Positions 1-57,119 of a stretch of 57,119 bases of DNA are shown piece after piece. The position numbers and the translations under genes were made by a program. Source of the DNA: Candidatus Kapaibacterium sp. (lineage in GTDB: Bacteria > Bacteroidota > Ignavibacteria > Kapaibacteriales > UBA4661); contig JALONG010000030.1 of the NCBI GenBank assembly GCA_025455065.1, forward strand, positions 1-57,119, in the 5' to 3' direction. The notes under the pieces were generated by a model that was not told the origin of the DNA, made no database searches, and saw only the letters and a list, made by a program, of their open reading frames with translations. The stretch's first letter is position 1, and each line of letters opens with the position of its first letter.

Positions 1-3000
1 GCCGCCCAAGATCACCGTTGCTGCCGTCGCGTTCGGGTTGTAGGGGAAGTTTTCTCCCTGTACCGTCAGCAAGTCGCCTTCCACCACCGGTATCGGTCCG
101 AAGCCTGTTATCACCGGCAACGGGCTGGGGCGACCCGCAAACGGCTGCGGAGACCGTGCCGTTCCGCCCGGTGTTGTCACGCTGATACTTGCCCCCGTAC
201 TCACATTCGCGGGGATGATTGCCTGAATTGTCCGCCCGTCCGCACTCACCGTGAACGTCGCCGTCGTGTTCCCAAACCGCACTGCCGTCGCGCCCGTGAA
301 GTTCTCGCCCGTCAGCGTGATGACCTGTCCCGTAAATCCGCCGCCCGGCGTGACCATGCTGATAACAGGAGCAGGGAACACCTGCAACCGCGTCGTCGAG
401 GTCGTGCTGCCGCCTGCGCCGCGTACCGTCACCGTGCTTGTGGTCGCGCCACTTGGCACAACAAACGTTATCGTTGTGGTATTGATGATGCGGTAATCGG
501 GGACGCACCTGTGGCGGTGGCAGTATCGCACTGACCGTGCTTGTCGTGGCGATGCCGCCCCAGGACTGCACCGTCACGTTGCCGCTCGTGCTGGCGGGAA
601 AACGCACTCGCATCTCCGTCGGCGAAACAATCTCTACCGTCGAAGCCGTGATGCCCCCTATACGCACCACCGGCAAATACGGTTCGCCTGTGGTCGGCGT
701 AGCAAAAAAGTTATTCCCGCGGATGATGATCTCCTGTCCCACTGCCGCCGCTAACGGCGAGACCGTTGCCATCGTCGGAGGGCCGATAAACGTCAATGGT
801 GTAAAGCTATTGGCGGTGCTGCCGCTCGTACTGACCACCGTTATCGGTCCCGACTGTGCGCCGGGTGTGAGTTGGATGAGGATTTGCGTCGGCGAGACCA
901 CCGTGTAGGGCATCACCACGCCGCCTACCAGCACCGTGCCGAGTCCCGTCAGGTTCGTGCCGTTCACCGTTATCACGTTCCCGCTTGTTGCCGTGCTTGG
1001 CCCGAAGCCACTGATGCTCGGTAATTGTGCAGGCGGAATACCGCTTGCGGGTGTGCCGATGGTGAAGGTGCTGAAACTGGCAAATGTGCCGGAGACGATG
1101 CTGTTCCCCGCGACCGTCCCGCCGATGTTCCGATACAACCCGCTCTGAACGGGCGCTTTTGCCACGACCGAACCTGACGCGATAGGCACAGCGCCAGCGC
1201 CGAAGCGTCCCAGTTCTGCGCTCGACTGCGTGTGGTCGCCAGCGCGTAAGACTACATTCCAGTATTCGCCTTGTCCGGCGACGCTCAAACTCGAATCCAC
1301 GCTCCCGCCTTGCGCTCCCGTGAACGCTTCTACGCGGAGTTGTGGTGCGTTCCCCCCTGTGCGCGGCTCGCGGAGAACAAAGGGTAGATAACGACCTGTC
1401 CGTCCCACAGGGAACAACCAGTTTCCTGCACCGCCCGCGAGGATGTTTACCGGGAAATACCGCTCCAATGGTCCTTCCACATAACTCGAATCATTCCCCC
1501 CAACAATCCCGCTTGTGCTTGGGTTTACGATTATCGGATAGTTTGTGGTGTCGCTTCTGAGTATCCCTCGTGCCAGCGAAAAACCGCCTTGGATCAGCAG
1601 CGGTGAGCCGAGTGGGACGATAGTGTTCGGGCGGTTCAGCGTGAAATTTTGTAGGATGTTTGTGGCGATTTTGAGGGAACCTGTGATTGTTGCAGGAGTG
1701 CCGCTTTGGTGTCCGATTTCCAAGTCCGAACTGCCGTTGCCGATGAACGCGCCTCGAAGGTCTAAGCGACCCTGAAGAACGACATTGCGGTTGCTCATGT
1801 CTATCAAACCGTCGAGAAGTAACGCGCTTTGTAAGGTTTTGTTGCCGTCCAAAACGACAGTGACATTTCCATCCACGATGACAGTGCCGGGCATAGTTGG
1901 CGGAAATTCCGCAAGAGTCGTTGTACGGGTTGAACCGCTTCCCGAATACTGTAATCGCGCTAATGCCGAGCCATACTGCACGACGTTACCCGTTACGCCG
2001 CCCGTATTGCCCTCAAGCAGCAATGTTGCAGAGGTGGTCGTCGTGCCGCGCACAGTCAGTGTGCCGTTATTGGTGAGCGTTACGCCGTTTGGAATGCGCA
2101 AAACCGCCGGAGTTTCCACAACGATTTCTGCACCCATGCCAAGCGTTGTATTTGTTTGCATCGTTGCAACGGTCGTAGAAATGCCGCTTGTATTGCCCAT
2201 GACATAGAAGGTTACGCCCGGAATGAGGAAACTCGGCGCATTTGAGCCGGAGCCGGTCGGCGAGGAGTTCCATTGATTGGGGTCGCTTGCGTTGCCGCCC
2301 ATGAAGTAGTAGCGCGAACTGGGCGCAACACCACTACCTACGCCCAAATAGCTTGCAGCAGTACCGTAATTTTGCGGAAGCGTTTGTGCGATGCTTGCTC
2401 CGCCAGCAAAAAAGACAGGCCCGATGCTATTGTACATCCCGCCAAGAGCAGAGGACAAGCCGACAAGACTGACCGCAGGAACAACCGCACTCGGTGTTAG
2501 CGATACCGTGCCTGTGCGTGTACCAATGGTGTTCCGCACTTCCCAGCGCCCCGTGTTGTAGAGCGAGGTCATACCTGTTCCGAGCGAACCGCCGCCGCCT
2601 GTTTGGGCGTTCACAACAAGCGTTCCAGTGCCAGTGCCGTCATCGCTGAAGGTCATCGGAAGTGCCTGTGCGCCTTGTCCAACGGGGAACGTATAAGCCC
2701 CCGCAACACCAAAAGCACGTTCTAAAAAGCCGTCCACATAGCCGCTCCCTGCTGCCACAGCGCCCGGTGCGGTATTGGAGACCGTCAGCAAATTTGCCAG
2801 TGTGTTCGTAACAACGCCGTTTGTGAGTGCTAACGTTCCGGCAACATTGAGCGGTGAACCCAGTGTGGGGTTTGCGCCAGCGCGGTCGAGCGTGAAATTG
2901 TTCAGTGTTTGTGCGCCACCCGCGAAGGCAAGTGAACCGATGATTGTACCTGTTCCCGTGACAGCGAGATTGCTTGTTGCCGTACCGCCAAGTGTTGAGG

Positions 3001-6000
3001 CGGCACTCAGGCTAATGGCATTGTTCAACGTAAGGGAATTTCCTGCGCCGATATTGAAGCGCCCGTTGTTATTGATGGTAAATGTGCCGTTGATTTGGCT
3101 GCTTACGCCCGCTCCGAGCGTAATAGTCGTGGGCAGCACACCTGCATTGACAAGGACATTGCCGTTCATGGGATTGGGCAGGGCAGCGGCGGAGATCGTT
3201 CCCACCCATTCGGCATTCGCACTCAAAGTGGTGTTTGCGGCATAGTTGATTGTTCCTGCGCCGCTTACATTCCCGCCCACACCGCAGCCGCTACCTGGAC
3301 CAACGAGGCTGATTGCGCCTGCTGCTGTGCTAAGATTGAGCGTAGCTCCGGCATTCAGCACCAGTTGGCTTGTGCCACCGAGCCAGATTTCATCGGTTTG
3401 AGTGTGCGCTCCTGCGCCAAGCGTAAGCGCGTTCGTGCAGGAACTGAGGCGGCTTCCGCCCGTAAATATGCCGTTTACTTGCAAGTTCGCCGTTAAATCG
3501 GCTGTTCCGCCAAAGAGCGTTGTGAGATTGTTCACCTGCGCCGTAGCGATGTTGAGCGGTCGGAGTGTGCCGTAGGGTGCCGGCGGCGTAAAAATGTAAT
3601 TTGCGGCCAATGACCATGTTCTTGTTCCGGTATTGACAATAGCTCCGCCGTTGAAACCGTTATTGTTACTTGCTTGCAAGGTAGCGTCATTTTGCAAATC
3701 AAAATTCCCCATGCCCGTAACTTGGAAACCGCCGACATCCAAAACACCGCCCGTTGCTACTTGCAACAACACCGTATTGGCAACGGTAAAATTGCCCGTC
3801 AAAGCAGCCGTTGTCATATTTGGCACGATGAAGATGTAGTTCGCACCTGTGAAATTCGGTGCTGGCGAACCTGTGCCACCAAGTCCTGTGTACCAGTTCC
3901 CCGCAATATTCGGGTCGAAACCACCGCCGCGATAGAAAAACGTCGTTACGCCCGTACCGACAGCATAGAAGCCATTTGCAGCCGCTAGCGTCGGGAAGGT
4001 TGTGGTGTTCACAATCGTCGAACCCGCAACCGTACTGGTGTAGCCGTTGTACGTGCCTGCGGCTGCAGGCGCAACGCCCAACAAATTCACGCCATTGGTC
4101 ATTCCCGGAACGCGCTGGAATGTGAGGTCAGCATTAGTGAGCGCCATTGACGGCGTAACGCGCCAATACTCGCTTGCAGAGCCGAGACTGCCCATTAAGC
4201 CTGAAGTCAGCACTGACGGCGGAGCAGTGAAAAACGGCTCTACTTCGACCGTGCCGCCGCCTGCGGTGTAGGTGAGTGTGGCGGGATTATACGTGGCAGC
4301 CGTGCCGCCGCCCACGGGGAAGCTGTACGTACCACTTGCACCAACAAAGCGACGAAGCGGTCCCACAACATGAGATGCCGCCGAAGCACCAACAATAGCC
4401 CCCGCAGCCGAATTAGTTGTTCGGAGAATATTCGTTGGTGTTGTTTGGATAAATCCTTGGTTTAAGGTCAAAAGTCCTGCCGCCGAAATATCTAACGGAG
4501 AACCAAGCGAAAGTGTCGCTCCGGCGCGGTTCATGGAGAGTGAACCCATAATACCCGTAAACAGCGCCGAACCGGTGATATTACCCGCACCCGCAATATC
4601 CAGCGTTGCCGCAGCCGAGCCGTTGATTGTTCCACCGGAAAAGACGATTGCACCGTTTGGTTGTAATGTCCGCCCGGAAATGTCGAATGTTCCTGCCTGT
4701 ACAGTAAGTGTACCAGTAATCTGACGATTGGCATTCAGCGATACCGTGTTGGAGCCGTTTATCAACACCGACCCCTGCATCGGCGATGGGAATTCTACGT
4801 TTGTAGTCGCTCTTGCGAGGATGGTCTGATATTCCAGCGTTGCGGTTGTACCCCAATACGTTACCGCATTGCCTGTTACCGCTCCCGAACCGACAAGTTG
4901 CAACGTCGCACCTTGAATAGTATTCCCTGAGACATTCACAAAGCCGTTGTTCGTAATCGTAACACCATTACCGATCGCCAGCACTGACGGCGTGGTCACG
5001 TGCATACTCACATTTGCGCCGATGGTGATTGGTGCAATGACTGATGCCGTTGTGGTTGCGCTACCGCCCATGACGTAGAAGTCTGTCGCGGGGCTGCTGA
5101 ACGCCGTTGCAGGCGTGCCGCCGCCCCAAGGAAGCGAGTTCCAGTTTGCGGGGTTGTTTGCGTTGCCGGATTGGTAGTAGAAGACCGTCGGCGGCACTTG
5201 GTTGAGCAGAATCGAAACATCACCCGAACCGTGGTTCGCCGTTGCAATGTCCATATCACCGTCGTTGTCAAAATCGCCGGAGGTGAGGCAAAAACTGGTC
5301 GTGCCGCTTATCGGCGTTGAAAGAACGGTTCCCGTAAACCGCCCCGAAAGCGCTCCAGAGCCGGAGTTCAGCAGAGTATTGGCAGTGGTGAGATACACCG
5401 CCGCAAGGTCAAGATTGCCGTCGCCATTGATGTCTGTCAAGGTAATATCCGAACTCGGCAGAGTCGTTGTAATGACAGTAAAGTTCAACGTACCGCCGGA
5501 GCTTGTATTTTCCAGAAGGACAGCATTCGCCACACCATTCCCCCCAATCGCCAGATCAATATCACCGTCGCTGTCTAAATCACCCACCGAAAAGAATGAC
5601 CGCGTGGCTCCGGCGGTCGCAAGGGTAAACGGTGCTGTGTTGAAATTACCCTTGCCGTCATTCTGCAAGAAACCAACGGTCGTACTGCCGGTGAGCGAAT
5701 ACACAATATCAATATCGCCGTCGCTGTCAAAATCGCCTGCCGCACAAGTACCTACATTGCCCACAGCGATAGTTTGATAGGTCGTGAACGACATTCCGCC
5801 GTTATTCCGTGCCACACGCACACCATTTGCGCCGCAGGTTGCAACAACGTCCAACAATCCGTCACCGTTAAAGTCTCCCGAAGCAATGTTGTCTAAGCCA
5901 ATCAAACTCATAGCACCAACATTCGTCAAGGTTCCGGCGGGGCTGTTGCGGTAGATGTAGGCATTGTTTGTTCCCAGCGAACTCACAATAACGTCAAGAT

Positions 6001-9000
6001 TGCCATCGTTGTCGAAATCGCCCGAAATGGGGAAACTAGGGATACCCGGAACAGCTATGGCTACTTGTGGGGTGAAATTACCTGAGCCGTTATTCATCAT
6101 CAAGCGGATGTTATTTGCTGCGTTTTGGTTGACCATCACTAAATCAAGAACACCATTGTTGTCCCAATCACCCGACGCTACGGCGCGAGTATTTCCGCCG
6201 CCTCCGGAAACAAGCTGTGTTAGCTGGAACGTGCCGGGTCCACTCAGCACACGGGCGAATGCTTGCCGCACCGTGCCTGTGGTAAGCGGCGTAAGCCCCA
6301 CCGCTAGGGTGGAAGAAGATGAAATCATGACATCAATTTTTTCGCCCGGGAAGAACTTGCGCGTCAGCGTCGGAATATTGTTTGGCGTGAAGGTAGAGCC
6401 AGCCCACGCTCCGCCGCTCGTGATGTTCCGATGCGCAGACATACCGCCATGCACGGCAATTGGTCCGCCCAGGGAATATGTTGCTCCGGTAACGGCAAGA
6501 TTAAACGTCGGGGAAATCGTAATCGGCTCCGGGGCAGCCGCAGCATTTGCCGCAGGAACAATGCCTGTTACTTGTAGGCGCGGAGTTTGGTTCAGCACGA
6601 CGGCTACTTGAGCATCACCTGTTTTCGGAATGACAAGGTCGAGGTCGCCGTCGCCGTCGAAATCTGCTGCCGCAAAGCCTGTGAGTGCGTCGGCACTCCG
6701 CCCCACAAGCGGGCTGGAAGCAAACATCGAGAACACGCCCGAACCGTTGTTTTTCAAGGTATAGACGGAATTTTCTTCGCCATTGGTCGTTGCACTTTTC
6801 ACGGCGAGAATGTCCAAATCACCGTCGCCATCAATATCGGCAAGTTGTGTACCGGGTATGACGGCATTGGTGATGGGATAGGTTGCAAGAGGTAAGAAAT
6901 TCAATCCCCCCGCACCGTTACTCAACAAGACATTCACATTTTGCTGAGGTGCATTGAGGGTGGTATAGACCACATCGGGGTACGCATCGCCATTGAGTTC
7001 GGCGACTTGCATATTGTACACCGCAATTCCGCCTGTAATCGCCGTTCCGCCGTCAAATTGCCCTGTGCCGTCATTCCGAAAAACGAGAATAGGTGTCGCA
7101 CCATCGGCAGCCGTGATAATATCTATATCCCCGTCGGCATCCATGTCCGCCGCATCAATAGCCACGCCCGATTGAGCCACCGAATAGCCGGCTATAAATG
7201 TTCCGTTACCTTGTCCAAGATACACTTCCGTCCCTGGCGTTCCAGCTGAACCGTTATTCACATACGCCACATCAAGGTTGCCGTCGGCATTAAAGTCCGC
7301 CACTGCCCCAAAAAGCCGTGCGCGAGTGCTGGAGTTCACCAACGACGGCGCGTATGTACCATTGTTATTATTTTTGATAAACCACACCGACCCGCGACAA
7401 ATAACGATAAGGTCCGTAAAGCCGTCATTGTCGAAATCGCCTGTTTCCAAGCCAACTGGGTATTGCCCGACGGTAACATCGACAATATTCGTCGCAGGTG
7501 GAAAGTTTCCAGTCCCATCGTTGCGATAAATTTTCACAATACCGGAAATATTCTCGGAAGCAACGGCAAAATCTACCCCCGCACCATTATCGAACTGCCC
7601 AGCAATCGCGTTTACGGGGAGTGGGACAGTCGGATACCGCCGCGCATCCACGAAATTCCCTGTGCCTGTGCCTGCCGCCGCAGCACGGAAGCTATAGACA
7701 AAGGGGCGTGTGTTTATACCGCCTGTAGATTGAGCATTGGTAACGCTCACCCACACCTGTTCGCCGCGCAGGAAGTTCGGCGCACTAGCAGCAAGCGTAA
7801 CGGTATTTCCCACAAAGGACGGTGCGGCTGTTCTGCGTCCGCCCATTGCGCCGTGGACGGGGAAGTTTGCTGGTATAACACTTGGAGCGTTGAGATTTTG
7901 CGAGAAAGGAATAGTAATGGTCGTGCCAAGCGGAGCATTTGCCACGTTTCGTGCCGGAACGACGGGAACGGCAGCCGTAAAGGGATCAACGTTGTTTTGG
8001 ACGTTCATCGGTGGCGGCGGCGCATCCGTACCAACGGCAAAATACGTCGGCGCGGCAAGGTTATCCGCCACGGTGCGCCGCAGCGACGACACAGCCGTCA
8101 GCGTTCCCACGTTGTTTGTGCCATTGGAGGAATATGATGCTACTGCGGGGGGAGCGGTGGTAGTGCCTCCGATGATATTTGTCGCTGTTAAGCCTGTTCT
8201 TGCCGCTTGCATAAAGCCGCTTGTGAACGTTCCACTTGCCACCTGCGCTCGCCAGTATTCCGCACCAAGCGGAGCAAGCACCGTTGAGCCGTCTGCCGAA
8301 CCTCCTGCGGGAGCGGCATTGTATGCTTCCACTTCGATTGTCGCTCCACCTGCGGTGGTGGGGTCGTTCACGGCAAAGGGCAGGTATGTTCCGCCTTTGC
8401 CAATGGGGAAGAGCCATTGTTGTCCGATGCTTGCGCCCGGCAATAATGCACGGCGAAAAGGTCCGTCAATATAGCCAGAGCCTGTTCTTGATAACGCGCC
8501 GGGTGATGGATTATTCAACGTCAGCATGGCACTCGAAGTATTCAATCTGCCGTTTGCACCAAAAAGCAATGAGGCAGCGCCAGCGATAGTTGTTGGCGAA
8601 CTCAAGGTTAGTACCCCGGCAGCTGCCGCTCCATACAGTGCTACGGTTCCGAACATCGTTCCGGGTAGCTCTAATCCTGTGGCGGTGAGGGGACTGGTGA
8701 TGTTGTTGTAGATAAGTTGCGACCCCGTGTTGTAGGTAACGGGAGTTCCTGTTACCCACGTTGCCGGAGTTCCTGCCTCAATCCAAAGACTTGCCAAATT
8801 CTGCACGGTTAGACCGCCCGTGTTGCTAATCTGCGAACCGACGTTCATTATCAGCGAAGCACCTGACTGGACGGTACTTCCGGCGGCGCTCAGATTGAGC
8901 GTGGGCAGCGAAAGAGTCAATATGCCGCTTTGCACGGTTAATGCGCCCGAAAGGGTGAGTACCGGTACACCGGAAAGAATCCATGTTCGTGAGGCTCCCG

Positions 9001-12000
9001 GATTCACGGTAAGGCTTGCGGCTTGGATGATTGCTTGTTTGTTGCCGGAAATGTCGCCGAATCGTGCATCGGTAGTTGCGCTGATTGCCCCCAAAACATA
9101 ATTTGCCGTAGGACCGTAACTGATGACCACGCCTGTTGTCAGAGGCGGATTGATTTGTACCGCACCATCGCTGTTACCAATACCGTTGATGCCGCTTGGA
9201 TGGCTTGTTTGCAGCGTTCCGCCGTTTTGAAGATTGAAGCGACTGTTGTTTCCTGCGAACTGCACGGCATGAATATCAGTGTTCAGCGTTGCACCGCTTG
9301 GAACGGTGAGCGTTACGTTGTTTGCCCCCGCACCAAAAGGAAGATCTGCCGTCAGTACTGCCGTGGAGCCTGGGTCAATGGAAAATACGGTGTTGGCGGT
9401 GGTGAAGTTTGGTGCGGCTGTACCGTAGGGAGCGCCGGGGCTGGTATCCCAATTCAAACGGTTATTTGCACCGCCTGGATTGATGTTGGCGTTGTTGTAG
9501 TAGTAGGTAATTATTGCTGTTCCCACCGCAAAATACGTCGGCGCGGCAAGATTATCCGCCACAGTGCGCGTGAGCGACGACACTGCCGTCAGCGTTCCCA
9601 GCGTATTTGCGCCATTGGAGGAGTAGGTTGTTGCCGTCGGAGGTGCAGTAGTGGTGCTTCCAAGGAGATTTGTTGCCGTCAGCCCTGCTCTTGCTGCTTG
9701 CATGAAGCCGCTTGTGAATGTGCCTGGAAGGCTTGTTACCTCGGCTCTCCAATGCTCTGCGCCAAGAGGAGCAATAACCGTTGTGCCGTCTGCCGAACCT
9801 CCTGCTGGCGCGGTGTTGTATGCTTCCACTTCAATCGTTGCACCGCCTGCGGTTGTAGGGCTGTTCACAGCAAAGGGCAGATATGTTCCGCCTTTACTGA
9901 CGGGGAAGAGCCATTGCAGTCCGGGGCTTGCACCTGCGGGCAGGGCGCGGCGCATGGGACCTCGCACCTCACCGCTCCCGGAGCGCACAACCGCCACATC
10001 AGCCGTATTGGCAATGGTAAGCATATTCGTATTATCGGTGATAAGCGCACCCGTCCCCGATATAGAAAACGTACCATTGACCGATTTTGCGCCATTCAGC
10101 GTAAGCGGTCCGCCGGTTTGTATGCTAACACTGCCATTCATCGAAGCAGGAAATTCGAGACCTGTCGAAAGTACCGGATGTCCGAAATAGCTAAGAAAGC
10201 TGCCCCCATCGTACGTTATCGGGTTTGTGGCGACAATCGGAAGCGTGGTAACACCAGCTACTTCAAACCTACCGCCACTTTGAATGGTCAGACCGCCCGT
10301 ATTGACTATCTGTGCGCCACTGTTCAGTTGGAGCGCTGCTGCATTTTGTACGATGCTACCTGCACCGCCAAACGTCAGAATGCTTGAACCCAGAGCTAAT
10401 GTACCGCTTTGCACGGTTAATGCTCCTGAAAGCGTGAGCGGTCCGCCAGAGAGAATCCACGTTCGTAGGGCACCCGGATTGACGGTCAGACTTGCCGCTT
10501 GCGTGATTGCTTGTTTGTTGCCGGAGAAGTCGGCGAATCGTGCATCGGTGGTTGCGCCAATAGCCCCCAGAACGTAATTTGCCGTAGGTCCGTAGCTGAT
10601 GACTACGCCTGTTGCGGGCGGAATTATCTGCACCGCACCGTCGTTATTACCAATACCATTGATACCGCTTGTATGGCTTGTTTGCAGCGTTGCGCCGTTT
10701 TGAAGATTGAAGCGGCTGTTGTTTCCTGCAAACTGCACAGCATAGACACCAGTGTTCAGCGTTGCACCGCTTGGAACGGTGAGCGTTACGTTGTTTGCCC
10801 CCGCACCAAAAGGAAGGTCTGCCGTCAGCACCGCCGTTGAGCCTGCGTCAATCGAAAAGGCAGTTCCTGCGGTGGTGAAGTTTGGTGCTGCTGTGCCAAC
10901 ACCCACGCCGGGCGTAGTATCCCAGTTCGCGGGGTTGTTTGGACCAACGGGAATATTGACGTTGGCATTGTTGTAGTAATACGTCGGAACGCCATTGCCC
11001 AGCGTAAAATACGTCGTCGCTGCGCTTAACGGGATAGGTACTGTTGCCTGATTATAGGGAATACCGTAAAAACCAAAGGCGCTATATGTTGCAGGTCCGC
11101 TTGATGTGTATGTTCCACCCAAAGTTGTGGAACTCGCAATAGCTTTCGCGGCTCCTGCTCCGGCGGCGGTTACGAATATGGGCGTAACGGTCATCGGCAT
11201 ACCGCTTAGTTGCGTGAATCGCCAGTGTTCGGTTGCATTGACGGTGGTAATGCTTGTGGCATCTGCAGAGCCGCCGCTTCCGGTATTGTATGCCTCTATC
11301 TCTATTAAACCTCCTGAGGGCGACGTAAAAGTCACCGATGCCCACAAGGGCGTTCCGCCTTTGCTGACGGGTATCCATGCACCGCTATATGTACCAACGG
11401 GCAGGTTAAGTTGCACAGGACCGTTAATAAGTCCCTGATTTGCTGAGATTCCGCCGCCTACTGCTTGGTCAATGCGGAGCATATTCCCGCTTCCCGTGTT
11501 GAGCGGCGAATTGAGGGTAGAGCCGGGGTCAAGAATACCTGTAATCGTTGTCGTGCCTGCCGCCAAGGTGAGAGCGGCAGTGCCGTTGAGTGCAAGTGTG
11601 CCGGGCATGGTGGAAGGCAGTTCCGCGCCCGTTGTCATGGGAACACTATGCGCATACGACAATCTGGCAGTGGAAGCGTAAACAGGAGTGTTGCCGATAA
11701 AGGGTATCGGGAGGGCGGTGGTGGGCCTGATTACTAGGAAAGCATTAGCATTGAGCGTCATCGTGCCGCCATTATTCACTTGGAAGTTTGCACCGACCCG
11801 TAATCCTCCCTGCGTGTTGAAGGTCGAAGCGCCGCTCAGCGTCAGCACGGACGAAGATACCGCATCGCACCTTAATTGCGTGAACGTCATATTCAGCGCA
11901 CCACTGATGGTGAGCGGTGTGGCTAATGTCCAATCTGCAATGATGGGACCCGGAGCAGTAAAAGTGATATTGTTTGCCGCCGTGATAGCGTTTTTTGCTC

Positions 12001-15000
12001 CTTGTACGGCGAAATTGAGGTTTGCTGTCGAACCCGGGAGATCGAACACATAATTTGCTGCGTTGTCGTAGGTCGCGCTGGCTGTTTGAATTGCCCCTGT
12101 CCCTCCGCTCGTTCCATTAACGCCGTCGGTACGTGCGGTTTGGAGCGTTCCTCCGGCTTGGAGTTGAAAACTTCCCGCGCCTGTAACGGCAAACACTCCT
12201 CCTGGTATATTCAGCGTTCCGCCGTTTGCAACTTGCAGTGTCACACCAGCACCAAAAGCAAGGGGTGCCGACAAGTTTGCCGTGCGTCCGGTGGGAATGA
12301 CAAAAACCCTTCCTGCGGTCGTGAAATCTGCCAAGGCACCGGGAGTACCGCCGCCACCAATGAGCGTATTCCAATTTCCAGGTGTATTCGCATTGCCGCT
12401 TGCGAGTTGGAAGTAGTATATCGCCATAGGGGAGCCAATCGTATAAAACGTCGTCGTGCCGCCGGCAATAGTGGCAAAGGGCGTTGTATTACGAATCGTT
12501 GTAGCCGTCGGTATCGTTGCCGGTACGCTGTTGTAACTGCCGTTTGCAGTACCGGAACTGCCCAATAACTGCCCCGTTGTTGCGGGTGAAGCCCGTTGAA
12601 AGGTGAGCGTAGCATTGTTCACTGCGCCTAACGCATTTACCCCAACGCTCCAGTATTCCGTCGCACTCACAGACCCGATGCCCGTTCCGGCACTGCCGGG
12701 GCAAGCGGTATTAAATGGAGAAACCGTAACAATCGTTCCGGCATTTGCTGTCGCATAGTTCACCACGGCGGGGATATACGTTGCCGCCGAACCGCCGCCA
12801 AGTGGGAAGGTGTAGGTGCCGCCGCCTGCCTGAATGGCGCGTGCAAGTGGACCGATCACGTGCGCAGTGCCGCTTGGTGTGCCACTAATAGCTGCGGGAG
12901 CAGTGTTTGCGATAGTGAGGAGGTTCGTGGGCGTAGTTTGGAGAAATTGCCCATTGACATTGAAATTGAGAATGCCATTCAGTGTTGTTGCCGCGCCGAG
13001 ATTTACCACCAGTCCCGCAGTGCCGCTCATGGCAATATTGCCCAGCATCGGCGAGGGCAGTTCCAGACCCGTTGTGAGGGGAATATTACCAGTGTATGCC
13101 AGAATCCCGCCCGCCACATAGCTTATCGGCTGCCCTGTTACATAATTTACCGACACGCCCGGATTTCGCACAAAAATCTGCCCCATAGCGCCGACAGCAA
13201 GCGGTGTAACGGCATTGTTATTGGCAATGGTAAAATTCGCGTCGAGTTCCAGTGTTCCTTGGATAAGTTGGCTGCCCGCACCCGTGAGTGTGAGAACTTG
13301 ACCCGCACTCGCGCCAACAAGTCGCAGACCATTTCCGGCGGTGGAAGCATTAATCGTGAGCGCACCCGATAGTGCCAGTCCCGTAGAAAGCGTGGTCATG
13401 CCGCCACCGGTGCGAGTGAGGTTTTGTGCTTGGGTGATGGGGGGTTTGTTTGGAGCAACTGCCGCAAAATTTGCTGTGGCAGCCGCCGCCGCGCTCAGGA
13501 TGTAATTTGCTGCAATGTCGTAGGTGATGCTGCCCGTTACTTGAATTGCGCCACTTGCGGCAAACGTGCCATTCACACCGTCTGTGCGGGAGGTTTGGAG
13601 CGTCCCGTTTGCTTGCAGAGCGAAACTTCCCGCACCCGTAACGGCAAAGGTATTCGGTATATTCAGTGTGCCGCCAGTAGGACCGCCTGCTACCCGCAGC
13701 GTTACGCCTGCCGAAAGTGCTATATTTGCTGTTGCCGTCGCCGTAACACCATCGGGAACAATAAACGTCCAGCCGGAGGTGGTCATGTTTGCGGCTTGTA
13801 TGCCTGTGCCGCCTAAGCCGGACCACCAACTTGTCGCAAGGTGTGGTGCGCCGGAGGGGGCATGATAGTAATACGTGGTAGGCGGAGCAAACGTCCCAAC
13901 GGCAAAGAAGTTTGGCGACGAGAGCGTTTGTGCGGTGTTTTGGGTGAGATTATCTACTGCCAAATTATTGTAGGTTGTGAGACTTGGCGCGGAGTACGGA
14001 CCGCCTATCGCCGCCGCAGAGCCGACGGTTTGTGTCGCCGCAAGGGTGGTTCTCCCTAAAAGCATTCGTGCTGTTATTGCTCCGCCACTAAACACATTTG
14101 CCCGCCAATATTCGGTGGTGGAAATAGTACCTGTTTGAATGGTTGTACCATCGGCTGTGCCTACGGGGTTCGTGTTGAACGCTTCGGTTTCCACAACCGA
14201 ACCACCGACGGAAGTAGGATCAACAAGGGCAAAGGGAAGATAGGTTGCTCCTTTGCTCACGGGGAAAAGCCATGTTCCCGCCGTCGGACCGCCCGCAGGA
14301 ATAGCGCGGCGCATCGGTCCTTCGACCATACCATTTGTGCGCATAACAGCCGCCGATGCTGTGTTGTTCACCGTCACTATATTCGCGCCGGAGGTAACAA
14401 GTCTCCCCGCCGTCAGTGTCAATGTCGAACTTGCACCCAGCGTCCGCGCCGCGTTCAGCGTTACTGTCGGTGTTGCGCCGCCCGCATTTACTGTCACGTT
14501 ACCGTTCATAGTGGCGGGAAATTCCAAACCCGTTGTCATGGGAACGGTATTTTGATAATTCAAGATGCCGCCAGCGTTGTAGGCAAATTCATTTCCTGAA
14601 ACGAATGGTATGGTTGCATTACCAACATTGACCGTCGCACCATTCAGAACAGTCAAGCCGCCCGGATTGGTATTGGCAATTGTAAAGTTTGCGCCGACGG
14701 TGAGTTGCCCTGCTTGAATTTGATTGGCAGCACCGTTCAGCGTCAGAACTTGCGGCGATGCGCCCGCGAGTGACAGCCCAGCAGTGGCGGGAGCGGCGTT
14801 AATTGTCAAGTTGCCGTTCACTGTTAAACTTGCATCTAAGGTTATTACGCCACCAGCATCAACCGTAACATTATTGGCAACGGTTACAGCAGGCTTAACT
14901 CCGGCAGCACCAGTTCTGGCGGGACCTGAACCCGGATTTGAAAAGATGTAGTTGGCGGCGGGGTCGTAGGTAACGGTAACAGTAGCAGGACTTCCTGCAA

Positions 15001-18000
15001 AAATCTGAAGAGCCCCCGTAGCGTTAGAGATACCATTTATTCCCGCACCGCCACGTGCACGTATCGTTCCGCCTGCTTGCAGAGTAAATGCACCTCCATT
15101 GCCGCCAATAGCAAAGCCAATGCCGTTAGGAACGTCCAGAGTGCCGCCTGCTTGCACTATTACTTGGGAGGCGGATGCACCTGAGCCGATAATCAAATCT
15201 ACTCCTGTCACCGTAACAGTCCGTCCGTTCGGGATAATATATGTCCAATTTTGCCCGCTCAGACTTATTGCCGGAACGCCAGTACCACCAACCAAAGAAT
15301 TCCAGTTGGAAGCAGTGTAGGGGCTTCCTGAAATGTAGTAATAGGTGGAAGGTAACGCTGCTGCCGCAAAGAACGTCGGCACGGCGAGATTATCCGATAC
15401 CGTGCGCGTGAGCGTAGGCGGTGTTCCGGCAGCAAAGGTATTTGCGCCGTTGGACGTATAAGTGCCGGCAAGCGTTGTGGAAGAGCCGATGACGTTTTCT
15501 GCTACCAAACCCGTTTTGCCGATGCGCATAAAACCGCTTGTAAATGAGCCGCTCACGACCTCTGAGCGCCAATATTCGCTGCCAAGGGGTGCAAACGCCG
15601 TTACGCCATCTGCAGTGCCGCCCGATCCGACATTGAAGGCTTCTACTTCCACTACCGAGACGCCGCCTGTGTTGGGATTCACAATAGAAAACGGCAAGTT
15701 TACCACACCTTTGCCGACGGGGAAAAGCCACGTGCCAGTGTTCGCGCCCGAAGGGATAGCGCGGCGCATAGGACCTGCCACATAGCTGGCGTTACCACCA
15801 AGCACCGCACCGACAGCCGAATTGTTGATGGTGAGCATATTCGCCGCAGATGTTACAAGAGGAGAGGTGCCTACGCTCAAATTCAGAACACCGGAGTTAT
15901 TGATAGCCGTTGCAGCACCAAGAGTAATAATGCCGGCAGCAGAGCCACCATTGATACGGAGAATCCCATTCATCGCACTTGGCAGTTCTCGTCCTGTGGT
16001 GCGCGGTACTGTGATGACAATATAGTCCAACATACCACCAGTTTGGTAAGCAACATCGTTGGTGATGACGCATGGAATTGGTGCGGTAGAGCTTACACCG
16101 AATGTTCCACCATTTTGCACCGTCAAGGCTCCCGGATTGGTGATAGTCAGGACACCGGCGACTTGGGCGACCAGACTCCCGTTGGGTCCTTGAACGTTGC
16201 TGCTTCCGGCTATGCCATTCAAAACGAGGCTATTTTGAAAAAATAAATTCCCTGAAACGACGGTCAGAGCATTGGCAACGGTAAGGGCAGAATTGAACGA
16301 CCACGACGTTGAGAAAGGCGTGTTGATAGTAAGCGATGCCACTTGTGGAATAGCGAGTTTTTGCCCTGCTGCAGCAAAAAGACACGTTCCTGACGGGGAA
16401 ACAGCACCAAAGCTAAAATTGACCAATGAGCCGTAGTTCGTTACAAAGCCCGTTGCACCGCCTATTACCTGAATTGCGCCAGTACCATCACTATTTCCAT
16501 TGACACCACTGCTGTTGGCGGTGATAAAGTTCGCGCCGTTTTGGAGAGTAATGACAGCATTATTCCCCGCAAACCGCACGGCGTTTCCCGGAGCAGTTCC
16601 CGTGTTCAGCGTTCCGCCGGACTGCACGGTAAGCCGTACGCCGTTTACCGCCGCACTGCCGAGTGTCCAGATGCCCGTCATCACTGCTGTTATGCCGTTT
16701 GGAATCACGTACTCAGCACAGGGAACAGCAAAACTTGGTGGCGAACCTGACCAGTTTGTGAGGACATTGGGATCGCCGCTTGTGGTCATGGTGTAGGTGG
16801 GGGCGGGAGCGTTGCCGGCGACGGTGATACGGCTGTTACTTCCCGGATGCGCCCCAAACGTGTATGGGGTAGTGTTTGTAAGAGTGTTGCCTAAGACAGT
16901 TGGTGTGCCCGGAGGTGCAGAGTATGTTCCTGTAACGGGAGCTCCAAGCCTTTGCCCAAAAACACTTCCCGTACCGACACTTGGTGCAGTGAATTCCATC
17001 CCTGCTGTGAGCGTGGCAAACTGTGCACCGACTGTCAGATATTCCGTCGTACTCAAACTTGTCAGCGTTGAGCAGTCTGGTGAACCGCCCGTACCCGTGT
17101 TTGTTGCTTGTACCGACACATCGCAAAAAGCTCCCGTTCCTGTTGTTGGAGCCAGTAATCGAAATGGAAGATACTGCGTACCAGTTCCAACCGGAAACGT
17201 GTAATTCGGTCCGCTTGTCATATTGGCAGGAAGCCTCCACACAAGCGAACCGCCCCCTGAGCAGTCTATGTAAGAAGTATTACTCCCGCCAGCAATAGCG
17301 GTTGATACATTATTAGAAACCAAAAAATTGCCGGCAGGGCGCAATATTCCGTTTGTTAGGGTCAGTTGATTATTGACAAAAACGGTAGCACCAAGATTGA
17401 CAACTGCGCCAGCCCGATTTATTGTGAGATTGTTCAATCCACCAGCCGTAAGTGATAATGTTCCCGAAATTGCGCCTGTTCCAGCAATAACGAATGTTGA
17501 ACCTGCCAAAGGAAAAAATGTTGTACCAACAAAATTGATAGGACCACTTGCTGTGAGCGTCGTATTCAGTCGTATGATTTGGTTAGAAGTAAATGTTCCT
17601 TGTACGTCAGTTGGTGATCCCAGGATAATTCCAAACGTGTTCGTTGTTTGTAGAGAACCTGGCATAGTTGCAGGAAGCTCTTGTGCGGTCGTTGTTTTTG
17701 CGACGGCACCAGTATAGAGGAGCAAGGAATTAACGGCTTGGTACGTAACAGCATTCGCACCATTAACCGCTCCACTGCCCTGCAATTCCAACGTCCCACC
17801 GCCCGCGATATTGAGCGTACCGTTGTTGGTGAAGGTAACGCCGTTAGTTACGAACAATCTTCCTCCACTTTGGACGTTCATGGTTGCTGCGGCACCGAGT
17901 GTCATTGCACCGCTGACCTGTGCTGACTGCCCGGCGAGAATGTTGAATGTGCCGGAATTGAAATCGGTAGGGCTGCCCGTCCAACTCGTAATTAAATGTG

Positions 18001-18115
18001 CGGGGTTGATTCCATCATAGTTGTATTGCGCTTTCAACGAAGAAAATGACAGAATGAAGAGAAACACAAGCGTCAAATTTTTGACAAACGAAAAAGAAGA
18101 ACGAACATGAGACAT
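1..18115 (-). CDS. Giant modular exported surface protein, 3' end outside window
   Basis: Reading from ATG at 18115 gives a signal peptide (charged start, hydrophobic LVFLFILSF, cleavage near LKAQ) and then more than 5,800 codons in one frame. I translated almost every line from 541 to about 8,280 and spot-checked lines beyond that; all were in this frame. Seven beta-rich modules of about 490 residues each carry a FPVG-like motif (near residues 307, 801, 1286, 1771, 2249, 2739, 3237), a YWR-type motif and a YYY...NWNS motif. They are followed by Ig-like segments and many DxDxDGDxD-type FG-GAP/VCBS-like repeats (residues about 3,370-4,300), three more modules (FPVG near 4601, 5146, 5569) and IPT/TIG domains from about 5,640. 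The repeats suggest a surface adhesin or filament; a C-terminal sorting domain is expected beyond position 1 but is not visible. The frame appears to break near 500 (see separate entry). Regulation by the adjacent AraC-type gene is plausible. Function unproven. Confidence 0.85.
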   Translation of the reverse strand, partial: MSHVRSSFSFVKNLTLVFLFILSFSSLKAQYNYDGINPAHLITSWTGSPTDFNSGTFNILAGQSAQVSGAMTLGAAATMNVQSGGRLFVTNGVTFTNNGTLNIAGGGTLELQGSGAVNGANAVTYQAVNSLLLYTGAVAKTTTAQELPATMPGSLQTTNTFGIILGSPTDVQGTFTSNQIIRLNTTLTASGPINFVGTTFFPLAGSTFVIAGTGAISGTLSLTAGGLNNLTINRAGAVVNLGATVFVNNQLTLTNGILRPAGNFLVSNNVSTAIAGGSNTSYIDCSGGGSLVWRLPANMTSGPNYTFPVGTGTQYLPFRLLAPTTGTGAFCDVSVQATNTGTGGSPDCSTLTSLSTTEYLTVGAQFATLTAGMEFTAPSVGTGSVFGQRLGAPVTGTYSAPPGTPTVLGNTLTNTTPYTFGAHPGSNSRITVAGNAPAPTYTMTTSGDPNVLTNWSGSPPSFAVPCAEYVIPNGITAVMTGIWTLGSAAVNGVRLTVQSGGTLNTGTAPGNAVRFAGNNAVITLQNGANFITANSSGVNGNSDGTGAIQVIGGATGFVTNYGSLVNFSFGAVSPSGTCLFAAAGQKLAIPQVASLTINTPFSTSWSFNSALTVANALTVVSGNLFFQNSLVLNGIAGSSNVQGPNGSLVAQVAGVLTITNPGALTVQNGGTFGVSSTAPIPCVITNDVAYQTGGMLDYIVITVPRTTGRELPSAMNGILRINGGSAAGIITLGAATAINNSGVLNLSVGTSPLVTSAANMLTINNSAVGAVLGGNASYVAGPMRRAIPSGANTGTWLFPVGKGVVNLPFSIVNPNTGGVSVVEVEAFNVGSGGTADGVTAFAPLGSEYWRSEVVSGSFTSGFMRIGKTGLVAENVIGSSTTLAGTYTSNGANTFAAGTPPTLTRTVSDNLAVPTFFAAAALPSTYYYISGSPYTASNWNSLVGGTGVPAISLSGQNWTYIIPNGRTVTVTGVDLIIGSGASASQVIVQAGGTLDVPNGIGFAIGGNGGAFTLQAGGTIRARGGAGINGISNATGALQIFAGSPATVTVTYDPAANYIFSNPGSGPARTGAAGVKPAVTVANNVTVDAGGVITLDASLTVNGNLTINAAPATAGLSLAGASPQVLTLNGAANQIQAGQLTVGANFTIANTNPGGLTVLNGATVNVGNATIPFVSGNEFAYNAGGILNYQNTVPMTTGLEFPATMNGNVTVNAGGATPTVTLNAARTLGASSTLTLTAGRLVTSGANIVTVNNTASAAVMRTNGMVEGPMRRAIPAGGPTAGTWLFPVSKGATYLPFALVDPTSVGGSVVETEAFNTNPVGTADGTTIQTGTISTTEYWRANVFSGGAITARMLLGRTTLAATQTVGSAAAIGGPYSAPSLTTYNNLAVDNLTQNTAQTLSSPNFFAVGTFAPPTTYYYHAPSGAPHLATSWWSGLGGTGIQAANMTTSGWTFIVPDGVTATATANIALSAGVTLRVAGGPTGGTLNIPNTFAVTGAGSFALQANGTLQTSRTDGVNGTFAASGAIQVTGSITYDIAANYILSAAAAATANFAAVAPNKPPITQAQNLTRTGGGMTTLSTGLALSGALTINASTAGNGLRLVGASAGQVLTLTGAGSQLIQGTLELDANFTIANNNAVTPLAVGAMGQIFVRNPGVSVNYVTGQPISYVAGGILAYTGNIPLTTGLELPSPMLGNIAMSGTAGLVVNLGAATTLNGILNFNVNGQFLQTTPTNLLTIANTAPAAISGTPSGTAHVIGPLARAIQAGGGTYTFPLGGGSAATYIPAVVNYATANAGTIVTVSPFNTACPGSAGTGIGSVSATEYWSVGVNALGAVNNATLTFQRASPATTGQLLGSSGTANGSYNSVPATIPTATTIRNTTPFATIAGGTTTFYTIGSPMAIYYFQLASGNANTPGNWNTLIGGGGTPGALADFTTAGRVFVIPTGRTANLSAPLAFGAGVTLQVANGGTLNIPGGVFAVTGAGSFQLQAGGTLQTARTDGVNGTSGGTGAIQTASATYDNAANYVFDLPGSTANLNFAVQGAKNAITAANNITFTAPGPIIADWTLATPLTISGALNMTFTQLRCDAVSSSVLTLSGASTFNTQGGLRVGANFQVNNGGTMTLNANAFLVIRPTTALPIPFIGNTPVYASTARLSYAHSVPMTTGAELPSTMPGTLALNGTAALTLAAGTTTITGILDPGSTLNSPLNTGSGNMLRIDQAVGGGISANQGLINGPVQLNLPVGTYSGAWIPVSKGGTPLWASVTFTSPSGGLIEIEAYNTGSGGSADATSITTVNATEHWRFTQLSGMPMTVTPIFVTAAGAGAAKAIASSTTLGGTYTSSGPATYSAFGFYGIPYNQATVPIPLSAATTYFTLGNGVPTYYYNNANVNIPVGPNNPANWDTTPGVGVGTAAPNFTTAGTAFSIDAGSTAVLTADLPFGAGANNVTLTVPSGATLNTGVYAVQFAGNNSRFNLQNGATLQTSHTSGINGIGNNDGAVQIIPPATGVVISYGPTANYVLGAIGATTDARFADFSGNKQAITQAASLTVNPGALRTWILSGGPLTLSGALTVQSGTLALGSSILTFGGAGSIVQNAAALQLNSGAQIVNTGGLTIQSGGRFEVAGVTTLPIVATNPITYDGGSFLSYFGHPVLSTGLEFPASMNGSVSIQTGGPLTLNGAKSVNGTFSISGTGALITDNTNMLTIANTADVAVVRSGSGEVRGPMRRALPAGASPGLQWLFPVSKGGTYLPFAVNSPTTAGGATIEVEAYNTAPAGGSADGTTVIAPLGAEHWRAEVTSLPGTFTSGFMQAARAGLTATNLLGSTTTAPPTATTYSSNGANTLGTLTAVSSLTRTVADNLAAPTYFAVGTAIITYYYNNANINPGGANNRLNWDTSPGAPYGTAAPNFTTANTVFSIDPGSTAVLTADLPFGAGANNVTLTVPSGATLNTDIHAVQFAGNNSRFNLQNGGTLQTSHPSGINGIGNSDGAVQINPPLTTGVVISYGPTANYVLGAISATTDARFGDISGNKQAIIQAASLTVNPGASRTWILSGVPVLTLSGALTVQSGILTLSLPTLNLSAAGSTVQSGASLIMNVGSQISNTGGLTVQNLASLWIEAGTPATWVTGTPVTYNTGSQLIYNNITSPLTATGLELPGTMFGTVALYGAAAAGVLTLSSPTTIAGAASLLFGANGRLNTSSAMLTLNNPSPGALSRTGSGYIDGPFRRALLPGASIGQQWLFPIGKGGTYLPFAVNDPTTAGGATIEVEAYNAAPAGGSADGSTVLAPLGAEYWRAQVASGTFTSGFMQAARTGLTATNIIGGTTTAPPAVASYSSNGTNNVGTLTAVSSLRRTVADNLAAPTYFAVGTDAPPPPMNVQNNVDPFTAAVPVVPARNVANAPLGTTITIPFSQNLNAPSVIPANFPVHGAMGGRRTAAPSFVGNTVTLAASAPNFLRGEQVWVSVTNAQSTGGINTRPFVYSFRAAAAGTGTGNFVDARRYPTVPLPVNAIAGQFDNGAGVDFAVASENISGIVKIYRNDGTGNFPPATNIVDVTVGQYPVGLETGDFDNDGFTDLIVICRGSVWFIKNNNNGTYAPSLVNSSTRARLFGAVADFNADGNLDVAYVNNGSAGTPGTEVYLGQGNGTFIAGYSVAQSGVAIDAADMDADGDIDIITAADGATPILVFRNDGTGQFDGGTAITGGIAVYNMQVAELNGDAYPDVVYTTLNAPQQNVNVLLSNGAGGLNFLPLATYPITNAVIPGTQLADIDGDGDLDILAVKSATTNGEENSVYTLKNNGSGVFSMFASSPLVGRSADALTGFAAADFDGDGDLDLVIPKTGDAQVAVVLNQTPRLQVTGIVPAANAAAAPEPITISPTFNLAVTGATYSLGGPIAVHGGMSAHRNITSGGAWAGSTFTPNNIPTLTRKFFPGEKIDVMISSSSTLAVGLTPLTTGTVRQAFARVLSGPGTFQLTQLVSGGGGNTRAVASGDWDNNGVLDLVMVNQNAANNIRLMMNNGSGNFTPQVAIAVPGIPSFPISGDFDNDGNLDVIVSSLGTNNAYIYRNSPAGTLTNVGAMSLIGLDNIASGDFNGDGLLDVVATCGANGVRVARNNGGMSFTTYQTIAVGNVGTCAAGDFDSDGDIDIVYSLTGSTTVGFLQNDGKGNFNTAPFTLATAGATRSFFSVGDLDSDGDIDLAIGGNGVANAVLLENTSSGGTLNFTVITTTLPSSDITLTDINGDGNLDLAAVYLTTANTLLNSGSGALSGRFTGTVLSTPISGTTSFCLTSGDFDNDGDMDIATANHGSGDVSILLNQVPPTVFYYQSGNANNPANWNSLPWGGGTPATAFSSPATDFYVMGGSATTTASVIAPITIGANVSMHVTTPSVLAIGNGVTITNNGFVNVSGNTIQGATLQLVGSGAVTGNAVTYWGTTATLEYQTILARATTNVEFPSPMQGSVLINGSNTVSLNANRQITGTLTVQAGTFDISGRTLQPNGAIVFSGGTINGSAAATLDIAGAGNITGSALFTGIMGSLSMNRAGATLSLGSPLDISAAGLLTLNQGFIQTTPTNILRTTNSAAGAIVGASAASHVVGPLRRFVGASGTYSFPVGGGTAATYNPATLTYTAGGGTVEVEPFFTAPPSVLTSGLMGSLGSASEYWRVTPSMALTNADLTFQRVPGMTNGVNLLGVAPAAAGTYNGYTSTVAGSTIVNTTTFPTLAAANGFYAVGTGVTTFFYRGGGFDPNIAGNWYTGLGGTGSPAPNFTGANYIFIVPNMTTAALTGNFTVANTVLLQVATGGVLDVGGFQVTGMGNFDLQNDATLQASNNNGFNGGAIVNTGTRTWSLAANYIFTPPAPYGTLRPLNIATAQVNNLTTLFGGTADLTANLQVNGIFTGGSRLSSCTNALTLGAGAHTQTDEIWLGGTSQLVLNAGATLNLSTAAGAISLVGPGSGCGVGGNVSGAGTINYAANTTLSANAEWVGTISAAALPNPMNGNVLVNAGVLPTTITLGAGVSSQINGTFTINNNGRFNIGAGNSLTLNNAISLSAASTLGGTATSNLAVTGTGTIIGSLAFAGGAQTLNNFTLDRAGANPTLGSPLNVAGTLALTNGVVTNTLANLLTVSNTAPGAVAAGSGYVDGFLERAFGVAGAYTFPVGQGAQALPMTFSDDGTGTGTLVVNAQTGGGGSLGTGMTSLYNTGRWEVRNTIGTRTGTVSLTPSAVVPAVSLVGLSSALGGMYNSIGPVFFAGGASIAQTLPQNYGTAASYLGVGSGVAPSSRYYFMGGNASDPNQWNSSPTGSGSNAPSFLIPGVTFYVMGNTSGISTTVATMQTNTTLGMGAEIVVETPAVLRIPNGVTLTNNGTLTVRGTTTTSATLLLEGNTGGVTGNVVQYGSALARLQYSGSGSTRTTTLAEFPPTMPGTVIVDGNVTVVLDGNKTLQSALLLDGLIDMSNRNVVLQGRLDLRGAFIGNGSSDLEIGHQSGTPATITGSLKIATNILQNFTLNRPNTIVPLGSPLLIQGGFSLARGILRSDTTNYPIIVNPSTSGIVGGNDSSYVEGPLERYFPVNILAGGAGNWLFPVGRTGRYLPFVLREPRTGGNAPQLRVEAFTGAQGGSVDSSLSVAGQGEYWNVVLRAGDHTQSSAELGRFGAGAVPIASGSVVAKAPVQSGLYRNIGGTVAGNSIVSGTFASFSTFTIGTPASGIPPAQLPSISGFGPSTATSGNVITVNGTNLTGLGTVLVGGVVMPYTVVSPTQILIQLTPGAQSGPITVVSTSGSTANSFTPLTFIGPPTMATVSPLAAAVGQEIIIRGNNFFATPTTGEPYLPVVRIGGITASTVEIVSPTEMRVRFPASTSGNVTVQSWGGIATTSTVSAILPPPQVRPRLPHHQYHNDNVCCAKWRDHKHGDGTRRRRQHDLDDAVAGVPCSCYQHGHAGRRIYGTGHHADGRELHGRDGSAVWEHDGDVHGECGRADNSGNHPRECEYGGKYQRDNTGRNGTVSAAVCGSPQPVAGDNRLRTDTGGGRRLADGTGRKLPLQPERDGSNGDLGR
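480..545 (-). other. Apparent frame break and partial TIG-domain loss in the giant gene
   Basis: Upstream of about 545 the giant protein reads sensibly in one minus frame (ending ATTSTVSA). Below about 500 the sensible TIG text (YRIINTTTITFVVPSG and onward to position 1) lies in a different minus frame. A short stretch in the third frame (TATATGASP) bridges them next to a CCCC run. About half a TIG domain that should precede YRIIN is absent. Neither the original nor the new frame meets a stop before the window edge. This could be a real deletion plus indel, or an assembly or sequencing error in repetitive DNA. Confidence 0.6.
8030..10960 (-). repeat. Near-duplicate ~1.5-kb module pair inside the giant gene
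   Basis: The stretch at about 8,030-9,480 is closely repeated at about 9,530-10,960. Examples are the AATACGTCGGCGCGGCAAG segment at about 8,040 and 9,534, and the GAACGGTGAGCGTTACGTTG segment at about 9,300 and 10,774. More diverged copies of the same module recur at about 1.45-1.48-kb spacing up to about 17 kb. The pair is the youngest-looking internal duplication. Confidence 0.8.
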
Positions 18116-18257
18116 AATGACCACCGAAAAGGTTAGAGAGGAATAAAACGCAGAAGTGTGGAATCTATGCACCAAAAAAGTTATCCACACGAGGAACTAT
18201 GCTGCAAGTAGAATGACAAAAATACGAAAATTTGTGGTGGCAGGGATTAGAAAAAGC

Positions 18258-18295
18258 GTCCGACTTTTTGGAAAATGTGTCCGACTTTTTGGAAA
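18258..18295 (-). promoter_or_regulatory. Tandem 17-bp direct repeats, candidate AraC-type operator
   Basis: The 17-mer GTCCGACTTTTTGGAAA occurs at 18258-18274 and again, identical, at 18279-18295, separated by 4 bp (21-bp period, two helical turns). This is the half-site geometry known for AraC-family activators. It lies 143-180 bp upstream of the giant gene start and just downstream of the AraC-type gene. On the minus strand a TATTTTTG element (18217-18224), like the Bacteroidota -7 box TAnnTTTG, follows it; I did not find a convincing -33 box. Nothing else is evident in 18116-18361. Confidence 0.5.
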
Positions 18296-18361
18296 TGAGG
18301 AGTTTTTGAGAAAAACTAACGGGAACAATAGTAGCACAAGGCGGTTTTGTATCGTGAATTG

Positions 18362-19669
18362 TTACGCCGAAATCGCAGAACGGTATTCTGACGGGGTTTG
18401 TCCCGTAAACTTTTTGAAGGCGGAATAAAATGACGATTTAGAATGGAATCCCACTTGATAGGCAATTTCTTGCACAGTTGCTGACGGCGAAGCGTCAATT
18501 ATTCGACGCTTCCATTCTTCGACGCGGTATTGATTGACAAAATCGAAAAAGGTTACGCCAAGTTCTTTATTCAATATTTCCGACACACGATGCGCCGGAA
18601 CACTACTCACCTGAGCGAACTTCTGCACGGTTAATTGGTTGTCCAAAAACGGCTTCTGCTCTTCCATACAGCGGCGCAATGCTTCGGCGTGAATTTCGGG
18701 CGCAGAGGAGGCTTTACGGTTTTGTTGCAGTGCCGTATCGTTTGCGGCAGCGCCCGTTTCTTGCAATGCAGCGTACCCATTACCGTTATTGTTATTTTCA
18801 CTACCGTTGATACTACCATTATCATTGATGTTGCCATTTCCATTCGGCTGCGCGTAGGATGAAAACACGCCCGAATGTGCGCCTCTGATTGAGAAAAGCG
18901 ATATACGAGGTTCGGCGGTTGTGGGCGCTGTTTCTGCAAGCAAGGAACGTAGTTCGCTGCTGTTGATGACATTGCTTCGGAGCGCATAAAACGCCAGCCC
19001 ATAGACCCACAAAAATGCCAGCACCGCAAGGGAGAAATTTATCTGCGTCGGGTTGTAGAGTCCCCAAAGCGTACCGATATTCCCGATAACAACAAGAGCC
19101 GTTAAAAGCGTTGTTCCCCAGACCATAAGCCAGAGCCATAGCAAATTTACCGATTCCAACGACGCAAACACCTCCCGAATACGCCGCGAATAGGTTCTGA
19201 GCAAAAATAGCGACACAATGAGATATGCGAGATTGTAAAACGACCGTGCAATGCCAAACCGCAGGTAGTCCAGCGAATGTCCTTGCAAGGTGTGTTCGAC
19301 AAAGCGAACTTTTTCTTCGCTTCCGCTCATAAAAAACGGAATCAGGAACGCCCCATACAACAGTGTCGGAAGGCAATGCACTATATCCCGCATCATAAGA
19401 GGCTTTGCGGTCATTTCACGGACGTAGAAATAAATAAGCGGTCCGGTCATCAGCCGCGCAACATCGTACCAGCGAATGGAAAAGGTAATGGTTTTGTAGT
19501 AACCGCTTGTGACCAGAAAAGAATTCCACAACGCAAGCGCCATCAGCAGGAAAATTGCCGACACGAGAAGGTTCGCACGGCGGTTGCCGCGTCTCCAAAA
19601 GAGCATTGTCAAGGCGAGAAATAACCCTTGCGCTGCTCCCAAAAGATGAAAAATACTGACGATGTTCAC
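18362..19669 (-). CDS. Membrane-anchored AraC-family transcriptional regulator
   Basis: The protein has about 435 residues from a GTG at 19669, chosen because the typical family opening (NIVSIFHLLGAAQGLFLALTML) begins there; the frame remains open further upstream to a TTG at 19768. Several hydrophobic helices fill roughly residues 5-225, followed by an Asn/Gly-rich linker and a C-terminal HTH_18/AraC DNA-binding domain containing AYQVGFHSKSSFYSAFKKFTGQTP. Membrane-bound AraC regulators of this build are common in Bacteroidota and probably sense an envelope signal. The gene runs toward the giant surface-protein gene on the same strand, 246 bp upstream of it, with AraC-like direct repeats in the gap. 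It is divergent from the patatin gene, so the 19670-19858 interval holds both promoters. The target is inferred. Confidence 0.85.
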   Translation of the reverse strand: MNIVSIFHLLGAAQGLFLALTMLFWRRGNRRANLLVSAIFLLMALALWNSFLVTSGYYKTITFSIRWYDVARLMTGPLIYFYVREMTAKPLMMRDIVHCLPTLLYGAFLIPFFMSGSEEKVRFVEHTLQGHSLDYLRFGIARSFYNLAYLIVSLFLLRTYSRRIREVFASLESVNLLWLWLMVWGTTLLTALVVIGNIGTLWGLYNPTQINFSLAVLAFLWVYGLAFYALRSNVINSSELRSLLAETAPTTAEPRISLFSIRGAHSGVFSSYAQPNGNGNINDNGSINGSENNNNGNGYAALQETGAAANDTALQQNRKASSAPEIHAEALRRCMEEQKPFLDNQLTVQKFAQVSSVPAHRVSEILNKELGVTFFDFVNQYRVEEWKRRIIDASPSATVQEIAYQVGFHSKSSFYSAFKKFTGQTPSEYRSAISA

Positions 19670-19858
19670 GTTGAGCGAAAATTTGACTGAGAATAGAAAG
19701 TGATAACGCTGAAAGAACGGTAAATTACTCTTTAGCGACGGTTTGGCAAAAAGAAAAATATGCGGCAATCTTGCTGTACAGATTGCGAGGAATTTCTATT
19801 TTTTCCCTATTTTCAGAAACACTTCCCTCTTTCATTCCTCACACACCGCACAACAACT

Positions 19859-21100
19859 ATGCTCACCGCACACGATTTCATTGCCGATGTCGCACAGGAA
19901 ATTGCCGATTTCAAACACCACTTTCGGCTCGAAACCGCAACAGACCTCATTACCACGACCGAAAGCGGCGAAAAATTGGGGTTTATGGACGTTGTGATTG
20001 AAGGGGGCGGTGTGAAGGGCATTGCGGCGATTGGAGCGCTGTATGCCTTGGAAGAATGTGGCTTGCGCTTTCGGAAAATTGCCGGGACAAGTGCCGGAGC
20101 GCTGAACGCGGCTTTTCTTGCCTGTGCCGGCAATAGCGCCACACAGCATCGCACCGCATTACTGCTGGATATTCTCGCCAATATTGATTTTTTGAGTTTT
20201 GCCGACGGAGGCGATGATGCGCAGGCTGTAGTGAAACTTTTGACACTACCCGATACCGAAAGTGCCGTTGAAACCTTCGTCAATAGGGCGAAAGTTACGA
20301 TTGCCGTGCTGCGAAATTTGAACGAGGTGATGATTCGTTTAGGACTGAATCCGGGTAAACGCTTGAAGCATTTTTTACGCGAAGAATTTGAGCAGCTGAA
20401 CGGCGGAGAGCCGTTTACGATTGGGTCTTTGCGTAACAAATGGCGGCGTGATGCGATTTTGATTGACGGGGAGTATTTGGAGCAGGATTTTCAAGTGGTG
20501 ATTTCGGATATTACCCACAAGCGTAAAGTCGTGTTTCCACTTGATTTGGACGAGTATGTGTATGATACCGACGCAATTTTACTGAGCGATATTGTCCGTG
20601 CGTCGGCTTCGATTCCGATGTTTTTTTCGCCCTTTCGCTTGCGCGATTTTGCCACCGAAGCGTATAATTTCAAGGCTCCTGACGATACTTGCTTTATGGA
20701 CGGTTTTATCGTTTCTAATTTCCCGCTTTCGCTCTTCGATATTTCTGATTTTGCCCGAGCGCCGAAATGCCCAACTTTTGGTTTGATGGTGGAGGATATT
20801 TCGCAGCAAAACGACCACCCCGAACTCAATAATTTTTTCAAACTCGGACTGGCTGTTTTCCAGACCGCAAGCCAACACGGAGACAAAGGCTATATCCACA
20901 GCAACCCTCATAACGCCTCGCGTATCATCCACATTAGTAACCGTATCCGGCGCGAAAACCAAGACCATTACGTGAGTGCGATTGATTTCACACTTGGCGA
21001 CGAGGATAAAATTCAACTCTTTCACAATGGAGTACGTGCTGTGTTGGACAAACTTGCATCGTGGAATTTCCATGAGTATATTCGGCGATACAGACGATAA
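19859..21100 (+). CDS. Patatin-like phospholipase
   Basis: The protein has 413 residues from ATG at 19859; the frame opens earlier (19760) but the upstream residues look non-coding. The patatin signature is complete: oxyanion-hole GGGVKG at 49-54, nucleophile elbow GTSAG with Ser78, and the catalytic Asp in DGFIVSN (Asp281). Family members are Ser-Asp dyad acyl hydrolases acting on phospholipids or other acyl lipids. I see no signal peptide, so it may be cytosolic or delivered another way. It is divergent from the AraC-type gene and convergent with the shikimate kinase gene, with only 15 bp between stops. The natural substrate cannot be told from sequence. Confidence 0.9.
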   Translation: MLTAHDFIADVAQEIADFKHHFRLETATDLITTTESGEKLGFMDVVIEGGGVKGIAAIGALYALEECGLRFRKIAGTSAGALNAAFLACAGNSATQHRTALLLDILANIDFLSFADGGDDAQAVVKLLTLPDTESAVETFVNRAKVTIAVLRNLNEVMIRLGLNPGKRLKHFLREEFEQLNGGEPFTIGSLRNKWRRDAILIDGEYLEQDFQVVISDITHKRKVVFPLDLDEYVYDTDAILLSDIVRASASIPMFFSPFRLRDFATEAYNFKAPDDTCFMDGFIVSNFPLSLFDISDFARAPKCPTFGLMVEDISQQNDHPELNNFFKLGLAVFQTASQHGDKGYIHSNPHNASRIIHISNRIRRENQDHYVSAIDFTLGDEDKIQLFHNGVRAVLDKLASWNFHEYIRRYRR

Positions 21101-21115
21101 GGTTTTACAACCGTT

Positions 21116-21640
21116 TCAAGAAGCAAGCCATACACAGATTGCCCGAGCGCACTCTTCACTGCTTGCTTCGGAAGTATTCACCCTAAGCGCCGCATACCGC
21201 TCATAAAGCGGCAAACGGCGTTGATAGTTTTGGATAATGTCTTGTGTTTGGGATGCTCCTGCGGTCAGCGTTGGGCGCTGCGTGTCGTGTTCATTTGCCG
21301 TCAATCGTGCAAGCACATCCTCCAAAGCCGCATGAATCCAAACAATCACGCCATGTTCCGCCAAAAGCTGCATATTCTCAGCATTTTCGACCACTCCGCC
21401 CCCGCAGTCAATCACCACTTTTTGCTCTTGAACGACTTCCCGAATACATTCCGCTTCAATCCGCCGAAACTCAGCCCAACCGCGCTGTTCGACAACATCA
21501 CGAATGCTCATGCCGCAACGCTCCGCAGCGAGTTCATCGGTTGAAAGCCGCTTCCAACCGAGTTTTTCTGCCAAAAGCGCGGAAATGGTGCTTTTGCCTG
21601 TGCCGCGAAAGCCGATGAGGATGATGGTGGGGGAGGTCAT
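21116..21640 (-). CDS. aroK: Shikimate kinase
   Basis: This 174-residue protein matches the normal length of the family, which phosphorylates shikimate to shikimate 3-phosphate in the chorismate pathway. Visible motifs are the P-loop GFRGTGKST (10-18), the substrate-binding Asp in STDE (Asp35), FRRIE (58-62, substrate Arg), GGG (80-82, Walker B/shikimate contact) and the lid Arg in QRPT (Arg122). The start is the first Met, directly before the P-loop strand; no clear Shine-Dalgarno sequence is seen, as is common in this group. It converges with the patatin gene. No other aromatic-pathway gene is nearby. Confidence 0.9.
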   Translation of the reverse strand: MTSPTIILIGFRGTGKSTISALLAEKLGWKRLSTDELAAERCGMSIRDVVEQRGWAEFRRIEAECIREVVQEQKVVIDCGGGVVENAENMQLLAEHGVIVWIHAALEDVLARLTANEHDTQRPTLTAGASQTQDIIQNYQRRLPLYERYAALRVNTSEASSEECARAICVWLAS

Positions 21641-21676
21641 TGGTTACTTGGTTACTTGGTTCCTTAGGTACTTGAT
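21641..21676. repeat. Short GGTTACTT direct repeats
   Basis: GGTTACTT occurs twice in tandem just upstream of the shikimate kinase start, followed by the variant GGTTCCTT and a diverged GGTACTT. The array is too short to assign a role. Confidence 0.5.
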
Positions 21677-21733
21677 CATTGGAAACGGCTCCGGATATTG
21701 CTTTGCCACTGATGACCAATGCACCAAAACCGC

Positions 21734-22516
21734 TCAACTACTCGCTCCTGAATACTTCGTCAGCGAAAAGCGGAAAAATTGGAGCGCGACAACAAGAAAA
21801 GCAATCCCCGCAAAAGCGCTCCACAGCGCTAATTCGGTGTCAAGTGTACCGAGAAGCGCTCGTGCCGGAACCGACGCAATCAAGCCAAGCGGGAACACAT
21901 ACAACATTACACGGCGCATATAACCTTTGTAGATGCTGTCGGGGCGTGAAGCGAAATTAAAAATGGTGTGATACAAATACTGAATCCCTTCCCCTGCAAC
22001 CGTCCAAATTGCAATCGCCGCAAAAGCAGTCTGTAAGCCGACATTCAGCAACAGTCCCGTAAAGCACAGCAACAAAAACCACGCTACGCCTGAGAACGAT
22101 AGCGTTAATCCCGCTTGCGCAAGTGCATACATGAGAAACCCGATTCCGAAGGACAAATTTGCAATAGCGGCGATATTGATATACCGAAAACACGTCAAAA
22201 AGAACGTTGAAGCAGGTTTTGTGAGGAAAAAGTCCAGTTCGCCCGTGCGGACGTATTCGGGGAAATGCCAGAAATTATGCGAAAAAAGCATCATGTTCAC
22301 CGCATCAGTAACAAAGAGCGTTCCCAAAAACACAAGCATTTCGCGCTGCGAAAAGCCCGCTACTTCCGGCGTATGGAGATAAATCACCTCGAAAAGCCCG
22401 ATTTGAACGCCATACCAGACCATATCAATCATAAACTGCATGAACAAATGTCCGCGATACTCCATTTCACGGGACAAACAGTTTTTGAAAAATGCCAGCC
22501 AAATACGGAAATACAT
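21734..22516 (-). CDS. ABC-2 type transporter permease (DUF990-like)
   Basis: This is a 260-residue integral membrane protein with about six hydrophobic segments. The N-terminal region (YRGHLFMQFMIDMVWYG and the following VFLGTLFVTDAVNMM) and the central ELDFFLTKPAS motif are typical of the DUF990/ABC2_membrane_6 permease family. Such permeases usually work with a partner permease and an ATPase as a drug or lipid exporter. Neither partner is adjacent here, so it must use components encoded elsewhere. It precedes aroK on the same strand, 93 bp apart. The substrate is unknown. Confidence 0.8.
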   Translation of the reverse strand: MYFRIWLAFFKNCLSREMEYRGHLFMQFMIDMVWYGVQIGLFEVIYLHTPEVAGFSQREMLVFLGTLFVTDAVNMMLFSHNFWHFPEYVRTGELDFFLTKPASTFFLTCFRYINIAAIANLSFGIGFLMYALAQAGLTLSFSGVAWFLLLCFTGLLLNVGLQTAFAAIAIWTVAGEGIQYLYHTIFNFASRPDSIYKGYMRRVMLYVFPLGLIASVPARALLGTLDTELALWSAFAGIAFLVVALQFFRFSLTKYSGASS

Positions 22517-22648
22517 GATGGTAAGTTTTCAATCCACAAAAATTGTCATTATTTCGGAATGGTCTTTATTCCGGTTTTCCCCGTCCCACCGCTTCGCGCC
22601 GTCTTCGGTACGCCGGTAGAACGGGTTGCCCGGTGATAGGTTCTTCAG

Positions 22649-22762
22649 TAGGACTTTCGCAAAAACAAGTCGAAAAGGGCTAAAGACCCTTGTTAAACAA
22701 TGACTTACGCAACAAGGGGTTTCAACCCCTTGCCTCAAAAGTATGGTTTTGCGAAAGTCCTA
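22649..22762. mobile_element. 114-bp MITE, copy 1 (5-bp target duplication)
   Basis: Terminal inverted repeats are TAGGACTTTCGCAAA at the left and TTTGCGAAAGTCCTA at the right. The interior holds two further hairpin-forming arms built from AAGGGG/CCCCTT. The element is flanked by a perfect direct repeat TTCAG (22644-22648 and 22763-22767). It has no coding capacity. It lies just past the stop codon of the malic enzyme gene and may supply its transcription terminator. The second copy is at 25259-25372 in the same orientation. Confidence 0.9.
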
Positions 22763-22768
22763 TTCAGT

Positions 22769-25057
22769 TTACCCCACTTCCACCAACTCCGTTTTATTCG
22801 CCTCATCAGCACAAATTATTGCCATGCTTACAATTTCCGCTACGTCTGCCGTGCGCTCAAGAACGTGAACAGGCTTGTTCATGCCCATCATAATCGGACC
22901 GATGTATTCTGCGCCGCCAATCGTCAAAAGCAGTTTGTAAGCGATGTTTGCGGAATTAAGGTCGGGGAAAATAAGCACGTTTGCGTTGCCTTTGATAGCG
23001 CTAAAGGGAAACTGCTCGGCAACTTTTGATTCATCAAACGCTGTATCTGCCTGCATTTCGCCGTCAATGATAAGATGCGGACGCTTTTGTTTGACGATTT
23101 GATATGCCTTGCGCACCGCTTTGGCATTACCTTCGTCCGATGAACCAAAGTCGCTAAAGGAAAGCATCGCCACACGCGGCACAATGTCAAAGCGCTCTGC
23201 CACATCCGCCGTCATCATGGCAATATCGGCAAGGTCTTCCGCTGAAGGATTGACGCTCACGGTCGTATCGGCGAAAAAGAGTGTGTCGCCTTGTTTGGTG
23301 ATGATGATGTGAATACCCGCCATACGGGAATATCGCTTATCCACGCCGATAATCTGCAAGGCAGGGCGCACCGTTTCGTCGTAGCGCATATTCAAGCCCG
23401 AAATCATGCCGTCTGCATCGCCCGTTGCCACCATCAGCGTTCCGTAGTAAATGCGCCGCGTCAAAAAGCGTTCTGCCTGCTGAACGGTCATCCCGCGCCG
23501 TGAACGCTTGTTCATCAGGTATTCCGCATAGCGGTGAATGTCCGGCGATTTCATCGTGTCAATGATGCGGATATTTTCCAAGTTGATATTCTGCTCGGCT
23601 GCAATCTTTTGAATAATTTCATTGCGCCCAATCAAAATCGGCGAGGCAATACCGTCATCCGAAATTATCTCCGCAGCGCGTATAATCTTGGGTTCTTCGC
23701 CTTCGGTCAGAACAATACGCTTTTTGTCGGAGCGTGATTGCAAGCCGATAGCAATGTTCGAGAGAAGCTGCTTTTTCTTTGCCTGACGACCTTCCAACTG
23801 CTGTTTGTATGCCTGCATATCCAACGTTGTAATACGCGCAACACCGCTATCAATCGCCGCTTGAGCCACCGCAGGCGCGACAGCCGTCAAAACCCGTGAA
23901 TCAAAGGGCTTTGGGATGATGTACTCTTTGCCGAAGCTAATCGCCGTGCCGCCGTAGGCACGCAACACCGCATCGGGAACGGCATCTTTGGTCAATTTCG
24001 CAATCGCATAGACCGCCGCTAATTTCATTTCGTCGTTCACCGCTTTGGCGCGAACATCCAGCGCACCGCGAAAAATATAGGGAAAGCCCAAGACGTTATT
24101 CACCTGATTCGGATTATCGCTCCGCCCCGTAGCGCAGATAATATCGTTCCTCACCGATGCTGCTTCGTGATAGGGAATTTCGGGGTCGGGGTTCGCAAGG
24201 GCAAATAAAATCGGCTTCGGCGGCATGGAAGCAACCATTTCTTTCGTCAGCAAGCCGCCTTTGCTCAAGCCCAAAAACATATCGGCAAACTTCATGGCAT
24301 CCACAAGCGAAATATCTTTATCGCCATTGGCAAAGGCTGTTTTCGGCTCATTCGGGTCGAGTTTGCGCCCGTTATGCACCAAACCTTTGCTGTCAAACAT
24401 GAAGATATTTTCGCGCTTCACGCCAAGTTTAATGTAAAGATTCGAGCAGGCAATCGCCGACGCACCCGCACCGCTCACCACGACTTTGATTTCCTCCAAT
24501 TTTTTCCCTTGTATCTCACACGCATTCAGCAAACCGGCACTGCTGATAATCGCCGTGCCATGCTGGTCATCGTGCATAATCGGGATATTCATGCGGCGCT
24601 GAAGTTCCTGCTCAATGTAAAAACACTCCGGCGCTTTGATGTCTTCGAGGTTGATGCCGCCAAAGGTAGGCTCAAGATTCGCAACCGTGTTGATAAACTC
24701 GTCGGGGTCTTGGGTTTTGATTTCGATGTCGAAGACATCAATATCGGCAAACTTTTTGAACAATACGCCTTTGCCCTCCATAACGGGTTTCCCGGCTGAA
24801 GCGCCGATATTTCCTAGTCCCAGCACGGCAGTTCCGTTGGAAATCACTGCCACTAAATTACCTTTGGCAGTGTATTCATAGACCATTTCTTCATTTTCGG
24901 CAATGACGCGGCACGGTTCGGCAACGCCGGGCGAGTACGCAAGCGAGAGGTCGAATTGTGTGTTGCACGGTTTGGTCGGAATGACCTCAATTTTCCCTTT
25001 GCGTCCGTGGGAATGGTATTCAAGCGCTTCTTCAACGCGGATTTTCCGTTGTTTCAT
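22769..25057 (-). CDS. maeB: NADP-dependent malic enzyme with phosphotransacetylase-like domain
   Basis: The protein has 762 residues from ATG at 25057; a TTG four codons upstream is also in frame. The N-terminal ~420 residues are malic enzyme: [14 protein letters not shown], the NAD(P)/metal region [18 protein letters not shown] and [10 protein letters not shown], and a second Rossmann fold with SGAGASAIA. The C-terminal ~330 residues match the phosphotransacetylase fold ([17 protein letters not shown] and later GDADGMISG). This is the MaeB architecture, which converts malate to pyruvate with NADPH formation; the second domain usually serves in regulation by acetyl-CoA. Copies of one MITE bracket the gene and another MITE ends 20 bp before its ATG, so its promoter region has been rebuilt by insertions. 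Confidence 0.95.
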
Positions 25058-25077
25058 AACGTATTTCAAAAAATGGT

Positions 25078-25232
25078 GTAACTGTTTAGGTCATAAATTT
25101 TTGACGCAGATTTTCATGATTCAACAGATTTTCATGATTGTACAAATACAAAACGACTACCCGAAAACTATCCCGAAAGCCGCTCAAAATCAGGGTAATT
25201 ATGATAATCTGCGCGAAGAGCTAAATAGGTAC
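25078..25232. mobile_element. IS66-like MITE with 8-bp target duplication, upstream of maeB
   Basis: The left end is GTAACTGTTTAGGTC and the right end CTAAATAGGTAC. Flanks are AAAATGGT and AAAATGGG (7 of 8 match). Ends starting GTAA with 8-bp duplications are the hallmark of the IS66 family. No coding capacity. The gene-proximal end is nearly identical, over about 60 bp, to the gene-proximal end of the copy before the HmuY gene. The element ends 20 bp upstream of the maeB ATG. Confidence 0.85.
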
Positions 25233-25258
25233 AAAATGGGAAGGATAAATGAATTATT

Positions 25259-25372
25259 TAGGACTTTCGCAAACACAAGTCGCAAGGGGCTAAAGCCCCT
25301 TGTTAAACAATGACTTACGCAACAAGGGGTTTCAACCCCTTGCCACAAAAGTATGGATTTGCGAAAGTCCTC
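25259..25372. mobile_element. 114-bp MITE, copy 2 (5-bp target duplication)
   Basis: This is the same element as at 22649-22762, with a few substitutions and the same length and orientation. Ends are TAGGACTTTCGCAAA and TTTGCGAAAGTCCTC. It is flanked by a perfect TTATT duplication (25254-25258 and 25373-25377). The different target sites of the two copies show independent insertion rather than segmental duplication. Confidence 0.9.
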
Positions 25373-25381
25373 TTATTGATG

Positions 25382-25442
25382 TCTCTCGAATTTTTCTCTC
25401 GAATTTTTTCTCTCGAATTTTTTCTCTCGAATTTTTCTCTCA
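25382..25442. repeat. CTCTCGAATTTTT tandem repeat
   Basis: Four copies of a 13-14-bp unit CTCTCGAATTTTT(T) plus a partial fifth lie between the MITE and the 3' end of the chemotaxis gene. The T-rich units may assist termination on the plus strand, but no stem is obvious. Confidence 0.8.
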
Positions 25443-25456
25443 AACATTCTTTTTCG

Positions 25457-27295
25457 TTAATGCTGTTCCAAATATCGCCCGGAAGGGCGTTGCAAGACGG
25501 ATGCAGTCTCATATTCTGCTGTGCCGTTCAGCACAAATTTTCCGACGAGGTTCTGCAATTTTTCTGTTAGCTGGGTTAATTCTTCCGCAGTGCGAGTAAT
25601 GTGCATAACGGACGTGGCGGTTTGCTGTGCGGAAAGTGAGATTTGATGCGTATTTTCGGCAATTTCACTGCTGGCGCTTGATTGCTCGTCAATCGTCGCG
25701 GCAATTTCGGCAACCATTTCCACAACGCTTTTCTGTGCGGTTGTTCGCTGCGACGAGTGCAAAACGCCGTTTCTACTTGCTTGTGTGGTAGTCATAGCAG
25801 AAATTTCGTGAATACGGTGCTGCACTTCTGCAACGATGGATTTGATTTCATCGGTAGAACGCGCCGTACTTTGCGCAAGGCTTTTCACCTCTGCCGCAAC
25901 CACCGCAAAGCCCTTCCCTGCTCGCCCCGCACGGGCAGCTTCGATTGAAGCGTTCAGCGAAAGAAGATTGATTTGAAACGCAATATCGCCGATGGAACGG
26001 GAAATGGCGTTAATCTTCGTTCCGGCGGTGGCAAGTTCCTGAACGTGTCGGCTGAGTTCTTCGGTTGCACCCTGCACAGAGGCGGCATTTTCCGCATTTG
26101 TTCGCAGACTGTTCGCCATTTTGCTTGTAGAATTGGAAATAAATGTTGTTTGTGCAGATTGCTGCTCGACAATCGCCGATATTTCCTCCGCCAACGAACT
26201 CATCGAAACAGATACCATGCCTGTTTGCTGTGTTGCGCTATTGAGTTGAGTGACCAAGTTCCGAATACTTTCAACCGTTGCATTAAAACCTTGGAAAAGT
26301 CGCATAATCGCAGCATTCGCCACAGTTTCACCCGTTGTGCGTAAACTCACGGTTACATCGCCTGCTGCGAGGTTTTCCATTTGCACTAAAATTTCATCTA
26401 CTTTTCTTCGCAAAAATTCTTGCTGCTCCAAGGCTTCCTGCCTTGCAGAGTTGGCTTCCGAAGCCGCATTTTGCGCTTCCGCGCTTTTTGTACGAACATC
26501 GTGCAGGAGTTTTTCTAAATTCTTCGCCATTGCTAAGAATGTTCGCCCCAGTGAACCGACCTCATCGTTGTACTCGGCTTGAATACTGATGTTGGTGTTT
26601 CCATTGGCAATTTCTGCAGCAGCATTTTGCAAATCCCGCATCGGGCGACCAATCGCACGAATGATAACCCAGCCCAGTAACAACGCTACCAATAAGCCTC
26701 CGACAATCGCTCCGACAATCACGCCGCGCTGACGAATCACGATAGTTTCGGAATCAGCAAAAAGTTCTTTTCCGACCATATCTTGCACATCTATCAGCGC
26801 CGACATTGTTGCTGCGATGTTATCGGTTGCTTTGGCAAAAGCCCCCAAATGTAGCTGTAACGCCTCTTCACGCCGTAGTTCCTTGCTGAGGGCAAGCTCT
26901 TGTTTCAAGACTACTCGAAATTCCTGAAGGTCTGTGCGTAATTGTGCCAAATTGCGCTTTTCCGCTTCCACAAGATAGGTTGCGGCGTAGGCTTCGAGAA
27001 TGCTATCAAAGTCGTTGTTGGTTGCCGTAATTTTTTCCTCCAACGCCTGCATTTCTGCGGCTTCATTGGTGTTAATATGCCGAATTGCCAATGAGCGCAC
27101 TGTATTGACATCCTTCAACATTCGGAAAAACTGAATTGCCGGAACAAGACGGTCTTTATACATTGAATCAAAATTGGGTATAATCCGCATCATACCGTCA
27201 TATCCCGAATACCCCGCCGAGATAATTAACATCACCAACGCGCCAAACGTAAGGCGCAACTTCGTACTGATACGAAGATTGTAAAACCATGTCAT
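25457..27295 (-). CDS. Methyl-accepting chemotaxis protein
   Basis: This 612-residue membrane chemoreceptor has an N-terminal helix (about 12-32), a periplasmic four-helix-bundle type region, a second helix near 190-212 ([21 protein letters not shown]), a HAMP domain with the DEVGSLG motif, a coiled coil with a second HAMP-like stretch, and the MCP signalling domain. The signalling tip reads [20 protein letters not shown], close to the universal hairpin that binds CheA and CheW. It starts at ATG 27295 with AGGAG 8 bp upstream. No che genes are nearby, so it is an orphan receptor. The ligand is unknown; the four-helix bundle often senses small metabolites or other proteins. Confidence 0.93.
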
Positions 27296-27485
27296 AAAAA
27301 AATTCTCCTATAAAGTACAGACGACTTAAACCTCACAAACGCCTCAAAGGCGCTTGTCAAGCCGCTTGTGGTAATTTTTCGTCAATAGCGTGATAAATAA
27401 ACATTCTCTTCCTGCTTCATTATTTTTTTCAAGGCAAGTCCCACACGATTCGCCTGTTCATCGGCGTTACAAATCCAGCCCAATA

Positions 27486-27803
27486 TTACAAATCAAGCCA
27501 CCTGTATAAACACCGCTCCACTTCGTCCATATCCTGCGGCAACAGCACCCCTAAATGCTGAAGAAACTGCTCCGATGTTATCGCCGTCAGGCGCTGTACA
27601 TTAAACACACCTTCGCTCAGAAAGCGCGTTGTAACGGGCGCGTCGAACTCGGTTTCCCATTCGCGGGCTTCATGCGGGACAACGGCAGCTAAGGGCATAA
27701 TACCGTCTTCCTCTTCGCGGCTGACAATCAATGCCAGCGAGGGCGATGCGCCCTTGGAAAGCCGTACAAACCAGACTTCGCCACGATGTAATTGGCGGCT
27801 CAT
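27486..27803 (-). CDS. Type II toxin, PemK/MazF-like endoribonuclease
   Basis: The protein has 105 residues from ATG at 27803, chosen because two AGGAG motifs precede it (the nearer about 6 bp upstream); the frame is open further upstream. RGEVWFVRL near the N-terminus, SLALIVS, and the later FNVQRLTAIT followed by LGVL are the framework of the PemK/MazF fold. Members cut mRNA at short motifs and are normally neutralised by an antitoxin encoded directly upstream. Upstream here (27813-28100) the frame continues without resembling a known antitoxin, so the gene seems solitary. Family assignment rests on these short motifs only. Confidence 0.6.
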   Translation of the reverse strand: MSRQLHRGEVWFVRLSKGASPSLALIVSREEEDGIMPLAAVVPHEAREWETEFDAPVTTRFLSEGVFNVQRLTAITSEQFLQHLGVLLPQDMDEVERCLYRWLDL

Positions 27804-27919
27804 AATGTTTCTCCTAATTTCTCCTGAAAACACAACCATAAACACAACAAAAGCAGTCTCAGTGCGGTATTCCGGCAGTTTGTCCGAATACCCCTCAATC
27901 AACCACTCTTTGCGTAAGA

Positions 27920-27935
27920 TACACGAAATCGTGTA
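27920..27935. promoter_or_regulatory. Palindrome upstream of the MazF-like gene
   Basis: TACACGAAATCGTGTA is a 7-bp inverted repeat around AA. It sits in the roughly 395-bp divergent gap between the MazF-like gene and the DoxX gene and could be an operator for either. MazF-type operons are often autoregulated through palindromes, but the binder is unknown. I see nothing else convincing in 27804-28198. Confidence 0.35.
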
Positions 27936-28198
27936 CTTTTCAAAGGGGAACTTTGCGGAATTGCCGCAGAACGTAGGCAGAACCGAATATTGCAGATTAT
28001 TCTTTGTGCAAACCGCCGTAAAAAGTATCACGTGGAAAGCCATTTGTTTTGAAACTCCCGAAAAATTGGTATATTTCGCGCATGGCACAACACATTGCAC
28101 AGCAGCATCCGTTTGTCACTCTCGGTACGTTGATAATTCATTTTTTTGTGTGTTCTTTGAATCAAATGGCGTGTATTCATGCGCCGGAGGGAAACATT

Positions 28199-28666
28199 AT
28201 GCAGTTCGCACATCGTCTGAACACATTGCCTGCCGAGTGGCAGGAACGGCTTGGTTACGTGATGGATTGTATGCGCGTCGTTTTAGGCGTGATTTTGGTG
28301 TCCAAAGCAGTACAGTTTATTGGGAATCGGGAATATCTGAACGGTTTGTTTGCCAATGCACAGGATTTGTGGTTTGTTCCGGCTATTATCACGCATTACG
28401 TGATTTTAGCGCATTTGGCGGGTGGTGTTATGCTTGTTGTGGGACTGTTTTCTCGCGCTGCGGCGCTTTTGCAAGTCCCGATTTTGCTTGGTGCGGTCTT
28501 TTATGTGCAGTTACCGCAAATGCTGAATGCCCACGAGCCGCAACAGTTGGAATATGCGCTTATGGTACTGCTGATGCTGGGAATTGTTGTGGTGCATGGC
28601 GGCGGGAAATTGTCGGTGGATCATTTGGTTTGGGGCAATACGAACACTCCACAGCAAAGCACATAA
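28199..28666 (+). CDS. DoxX family membrane protein
   Basis: The protein has 155 residues from ATG at 28199, preceded by GGAGG at good spacing; the frame is open back to 28049. Four hydrophobic segments, an N-terminal RVVLGVILVSKAVQFIG and HLAGGVMLVVGLFSR match the DoxX/DoxD superfamily. Family members are small inner-membrane proteins linked to quinone or thiosulfate redox chemistry or to oxidative-stress complexes, but most are uncharacterised. It is divergent from the MazF-like gene and followed by a strong terminator at 28701-28735, so it is probably transcribed alone. Confidence 0.8.
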   Translation: MQFAHRLNTLPAEWQERLGYVMDCMRVVLGVILVSKAVQFIGNREYLNGLFANAQDLWFVPAIITHYVILAHLAGGVMLVVGLFSRAAALLQVPILLGAVFYVQLPQMLNAHEPQQLEYALMVLLMLGIVVVHGGGKLSVDHLVWGNTNTPQQST

Positions 28667-28700
28667 AACCTCGCATTGTAAAGAAAAAATATCGCTTATA

Positions 28701-28735
28701 AGTCTGACGAAGACCACCTTTGTCAGACTTTTTTT
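28701..28735 (+). terminator. Rho-independent terminator after the DoxX gene
   Basis: Stem AGTCTGAC (28701-28708) pairs with GTCAGACT (28722-28729) and runs into a T7 tract. Confidence 0.85.
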
Positions 28736-28767
28736 GTATCAAATTGTCAAAAAAAACAGAGAACATT

Positions 28768-29976
28768 ATGACAACCTTAACCGTCAAAAACCGCCATAAT
28801 TCGCGCCTTCGCGGTGGACATTTGTGGGTATTCCGCGATGAATTGGAAGCCATTCCGCCGACGCTCACCACAGGCGAAATCGTGCAAATCCAAAGCGCCG
28901 GCGGACACCTGTACGGCTCGGCAATCTACCATGCAAAAAGCCAGATTGCCGCACGGTTACTTGCTTCGGAGACAAATGACTTGTCGGCGGATTTTTTCGC
29001 GGAACGCATCAAACAAGCACTGGCGCTGCGCACAAGGCTTTTTCCCAACGAAAGCACATACCGCCTTGTCTTTGGGGAATCGGATTTTTTGCCGGGCTTA
29101 ATAATTGACAAATACTGCGATGCTCAAACTCAACACGATTTTTTTGTTCTTCAAACGCTGTCGGCGGGAATGGATATGCGCAAAAACGAGATTTGTAGCG
29201 CTCTCCGCAGCGTTTTTCCCGCAACAACAGCCGTTATCGAAAAAAATAATTCCGCTTTGCGCAAACACGACGGCTTAGACCAGCGCGAAAGCGTCTTGTG
29301 GGGGGATGTTCCGCCGGAAATGGTGATGTCGGAAAATGGCGTATTATCGGCGCTTTCGCTTATGGAGGGACAAAAAACGGGGTACTTCCTTGACCAAAAA
29401 CTGAATCGCCTGAAAATCATGGAAATGGCTTCAGGGCTGCGTGTCTTGGATTGTTTCACCAATCAAGGCGGTTTTGCGCTTCATGCCGCTAAAGGCGGTG
29501 CGGCACACGCATTGGGATTGGATTCTTCTGATGCGGCGATTGCTCGATGCCGCATCAACGCGCGTTTGAACGGATTGGAGACGAAAGCAGAATTTGCATC
29601 GGAAGAAGTGCTGGATTATCTTCACCACGCCGCAGAGCGCTTCAAACAAGACGGGAAGCGCCCTTGGGATATGATTATCCTCGACCCGCCCGCTTTTGCC
29701 AAAGCAAAACAGCAAGTCCCACAAGCAAAACGTGGTTATGCAAAAATCAACCGTATGGCGCTTCGTCTCTTGCCTCGCGGCGGTTTTTTGGCAACGGGAA
29801 GCTGTTCGCATCACGTCAGCGAGGACATTCTGCTCGGTGTGATTCGTGAAGAAGCCGAAAGGGAGCGGCGGCAATTACGCTTGGTGTTTCGTGGTGGGCA
29901 ATCGCCCTGTCATCCTGTGCTGTCCGGTATGCCGGAAACGTCGTATTTGAAGTTTTTGATTTTTGAAGTGGTGTGA
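28768..29976 (+). CDS. rlmI: Class I SAM-dependent rRNA cytosine methyltransferase (RlmI-like)
   Basis: The protein has 402 residues from ATG at 28768; an in-frame extension to 28720 overlaps the terminator and is unlikely. The N-terminal ~75 residues form a PUA-like domain (RRxGGHLWVF-type start). The central region is RlmI-like (GQKTGYFLDQKLNR), followed by a Rossmann methyltransferase fold with motif I VLDCFTNQGGFAL, motif IV ILDPPAF and the cysteine motif GSCSHH. The Escherichia coli homologue makes 5-methylcytosine at position 1962 of 23S rRNA; site identity here is inferred. It is probably the only gene on its transcript. Confidence 0.88.
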   Translation: MTTLTVKNRHNSRLRGGHLWVFRDELEAIPPTLTTGEIVQIQSAGGHLYGSAIYHAKSQIAARLLASETNDLSADFFAERIKQALALRTRLFPNESTYRLVFGESDFLPGLIIDKYCDAQTQHDFFVLQTLSAGMDMRKNEICSALRSVFPATTAVIEKNNSALRKHDGLDQRESVLWGDVPPEMVMSENGVLSALSLMEGQKTGYFLDQKLNRLKIMEMASGLRVLDCFTNQGGFALHAAKGGAAHALGLDSSDAAIARCRINARLNGLETKAEFASEEVLDYLHHAAERFKQDGKRPWDMIILDPPAFAKAKQQVPQAKRGYAKINRMALRLLPRGGFLATGSCSHHVSEDILLGVIREEAERERRQLRLVFRGGQSPCHPVLSGMPETSYLKFLIFEVV

Positions 29977-30002
29977 GTGAGGCATTGTTCAGTAAATCTT
30001 TT

Positions 30003-30057
30003 TCGGGTAACCGCTTTCGGGTAACCCGTACTACGCCGAAGAAGGCGTAGCACGGGG
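30003..30057. repeat. Hairpin repeat related to the interior of the 39580 MITE
   Basis: Stem CCCGTACTACGCC (30025-30037) pairs with GGCGTAGCACGGG (30044-30056). Together with the preceding GGGTAACCGCTTTCGGGTAA segment it matches about 50 bp inside the element at 39580-39710. Weak outer inverted repeats (TTGTTCAGT near 29985 and its complement near 30090) are present without a clear target duplication. It follows a stop codon and could act as a transcription stop. Confidence 0.65.
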
Positions 30058-30162
30058 AATACCAAAATTTTGTATCTTTGTTGTCATTGAACAAAACCGT
30101 CCAAGAAAAGAACTCCTTGAATCAACGATTTCCGTGTGTTTGCCTGTATTCTCCTTCTTGCT

Positions 30163-30789
30163 ATGAACGAACAACTTCGCCAACAACTTGCTGCCGAGTG
30201 GATGTGGAAATCCGTCGAAAGCGGCATGGAACAACTCTTGAACGAAAAAGCTGCTCTGGAACGCGCCTTAGCTGAGGCGTTACAGAATCCTGCACAGAAT
30301 CCGGTGCAGAATACTTCGGTGCAGAATATTCAAGCCCCCCCCCCGCAAATATCGCGCCAAACGCCGCTCCAAAGCGGCACTATGCCAGGCGTGGATGAAG
30401 CAACACCCACACAGAATGCTGTTCCGGCATCCGATGTCGTCTTCAAAACGGCGAAAGGGCTTCAGAACTTTCCCATAGCCGCAATGTGCTATTTCGAGGC
30501 GAAAGGAAAATGTTCGCTGCTCTTTGCCGAAGGCGAGGAAAAACCACGTGTTGTTTTTCATGCCTTGGCAGAAGTAGAGCAACGTTTGGCGGAGAGCCAT
30601 TTTGTGCGGTGTAGCCGTTTTCATCTGGTGAGTTTGGCTTACTGCAAAGGCTGGCGGCACAGCCTCAAAGAGGCGATTGCATTTATCACCTTTGGCGGAA
30701 AAGAACATGAAATCACGGTTACGCGCACCAACAAAGTGGCGTTTATTCGGCGGTGGGAGGAGTACATTCGCACAAAAGGTGCAACATGA
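30163..30789 (+). CDS. LytTR-domain transcriptional regulator with C10 tract
   Basis: The protein has 208 residues from ATG at 30163. The N-terminal ~40 residues are predicted helical (ESGMEQLLNEKAALERALAEAL). A Gln/Pro-rich linker follows with a repeated (A/V)QN motif. The C-terminal ~115 residues fit the LytTR DNA-binding domain: YFEAKGKCSLLF, LAEVEQRLAESHFVRCSRFH and ITVTRTNKVAFIRRW. LytTR proteins bind 9-bp direct repeats and usually carry a receiver domain, which is missing here. A run of ten C residues (30335-30344) encodes the Pro part of the linker. Gain or loss of one C would terminate translation at 30396-30398 or 30476-30478, before the DNA-binding domain. Confidence 0.75.
   Translation: MNEQLRQQLAAEWMWKSVESGMEQLLNEKAALERALAEALQNPAQNPVQNTSVQNIQAPPPQISRQTPLQSGTMPGVDEATPTQNAVPASDVVFKTAKGLQNFPIAAMCYFEAKGKCSLLFAEGEEKPRVVFHALAEVEQRLAESHFVRCSRFHLVSLAYCKGWRHSLKEAIAFITFGGKEHEITVTRTNKVAFIRRWEEYIRTKGAT
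30335..30344 (+). repeat. C10 homopolymer within the LytTR regulator gene
   Basis: Ten consecutive C bases lie in the linker-coding region. In-frame reading is Q-A-P-P-P-Q. The tract length is in the range known to slip in phase-variable bacterial genes. Confidence 0.85.
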
Positions 30790-30800
30790 GCAAAAAAGCG

Positions 30801-30880
30801 GTGGGCGGTTCATACCAGAATATGGGCGGCTCATGCCAAATGGTGGGCAGTTCATGCCGTTTGGTGGGCGGCCCGTGCCG
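30801..30880. repeat. Four-copy ~21-bp minisatellite
   Basis: Diverged copies of GTGGGCGGTTCATGCC with spacers occur four times directly after the LytTR stop codon. No convincing gene is seen in 30790-31104; the short overlapping frames are low-complexity translations of this repeat. The rest of the interval carries only the leader of the next gene with its AGGAG site. Confidence 0.7.
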
Positions 30881-31104
30881 TTGCTCTTGTGTGCTGAAGA
30901 GAAATGCCGTAATTTTGTCCCCGTGAACATGAACAAATAACAAACCCCGCCGCGAAGCCCGTTTGTGAACTTTCAGCAGGGTTGCTTTGGAACACGTTCT
31001 TTGGTCGAGAGCCGATGTTCAGAAGCAATATACGCAAAAGTTTGTGCAAAGGTGCAAAGCGGCACGTGTTCACGCTTTTTTGAATCCTTTTTTTAGGAGT
31101 TGAT

Positions 31105-32004
31105 ATGAATCGTTTTTCATTTGTGGAGGCTGTACAAGCATCAAGGAGGCTTGAATTCACGAGGGCTTTGTGTAGCGATTTTATGAACCATCTGTCAAGG
31201 AAAGTTTTTGCCAACGCCAAACTTTTTTGTGGCATACTCCTCATTGTTATTTCTTGCTTGCTCATCAGTTGTAGTACGGTACAGGAGATATCAAGCAGTG
31301 CTTCCCCCGTCGATAGCTTTGCAAAGATTGCTTCGGACTTACCAAAGGACGCTATTACACAAAGAGCGATGACTCAGATAGTTTATGACACCGAACTGAA
31401 GCAAGACATGGTTGAGTTTCAAAATGAATTTAGTGCAAGTGTTCGCAGTGCAAACCCTGCTGGTCTAAATACAATAGAATTACGTGAAGCATATAGGAAC
31501 AATGATATTGAAAAAGCGACAAAACTCTTAGGAATTTCAGCTAAAGATTTGAATAATTTAGAGTTAAAGTATAAACTCTTAACTAAAAAAATGCAAGAAA
31601 GGTATCCGGAAATTTCCGAATACGCAAAAAAGCAAATGGGATCAAATACAGCAAATCAACAATCAGAATGTGCTTCCTGCAACCCAGATGCTGCAATGGG
31701 TAATATAGAAAAAATAAATAGCGCGATACTTGGGTCATATATGCTGAAAACAAAAAAATTCAAGGGATTTCCTGATATTGCTTATCCAGAAAACATCAAC
31801 AACTTGTATAATCTTGCGGCTCCAGGCCCGGGAGAAGTATGTGATGCTGAACGAGTAATTCCGCTATCATTACTTTGTTGGATGAGAACGGCTGCTTGCT
31901 TGATTGGTGCGAATTTCACGCCACCACCATTTAATATAATTCTTATGTACGTGTGTTTTATAGAATGGAATATTTGTCAAATCAATGCTCTGAACTGCAA
32001 ATGA
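31105..32004 (+). CDS. Lipoprotein with C-terminal six-cysteine segment
   Basis: The protein has 299 residues. The start at 31105 has AGGAG 7 bp upstream; ATG 31183 would also work but lacks a ribosome site. A hydrophobic stretch ends in the lipobox LISC (Cys56), so the mature protein is probably lipid-anchored. The middle (about 70-240) is helical and Lys/Glu-rich with CxxC at 189-192. The last ~55 residues are hydrophobic with Cys246, 258, 265, 284, 291 and 298, then a final Lys. A long N-terminal part ending in a cysteine-rich hydrophobic tail recalls the halocin C8 precursor, where immunity and bacteriocin share one chain. The segment is AT-rich, lies next to an exporter and overlaps the next gene by ATGA. 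The function is not recognised; the bacteriocin reading is inference. Confidence 0.7.
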   Translation: MNRFSFVEAVQASRRLEFTRALCSDFMNHLSRKVFANAKLFCGILLIVISCLLISCSTVQEISSSASPVDSFAKIASDLPKDAITQRAMTQIVYDTELKQDMVEFQNEFSASVRSANPAGLNTIELREAYRNNDIEKATKLLGISAKDLNNLELKYKLLTKKMQERYPEISEYAKKQMGSNTANQQSECASCNPDAAMGNIEKINSAILGSYMLKTKKFKGFPDIAYPENINNLYNLAAPGPGEVCDAERVIPLSLLCWMRTAACLIGANFTPPPFNIILMYVCFIEWNICQINALNCK

Positions 32005-32750
32005 GAACGTTATTCCTATCATTAGATAGACTTTACCTTCGTCTGCGTTTTTCCTACTGTTTGTGCTTGATAACTTTCGCGTTTTCCGCCATTGTCCATG
32101 CTCAGACCATAACCAACGAACAAAAGGCTATGACCTCCTTTGAGAAAACTCAAAATGATATACGGCACACTCTTTTGCGGATCATCGGGGGGCGCGGCGC
32201 TGCAATGATTGTTGGTGGTACAGCACTGTACTATTTGCCCGATGGGTTGCAAATACAATCTCCACCAACGAATCTTGGAGTATTCCAGGATGTTAGTTGG
32301 GGCATAAAGATTTGGCTCAATCGCGTTGTTGTAGCATCTGATAATGGTTCTCAGTATTTTAGACTTGGAGAAACAGATGTTAATAAAATTTATCAAGGCA
32401 ACTATCTTTCAACAATTGTGGGATATTCTGCTTTTGATGAAAAATGGCTCAGAATTACACCTTTTGCGGAAGGAGGAATACGTTCAATCTCAAGTCAAGG
32501 TGGTATGATATACAATTCGCTTTCTGTTGGTGGAGGCATTGAAGTTTCACAAGCAATTCCGCTTGGCTATTATGCTACACCCAAGGTAGATGATATTGTC
32601 ACAACATGGCTTTTAACCTTGAGTTTGCGGTCCAGCTACTTAGCCGATTACTTTGTAAGAACTCAAACGTGGGATGGTGGTTTTATAAATGTTCGCTTCA
32701 ATATTGGCATTGGTTTACAATCGGATATGATCCAGATGGAATCGCCGTAG
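32001..32750 (+). CDS. Exported protein, probable beta-barrel or surface protein
   Basis: The protein has 249 residues from ATG at 32001, which overlaps the TGA of the preceding gene (ATGA), indicating translational coupling. The N-terminal hydrophobic stretch FSYCLCLITFAFSAIVHA is a signal peptide with cleavage near AHAQ. The rest alternates aromatic and small residues (WLRITPFAEGG, SVGGGIEV, FNIGIGL), as in small outer-membrane barrels. No family is recognised. The gene is AT-rich like its partner and ends before a strong terminator, so the pair forms a self-contained cassette. A role in protection from or display of the upstream cysteine-rich protein is only a guess. Confidence 0.65.
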   Translation: MRTLFLSLDRLYLRLRFSYCLCLITFAFSAIVHAQTITNEQKAMTSFEKTQNDIRHTLLRIIGGRGAAMIVGGTALYYLPDGLQIQSPPTNLGVFQDVSWGIKIWLNRVVVASDNGSQYFRLGETDVNKIYQGNYLSTIVGYSAFDEKWLRITPFAEGGIRSISSQGGMIYNSLSVGGGIEVSQAIPLGYYATPKVDDIVTTWLLTLSLRSSYLADYFVRTQTWDGGFINVRFNIGIGLQSDMIQMESP

Positions 32751-32869
32751 ATATTTCGCCATCACACATTTCATATCAGTTTCAACAGGTTTTGTAGAGT
32801 ATTCTATGGGTGGGTTTGTTTGTTCATTGCCGAGAAACTAATGAGGTATACTCAATTTTCATATAATAA

Positions 32870-32901
32870 AACCCGCTTGAAACCATAACTTCAAGCGGGT
32901 T
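32870..32901 (+). terminator. Hairpin terminator of the AT-rich cassette
   Basis: A perfect 12-bp stem, AACCCGCTTGAA (32870-32881) with TTCAAGCGGGTT (32890-32901), has an 8-nt loop. It is followed by CTTCATATT, a short T-poor tail. Confidence 0.7.
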
Positions 32902-33008
32902 CTTCATATTCACCGCATCGTTCAGTCAGTTCTTAAATCTCCGCCACAGCGCACTAAATCAAACAACGATCAACGGTCTGTATGCCGGTAGAATTGAAGT
33001 AGTTCGTT

Positions 33009-34553
33009 ATGGTATGCAGAAAGTCTGCCACGCTGATTTTGGGGTATTACAAACACCTTTTGCGGCTGCCGCAATCCTTCTTCGACACGCGCCGCGTCGG
33101 AGAAATCATCTCCCGCATTAACGATGCCGTCAAAATCCGCGAAGCCGTCAGTTCCGCTTCGCTGACGATAATTGTGGATGCGCTGGTGTTGCTATTCTCC
33201 TTCGCGCTGATGTTTGTCTATTCGTGGAAACTGGCATTGGTGGCGCTTGCAACGGTGCCGCTATTTTTGCTTCTCTTTTTTGCGCTCAAAGGCACAATCG
33301 GGCGCACACAGCGCGGCATGATGGAGAAAAATGCGGAATTGGAATCGCACCTCGTCGCCTCTGTAAGCGGCATTGCAACGATTAAATCCCAACAAGCCGA
33401 AGCCACAAGCAATCGCAAAACCGAACAGCAATTCGTGGAACTTCTCGGTTTGGTGCGCCGAGCAAGTTATTTGGGTTTGACGAACAGCACCGTGAGCGAG
33501 TTTATAGCAGGAGCGGCACTCTTGGCGCTGCTCTGGATTGGCGGCTGGTCGGTGGTGAATAATCACCTCAGCGTGGGTGAACTGATGTCGCTTTACACGC
33601 TCATCGGCTATGTTACCGGACCCGCATCACGCCTTGTGGGGATTCATCAAACCATTCAAGACGCACTCATTGCGGCAGACCGTTTGTTTGAAATTTTGAC
33701 ACTCGAAACCGAAGACGAGGAACACGGCAAAAACGGCGTTAATGCTGATGTGGAGGCGGCAGCAATAGAAAAAATTTCTATCGAAAACCTTTCCTTCCGC
33801 TACGGCACACGCGCCAAAGTGCTGGACGGACTGCATTTCACGATTGAACGCGGCACGATGACAGCGATTGTGGGCGAAAGCGGTTCCGGCAAAAGCACGA
33901 TTGCAAAACTCCTGCAAGGAATGTACGAACCAAGCGAAGGCACGATTGCGCTGCATACCGCAAACAACGTTTTGACGACGAACAATCTACGCTTGGAAGC
34001 GCTGCGGCGTTTGATTGGTGCTGTTCCTCAGAACGTCGAACTTTTTCATGGTACGGTGCTGGACAATATCACCCTTGGCGACGCAACTCCTGATTACACG
34101 AGGGCTATGCAACTGTGTCATTTCATCGGCGCACACGAATTTATCCAAAAACTGCCCTACCAATGGAACACCATGCTCGGCGAATTCGGCGCAGACCTCT
34201 CCGGCGGGCAGCGCCAGCGCCTCGCCATTGCCCGTGCGCTTTACCGCCAGCCGCAAGTGTTGGTGCTGGATGAAGCCACCAGCGCACTCGACAGCGAATC
34301 GGAGTTTGCCGTGCAGCAAGCACTCACGGCACTTCGCTCGCAAGGACTGACGACGCTTGTGATAGCGCACCGCCTCAGTACGGTTGTGGCGGCAGACCAA
34401 ATTTTGGTGATGGAAGAAGGGAAAATTTTGGAGCGCGGTTCGCACGAAGAACTGCTCCGGCAGGAAGGCAAATACTACACGCTCTGGATGCGGCAGGTGG
34501 CAGGCAATACACTACGACAACAAATACATCATAATTCAGAGGTAATTGCGTGA
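33009..34553 (+). CDS. ABC exporter (permease-ATPase), N-terminally truncated
   Basis: The protein has 514 residues. The opening ILGYYKHLLRLPQSFFDTRRVGEIISR corresponds to the interior of peptidase-containing peptide exporters, where about 200-250 residues (C39 peptidase and first helices) normally precede it. An in-frame TAG sits at 33000-33002, two codons before the ATG, and no upstream frame supplies the missing part. The remaining permease helices (about 50-240) and the nucleotide-binding domain are intact: GESGSGKST, LSGGQRQR, DEATSALD, AHR. GTG of the adaptor gene overlaps its stop. Full-length relatives cleave double-glycine leaders and export peptides with an HlyD partner. This copy is either a remnant or works with a partner chain. 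The break coincides with the end of the AT-rich cassette. Confidence 0.85.
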   Translation: MVCRKSATLILGYYKHLLRLPQSFFDTRRVGEIISRINDAVKIREAVSSASLTIIVDALVLLFSFALMFVYSWKLALVALATVPLFLLLFFALKGTIGRTQRGMMEKNAELESHLVASVSGIATIKSQQAEATSNRKTEQQFVELLGLVRRASYLGLTNSTVSEFIAGAALLALLWIGGWSVVNNHLSVGELMSLYTLIGYVTGPASRLVGIHQTIQDALIAADRLFEILTLETEDEEHGKNGVNADVEAAAIEKISIENLSFRYGTRAKVLDGLHFTIERGTMTAIVGESGSGKSTIAKLLQGMYEPSEGTIALHTANNVLTTNNLRLEALRRLIGAVPQNVELFHGTVLDNITLGDATPDYTRAMQLCHFIGAHEFIQKLPYQWNTMLGEFGADLSGGQRQRLAIARALYRQPQVLVLDEATSALDSESEFAVQQALTALRSQGLTTLVIAHRLSTVVAADQILVMEEGKILERGSHEELLRQEGKYYTLWMRQVAGNTLRQQIHHNSEVIA

Positions 34554-35704
34554 ACAGTTCTCATCTCATCATCGAAGCCGCCGAAGTAAACGACACGCTC
34601 GTTGTCGCGCTTGGAAAACCTTCAAGGGCGCTTCGCAGCACGTATTACACGATAGTAGCGGTATTACTCGCGGCGCTTGTCTGGGCTTATTTCAGTGTGG
34701 TGGACATTAGTGTCCACGCGCAAGGTGTGGTACGCCCTACCAGCGGTGTTCATCCGGTGCAAAGTACGATTACGGCGGTGATTCGTGAACTACGGGTGCA
34801 GGAAAATTCTCGCGTAGAAAAAGGCGATACGCTGGCAATCCTTGATGTTCCCGCTTCGGAAGAAAGGATGCACCTGCACAAGGAGCGCACAAGCCGCTTA
34901 CAACAAGAACTTGCGGACATTCGTGCGCTGGCGGAACTTTCGGCAGCACACCGATTCACTTTTCCCGTGTATGCCCGTGAACGCGATGTTGCCTTATCGG
35001 AAAAGGCATTGCGGGAAAAAGAACTTGCCGCCGCCGAAGCAAGGTTGAAGCGCACAAGCGACCTTTTTGCCAAAACCTTTGCCAGCCGCGAGGAGTACGA
35101 AAACGCACGGTTACAAGCCGAGCAAAAAGCACAAGCATTGGAACAGTGGCGACAATCGCACCGCCGAAGCGCTCTCGACCGCGAGAAACAAGTTGTTACC
35201 AGCCTTCTCGAACAGGAAAGCGCACTCAAAGAACTTACCTTGTCTCACCGAAATACCGTTTTATGCGCTCCCCAAAGCGGCATTGTTACGAATCTTTCCG
35301 TACGGGCTGCAAATGTGGTTCTTACGCCGTCGCAGAATCTCTGCACGATTGCTCCTGAAGAAGAGCAGTGCGTTGAGTTTACGATTCCGGCGCGTGATGT
35401 GGGATTTGTACGGGAGGGTTTGAAAGTACGGTATCAAATCGAAGCGCTGCCGTTTCAGGAATGGGGAACAGCGCAAGGCAACGTCCAACTTGTGGGAAAA
35501 GACCTTTTGCTTTCGGGAGACACCAAACAGCAAGCAGGCTTTAAGGTTGTCGGGACAATCGGCAATCGCTCGTTGGAGTCCAAACGGCAAGGACAACAGG
35601 CAGCAATCACGCTCGGAATGACCTGCCGCGCAAGCATTGTTGTTGCGCAAAAGCGCATGATTACCATGCTTTGGGATAAAGGCGTGAAGTACCTTGCGCT
35701 ATAA
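34550..35704 (+). CDS. HlyD-family membrane fusion protein
   Basis: The protein has 384 residues from GTG at 34550, overlapping the exporter stop (GTGA). It has one N-terminal transmembrane helix (STYYTIVAVLLAALVWAYF), a biotinyl-lipoyl half (VRPTSGVHPVQS... VEKGDTLAILD), a long coiled coil (about 100-225, rich in Glu/Lys/Ala) and the returning lipoyl and barrel segments (APQSGIVTNL). Such adaptors bridge an ABC exporter to an outer-membrane channel in type I secretion. Together with the upstream exporter it forms a peptide-export operon. No TolC-like gene or double-glycine substrate is visible nearby. Confidence 0.88.
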   Translation: MNSSHLIIEAAEVNDTLVVALGKPSRALRSTYYTIVAVLLAALVWAYFSVVDISVHAQGVVRPTSGVHPVQSTITAVIRELRVQENSRVEKGDTLAILDVPASEERMHLHKERTSRLQQELADIRALAELSAAHRFTFPVYARERDVALSEKALREKELAAAEARLKRTSDLFAKTFASREEYENARLQAEQKAQALEQWRQSHRRSALDREKQVVTSLLEQESALKELTLSHRNTVLCAPQSGIVTNLSVRAANVVLTPSQNLCTIAPEEEQCVEFTIPARDVGFVREGLKVRYQIEALPFQEWGTAQGNVQLVGKDLLLSGDTKQQAGFKVVGTIGNRSLESKRQGQQAAITLGMTCRASIVVAQKRMITMLWDKGVKYLAL

Positions 35705-35749
35705 ATGTGTCACTGTGGTTTCACGTCAATTTTTCAACAAAACTTGGCA

Positions 35750-36886
35750 CTACACCGTAATTCTGCGCTTTCGCGCCAAAACCTCCCGAACGCCCGTAAC
35801 CACACCATTTTCCACCCAATATGCTTCGTCGTACAAATTCACCGTCGGACAGACGTGGTACGGCACGGCATACAGCACATCACCCACACAAACCTGATTC
35901 CATGCGGCTTCATCGGCAAGACGAATCACACTGTGTTCTTCGCTTTGGCTCAGTAATTCATAATTCGCAAGGTTCAAAAAGCGGACTCGCTTGTGCATCG
36001 GGTTTTCTGCTGCAACGGCTTTGTGTCCCATATCCACCGAAATCAAGCCTTGATGCGGCTTTGATATGATTCTTGTCAAAACCAATGCTGCGTATTCGTA
36101 CTCCTGTTCGGGTAAAATGCTTTCGTATCCCCAATCCCACAATACACACGTTCCCGGGCTGCAAAAGCGCTCCACGTGTGCGCTGTGCGTCGAAAAAGCC
36201 GGAGTGCCGCCTGCAATTACCATTGGCGGGGTGCCATTCCATGCAGCAATTTCGTACGTTAATGCTTCAACACTGGCAAATCCTGATTCTATCACGCTTT
36301 GGCGTTCCACAAATTGGTCGTGACGAATATGTCCATCGTAGGCATGAAGTCCGTGCAACCGGATATGCGGCATTTCGGCAATAGTGCGGTAAAGGGTGAA
36401 TATCTCGCCGATATTGCTGCTTTCCAGCATAGCACCGGAGCGGTTCATTCCGTTGTTTATGTCCAAAAACACCTCGCTAACGGCGCTATTCGCGGTGAAA
36501 AATTCGCTATGCTGCTGTGCCGTTAGGAGATTGTCCAGCAACGATGCAAAAAATACATCGGGATATTTCTGTTTCAACGCAAGTAGTCGTGCGGTTTTTG
36601 GGGGAACGAGTTGATGCGCGATAACCACGTATGTTGCACCTGTCATTGCCAACATTTCCGCTTCGGCAATCGTCGCACACTTAAAACGCTTGATTCCCGC
36701 ATCCAGCATCATTGCGACGATTGCAGGCATTTTGTTCGTTTTGATATGCGGTATAAGCTGCTCCCGTCCGCCCGTGCGCTCAATCATGCGGCGGATGTTG
36801 CGCTCCGCACGGTCTTTGTAGATGAGAAGTGAGGGAGAATCAAGGTTGTGGGCGTTTTGGACGGTGTAACACGCTGGCGTGTTCAT
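35750..36886 (-). CDS. D-threonine aldolase / D-serine dehydratase-like PLP enzyme
   Basis: This 378-residue protein has the alanine-racemase N-terminal barrel with the PLP lysine in PHIKTNK (Lys49) and a C-terminal domain with the metal-binding HxC motif (His344, Cys346 in YHVCPTVN). This fold type III group cleaves D-threo-beta-hydroxy amino acids to glycine and aldehyde or dehydrates D-serine. The metal motif argues for a divalent-cation-dependent lyase rather than a racemase. It is convergent with the HlyD gene (45 bp apart) and alone on its transcript. The substrate cannot be fixed from sequence. Confidence 0.88.
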   Translation of the reverse strand: MNTPACYTVQNAHNLDSPSLLIYKDRAERNIRRMIERTGGREQLIPHIKTNKMPAIVAMMLDAGIKRFKCATIAEAEMLAMTGATYVVIAHQLVPPKTARLLALKQKYPDVFFASLLDNLLTAQQHSEFFTANSAVSEVFLDINNGMNRSGAMLESSNIGEIFTLYRTIAEMPHIRLHGLHAYDGHIRHDQFVERQSVIESGFASVEALTYEIAAWNGTPPMVIAGGTPAFSTHSAHVERFCSPGTCVLWDWGYESILPEQEYEYAALVLTRIISKPHQGLISVDMGHKAVAAENPMHKRVRFLNLANYELLSQSEEHSVIRLADEAAWNQVCVGDVLYAVPYHVCPTVNLYDEAYWVENGVVTGVREVLARKRRITV

Positions 36887-36976
36887 GAAATCAAAATTTT
36901 TGGTGAAATCATATCATTATTTCAAGCAATCTACAACCAATCTTCCATTTCTACAAACGTGCCGCGTGAAAAAGAA

Positions 36977-37008
36977 AAAGGCGCAAAGAAGATATTCCAT
37001 GCGCCTTT
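36977..37008 (-). terminator. Terminator of the M48 lipoprotease gene
   Basis: On the minus strand AAAGGCGCA (37008-37000) pairs with TGCGCCTTT (36985-36977) and continues into TTCTTTTTC. Confidence 0.75.
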
Positions 37009-37029
37009 GAGGTTATTCATTCAACGACA

Positions 37030-37899
37030 TTAGGGAAGCATTTGCTTAATACGCTGGTAGGGAATTGCACGTAAATTCGCCTCTGTAGGCGGTGGCAGTT
37101 TTGCTTCATCAATACGCTTGTTTGTAGCATCTATGCGGTCTTGCGGGAGCGGGTGCGTGGAAAGCAAACGCTCGACGCTTGTTGTAATATTCGCCACAGC
37201 CGATTGTGAGCCGCTTGGCGCTTTGCCGCTTGCTGCAACGATTTTTTCAAAGAAAAATTTAATCGAACCCGGATACCAAGGCGTGGATTGGAGATACTTA
37301 AACGAGTAATTATCGGCATCCTCTTCGTCCAAACGGCTATTTTTCAAGAGTGCCAAACCGCTAAACAAATTCGCTCCAATCGTCGCAATCTGGCTTGGAT
37401 TCTGCCCCAAAGCTATTTGCAACACCATCTGCAAACCATATGCTTTGGTCATGCGTGATGTGCCGTGCCGACGCTCTGCGTGCGCGATTTCATGCCCCAT
37501 TACGCCGGCAAGCGTTGCCTCGTTATCCAAAGCTTTCATCAACCCCGTATAAACGTAAATATACCCGCCCGGCGTACAAAAAGCGTTAATTGTTTTGTCG
37601 TCCTGAATAACTTCTACAACGTAGGGAAATGTGCCACGATACTGTACAAACTCCGACCGCACAATGGTATTAGTCATTTCTTGCAGGTATTGTTTGACGG
37701 CAGGATTTCCTCTGTAAATAGGGTATTCAGCAGGATTGCCGCGAATTTGGTCATCCATTTGTTTACCGAGTTGAGCGTCGGTGTCCGTACCAAAAAGATT
37801 CACGCCGCCGCCGGAACAGCTCGAAACACCAGTGTTTACGCCAAAGGTAAGCGTAAGAATAAGAACGACACGAAGCAAAAATGCGCGATAACGTTGCAT
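37030..37899 (-). CDS. M48 family metalloprotease, lipoprotein
   Basis: The protein has 289 residues from ATG at 37899, preferred over an in-frame start at 37947 because the signal sequence begins there. The lipobox VSSC (Cys28) makes it a lipoprotein. The zinc motif HEIAH is at 136-140 and the downstream Glu ligand lies in EEDADNY. The layout resembles periplasmic quality-control proteases of the BepA/LoiP type, which degrade or rescue misfolded outer-membrane proteins. A second M48 protease lies at 52927-53724. It stands alone with its own terminator. Confidence 0.9.
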   Translation of the reverse strand: MQRYRAFLLRVVLILTLTFGVNTGVSSCSGGGVNLFGTDTDAQLGKQMDDQIRGNPAEYPIYRGNPAVKQYLQEMTNTIVRSEFVQYRGTFPYVVEVIQDDKTINAFCTPGGYIYVYTGLMKALDNEATLAGVMGHEIAHAERRHGTSRMTKAYGLQMVLQIALGQNPSQIATIGANLFSGLALLKNSRLDEEDADNYSFKYLQSTPWYPGSIKFFFEKIVAASGKAPSGSQSAVANITTSVERLLSTHPLPQDRIDATNKRIDEAKLPPPTEANLRAIPYQRIKQMLP

Positions 37900-37992
37900 A
37901 AACAGTAGAGAAAAATGAGTAAAAAAAATGAAAATTTGATGACGCAAGCATGGAATTTGGTTTGAACATTGTCGGTTTCAGTTCCACAGAAA

Positions 37993-38108
37993 TTTCTCCA
38001 CGAATTACACAAATTGACACGAATCGTATCGCTGCATCTTCCTTTGTGTAAGCGAAAAAACCTTGTTGTTATCACGCTTCGTGAGCATTCGTGAAATTCG
38101 TGGAGAAA
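37993..38108. repeat. 116-bp palindromic repeat between M48 and MFS genes
   Basis: TTTCTCCACGAATTACAC (37993-38010) is matched in inverted orientation by 38091-38108 with one mismatch, and the similarity continues inward over about 16 more bases (ACACGAATCG versus TCACGAAGCG). It is a non-coding hairpin or MITE-like element in the roughly 390-bp divergent gap 37900-38289. No target duplication was recognised. Confidence 0.65.
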
Positions 38109-38289
38109 CCTTTTTCGGCGAAATTTACAAAAACAGCACCGAAGCAACGCGATTTTTTTTGTAGAGAGGCGCGAAAGTGTGTATTTTCTCACCGTGTAGC
38201 GCTCACGTTGAGGCATATTCCTCTGTGCAGTGTGTTCAGTAACCGTTTTTTCTTTTTCTCCCCGTTCATTCATCCTGAAAGGCGCATCT

Positions 38290-39567
38290 ATGCTTGAAAT
38301 GCAACGAAAACTCAGCAATTTCTTTTACATCGTTTTAAGCCTTCCCGCGACTGCAATGGGCTTTGCGCTCTGCGTCCAAATTTCGGCGCTGAGTTGGATT
38401 ATGAGTACAAAATATCATCTCAACATTGAAGAGGTCGGTTTTGTGTGGGCTTCGGGACCGATTGCGGGGATTTTGGGGCAAGTCATCATCGGGCTTGTGA
38501 GCGATAATGCGTGGTTTTGGGGTGGTCGCCGCCGACCCTTTATTTTGATTGGCGGTGTGTTGGCATCGCTCATGCTCTTTGCGCTGCCGAATGTGGATGC
38601 GATTGGCGCGGCGCTCGGCACGACAAATCTGCTCTGGATTGGTATAGCAGTGGCGCTCTTGCTGGATTTGTCCATCAATGTCAGTTTCAACCCGACGCGC
38701 TCTATCATCGCCGACGTAACGCCCGACGGCGACCCGCGCACGAAGGGCTATACGTGGATGCAGACGATTTCGGGAATGTTTGGCGTGATTGCGTATTTGA
38801 TTGGTGCATTTTTGGGAAATTATACGCTGATTTATGTCGGTGTGTTTTTGGTCTTGGCATTTTCTGTCATTCCCACCTTTTTTGTGAAAGAATCCCGCGA
38901 ACTCCAGCCATCAAGCCCACAAGCAGACACTTCTGCCATTCCCACCGGAACAACCGACATCGGTCAGTTTATTCGGATTTGCATTGCGCACTCCTTCTCA
39001 TGGCTGGGTGTGCAAACGATGTTTGTGTATATGTTCGCCTACGCAAAGCAGGTGCTTCCCGCCAACACCGACGACCAGAGCATCGGACAGGTAATTTCGA
39101 TTTCCTTCGCCGTGCTGAACACTGTTGGTTTTATTCTTCCCGTAGCAGCATTAGAGCCGCTTGCGGAGCGTTTGGGGCGCGTAAGGACGCATTTGCTGGC
39201 GTTGGCAGTGATGGCGGTGGGATATTTTGGTATAGTGTTCTTCGGAACAAGTGCTGTGTCGTTGTATGTGTTGATGGTCGTGGTTGGTGTGGGTTGGGCG
39301 GCGGTGGTGAGCTTGCCGTTTGCGATTATGACCGAAAAGGTTGATAAAAGCCGTATGGGGCTGTTTATGGGCATTTTTAATTTGTCGGTGGTGCTGCCGC
39401 AGTTGGCTGCAAGCCTCTTTGTGGGGAAATTCATCCAAGCTGCACCAGACAAATCTATCATCTTCATTATTTCGGGCGTGTCGCTGGCGATTTCTGCGGG
39501 TTTGTGGTTCTTGGTGAAAGAAGTGCAGGCTGGAGACAAGGTGCAAGGCGGTGGTGGAGGGCATTGA
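38290..39567 (+). CDS. SLC45-like MFS transporter
   Basis: The protein has 425 residues from ATG at 38290, which sits after GAAAGG; the frame is open to 38230. About twelve hydrophobic segments are present. The loop between helices 2 and 3 reads SDNAWFWGGRRRPFIL, the GRRRP signature of the glycoside-pentoside-hexuronide/SLC45 and sucrose transporter group, and the N-half contains NPTRSIIADVTP. Relatives import sugars (sucrose, maltose) with protons. No sugar-degrading genes are adjacent, so the substrate is open. It is followed 12 bp later by a MITE. Confidence 0.85.
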   Translation: MLEMQRKLSNFFYIVLSLPATAMGFALCVQISALSWIMSTKYHLNIEEVGFVWASGPIAGILGQVIIGLVSDNAWFWGGRRRPFILIGGVLASLMLFALPNVDAIGAALGTTNLLWIGIAVALLLDLSINVSFNPTRSIIADVTPDGDPRTKGYTWMQTISGMFGVIAYLIGAFLGNYTLIYVGVFLVLAFSVIPTFFVKESRELQPSSPQADTSAIPTGTTDIGQFIRICIAHSFSWLGVQTMFVYMFAYAKQVLPANTDDQSIGQVISISFAVLNTVGFILPVAALEPLAERLGRVRTHLLALAVMAVGYFGIVFFGTSAVSLYVLMVVVGVGWAAVVSLPFAIMTEKVDKSRMGLFMGIFNLSVVLPQLAASLFVGKFIQAAPDKSIIFIISGVSLAISAGLWFLVKEVQAGDKVQGGGGGH

Positions 39568-39579
39568 CAAACAATAATC

Positions 39580-39710
39580 GTAACTGTTTAGGTCTTTCCC
39601 GTGGTACGGCTGAAGAGTGGAAGTACGCTGCCGTGCTACGGGTTGCCGCTTTCCGGGTAATCCGTACCACGCCTAAGAAGGCGTAGCACGGGGTGTACCT
39701 AAACAGTCAC
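39580..39710. mobile_element. IS66-like MITE with perfect 8-bp target duplication
   Basis: Ends are GTAACTGTTTAGGT and ACCTAAACAGTCAC. It is flanked by CAATAATC at 39572-39579 and 39711-39718. The interior contains a strong hairpin (39661-39673 with 39680-39692) shared with 30003-30057. No coding capacity. It lies 40 bp upstream of the next start codon. Confidence 0.9.
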
Positions 39711-39750
39711 CAATAATCATATTTTTCATTACTCATTTTTTGGAGTTTCT

Positions 39751-41151
39751 ATGCTTGTTTTGAGATGTACCATTCTCCTGATATGCGTTTTGCACGGATT
39801 GGGCTGTTTTGCTTTCGCCCAACAAAACGTCCCGATTGTATCGCTCTCCGTTCCCGATGCGGGACAACCTAATGGACCACGCAATGGTGCCGTAAAGATT
39901 GGTACAAACGGTTTGCTGCTTGAGGAATTGCCTGTTACAATCACGCCCAGAGGAACAGCCTTGCAAGCGGGGTCAATTCGCATTAGCCGCTCTGCAATAG
40001 GTAATCTTGGCAGGCTTGTTATTGGCTATACCTTGCAGTACAGCAGTGCGACCAATGCGAATCTGACAACAAATACTGGTTTTGTAAGGTTTAACCAAGC
40101 AGGGCTTTCAGCCTTGCCGAACTTGGGAACGATGGTGCGACAGTTGCCGAATACCCCACCAACCAACATTATTACAACACCGCCGCTTCCTGGTCCGATA
40201 CCAGTTGCCATTAACGGCTTCCAAGGCGATTTATCTCCAGTATTCTCTAACCGCGCCTTCAATGTGTCTTCGGAGGCTCAGCCCGGCACGATTTCTCTTG
40301 ATTCGGGTGTTACTTCGGCGTTTATCAATTTTACGGCTCGGCACAGCGACCAATCGTATTGCTGCAATCCGGGTTTACAAGGTCCTCGCCTTGCGATTTT
40401 GCGCATTTTTCCTTTACCGAATGAAAATCCTCCGAGTTTTCAAGTGCAAAGTAGCGCGGATTCGGCATTTGTCGTTTTGAATGACCCGCCGAATGTTCCT
40501 CCGGTCATTATGAACCGTATTCCGGACATTTACGTTACGAGACCAACGTCGTTGAATCCATTATCGGGGGCGATTGATTTGGAATCTCCGCGCTGGCGCA
40601 ACGACAATCGTCCGGGACCGATTTTTTATGATGACAACTACGACCCTTTGACATACACGATTCAATCAAGTGACGTTACGGTAGTAAATGCACTTGTTTC
40701 AACCAACAATCCTGCGGTGGAAGGCAGAACTGCTTTGCTGTACTCTGTTTTACCGGGCGCTCCGGCGGGTAGGGCGATTGCAATTTCGGTAAGAGCAGAT
40801 GACCGTAGAACAGAGCGGCTTCCTGTATCTTCATTTACAAACTTCACCATAACGCCGCTTGCGTCTATTCCGACAACAGTCGCTTTGAGCAATGATATAC
40901 AGTCCGTCATTATCTCGCCTAATCCCGTTTCGACAAGTATTCAGATTCACGGCAAAGCGGAATTGACGGGAGTTGTAACCGTACGCCTGATAAATGCGGC
41001 CGGTGTGGAAGTGCTTGCAGAACGATTGACCGTTAGCGAGGGTGCTGCTTATTCTCGAATCGTGGATATTCGCCATCTCTCGGCGGGAATGTATATCGTG
41101 GAAGTTGAGGAAGGTTCGCACAAAACCGCAAGAAAACTTCTCAAACAATGA
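39751..41151 (+). CDS. T9SS-secreted protein with type A sorting domain
   Basis: The protein has 466 residues from ATG at 39751 with GGAG upstream. The N-terminal signal peptide ends near CFAFAQQ. The body is beta-rich with Ser/Thr/Pro/Asn bias and resembles adhesin or Calx-beta-type domains (GRLVIGYTLQYSSAT, VTSAFINFTARHSDQ). The last ~85 residues are a T9SS type A sorting domain: IISPNPVSTSIQI, VRLINAAGVEV, ISHLSAGMYIVEV-like text and a C-terminal Lys-rich tail. This domain directs cargo through the type 9 pore and is usually removed on attachment. The gene is transcribed alone and ends in a perfect 15-bp hairpin. No catalytic motif is seen. Confidence 0.85.
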   Translation: MLVLRCTILLICVLHGLGCFAFAQQNVPIVSLSVPDAGQPNGPRNGAVKIGTNGLLLEELPVTITPRGTALQAGSIRISRSAIGNLGRLVIGYTLQYSSATNANLTTNTGFVRFNQAGLSALPNLGTMVRQLPNTPPTNIITTPPLPGPIPVAINGFQGDLSPVFSNRAFNVSSEAQPGTISLDSGVTSAFINFTARHSDQSYCCNPGLQGPRLAILRIFPLPNENPPSFQVQSSADSAFVVLNDPPNVPPVIMNRIPDIYVTRPTSLNPLSGAIDLESPRWRNDNRPGPIFYDDNYDPLTYTIQSSDVTVVNALVSTNNPAVEGRTALLYSVLPGAPAGRAIAISVRADDRRTERLPVSSFTNFTITPLASIPTTVALSNDIQSVIISPNPVSTSIQIHGKAELTGVVTVRLINAAGVEVLAERLTVSEGAAYSRIVDIRHLSAGMYIVEVEEGSHKTARKLLKQ

Positions 41152-41160
41152 TAACGAGAA

Positions 41161-41194
41161 AAAGCCATACAACGCGCTTGCGTTGTATGGCTTT
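41161..41194. terminator. Perfect 15-bp hairpin terminator
   Basis: AAAGCCATACAACGC (41161-41175) and GCGTTGTATGGCTTT (41180-41194) with a 4-nt loop. It separates two convergent genes and can serve both strands. Confidence 0.85.
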
Positions 41195-41231
41195 CTGGTT
41201 TTCATCTGCCGCAAACGTTTGGTTCTCCCAA

Positions 41232-42470
41232 TCACTTCACCAAACCCGCCAAATGCTGCGAAGCCCACATTTCCGCCATATCCGCGAACTGCGGCGTTAC
41301 CAGCAGGAAAATGAGGACAAAGAGTACGCCGAATGCCCAAATAATGCGCTTTGGAACGTTTGGGGTGCTTTTCTTCGCCAAGTGCCACTGTTCCATCAGC
41401 ACGTACACCGCCACAATCACCGCCACCGTCAGCACAAATGCTGCAAAAGGACGCAGCACACCGGAAATAAAATACGACATTCCCAAATTTGCCGGAGAGC
41501 CATAAACCAGCATCAAATGGAACACATAGACAAAGAGCGATTCTTGTCCCATCAGTTGCAGCCATGATGCGGGTTTGCGGTTAAGCACCGTCCACGATGT
41601 GATGCGCTCTTGCCAGAGATACAAAAGCGAAAAGAGCAGAACAGAGCCGCTGACACGAAAAAGAAAATTGCCCGGTGAGCAGAGATACCAATTTTCCGTC
41701 CAACCATAATTAAACATTTGATTCCAACCCGTCCACATAAAGGTCATCACCACAAACGGCGTAATAAAGCCAATCCATGCGCTTCGTTTCGCAAAGGTGC
41801 GTCTGTCCTGAGCGTCCATGAAAAATGCCGTTAGTGCTGCGCCGGTAAAGAAATACCCGCACCAAGGGAAAAGCGGAAATGCTGCAGCCGGAGGACGCGA
41901 CAAATACGAACCGATAGCGCGGGGAAGAAACGTGTCCGGTTCTAATTGCCACACCAAGGGCGCTCCATAGACAAAAAGCAGCGCCATACCCACAAACACC
42001 CACCGCAACTGCTTCAGCGTCGGAACAACAAGCAAAAGCGCCAATGCAAGGAATGATGCGATTACTATGGCATGAAGCACATCACAAATCCAAAGAATAT
42101 TTTGTCGCTCCGGCGTGGCGAGAAGATATTTTCTCAGGGAGATTTCGGGAATATGCAGCCAATACGCCACAAGCAGGATAAAACCAAGCCTGCGGACATA
42201 CTGCCACAACGATGGCTGAAATGCTTTGTAATCCTGCACTTTTTTCGATGCAGCAAGCCAGAATCCCGCTCCGGCACAGAAAATAAACGACACCGACACA
42301 TACCCGTTGGTCGTGTTCAGCACATTAAAGAGCCAGCCGCCCCGATAATTCCAACTCAGGCAGGCATTGATGACGTGCGTCTCAATCATCCAGACGCAGG
42401 CAATTCCGCGCATGATGTCTATAAACGTCAGGCGTTGTGCGCTTTGTGAGGGAGCGGTACTTGTTGTCAT
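41232..42470 (-). CDS. DUF1624 / heparan-alpha-glucosaminide N-acetyltransferase-like membrane protein
   Basis: This 412-residue protein has about ten hydrophobic segments. The opening QRLTFIDIMRGIACVWMIETHVINA, FPLFPWCGYFFTGA, and LMGQESLFVYVFHLMLVYG match the DUF1624/HGSNAT and acyltransferase-3-like group of polytopic acyltransferases. Members acetylate or acylate extracytoplasmic sugars. It is the last gene of a long minus-strand series, 84 bp after an ABC exporter, which fits envelope glycan or lipid modification. The substrate is unknown. Confidence 0.8.
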   Translation of the reverse strand: MTTSTAPSQSAQRLTFIDIMRGIACVWMIETHVINACLSWNYRGGWLFNVLNTTNGYVSVSFIFCAGAGFWLAASKKVQDYKAFQPSLWQYVRRLGFILLVAYWLHIPEISLRKYLLATPERQNILWICDVLHAIVIASFLALALLLVVPTLKQLRWVFVGMALLFVYGAPLVWQLEPDTFLPRAIGSYLSRPPAAAFPLFPWCGYFFTGAALTAFFMDAQDRRTFAKRSAWIGFITPFVVMTFMWTGWNQMFNYGWTENWYLCSPGNFLFRVSGSVLLFSLLYLWQERITSWTVLNRKPASWLQLMGQESLFVYVFHLMLVYGSPANLGMSYFISGVLRPFAAFVLTVAVIVAVYVLMEQWHLAKKSTPNVPKRIIWAFGVLFVLIFLLVTPQFADMAEMWASQHLAGLVK

Positions 42471-42554
42471 AGTATTTTCCCGTTTGAAGTTGAAAACAAT
42501 TTTTTGAACATTATCGCTTGAGAAGCAAGATTTTATCAGTGCTTGTGTGCAAAA

Positions 42555-44426
42555 TCAATTATACGAAACGGTCTCAATGTCACCAAATTGCAACGCGCAC
42601 AACTTCGCATACAAACTGTCCTTCGCTGACAAAAGTTCGTCGTGTGTGCCGCTTTCGACAATGCGCCCTTTGCTGAAAACCAAGATTTTATCGCATCTGC
42701 GGACGGTTGAAAGGCGGTGCGCTATGATGACCGTCGTGCGTCCTTTCATCAGGCGCTCCATTGCTTCTTGGATGAGATACTCCGTTTGCGAGTCCAGCGA
42801 ACTTGTTGCTTCGTCCAAAATCAAAATAGGCGGGTTTTTCAGAATTGCCCGTGCAATCGCTACGCGCTGACGCTGACCGCCGGAAAGTTTCACACCGCGC
42901 TCCCCGACAAGCGTTTGGAGTTTGTCAGGGAACTGTTCGATGAATTCCGTTGCATTCGCCAACCGTGCCGCTTCCCAAAGCTGCTCATCTGTTGCTTGCA
43001 AATTTCCATAGCGGATATTGTCGGCAATCGTTCCGCCGAACAGCACAATATCTTGCGGTACAATCCCGACGCTTTCCCTGACCGCACCAAGCGGTAAGCG
43101 GCTTGCAGCGATGCCGTCGAAGCGAATTTCTCCGGCATCTACATCGTAAAAACGCTGTATCAAGGCAGCAGTCGTGCTTTTTCCCGCACCGGATTCACCC
43201 ACAAAGGCAACCCGCTCACCCGCACCAATACTGAAGGAAACATCATTCAGTGCGGCAATATCTTTGCGTCCGGGATAATGAAAAACAACCTTCGCAAATT
43301 CAACCGAATGGAAGCGAGCGGTTGTGGCTTTATCTGAAGATTCGTGAGCAGTTGCACCGTTTTGTGAGAATGAGGTAGTATTGCCGGAAATCGTTGTTAG
43401 AGCTAGGTTTTCCGGTGTTTCATTCAAAATCTCGCGCACCCGTACCGACGCGCCTAAAGTGCGCTGAATCTGCCCAAAAAGCTCCGCAAAACTGCCCAAA
43501 GCACCACCGACAAATGTGGTGTAAATGATGAACGAGGTCAAATCACCCATCGTCATTTCGCCGCTTCGGACAAGGCTTCCGCCGTACCAAATTACTCCGG
43601 CTATGCCCGCAAAAAGTGCAAAAATAATGAACGACACAAAGGCAGAGCGAATTTTTGCACCTTTGAGAGCAATGCCTACCCCCCGCATGATTGCTGAGTT
43701 GTAGCGCGAAGATTCGTAGTGTTCATTAACAAAGGATTTTACTCCCGCTATTCCTTGTAGCGTTTCTTCGACAATCGTTGCAGCATCGGCGAGAGCATCT
43801 TGGGCATCGCGGCTGTATTTGCGGATATATCGGGCAAAGAGCAGCGCCACCACCACCAAAATTGGCACAACAAGGAGAATCATACCCGTCAGCCGCAAGC
43901 TGCGTCCGGCAATCAGAATCACGCTGCCCACAAAAAAGACGCTCTGACGCAGAAGTTCAAGAAATGTAAAGGTGAAGGTTTCTTGGATAAGCGATAAATC
44001 CGACGACATCCGTGAAGAGAGTTCACCCACACGGCGTTCACCAAAAAATGCCATCGGCAGCCGTATGATGCGGTCAAACAGCGTGGTTCGTAGCTGCCCA
44101 AGCGTATTTTCGGTAATTGTCGCCAGCGTCATGGAGGTAAAAAAGCGTGTTACCGATTGCAAAATTAGTACGACAACCAGCACCATTGCTATTGTTCCAA
44201 GCGGATACTCAGATGATGCTTCATTCAAAACAGCATCAATCAATTTGCCGATGAGTGCCGGAAACGCTAGACTAACAGCGCTACTCAGCACCAACACCGT
44301 TAGCGCAAAAGCAATTTTCCACCTGTACGGTTTCAAAAAACTGGCGAGAAAGGCAAGCTGTTCGCGGCTTTGCTCTCGGTTAAGTTTTGGAATATCTTCG
44401 TCTTTGTAAGAACGTCGTTTAGCCAT
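42555..44426 (-). CDS. MsbA-like ABC exporter (permease-ATPase fusion)
   Basis: The protein has 623 residues from ATG at 44426; the frame is open to 44504 with unlikely residues. A type IV ABC exporter half-transporter is evident: six transmembrane helices in residues about 30-320 with the coupling motif FDRIIRLPMAFFGERRVGELSSRMSSD, then an ATPase domain with GESGAGKST, LSGGQRQR, DEATSSLD and AHR. An insertion of about 40 Ser/Thr/Gly-rich residues separates the two parts. Homodimers of this type flip lipids or export drugs. Placement before an acyltransferase suggests a lipid or glycolipid role, which is inference. Confidence 0.9.
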   Translation of the reverse strand: MAKRRSYKDEDIPKLNREQSREQLAFLASFLKPYRWKIAFALTVLVLSSAVSLAFPALIGKLIDAVLNEASSEYPLGTIAMVLVVVLILQSVTRFFTSMTLATITENTLGQLRTTLFDRIIRLPMAFFGERRVGELSSRMSSDLSLIQETFTFTFLELLRQSVFFVGSVILIAGRSLRLTGMILLVVPILVVVALLFARYIRKYSRDAQDALADAATIVEETLQGIAGVKSFVNEHYESSRYNSAIMRGVGIALKGAKIRSAFVSFIIFALFAGIAGVIWYGGSLVRSGEMTMGDLTSFIIYTTFVGGALGSFAELFGQIQRTLGASVRVREILNETPENLALTTISGNTTSFSQNGATAHESSDKATTARFHSVEFAKVVFHYPGRKDIAALNDVSFSIGAGERVAFVGESGAGKSTTAALIQRFYDVDAGEIRFDGIAASRLPLGAVRESVGIVPQDIVLFGGTIADNIRYGNLQATDEQLWEAARLANATEFIEQFPDKLQTLVGERGVKLSGGQRQRVAIARAILKNPPILILDEATSSLDSQTEYLIQEAMERLMKGRTTVIIAHRLSTVRRCDKILVFSKGRIVESGTHDELLSAKDSLYAKLCALQFGDIETVSYN

Positions 44427-44624
44427 GATAGAACGTTGGAGAAGTGAGTGATAATAAGGCTTCAGGCATCGGAAGCAGCAAAAAAAATTATCTGCGAATA
44501 ACAAGAATGATTCGCAATGTCAAAGATACAATCTATTGTTGAAGTGTCAGCAGAGATTTTTTCATTGTTCGAGGATTGGTCTGCATAAAAACAGGTTGAT
44601 ACCGGGTTTTACAGAGTAAATTTT

Positions 44625-45467
44625 CTACACGTTGAGCGGTAAGGTAAATTTTGTTCGTGCATACAGAATCTGAAAATTATTTTTTTGCATATTGATTTGC
44701 GAGACCGAACCGGGCGCTGTGGAGACAACCGCAATGTCGCACCCCGCCTCGCTTGCAAAACGCAAACGAGCATCAATCAAAGCTTTCTGCACACCGCGAT
44801 TCCGGAATTTCGGTTGTGTGCTTGCACCGGAGAGCATTGCAACGTCTTCTATCATCGTCAAACCACCTGCTCCGGCTATCTGTCCGTCAATAGTTACCGC
44901 AAAAGCCGTGCTGCCCTTTGTTTGCATTGCCACAACAAACATTTCTTGAAAGTCGCTTGCAATCTCGCTCTCACCAACATTCTGCTCCAAAAAGCCCGAT
45001 GCGATTGCCTCTGCTGCCAAGTTGAGTTCGTTAGGTGCGACCGGAAATGCCTCCAAGCTGGGCGCAGGTAGGTTTTTTGCTTGGAATCTGCGAATGTCCA
45101 GACCCAAAACGTGTGAGTATTCGTTCACAGTATAACCCCGCTTGCCTAAAAGTATCGTCAAATCAAGCGGCGTGAGGTTTGCTACTTCGATATTGACCGC
45201 GACTTTGTGCGCAAAAAAGAATTCTTCTAACCTCGCAAGTACTGTTTCTTGCATTTCAGGCTGATGAATCTCTGTGCCGAAGCCTAATCCGAAGGATTGC
45301 GTGAGAGGTGATTCCGCTCCTGCATAAAGCGCACCTGCATTGCCGACACGAATAAACACGCACGATGCGGGCAGATTGAGTGTTGCATATGCCTGAGCAT
45401 AATCATACTGATTTTGAACTTGGGCAGATTCTATACGCTCTGCAAGGCTTTTGTCGTTATAGTTCAT
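44625..45467 (-). CDS. GNAT family N-acetyltransferase (tandem-domain)
   Basis: This 280-residue protein has a canonical GNAT domain in its C-terminal half, with the acetyl-CoA-binding motif FRNRGVQKALIDARL preceded by MLSGASTQPK. The N-terminal half is probably a degenerate GNAT-like domain that acts in dimerisation or substrate selection. The substrate is unknown. It follows another GNAT gene on the same strand, 77 bp away. Between them is a short stretch with repeated CATTGTGTT text that I could not assign. Confidence 0.8.
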   Translation of the reverse strand: MNYNDKSLAERIESAQVQNQYDYAQAYATLNLPASCVFIRVGNAGALYAGAESPLTQSFGLGFGTEIHQPEMQETVLARLEEFFFAHKVAVNIEVANLTPLDLTILLGKRGYTVNEYSHVLGLDIRRFQAKNLPAPSLEAFPVAPNELNLAAEAIASGFLEQNVGESEIASDFQEMFVVAMQTKGSTAFAVTIDGQIAGAGGLTMIEDVAMLSGASTQPKFRNRGVQKALIDARLRFASEAGCDIAVVSTAPGSVSQINMQKNNFQILYARTKFTLPLNV

Positions 45468-45544
45468 AGTTCATTGTGTTGGGTGTTTTTTGTGGTAAGC
45501 CTGAGTTCTGGGTTTGTTCATTGTGTTTGGGCTTGTGCATTCTG

Positions 45545-46195
45545 TTATTTCATAGCCACAGGTTGTGCATAAAACCGAAAATACACATTCCTTTCACTGC
45601 CGACAAACTCCTCGTTTACAGTCATAAAATCAAGGCTTTTGAGTAGGTTTTGCGATGGGATATTAGCTTGTTTTGTGTATGCTAAAATTCTCGTTCTACC
45701 GAGTTCCCGTGCAAGATACTGTACAAAATGTGGGACAATATCCCGCATTACACCTTGTCGTCTGAAAGGCGCAGCCGTTGCAAAGCCAATTGTACAGGAA
45801 ATATCGTTGTATTCAAAGGGTTCAAGCGAAAGGTCGTAACAGTGCAAAATTGCAATGTCATTGTTCTTGGAGAAACTTGCTCCTACATTGCTTCCAGACT
45901 GCGTTACCAACCAATCCGCCCCGCCACGTTTGACAGAGCGCGGCATATAATCACAAAGGCTTGAGATATAGCTCAGGAACTCGTCGCGGTCGGTGAAGTA
46001 TTCATCCAAAAACGGATTTTCATCGTCTCGAAACATTTCCCAGCATCGCTCCGAATTTTCCCTTGTAAGCCTCTCAAAACCGTAGTTCTTGAACGGTGGA
46101 ATTGTTGGGAAATTCCAAATAATCGGACGAGAACGCATTTCTCTTGCAAAATCGCTCATATCGTTCAGAAATTTCTTTTTGCCTTTATCCCTCAT
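45545..46195 (-). CDS. GNAT family N-acetyltransferase
   Basis: This 216-residue protein has the GNAT motif A, CTIGFATAAPFRRQGVMRDIV, followed by the beta-alpha segment RILAYTKQANIPSQNLLKSLDF. An alternative start at Met13 (46159) cannot be excluded. It begins 8 bp after the end of the NTF2-like gene, so the two are probably cotranscribed. The substrate is unknown. Confidence 0.8.
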   Translation of the reverse strand: MRDKGKKKFLNDMSDFAREMRSRPIIWNFPTIPPFKNYGFERLTRENSERCWEMFRDDENPFLDEYFTDRDEFLSYISSLCDYMPRSVKRGGADWLVTQSGSNVGASFSKNNDIAILHCYDLSLEPFEYNDISCTIGFATAAPFRRQGVMRDIVPHFVQYLARELGRTRILAYTKQANIPSQNLLKSLDFMTVNEEFVGSERNVYFRFYAQPVAMK

Positions 46196-46203
46196 TCCTC
46201 TAT

Positions 46204-46653
46204 TCAGTTTCCCGACGAGGTGTGGTCATGGATAATTTTCCAATCGTTGCCGATTTTGCGAAAGGTGAGTGTGAATAAGCCACCCGGAGTGTCTTTTTCG
46301 CGCTGTAATTGCCAACGTCCGAAAACAAGAGCAGCATCGGGCGCAAGCATCGTCATTTCAAGGTTGGAAAAGGTCAGTTTGCCCATTGCTGCCTTGTTGG
46401 GGTAGCTTTTTTGATAGCGCTCCAGCGTTGTTTTCCAGCCGCGTTTGACGTTCCCCCCCGACGCAAAACGCAAGGAATCCGACTGCCAATAGCCTTGCAT
46501 AAATTCTTCGATATTTCCGGTGTTCCATGCCTGAACTTGCGTATCCAAGACGTTTCGGATAGCTTTTTCCGATGTTGCCGAAAATGATTGTGCGCGGGTT
46601 GTTGTCGGGTGAGAAAAACAAGCGAGCAGCACAAGGAATAGTGCAGTTTTCAT
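46204..46653 (-). CDS. Exported SnoaL/DUF4440-like (NTF2 fold) protein
   Basis: The protein has 149 residues from ATG at 46653; Met at 46665 is equally possible. Signal peptide MKTALFLVLLACFSHPTTTRAQ is followed by an NTF2-like domain: IRNVLDTQVQAWNTGNIEEFMQGYW, DAALVFGRWQL and DWKIIHDHTSS are typical of DUF4440/SnoaL-like families. Secreted members have varied and mostly unknown roles. It lies between the DksA-like gene (130 bp) and a GNAT gene (8 bp) on the same strand. Confidence 0.8.
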   Translation of the reverse strand: MKTALFLVLLACFSHPTTTRAQSFSATSEKAIRNVLDTQVQAWNTGNIEEFMQGYWQSDSLRFASGGNVKRGWKTTLERYQKSYPNKAAMGKLTFSNLEMTMLAPDAALVFGRWQLQREKDTPGGLFTLTFRKIGNDWKIIHDHTSSGN

Positions 46654-46783
46654 AACATATTGCATGGAGAATGAAAGAAAAAATCCCCAAAATACCGCAT
46701 GGATACGATTTTGTGTCTTATCATGCCGGCAGTTCGGGGATGTAAATTTGTCGTCAAATGTTTTCCGATGCTGTTTTACGCAA

Positions 46784-47980
46784 TTACTCACGCTTCACCG
46801 GAACAATGCGGTCAATACCGTCATCAGGACAGCGCCTGCGTAGTTTGTACGATGCCGATTGGGTTGTAATCGGTACAGCAAGCAAACGCTCTTTGGCAAT
46901 CAGAATGCCACACATTTTACAGATGCCATAGACTTTATCATCAATGCGCTGGAGTGCCTCATCAAGTTTTTTGATGTAGTCCGAAACACGCTGCACGTGT
47001 GCGTAGAGTTTTTCTTTTTCTTGAGCATCCGTGCCTTGTTCAGCCATATGCATTGAGTAGGACGCATTCTCGTCAGCCATTTCGGAATTGGTCAAATCTT
47101 CGAGATTCTCTCGCAAAATTTGGAATTCTTCCATCGCTTTTTTGCGCTCTGCTTCGATGTGTTTGCGGAACATTGCCAAATCCGCGTCGGAATATCGCGC
47201 CGTTGAGCGTTGCAACCGTGATGCAACGGGAACAGGAGCAAATTGTTCCGGCTCTTCTCGTGGAGCATCGTGTTGAACGTCATCCTCAAGAGTTTTCGAC
47301 TCTTGGTCGAGTGTCCGCGTGATGCTTATGGTTGATGTTGCAGCAGGTACAGGCGATTTTGCAGCAGAAACAGCCGATACCGAGCCGCTTTTGGACTTCG
47401 CAGGAGAAATTGGCACTTTTTTAGAAGCTAAAGGTGTTGAACTTGCGGCAGACTTACCAGAAAAGTTTTCTGTGGAAGCCTTGCCGTTAGACTTTTTTGC
47501 GGGGGAAGCGGTCGCCCCTTTCTTGCCAGCTTTCGGTGCAGCTTTGGCTGCTGTGGCAGTCTTTTTAGCGGGAGCGGCTTTTTTTGCTACGGGTTTGGCA
47601 GCAGCTTTGGGAGCAGCTTTTTTCGCGGCAGGTTTAGCTGCAGCTTTAGGAGCGGCTTTTTTTGCTGCGGGTTTGGCAGCAGCTTTGGGAGCAGCTTTTT
47701 TCGCGGCAGGTTTAGCGGCAGCTTTAGGAGCGGCTTTTTTTGCTGCGGGTTTCGCCGTAGCTTTTGCTGCGGGTTTGGCAGCAGCTTTGGGAGCAGCTTT
47801 TTTCGCTGCGGGTTTAGCGGCTGCTTTTGCAGGTGCTTTTGCTACTGCTTTAGCAGCAGGCTTTACTGCTGCTTTTGCTGCCGGTTTCGCGGCAGCTTTT
47901 GGCGCAGCCTTTTTTGCCGGGGCTTTTGCTGCGGGCTTGGCTGCTGCTTTTGTTGGTTTTTTGGCTGTTGTTTTTGCCAT
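46784..47980 (-). CDS. DksA/TraR-type protein with histone H1-like Lys/Ala/Pro tail
   Basis: The protein has 398 residues from ATG 47980, with CAGGAG upstream. Residues about 1-150 are almost entirely Ala, Lys and Pro with a repeated KKAAPKAAAKPAA unit, like eukaryotic-type histone H1 tails. A Ser/Lys linker follows. Then the C-terminal ~125 residues form the DksA coiled coil (AERKKAMEEFQILRENLEDL) and zinc-finger region YGICKMCGILIAKERLLAVP. Only the first cysteine pair is kept; the usual third and fourth positions read TQSASYK, as I recall for the ileS-linked Bacteroidota relatives. The tail should bind DNA or RNA, so the protein may tie RNA polymerase control to the nucleoid. It lies 95 bp after ileS; lspA, often next, is absent. 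Confidence 0.85.
   Translation of the reverse strand: MAKTTAKKPTKAAAKPAAKAPAKKAAPKAAAKPAAKAAVKPAAKAVAKAPAKAAAKPAAKKAAPKAAAKPAAKATAKPAAKKAAPKAAAKPAAKKAAPKAAAKPAAKKAAPKAAAKPAAKKAAPKAAAKPVAKKAAPAKKTATAAKAAPKAGKKGATASPAKKSNGKASTENFSGKSAASSTPLASKKVPISPAKSKSGSVSAVSAAKSPVPAATSTISITRTLDQESKTLEDDVQHDAPREEPEQFAPVPVASRLQRSTARYSDADLAMFRKHIEAERKKAMEEFQILRENLEDLTNSEMADENASYSMHMAEQGTDAQEKEKLYAHVQRVSDYIKKLDEALQRIDDKVYGICKMCGILIAKERLLAVPITTQSASYKLRRRCPDDGIDRIVPVKRE
47560..47960. repeat. 39-bp-type coding repeats of the Ala/Lys/Pro tail
   Basis: Repeated GCAGCTTTGGGAGCAGC-type units encode the KKAAPKAAAKPAA motif. Copy number is likely to vary between strains. The opposite-strand open frame over this repeat is a shadow. 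Confidence 0.8.
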
Positions 47981-48075
47981 AAATGGACTCCTGAATTGCC
48001 AAGAAACTCCCGCAGAAGGTAGATTCTTGGCTGTGAAAAAACTCGTTATGCTGCGTTTCGTTAGTTGGAATTGTG

Positions 48076-51000
48076 TTACAGTTTTTGAATGGAAACACTG
48101 ATGGTTTCTTCGTTAAAATCAAGAGAGGTTTCGAGAGGATTGGTACTAAAACTGAGGCTCTGACACAAGGTTTCATCCTGCACGTAAGCCTTCATTGCCT
48201 CCAAAGCGCTTTGTACATCGCTTGGAACGTGAACACTGAGTGTAATGCGGTCGGTTACTTCAAACCCCGAATCTTTGCGCAAGTTCTGAACACGGCTGAC
48301 AAATTCCCGCGCAATGCCTTCGTTGCGTAATTCTGCCGTCAGTTCGGTATCCAGCGCAACCGTTACGCCGTTACCGGAAGCCACCAGCCAGCCTTCAATA
48401 TCTTCGTTCACGATTTCTACGTCGTCGAGTTCAATCGTAAACGATGAGCCGTTTGTGCCGAGCGTGAGAGATTTATTACGCTCCAACTCCTTGATTTCTG
48501 CTGCGGACAGCGCCTTGATTGCATTAGCAACGGTCTGTGTTTCTTTGCCGAATTTTTTTCCGAGTGTTTTGAAATTCCCTTTTGCGGATTTCTGCACGAT
48601 GTCGGTATCACCCGAAACGTACTCCACTGTTTTGACGTTAATTTCTTCGGTGATAATCTCTTGCACCGATTGAATCTGACGACGTTCATCAGGCGAGGAA
48701 ATTGGGACTAAAATCCGTTTAAGTGGTTGTCGTGTCTTGATTTTAGACTTTTCCCGGAGAGAACGCGCCAAAAATACAATATTTTGTGCTTTTTCCATGC
48801 GAAATTCTAACGCTGTGTCAATTTCTTTTTCCACAGGCTGCGGCATTTGTGCAAGATGCACGGAAGAAGGTGCTGAGTGTTGAGTGTTGAGTGTTGAGTT
48901 GGATGCTTGTGTGAGGCGTTGATAGAGCGTTTCGGCAAGGAATGGCGCGAGCGGAGCCATCATGCTTGCGAGCGTCATCAAAACTCCGTGCAGCGTTTGA
49001 TAAGCAGCGATTTTGTCTGCATCTTTTTCGCCCTTCCAGAAACGGCGGCGATTGCGGCGCACGTACCAATTCGACACATCGTTAATGGCAAATTCTTGCA
49101 CGAGTCGCATTGCTTTGGTGATTTCGTATTCGTCCATAAGGCGCAAGTATTCACCAAGCGTGGAGTGCATTTTGGAAATAATCCAACGGTCAATTTCAGG
49201 GCGCTCCGAAACAGCGATTTGTGCTTCCGCGCCCGTAAAACCGTCAATGTTTGCATAGAGCGCGAAAAATGCGTAGGTGTTCGTGAGTGAGCGGAAAAAG
49301 TCTGCAATGACCGTTTTTGCGATGTCGTCGCCGTTGAAGAGTGTCGGTTTCCACGGTGGATTGTTCGTAATAAAATACCAGCGAACCGCGTCCGCACCGT
49401 ACTTTTCCATGACGTGAAACGGATCCACCACATTGCCTTTCGACTTCGACATTTTCTGACCGTCTTTGTCCAAAATGAGTTCGTTCACAATCACATTGCG
49501 GAAAGACGGCGTACCGAAGACCGCCGTTGCGATATTGTGCAACGTGTAAAACCAGCCCCGCGTCTGGTCCACAGCCTCGCAGATGAACTGCGCGGGAAAT
49601 GCTTTGTCGAACAGTTCTTTGTTTTCAAAAGGGTAATGAAGCTGTGCAAAGGGCATCGCACCTGAATCGTACCAAACATCAATCACTTCTTTTACGCGGC
49701 GGTAGGTCTTGCCGTTGCGTTCAAAAACGACGTTATCCACAAATGGGCGGTGGAGGTCAATTTCAGTAGGTGGATTTTCATCTAACTGCAGCAAGGCTTC
49801 TTGTCCTTTGTCATCAAGATTTTCAAATATTTCGTGAACTTGATTACCTTCAATACGCATTTCATCTAGCCCCTGACGTGCAATTCTGAGTCCGTTTGTT
49901 TTATGAGTGCTGCCAATTGTTTCTTTTAATGGTATTCGGCGCTTTTGAGTGGTTTCCCAAAAACCCTCCATCAACTCTTCCACCGAACCAACGGCGAAAA
50001 TATCTGTCTCGTCATCTTCTGCAACCCACAGCGGAAGCGGTGTTCCCCAGTATCGGTCGCGTGACAACGCCCAATCTTTCACTTCTTCCAACCAATTCCC
50101 AAAGCGCCCCGCGCCGATTTCGGGCGGCTGCCAGTTAATTTTGTTGTTGTTGGAAACCAAGCCGTCTTTGTAGGTGGACGAGCGAATAAACCACGATTCG
50201 CGGGCATAGTAAATAACGGGGTTTCCGGTGCGCCAGCAATGCGGATAGCTGTGCAAATAATCATTGGTCGAACGGTAGATTTTATCGGCTTTTTTGAGCG
50301 CAATCACGATGTCTTTGTCCGCACCTTCTTCGGTGCGAGTGCCGCCTGTCGCGGGGTCGGGATAGGTGAAGGTTTTGACCGTGCGTCCTGCAAATTCGCG
50401 GGCTTTGTCGGTGAAACGTCCTCCGGGAGAAACGGGATTAAAAAAGGGCAATGGATATTTTTTCGTCATCTCGAAATCGTCTGCACCAAAGGCAGGAGCA
50501 AGATGCACTACGCCTGAACCGTCACTTGCCGATACGAAATCTCCCGCTAACACGGTGTGCAATGCGGGAAATTCCTCCCGCGAAGCGGGAATCATGCCCG
50601 GAAACGGCGGTTCGTAGGCAGTTCCGAGGAAATCCGCACCTTTGAATTTTGCCAAAATTTCATAGCTTCCGTCCAGTTTTCCAAGCAGTGCTTCCGCCAG
50701 AACCAGCTTATCTTCTATCATTGTTTTGGTTTCGCCTTGCTTCACTTCGCGGGAATTGCTCACGAGAACGTAGTCGAGTTCTGCGCTCACGGCAAGCGCG
50801 GTATTGGAAATCAGCGTCCACGGCGTTGTCGTCCAGACAAGGATTTGTGCGCCTTCCAATGCCTTCAAGGGCGAAGACTGCACGGGAAGTTTGATATAAC
50901 AATTCGGGTCGCGCACGTCCTTGTAGCCGAGCGAGAGTTCATGCGATGAGAGCGGCGTTTCGAGTGTGGGAGACTGCGGCGTAATGCGGAAGGACTTGTA

Positions 51001-51525
51001 AATAAGCCCTTTGTCGAAAAATTGCTTGAGCGACCACCACACCGATTCGACGTAATCGTTGGTGCAGGTGATGTAGGGATTGTCGAGGTCAAGCCAATAG
51101 CCCATGCGGTTTGTGAGTTCGCGCCAGCCTTGATTTTGCTCAATATTCGCATAGACAAATTTGCGGCATTCTTCGTTAAATTTCGCTACGCCGAGTTTGT
51201 CAATTTCTTGTTTATTGGCAAGCCCCAACTGCTTTTCCACAGCGAGTTCGACGGGCAAACCGTGCGTATCCCAGCCGGCTTGACGCGGCACACGGTAGCC
51301 GCGCTGCGTCTTGTAGCGGCAAATCATGTCCTTGATTGTGCGCCCCATGACGTGATGAATGCCCGGGCGACCGTTCACGGTCGGCGGACCTTCGTAAAAC
51401 ATGAACACCTCAGCATCCTTGCGCTCTTCGAGGGAGCGTTGAAAGGTTTGGTGTTCATCCCAAAATTTGAGGATGTCGTGTTCGAGTTGTGGGTAGGAAA
51501 AATCGTCAGGAAGCGGCGTAAACAT
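48076..51525 (-). CDS. ileS: Isoleucine--tRNA ligase, eukaryotic-like type 2 (IleRS2)
   Basis: The protein has 1,149 residues from ATG at 51525; the frame is open to 51855 but the upstream residues are not enzyme-like. Class I synthetase motifs are visible: the first signature reads GIHH at 55-58 within NGRPGIHHVMGR instead of the usual HxGH, and KMSKS is at about 691-695. WDTHGLPVE, the editing-domain region (WTTTPWTLISN) and the type-2 C-terminal anticodon region follow. Length and sequence style match IleRS2, which tolerates mupirocin. It is divergent from the LolA-like gene and leads the long minus-strand gene series; the DksA-like gene follows as in many Bacteroidota. Confidence 0.95.
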   Translation of the reverse strand: MFTPLPDDFSYPQLEHDILKFWDEHQTFQRSLEERKDAEVFMFYEGPPTVNGRPGIHHVMGRTIKDMICRYKTQRGYRVPRQAGWDTHGLPVELAVEKQLGLANKQEIDKLGVAKFNEECRKFVYANIEQNQGWRELTNRMGYWLDLDNPYITCTNDYVESVWWSLKQFFDKGLIYKSFRITPQSPTLETPLSSHELSLGYKDVRDPNCYIKLPVQSSPLKALEGAQILVWTTTPWTLISNTALAVSAELDYVLVSNSREVKQGETKTMIEDKLVLAEALLGKLDGSYEILAKFKGADFLGTAYEPPFPGMIPASREEFPALHTVLAGDFVSASDGSGVVHLAPAFGADDFEMTKKYPLPFFNPVSPGGRFTDKAREFAGRTVKTFTYPDPATGGTRTEEGADKDIVIALKKADKIYRSTNDYLHSYPHCWRTGNPVIYYARESWFIRSSTYKDGLVSNNNKINWQPPEIGAGRFGNWLEEVKDWALSRDRYWGTPLPLWVAEDDETDIFAVGSVEELMEGFWETTQKRRIPLKETIGSTHKTNGLRIARQGLDEMRIEGNQVHEIFENLDDKGQEALLQLDENPPTEIDLHRPFVDNVVFERNGKTYRRVKEVIDVWYDSGAMPFAQLHYPFENKELFDKAFPAQFICEAVDQTRGWFYTLHNIATAVFGTPSFRNVIVNELILDKDGQKMSKSKGNVVDPFHVMEKYGADAVRWYFITNNPPWKPTLFNGDDIAKTVIADFFRSLTNTYAFFALYANIDGFTGAEAQIAVSERPEIDRWIISKMHSTLGEYLRLMDEYEITKAMRLVQEFAINDVSNWYVRRNRRRFWKGEKDADKIAAYQTLHGVLMTLASMMAPLAPFLAETLYQRLTQASNSTLNTQHSAPSSVHLAQMPQPVEKEIDTALEFRMEKAQNIVFLARSLREKSKIKTRQPLKRILVPISSPDERRQIQSVQEIITEEINVKTVEYVSGDTDIVQKSAKGNFKTLGKKFGKETQTVANAIKALSAAEIKELERNKSLTLGTNGSSFTIELDDVEIVNEDIEGWLVASGNGVTVALDTELTAELRNEGIAREFVSRVQNLRKDSGFEVTDRITLSVHVPSDVQSALEAMKAYVQDETLCQSLSFSTNPLETSLDFNEETISVSIQKL

Positions 51526-51910
51526 TGTTCTTTGGCTTGGTTCAACACTAGTTTTTTGTGCATTTTTTTGTAAAAAAATATAAGCGCACAGTTTACGGTT
51601 TTTTTGGTGGAAATGCAATAAAAAATTTTGTTTGTCGTTGTACTCAGAGTAGCTGAAAACTCCACAGACCAAAGTGTCTGTGCCACAAAAGACCTGATAA
51701 AACCTCATGTTCCATGCAAAACGCAGCGCCCAACTTGTTTTCTCAAGACAAATAATGTCCGATTTATTCCGATATCCAGACCATTGCTGTGTACAGTATA
51801 ACAAATATTTTGGTGCAACGATGCAACCTTTTGACCACTTCTGCGTTCTAACCAAAAAGTTTGCACAAAACTACATTTCTTTTTTCACAATTTTTTTGGA
51901 GTTGTTCCGA
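51526..51910. other. Divergent intergenic region between ileS and LolA-like gene
   Basis: It holds the promoters of both genes and an inverted repeat CACAGAC/GTCTGTG (51663-51682) that recurs at 52850-52869. No T-box or other riboswitch structure was recognisable by eye, and no gene is convincing. Confidence 0.5.
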
Positions 51911-52693
51911 ATGAAAATCACAATGTTCCCACGTTTTATGCGCAATGCTGCCCTTGCTTGCGCTTCGGTGTTTGCGATGAGTGCAGTGTCGCTTTCCGCA
52001 CAAACAGTTGATGATATTGTAGCAAAAATGAATGATGCAGCAGGCGGCGAAAAAGTGCAGCGTGCTGTGAAATCACAGGAAATGCAGATGGAGATGATTG
52101 TTAATGGTGGTGCGGTAAAAATTCCGGTTAAAGTGTTTCAGCAACGTCCCGCATTTTTTCTGAGCGATGCAACATTTCAAGGTATGACTTTTAAGGACGG
52201 TTATGATGGTAAATCAGGTTGGCAAATAAATCCAATGTTGGGACAAATGTCACCCACACCGAAAAATGAAGAAGAATTAAAAGATATGGAAGAGCAAGCA
52301 GACTTTGATGGTCCGTTCATTGACAGTAAAATCAAAGGCTACAAAGTTGAACTCATGGGCAAAGAAGACCTTGACGGCGAACAGGCTTTCAAATTGAAAG
52401 TTACCAACAAACACAACGACGTGAAATATTATTTTGTCGGTGCGGATAACTATTTGCCCATAAAAGTTGTTACGAAGAAAAAGAATAAAGAAGGCGGCGA
52501 GTACGAGACAGAAACATTCCTTAGCGACTACAAAAAACTGCCCAATGGTCTTTTGATGCCGCACACAACCGAATCAAAAATCAAAGGTCAGACGTTTCAA
52601 ACGATGGTTATGAAATCCATTACCTTCGACAAAACCTACGAAGCAAGCCTTTTCGCCATTCCTCCGGCAAAAGCAGCGGAAGCAAAGAAATAA
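51911..52693 (+). CDS. Exported outer-membrane lipoprotein-sorting-like (LolA-like) protein
   Basis: The protein has 260 residues from ATG at 51911 with GGAG upstream. Signal peptide MRNAALACASVFAMSAVSLSAQ is followed by TVDDIVAKMNDAAGGEKVQ and then a twisted beta-sheet pattern (MQMEMIVNGGAVKIPVKVFQ, YYFVGADNYLPIKVV, FLSDYKKLPNGLLMPHTTES). This is the LolA/LolB-like fold of outer-membrane lipoprotein-sorting-related proteins in Bacteroidota. A lipid- or lipoprotein-carrying role is plausible, but many homologues are unassigned. It is transcribed alone. Confidence 0.75.
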   Translation: MKITMFPRFMRNAALACASVFAMSAVSLSAQTVDDIVAKMNDAAGGEKVQRAVKSQEMQMEMIVNGGAVKIPVKVFQQRPAFFLSDATFQGMTFKDGYDGKSGWQINPMLGQMSPTPKNEEELKDMEEQADFDGPFIDSKIKGYKVELMGKEDLDGEQAFKLKVTNKHNDVKYYFVGADNYLPIKVVTKKKNKEGGEYETETFLSDYKKLPNGLLMPHTTESKIKGQTFQTMVMKSITFDKTYEASLFAIPPAKAAEAKK

Positions 52694-52714
52694 TCAGGCT
52701 TTGAGCAAAGCACA

Positions 52715-52750
52715 AAACAGCAGCATCGTTTGAGCGCGGTGCTGCTGTTT
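52715..52750 (+). terminator. Candidate hairpin terminator after LolA-like gene
   Basis: AAACAGCAGCA (52715-52725) pairs with TGCTGCTGTTT (52740-52750). The T-tract is weak. Confidence 0.5.
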
Positions 52751-52849
52751 GCGTTTATGCACTTCCTAAGCGAGGTTTTACACCGATTTACGTTGAGGAT
52801 TGTGCATTATTTTTTCAATGCTTTTCTCTGGAAGCAGCACAAATACTCG

Positions 52850-52869
52850 CACAGACAAGAATGTCTGTG
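52850..52869. repeat. CACAGACA palindrome, second copy
   Basis: CACAGACA(AGAA)TGTCTGTG, followed by CCAC as in the copy at 51663-51682. It is probably a dispersed REP-like repeat. Confidence 0.6.
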
Positions 52870-52926
52870 CCACTGAAGCCGGATTGAAGCCGGATTTTTT
52901 TGCACAGTTATCAACTCAAATTGGTA

Positions 52927-53724
52927 TTATCGGCTTTTCACCTTATTTGCCATGCGCTCGGCGCGTTTTTGCGGGTCGGGGTGGGTAGAAAACATTTGCT
53001 GCACGAAATTGGAACGTCCGGCGGCGAGTTTAGCGAGTTTTTGCAGCGCCGAAGCCATTGCGCGGGGATTGTAACCATGCCGTTGGAGAAATTTTAGCCC
53101 GTAATCGTCTGCGTCGGTTTCTTGTGAACGGGAAAATTTTGCATTGACGAGATTTTGTGCAATTGCGCCTGCTGCGGAGGTTGCTAATTGCCCAAGCGTA
53201 CTATTCGACGTAGCAGCAGCCTTCCTTGCGGCGGAGGTCAAAAGCGCAGTGCGGAGTTTGTCTTTGTGGTCGTTGTTTTTCACGTGTCCGATTTCATGCC
53301 CGATAACGCCCAACACTTCTTCGTCGGTCATAGCGTCCATCAACCCCGAATACACGCGCACCGTGCCGTCTGCAAGCGCAAAGGCGTTGATTTGCGGCGA
53401 CAAATAGACCCGATAGTTGAGCCGTAACCCATCTTCCAAAATATGCTTTCCCGTGAGTTTGGCAAGGCGCACCGCGTAAGGATTATTCGGCGGTGCGAGT
53501 TTGTTTTGTGCGTCCATTTGCGCGGCATACTGCGATGCAACCCGCATAATTTCTTTGTTGGAAAGCGTCATCGCACGAAACGCATCCATTCCCGCCCCCA
53601 GCCAAAAGACGGAATTGTCCTGCGTGGGCGGCATCATTACTTGTGCAGAAGCCTGAGACATTCCGCAGAGCATGACGAGGACGAGTGCAAACCTGCGGAG
53701 AGAGAAGCTGTGATAAGTAACCAT
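52927..53724 (-). CDS. M48 family metalloprotease, exported
   Basis: This 265-residue protein has a signal peptide (RRFALVLVMLCGMSQASAQ) and no lipobox. Zinc motif HEIGH is at 143-147 and the third ligand lies in QETDADDYG. FSTHPDPQKRAERM is the family's C-terminal signature. It is a periplasmic zinc protease related to the BepA/HtpX group and the second of its kind in the window, differing from the lipoprotein at 37030-37899. The gap to the next gene (53725-53915) is unremarkable. Confidence 0.9.
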   Translation of the reverse strand: MVTYHSFSLRRFALVLVMLCGMSQASAQVMMPPTQDNSVFWLGAGMDAFRAMTLSNKEIMRVASQYAAQMDAQNKLAPPNNPYAVRLAKLTGKHILEDGLRLNYRVYLSPQINAFALADGTVRVYSGLMDAMTDEEVLGVIGHEIGHVKNNDHKDKLRTALLTSAARKAAATSNSTLGQLATSAAGAIAQNLVNAKFSRSQETDADDYGLKFLQRHGYNPRAMASALQKLAKLAAGRSNFVQQMFSTHPDPQKRAERMANKVKSR

Positions 53725-53915
53725 ATGAGAGTCAAAAATGTGGTAACGCCAAGATATTATGCAGTAAACGACGAACTACACCTCTGCGAATTTTTTCAAA
53801 CAATCGCACTGCACACTTTCCGTTACGATTTCCCTCTCGAAAAAGCGCTAGTTTTTCCCGCTCAGGCAATGTAATTTAGCATGAACATAATATTTTTTTT
53901 CCGAACTTTCCCGCT

Positions 53916-55499
53916 ATGTCCTTCAAACGCTTCGCAAAGACAGCCCCCAAGCGCCGCACACGGCGGCAGGTAGAGATTTATTTCGTGCTGTATTTGGCAT
54001 CGTTGCTGCTGCTGTTACCAAATAAACGGGAACGTGCGCCGGAATCCGAACCGTCGTTAGTGTATGAACTTCTGAAATCGCGCTTTATCATTGCCGCCGA
54101 CCGCCCAACGCTGAATTGTCAATTACTCGCCATTGGTGATTCTGTACGGGTTGTGGCATTGGATTCGCTTAATGCGGTTTCTTCGAGTGGTGATGTGGGG
54201 GAAGTGCATTATGAATTTCAGGTCGAAGACGAAACACAAGGTCAGGTTTTGACCATATCGGCACAAAAGCCGCAAATGGGCATATTTATGATGAAAGAAG
54301 ACCTGCCGCGCAAACGGGCGGAGTTTCTCTGGCAGCCCACCCGCAATGAACGGCGTAATCGTACCTTAAAAGTAAGCGTTATTGCGACCGCAAAGCCCGT
54401 AATACCGACTTCCATAACACGCCCCGAAGTACGGGAGCGCCTTGCAAAACTTCTCGCCGACGAAAACCGCTTCGACACTGCTCGCACGGAGTTTAGTATC
54501 AACATAACATTCCTGGACGCGGGGCGCAGTATTGCCGTGAGCAATATCAATGTGGACAGTCTTGTGAATGCACTTAGAGCCTCATCAGCAAGCGTTTCCG
54601 GAGCATTTCCGGCAACCTTTGTTACGCCGCGCAGTTTTGTACAGCCGCCCCCGGGAGATTTTTCGCTTTATGCCGTTAATGAGCGCATTGAGTGTCTGCC
54701 GCTTCAGCAATGGGAAAACACGATTCGCGTTTATGGGATGAATCTTCGCACCGAAGGCAATGGCGACCCGAAAACCGAGATTTTACGCACCGACCGCAAC
54801 GATGGTACGGGTATGGCAAGTATTGACGAGGTTCGCGGGGATATGATTCGGCTCAAAGGCGTTGCACCAAGTTCAGGTCTCATGACGATTCGCGTCGTCG
54901 TAACTCGTGCCGGAGACAAAAAGCAAAATACGATTGATTTTCCCGTCCGTGCCACACCGCTCCAAGCGCCGGACATTCCGCGTCGGATGTATGCGGGTGT
55001 TGGGTATGAATTCGATTCCAAGTTGCCCTTTGTAACAGGTCAAGAATTGCGCTCTGTGCTGTCGCTCTCAGGCAGGGAGCGTTCTGTGGGGCAGCAAGGG
55101 GCGAAATTTACCTTCGTGCCGGAGGAAAGCGATATTGGCAAAACCTTCGCATTTGAGCGCTTTATCGGCGGAAAACGTGTTGGCGAAGTATATTACGTGA
55201 AGGTGGAGGAATTTTCTGCGCCGGAGATTGTTGAAGTTTTTGCGCAAGGTACAGAAGAGTTTGTGCGTACGCGCTGTTACGGGCAAGTCGGCGGCAACGA
55301 TAACCGCGTAACGCTCGAAGTAAAAGGAAATATCAAAGTTGTTGAACGCTTCGGCGACCGCCGCAGCGAGCCTCCTGCGACACTTCAACTCTTCAAAATC
55401 ACCAAAGCCGAAGCCGACAAACCCTACAAAGGCACTATTCGCGCCATTGACAGCAAAGGCAGAGCCTCGATTGCGCGGTTTATTGACCGCAATGATTAA
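53916..55499 (+). CDS. Single-pass periplasmic protein with Ig-like domains, unassigned
   Basis: The protein has 527 residues. A basic N-terminus (KRFAKTAPKRRTRRQ) is followed by one transmembrane helix (IYFVLYLASLLLLL, about 21-35) and then about 490 residues of beta-rich periplasmic sequence with several Ig-like segments. The topology and the phrase RRMYAGVGYEFDSKLP recall PorM/GldM, the energising T9SS component, but the match is weak and GldL is absent, so this is only a suggestion. No catalytic motif is seen. It is transcribed alone from a start without a Shine-Dalgarno sequence. Confidence 0.75.
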   Translation: MSFKRFAKTAPKRRTRRQVEIYFVLYLASLLLLLPNKRERAPESEPSLVYELLKSRFIIAADRPTLNCQLLAIGDSVRVVALDSLNAVSSSGDVGEVHYEFQVEDETQGQVLTISAQKPQMGIFMMKEDLPRKRAEFLWQPTRNERRNRTLKVSVIATAKPVIPTSITRPEVRERLAKLLADENRFDTARTEFSINITFLDAGRSIAVSNINVDSLVNALRASSASVSGAFPATFVTPRSFVQPPPGDFSLYAVNERIECLPLQQWENTIRVYGMNLRTEGNGDPKTEILRTDRNDGTGMASIDEVRGDMIRLKGVAPSSGLMTIRVVVTRAGDKKQNTIDFPVRATPLQAPDIPRRMYAGVGYEFDSKLPFVTGQELRSVLSLSGRERSVGQQGAKFTFVPEESDIGKTFAFERFIGGKRVGEVYYVKVEEFSAPEIVEVFAQGTEEFVRTRCYGQVGGNDNRVTLEVKGNIKVVERFGDRRSEPPATLQLFKITKAEADKPYKGTIRAIDSKGRASIARFIDRND

Positions 55500-55590
55500 G
55501 TTTTTCTGTGTTTTCGCAAATTGTGTTTTTACAATGAAAAATTTCTGTGTAATTTCGCGGAGTCAATTCGCATATATTCATTACTTGATT

Positions 55591-55754
55591 GTAACTATTT
55601 AGATCTTCGACGCAGATTATCATGATTACACTGATTGCGCTGATTTTGAGCGGCTTTTGAGATAGTTTTCGGATTGTCGTTCATATTAAAACTATCATGA
55701 AAATCTGTTGAATCATGAAAATCTGCGTCAAAATTTTATGACCTAAACAGTTAC
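55591..55754. mobile_element. IS66-like MITE with perfect 8-bp target duplication, upstream of HmuY gene
   Basis: Left end GTAACTATTTAGATC, right end GACCTAAACAGTTAC. It is flanked by ACTTGATT at 55583-55590 and 55755-55762. Near the gene-proximal end the 13-mer TCATGAAAATCTG is repeated at 18-bp period. This ~60-bp end is nearly identical to the gene-proximal end of the copy before maeB. Confidence 0.9.
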
Positions 55755-55775
55755 ACTTGATTTTTCATTCAAACC

Positions 55776-56384
55776 ATGCTAAAAACCTCTTCATTCCTTG
55801 TTTTGTGCATTTGTAGTGCAAGTGCCGTTCTTTTCTCCTGCTCTTCAACCAATAACGCTGAAACACCAACAGCGGCGTTTACCCGCACAGGAAATACCGT
55901 GAATGTGAGCAATCTTGATGCCACTTCCGAAGAACGCTTTACGCTGGTGAATTTGCAGACGCAAAGTATCGTTCCCCTGAGCGATTCCGCCACAACGAAG
56001 TGGGACATCGGTTTTCGGAAAACCACCATTATCGTTAATGGCGGCAAACTCCGCAAAGGAACAGGCGGCATCCAGCGTTTGCAAAATCAAACCTTCGATG
56101 CGCTCAAAGAAGCACCGCAAAGCGGTTACAGGGGCGATGATGCGGAGGACAATCTTGCGCTGACCGCCAAAAGCGGCGAAAGTTGGTATTTGTATAGCGG
56201 AACGTCCATTACGCCGATAAAAGATGTGGTCCTGGTTATTCGCACTGGCGACGGGAAAAATTTTGCGAAAATGGAAGTCCAAAGCTACTACAAAGACAAG
56301 GTAGAACCAAGCATTACAGCGCCTTCGCGGTACTATGCCCTGCGGTATCAGGTGCAGACCAATGGGACGCGGGAGTTTCGGTGA
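55776..56384 (+). CDS. HmuY family lipoprotein (heme-binding protein)
   Basis: This 202-residue lipoprotein has lipobox LFSC (Cys22). The HmuY fold is recognisable from WDIGFRKTTIIVNGG in the middle and MEVQSYYKDK followed by YYALRYQVQTNG near the end. HmuY proteins capture heme at the outer surface and hand it to a TonB receptor such as HmuR, which is not encoded nearby. The start ATG 55776 lies only 21 bp downstream of a MITE, so the leader derives partly from the element. A bidirectional hairpin follows the stop codon. Confidence 0.85.
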   Translation: MLKTSSFLVLCICSASAVLFSCSSTNNAETPTAAFTRTGNTVNVSNLDATSEERFTLVNLQTQSIVPLSDSATTKWDIGFRKTTIIVNGGKLRKGTGGIQRLQNQTFDALKEAPQSGYRGDDAEDNLALTAKSGESWYLYSGTSITPIKDVVLVIRTGDGKNFAKMEVQSYYKDKVEPSITAPSRYYALRYQVQTNGTREFR

Positions 56385-56411
56385 ATTTGGCTTTTCTGTA
56401 CTATTCTAAGT

Positions 56412-56455
56412 AAAACAAATCCGCTTAAATACTAGCTTTTAAGCGGATTTGTTTT
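56412..56455. terminator. Bidirectional terminator between HmuY gene and small membrane protein gene
   Basis: AAAACAAATCCGCTTAAA (56412-56429) pairs perfectly with TTTAAGCGGATTTGTTTT (56438-56455). A/T runs in the stem let it work for both convergent genes. Confidence 0.85.
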
Positions 56456-56478
56456 ACTTGATAATGGCTTTGAATTCC

Positions 56479-56724
56479 TTACTCTTTTGAGTAGATGTAT
56501 TTCTTTAACACAATTTCCATTATCGGTATTATACTGAGAATACAAAGAAAAATAAGTTTTCCCGTAGAGAATATATTGGGATAAAGAAATTGAACTGTAA
56601 TCAAAAATGAAAAAAATATAACACTCATACTGGCTATAACACGCGGGGAGTTTGCATATTTTCTGGCAAAAATTAATGCTGCAAACCCCAAAACGCAGCC
56701 AATAATTAAAAAGAGTATATCCAT
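56479..56724 (-). CDS. Small three-helix membrane protein, possible immunity protein
   Basis: The protein has 81 residues from ATG at 56724, chosen because GGA and AAGG precede it and because an earlier start would overlap the upstream gene. Three hydrophobic segments (MDILFLIIGCVLGFAALIF; VIASMSVIFFSFLITVQFLY; LIFLCILSIIPIMEIVL) end in a basic tail. It starts 34 bp after the six-cysteine peptide gene on the same strand in an AT-rich patch. Small multi-helix membrane proteins encoded directly after a bacteriocin are typical immunity proteins; here this is inference from position and size only. Confidence 0.6.
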   Translation of the reverse strand: MDILFLIIGCVLGFAALIFARKYANSPRVIASMSVIFFSFLITVQFLYPNIFSTGKLIFLCILSIIPIMEIVLKKYIYSKE

Positions 56725-56758
56725 GACCTTGTTCCAGTTAATTGTTTTTATATGATTA

Positions 56759-57049
56759 TTAGCGGCATATTGAGTGCGCAACACGGGTATTTGAGCAGTA
56801 GCTACAAATTGCATCGTAAGCACAAGCCCCATACAGTAAAGTACCAACCGGAAGTGACAGTGCAGATAGGTATCCTATAGTGTAGCCACAAGTCACTAAC
56901 TGTGAAAGGTAAGGTCCCCATTGGCAATTACCATACTCTTGGAGTGATGCTCCAGATTTTGCTTTTGACGCTTTATTTACAATGGTTGTGTAAGCTATTT
57001 CATCAAAGTTATCAATAAACTTTACAGTAGTTTTGACAGTTCTTTGCAA
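56759..57049 (-). CDS. Six-cysteine hydrophobic peptide, bacteriocin-like
   Basis: The protein has about 96 residues from TTG at 57049; the frame stays open to the window edge, but a terminator lies at 57064-57094, so the start must be downstream of it. The first ~40 residues are polar. The rest is a hydrophobic Gly/Leu/Tyr-rich segment with Cys42, 54, 76, 82, 85 and 95 and a final Arg. First spacing C-x11-C, six cysteines over 53 residues and one basic residue after the last Cys match the tail of the lipoprotein at 31105-32004. The look (LPVGTLLYGACAYDAICSYC) resembles halocin C8-type bacteriocins. No signal peptide or double-Gly leader is clear. The start codon is uncertain. Confidence 0.5.
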   Translation of the reverse strand: MQRTVKTTVKFIDNFDEIAYTTIVNKASKAKSGASLQEYGNCQWGPYLSQLVTCGYTIGYLSALSLPVGTLLYGACAYDAICSYCSNTRVAHSICR

Positions 57050-57063
57050 GCAAAAAAAATTTG

Positions 57064-57094
57064 AAAAAACCCGAAAGAAGCGCGAACTTTCAGG
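57064..57094 (-). terminator. Terminator of a gene beyond the right edge
   Basis: On the minus strand CCTGAAAG (57094-57087) pairs with CTTTCGGG (57077-57070, one G-T pair) and is followed by six T. It separates the six-cysteine peptide gene from an upstream transcript. Confidence 0.7.
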
Positions 57095-57119
57095 ATTCAA
57101 CCACGAACCTTTGAAAGGA

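Follow-up and report, generated by a model that had tools for sequence, protein, structure and literature searches.

A stretch of 57,119 nucleotides (the window), which is the whole of contig C84 of a Candidatus Kapaibacterium genome (G000), encodes two cysteine-rich segments. The question that it raises is whether the two belong to one protein family and, if so, what such a family might do. The sequence-only reading had proposed a shared six-cysteine signature, a new peptide family, and two modes of delivery, one fused to a lipoprotein and one free.

The two cysteine-rich segments

The intact copy comprises the following features.

31105..32004, plus strand: subtype B lipoprotein gene, 299 aa, with a lipobox at residue 56 of its signal peptide, a helical N-domain, a CxxC motif and a cysteine tail
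31669..31680, plus strand: CASC (CxxC) motif ahead of the linker
31840..32001, plus strand: C-terminal hydrophobic six-cysteine tail, 54 residues, predicted helical in a structural model

The sequence contains both cysteine patterns as given. The tail at 31840-32001, C-x11-C-x6-C-x18-C-x6-C-x6-C-K, closes the 299-aa ORF. The peptide with the pattern C-x11-C-x21-C-x5-C-x2-C-x9-C-R is encoded on the minus strand of 56759-57049, and the plus strand carries stops throughout. The similarity of the two patterns does not exceed chance. In a direct alignment, tail and peptide score lower than 1000 shuffles do on average (z -1.02, p 0.896; 896 of 1000 reach the score), and the result is the same kind when the cysteines are held fixed (z -0.95, p 0.882). 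The profile-profile alignment that had been suggested as a check, run here on the tails of the two subtypes described below (A and B), gave no support for a link between tails: the probability was 0.54%, and the score was reached by 18 of 200 free column shuffles and by 20 of 200 with the cysteine columns fixed. The first run of this comparison cut the mature start crudely at the first cysteine of the range, and a different cut gave the same result.

Because the two segments match no better than shuffles, the six-cysteine signature is not evidence for a family. The alignments pair the first cysteine of the peptide with the second of the tail, and they pair the C-x5-C-x2-C of the peptide with the last cysteines of other members; the common x11 first loop is probably not an equivalent position. 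The proposal of a single family nevertheless stands on other grounds. The two products belong to one family in the same genome, a family with a conserved cysteine-rich hydrophobic tail, and the link rests on the N-terminal domains and on third sequences. The tail of a further copy on contig C85 matches the window peptide with a z of 5.6, or 4.6 with the cysteines fixed, the best of 9 pairs.

An insertion sequence divides one of the genes

The right end of the window has three features.

56759..57022, minus strand: 3' portion of a subtype A lipoprotein gene interrupted by an insertion sequence (IS); this is the supposed free peptide
57018..57022, minus strand: 5-bp target-site duplication, AAGTT in minus-strand reading, of which contig C39 has the other copy at its IS junction
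57023..57119, unstranded: one end of the IS element, whose terminal repeat is TACAGTAGTTTTGACAGTT...; the contig stops within the IS

The first 34-35 or so residues of the peptide are encoded by a repeat that recurs at contig ends across the genome. The TACAGTAGTTTTGACAGTT repeat occurs at 15 sites in G000 at no more than 1 mismatch (57023-57119 and 14 others), with end types of 9 and 5 sites plus one other, and the element interrupts the assembly at many contig ends. In related genomes its copies have inverted ends about 1.3-1.4 kb apart, and the copy in G002 encodes a transposase that matches DDE_Tnp_1 (E 5.8e-11). The repeat is therefore an insertion sequence.

The remainder of the interrupted gene is found on contig C39. 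Its reading frame runs into the opposite IS end and is preceded there by AAGTT, and the window has AAGTT directly after the IS. Among the 5 ends of that type in the genome, C39 alone has AAGTT before the IS end. A family lipoprotein from genome G016, used as a query, matched the peptide at E 4.5e-6, the end of contig C39 at E 0.009 and the 31105 protein at E 0.009. The C39 half carries a signal peptide, a CxxC motif (CTDC) and an N-domain related to that of 31105-32004, and it matches profile A2, built without any C39 row, at E 3.6e-8. Since the IS junction, the AAGTT duplication and the G016 matches agree, C39 carries the 5' part of the gene whose tail lies in the window. The peptide is the 3' part of an IS-split lipoprotein gene. 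Taken jointly, the family membership and the split are close to certain. The LytTR regulator gene on C39 (L042:83-753) is spread over two frames, so the C39 cassette is decaying; the split cassette thus has two lesions, the regulator frames and the IS.

The idea of one peptide family with a lipoprotein-fused and a free form fits the window taken alone, where the second ORF, annotated by itself, has no lipoprotein part. A 46-codon stop-to-stop tail frame without an N-domain, found in a far relative (G107), could also be cited for it. The IS end, the matching target duplication and the N-terminal half on C39 refute a free form at this locus. The G107 frame contains no ATG, GTG or TTG codon, and the equivalent region of a second far relative (G115) is interrupted by stops and frame changes. 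Two delivery modes are therefore very improbable. The case illustrates a trap in draft genomes: a small cysteine-rich "peptide" read at the end of a contig may in fact be the 3' end of an IS-split gene.

A family of lipoproteins with two subtypes

The search for further copies yielded 13 accepted family loci, which occur in 8 of 391 genomes of the class (G000, G001, G002, G004, G016, G479, G488 and G517).

Subtype B (8 loci): window 31105; C85 of the same genome (L011); G002 C620 (L002) and C485 (L107); G004 C3 (L108); G001 C13 (L109, 5' cut), C44 (L110, 3' cut) and C256 (L111)
Subtype A (5 loci): the C39/window gene; G016 (L004); G479 (L076); G488 (L112); G517 (L113, 5' cut)

The genome of the window holds three copies: the intact gene at 31105-32004, the open C85 copy, and the gene split between C39 and the right end of the window. 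Family precursors have 226 to about 300 residues and a common architecture. A lipoprotein-type signal peptide comes first and is followed by a helical N-domain some 120-180 residues long, a linker that varies and a hydrophobic cysteine-rich tail; 11 of the 12 N-domains compared contain a CxxC motif. By their signal sequence the members are predicted lipoproteins, as 9 of the 11 copies whose N-terminus is readable show the lipobox pattern. The exceptions are the G488 copy, with an off-pattern LVKC, and the G001 copy on C44 (L110:2648-3304), with Tyr in place of the lipobox Cys.

The N-domains connect the two subtypes. An hhalign comparison of A with B gave a probability of 98.0 and an E of 1.8e-13, a score reached by 0 of 200 column shuffles, and a profile built from A members only finds B members, including the window 31105 protein (E 7.4e-10) and another at 3.8e-10. 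By these profile comparisons the N-domains of the two subtypes are homologous. Profiles A8 and A9 include a C39 row that ends in about a dozen IS-derived residues.

The tails are hydrophobic, rich in cysteine and 54-95 residues long. Those of subtype A follow C-x11-C-x10(or 21)-C-x5-C-x2-C-x8/9-C and start with Cys-[QR]-Trp-[GA]-Pro. The element C-x5-C-x2-C is present in 5 of 5 A tails and, with one more cysteine, ends 5 of 7 complete B tails; the 31105 tail and a close relative in G002 have C-x6-C-K instead. The chance of finding this element in at least 4 of 5 B clusters is 6e-5 in composition shuffles, for a motif taken from subtype A and clusters merged by hand. The A and B tails are probably homologous. 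In 7 of 7 pairs compared, which were hand-chosen and in which common cysteines raise tail identity, the tail is more conserved than the N-domain, and the tail is therefore likely to be the working end of the protein.

The suggestion that the family is new has held so far: members scanned gave no Pfam or NCBIfam match, and searches of open-licence papers found no description of a cysteine-tailed lipoprotein family. More broadly, among the lipoproteins, the three-helix proteins and the putative outer-membrane proteins that were scanned, none reached the cut-off of a Pfam or NCBIfam model.

Neighbouring genes and possible function

Three genes of the window adjoin the two copies.

30136..30789, plus strand: LytTR-type transcriptional regulator gene (Pfam LytTR PF04397), upstream of the intact lipoprotein gene
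32001..32750, plus strand: putative outer-membrane (beta-barrel-like) protein gene, whose start overlaps the lipoprotein stop
56479..56724, minus strand: gene for a small membrane protein with 3 hydrophobic segments, a candidate immunity protein, directly downstream of the split gene

A three-helix ORF of 81-86 aa lies 1-87 bp downstream of the lipoprotein gene in 5 of 5 subtype A loci. All subtype A loci thus have a small dedicated gene beside the candidate toxin gene, as in toxin-immunity pairs. The three-helix proteins are clearly similar to one another for several pairs (up to z 9.1), and the window copy is weakly similar (best z 2.6). No three-helix gene was recognised at the 7 subtype B loci with readable downstream DNA.

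The two far relatives G107 and G115 provide a further arrangement.

L126:2581-3115 (minus strand); L127:3883-4125 and 5037-5363: two distinct small three-helix ORFs in G107 and G115, next to what is left of a decayed tail

The tail-like stretch is a remnant in both genomes, as described above, and the three-helix ORF that adjoins it is intact in both (dN 0.112, dS 0.568). The second three-helix ORF gives a dN of 0.087 and a dS of 0.526, and dN/dS is about 0.2. An intact three-helix gene beside a decayed tail looks like the orphan-immunity pattern of known toxin systems. Purifying selection alone is no proof of immunity, since any useful membrane protein should show a dN/dS below 1.

Gene order, the conserved cysteines and the orphan partners lead us to infer that the family may consist of bacteriocin-like effectors anchored as lipoproteins and paired, in subtype A, with a cognate immunity protein. 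The probability of this reading is roughly 0.4, and it is offered as tentative. The lipoprotein would be lipidated and reside in the outer membrane. There the disulfide-bonded tail would either stay on display or be released by a cut at the linker, and its target would be the membrane of competing cells. In subtype A, protection of the producer would fall to the three-helix membrane protein whose gene lies just downstream, and in the genus of the window LytTR regulators may switch the locus on. The mechanism of subtype B is less certain because it has a putative outer-membrane protein gene instead of the small membrane gene. Several findings count against a bacteriocin-like role: subtype B is without the three-helix partner, the three-helix copy of the window is weakly similar to the others, profile comparison does not join the A and B tails, the lipoboxes of G488 and of G001 C44 are off pattern, LytTR linkage is confined to the genus, and Foldseek recovered no known toxin fold. 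If the reading is true, the lineage gains a compact lipoprotein weapon and genes that may confer immunity to it (none was recognised there in the literature searched), in the form of gene pairs of a few hundred codons that are directly testable.

The neighbour of subtype B lends itself to another explanation. A putative outer-membrane protein gene follows the lipoprotein gene in 7 of 7 assessable subtype B copies, with an extra ORF of about 110 aa in between in two of the seven. These downstream ORFs encode proteins of 200-265 aa with a signal peptide, of which three were aligned; the product of 32001..32750 is 53% and 25% identical to the neighbours of two other copies (G002 and C85). The constant company of this gene and the start/stop overlap in the window are consistent with an envelope module rather than a weapon, in which the lipoprotein would join its neighbour, the outer-membrane protein in B or the small membrane protein in A, in a structural or sensing complex, the tail would be a disulfide-locked membrane anchor, and LytTR would control genes of envelope stress or adhesion. 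The presence of several copies per genome (three in G001) and a tail that is conserved and not diversified also fit such a module. The patchy occurrence of the accepted members in the class argues against it, as do the different membrane partners of A and B, and the broken copies, with the C39 regulator in two frames and the IS split, suggest a dispensable function. An envelope role is possible and stands close behind the bacteriocin-like one. A broader version of the latter is possible but not probable: a new class of antibacterial effectors, consisting of outer-membrane lipoproteins with a disulfide-rich membrane-active tail that would be LytTR-controlled in one genus, with immunity from the three-helix protein in subtype A and from the outer-membrane protein in subtype B, and with orphan immunity genes in distant relatives.

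The product of 30136..30789 matches LytTR PF04397 at E 1.8e-05 (25.3 bits, cut-off 22.6, scanned from 30172), and regulators of this type occur at 3 loci in the same genome (C84, C39 and C85) at E <= 0.001. A LytTR gene lies directly upstream of 8 of 8 assessable family copies in the genus of the window, and the linkage is seen inside the genus only. One of these regulators (L108) is a receiver-LytTR response regulator. Certain quorum-sensing systems of Gram-positive bacteria use a peptide signal that feeds a LytTR-type regulator. By analogy, the tail, whole or in part, could be released as a signalling peptide that feeds the adjacent regulator, and the constant gene order within the genus speaks for such a signal precursor. 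No histidine kinase was recognised beside the loci in the ORF lists read, however, and a hydrophobic multi-cysteine tail of this size is large for a pheromone. Beyond the genus, two subtype A loci have readable upstream DNA, and no LytTR-like ORF was recognised among the ORFs read there. Signalling is accordingly an improbable role for the tail.

The region 30940-31080, which precedes the lipoprotein gene, is found again ahead of the C39 copy (L042) and in a G002 locus (L002). It was noticed through similar antisense translations and may represent a shared promoter or a repeat.

The CxxC motif, together with the tail cysteines, could also serve a redox or metal-binding lipoprotein that binds a metal or heme or exchanges disulfides. 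The frequency of CxxC among the N-domains agrees with this, and in a PDB sequence search an engineered cytochrome c555 trimer matched the B profile at E 2.6e-5. This match was set aside, because no member has CxxCH, the mark of c-type heme; in the members read, the residue after the N-domain CxxC is N, D, K, Q or V and never H, unlike in c-type cytochromes. The E of a single-domain cytochrome against the B profile is 0.3, no thioredoxin or cytochrome Pfam match was above cut-off, and the best PDB match of the A profile has an E of 0.1. Redox or metal chemistry is the least probable of these three alternative functions.

An ABC exporter ORF near the intact copy, proposed earlier as a possible exporter of the products, was rejected in this role. 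ORF 33009-34553 is cut at its 5' end: its match to an HlyB-type model begins only at position 218 of 694, and that to the ABC membrane domain at 73 of 274. Because it is truncated and the family members carry lipoprotein-type signal peptides, it is not an obvious exporter. Pfam and NCBIfam scans gave no match to the C39 domain of C39-type ABC transporters in the ABC ORF by the B copy. An HlyD-like ORF (34550-35704) follows, and immediately upstream of the truncated end is the LytTR-lipoprotein cassette.

Comparison with known systems

Halocin C8 and fulvocin C are cysteine-rich hydrophobic bacteriocins with a multi-cysteine C-terminal peptide of about 45-75 residues. The family resembles them in its hydrophobic multi-cysteine C-terminal part, and no NCBIfam or Pfam match to bacteriocin families of this type was found in the scans. 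Bacteriocins with a double-glycine leader and C39-type ABC export are different, as the precursors here are long and have lipoprotein-type signals and no short GG leader. The SdpC toxin is a 42-residue disulfide peptide, and its precursor is not known to be a lipoprotein. No SdpC-type match appeared at E <= 1 or <= 5 in an NCBIfam release that may lack an SdpC model.

SdpC/SdpI of Bacillus subtilis is described as a larger precursor with a hydrophobic cysteine-containing toxin part and a separate membrane-associated self-protection gene in the locus, an organization to which that of the family is similar (PMC13343845). As given in the same account, and unlike anything noted for the family, SdpC maturation requires SdpA and SdpB (PMC13343845). 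The Bacteroidales secreted antimicrobial proteins (BSAPs) are presented as surface-exposed lipoproteins that kill and have a distinct C-terminal domain, and they are thus comparable in being lipoproteins with a distinct C-terminal part (PMC12853789). The BSAPs described there all have MACPF (PF01823) (PMC12853789). Pfam scans of 9 members of the present family, whole or part, found none.

A further parallel is Fab1/RFab1 of Bacteroides fragilis, in which the immunity ORF lies immediately after the gene of a processed protoxin and also occurs as orphan copies (PMC8406203). Fab1 is activated by fragipain, the cysteine protease Fpn, and RFab1 is a documented case of orphan immunity, present in strains that lack the toxin (PMC8406203). 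The family shares with this pair, by description and not by sequence, a candidate immunity ORF directly downstream, orphan-like copies and the lack of recognised domains, and differs in that the passages describing Fab1 mention no cysteine-rich tail or LytTR gene (PMC8406203).

Structure and genome searches

AlphaFold models of two family members are helical, with mean pLDDT of 69.6 and 69.2. Foldseek found nothing at E <= 0.001 and no known toxin fold for either model, and VIA-align gave no Z of 5 or more for either. These negatives say little because the models are helical and of moderate confidence. PADLOC returned one weak match (KwaA, E 0.02) in the signal-peptide region, and PHROGs one weak match to the G488 three-helix protein (E 0.0076).

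The accepted loci were collected from several searches. One at E <= 0.1 matched 10 of 61 genomes, of which the window's own, G002 and G016 were kept. The peptide query matched 12 of 61, mostly through its IS part; G016 was kept, G042, G014 and G025 were left unread, and the L021 match in G024 had no matching ORF at the locus. Profile A2 matched 3 of 395 genomes, and the G212 and G147 loci were read and rejected. A list of four matching loci consisted of G016 itself and three short matches, of which L072 was read and rejected and L071 and L073 were left unread. In a search that matched 5 of 123 genomes, G428 was read and rejected and G053 left unread. The class search at E <= 0.05 matched 80 of 391 genomes, with 8 accepted and the remaining 72 mostly marginal and unread; the ORFs of G015, G009, G462 and G590, among those 72, were read and rejected. 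A search that matched 5 of 395 genomes led to G107 and G115, kept as remnants, and to G039 and G135, read and rejected. The A-only profile matched 9 of 391 genomes, with G039 rejected and G445 unread. A weak C58 match in the window's own genome (G016 query, E 0.25) was left out.

The rejected G147 locus contains a 271-aa lipoprotein-like ORF (L067:946-1761, minus strand) with an Ala/Gly-rich hydrophobic tail that has four cysteines. Its layout is similar to that of the family, its profile match is weak and confined to the N-terminal region (E 0.01), and it is possibly an analogous tailed lipoprotein.
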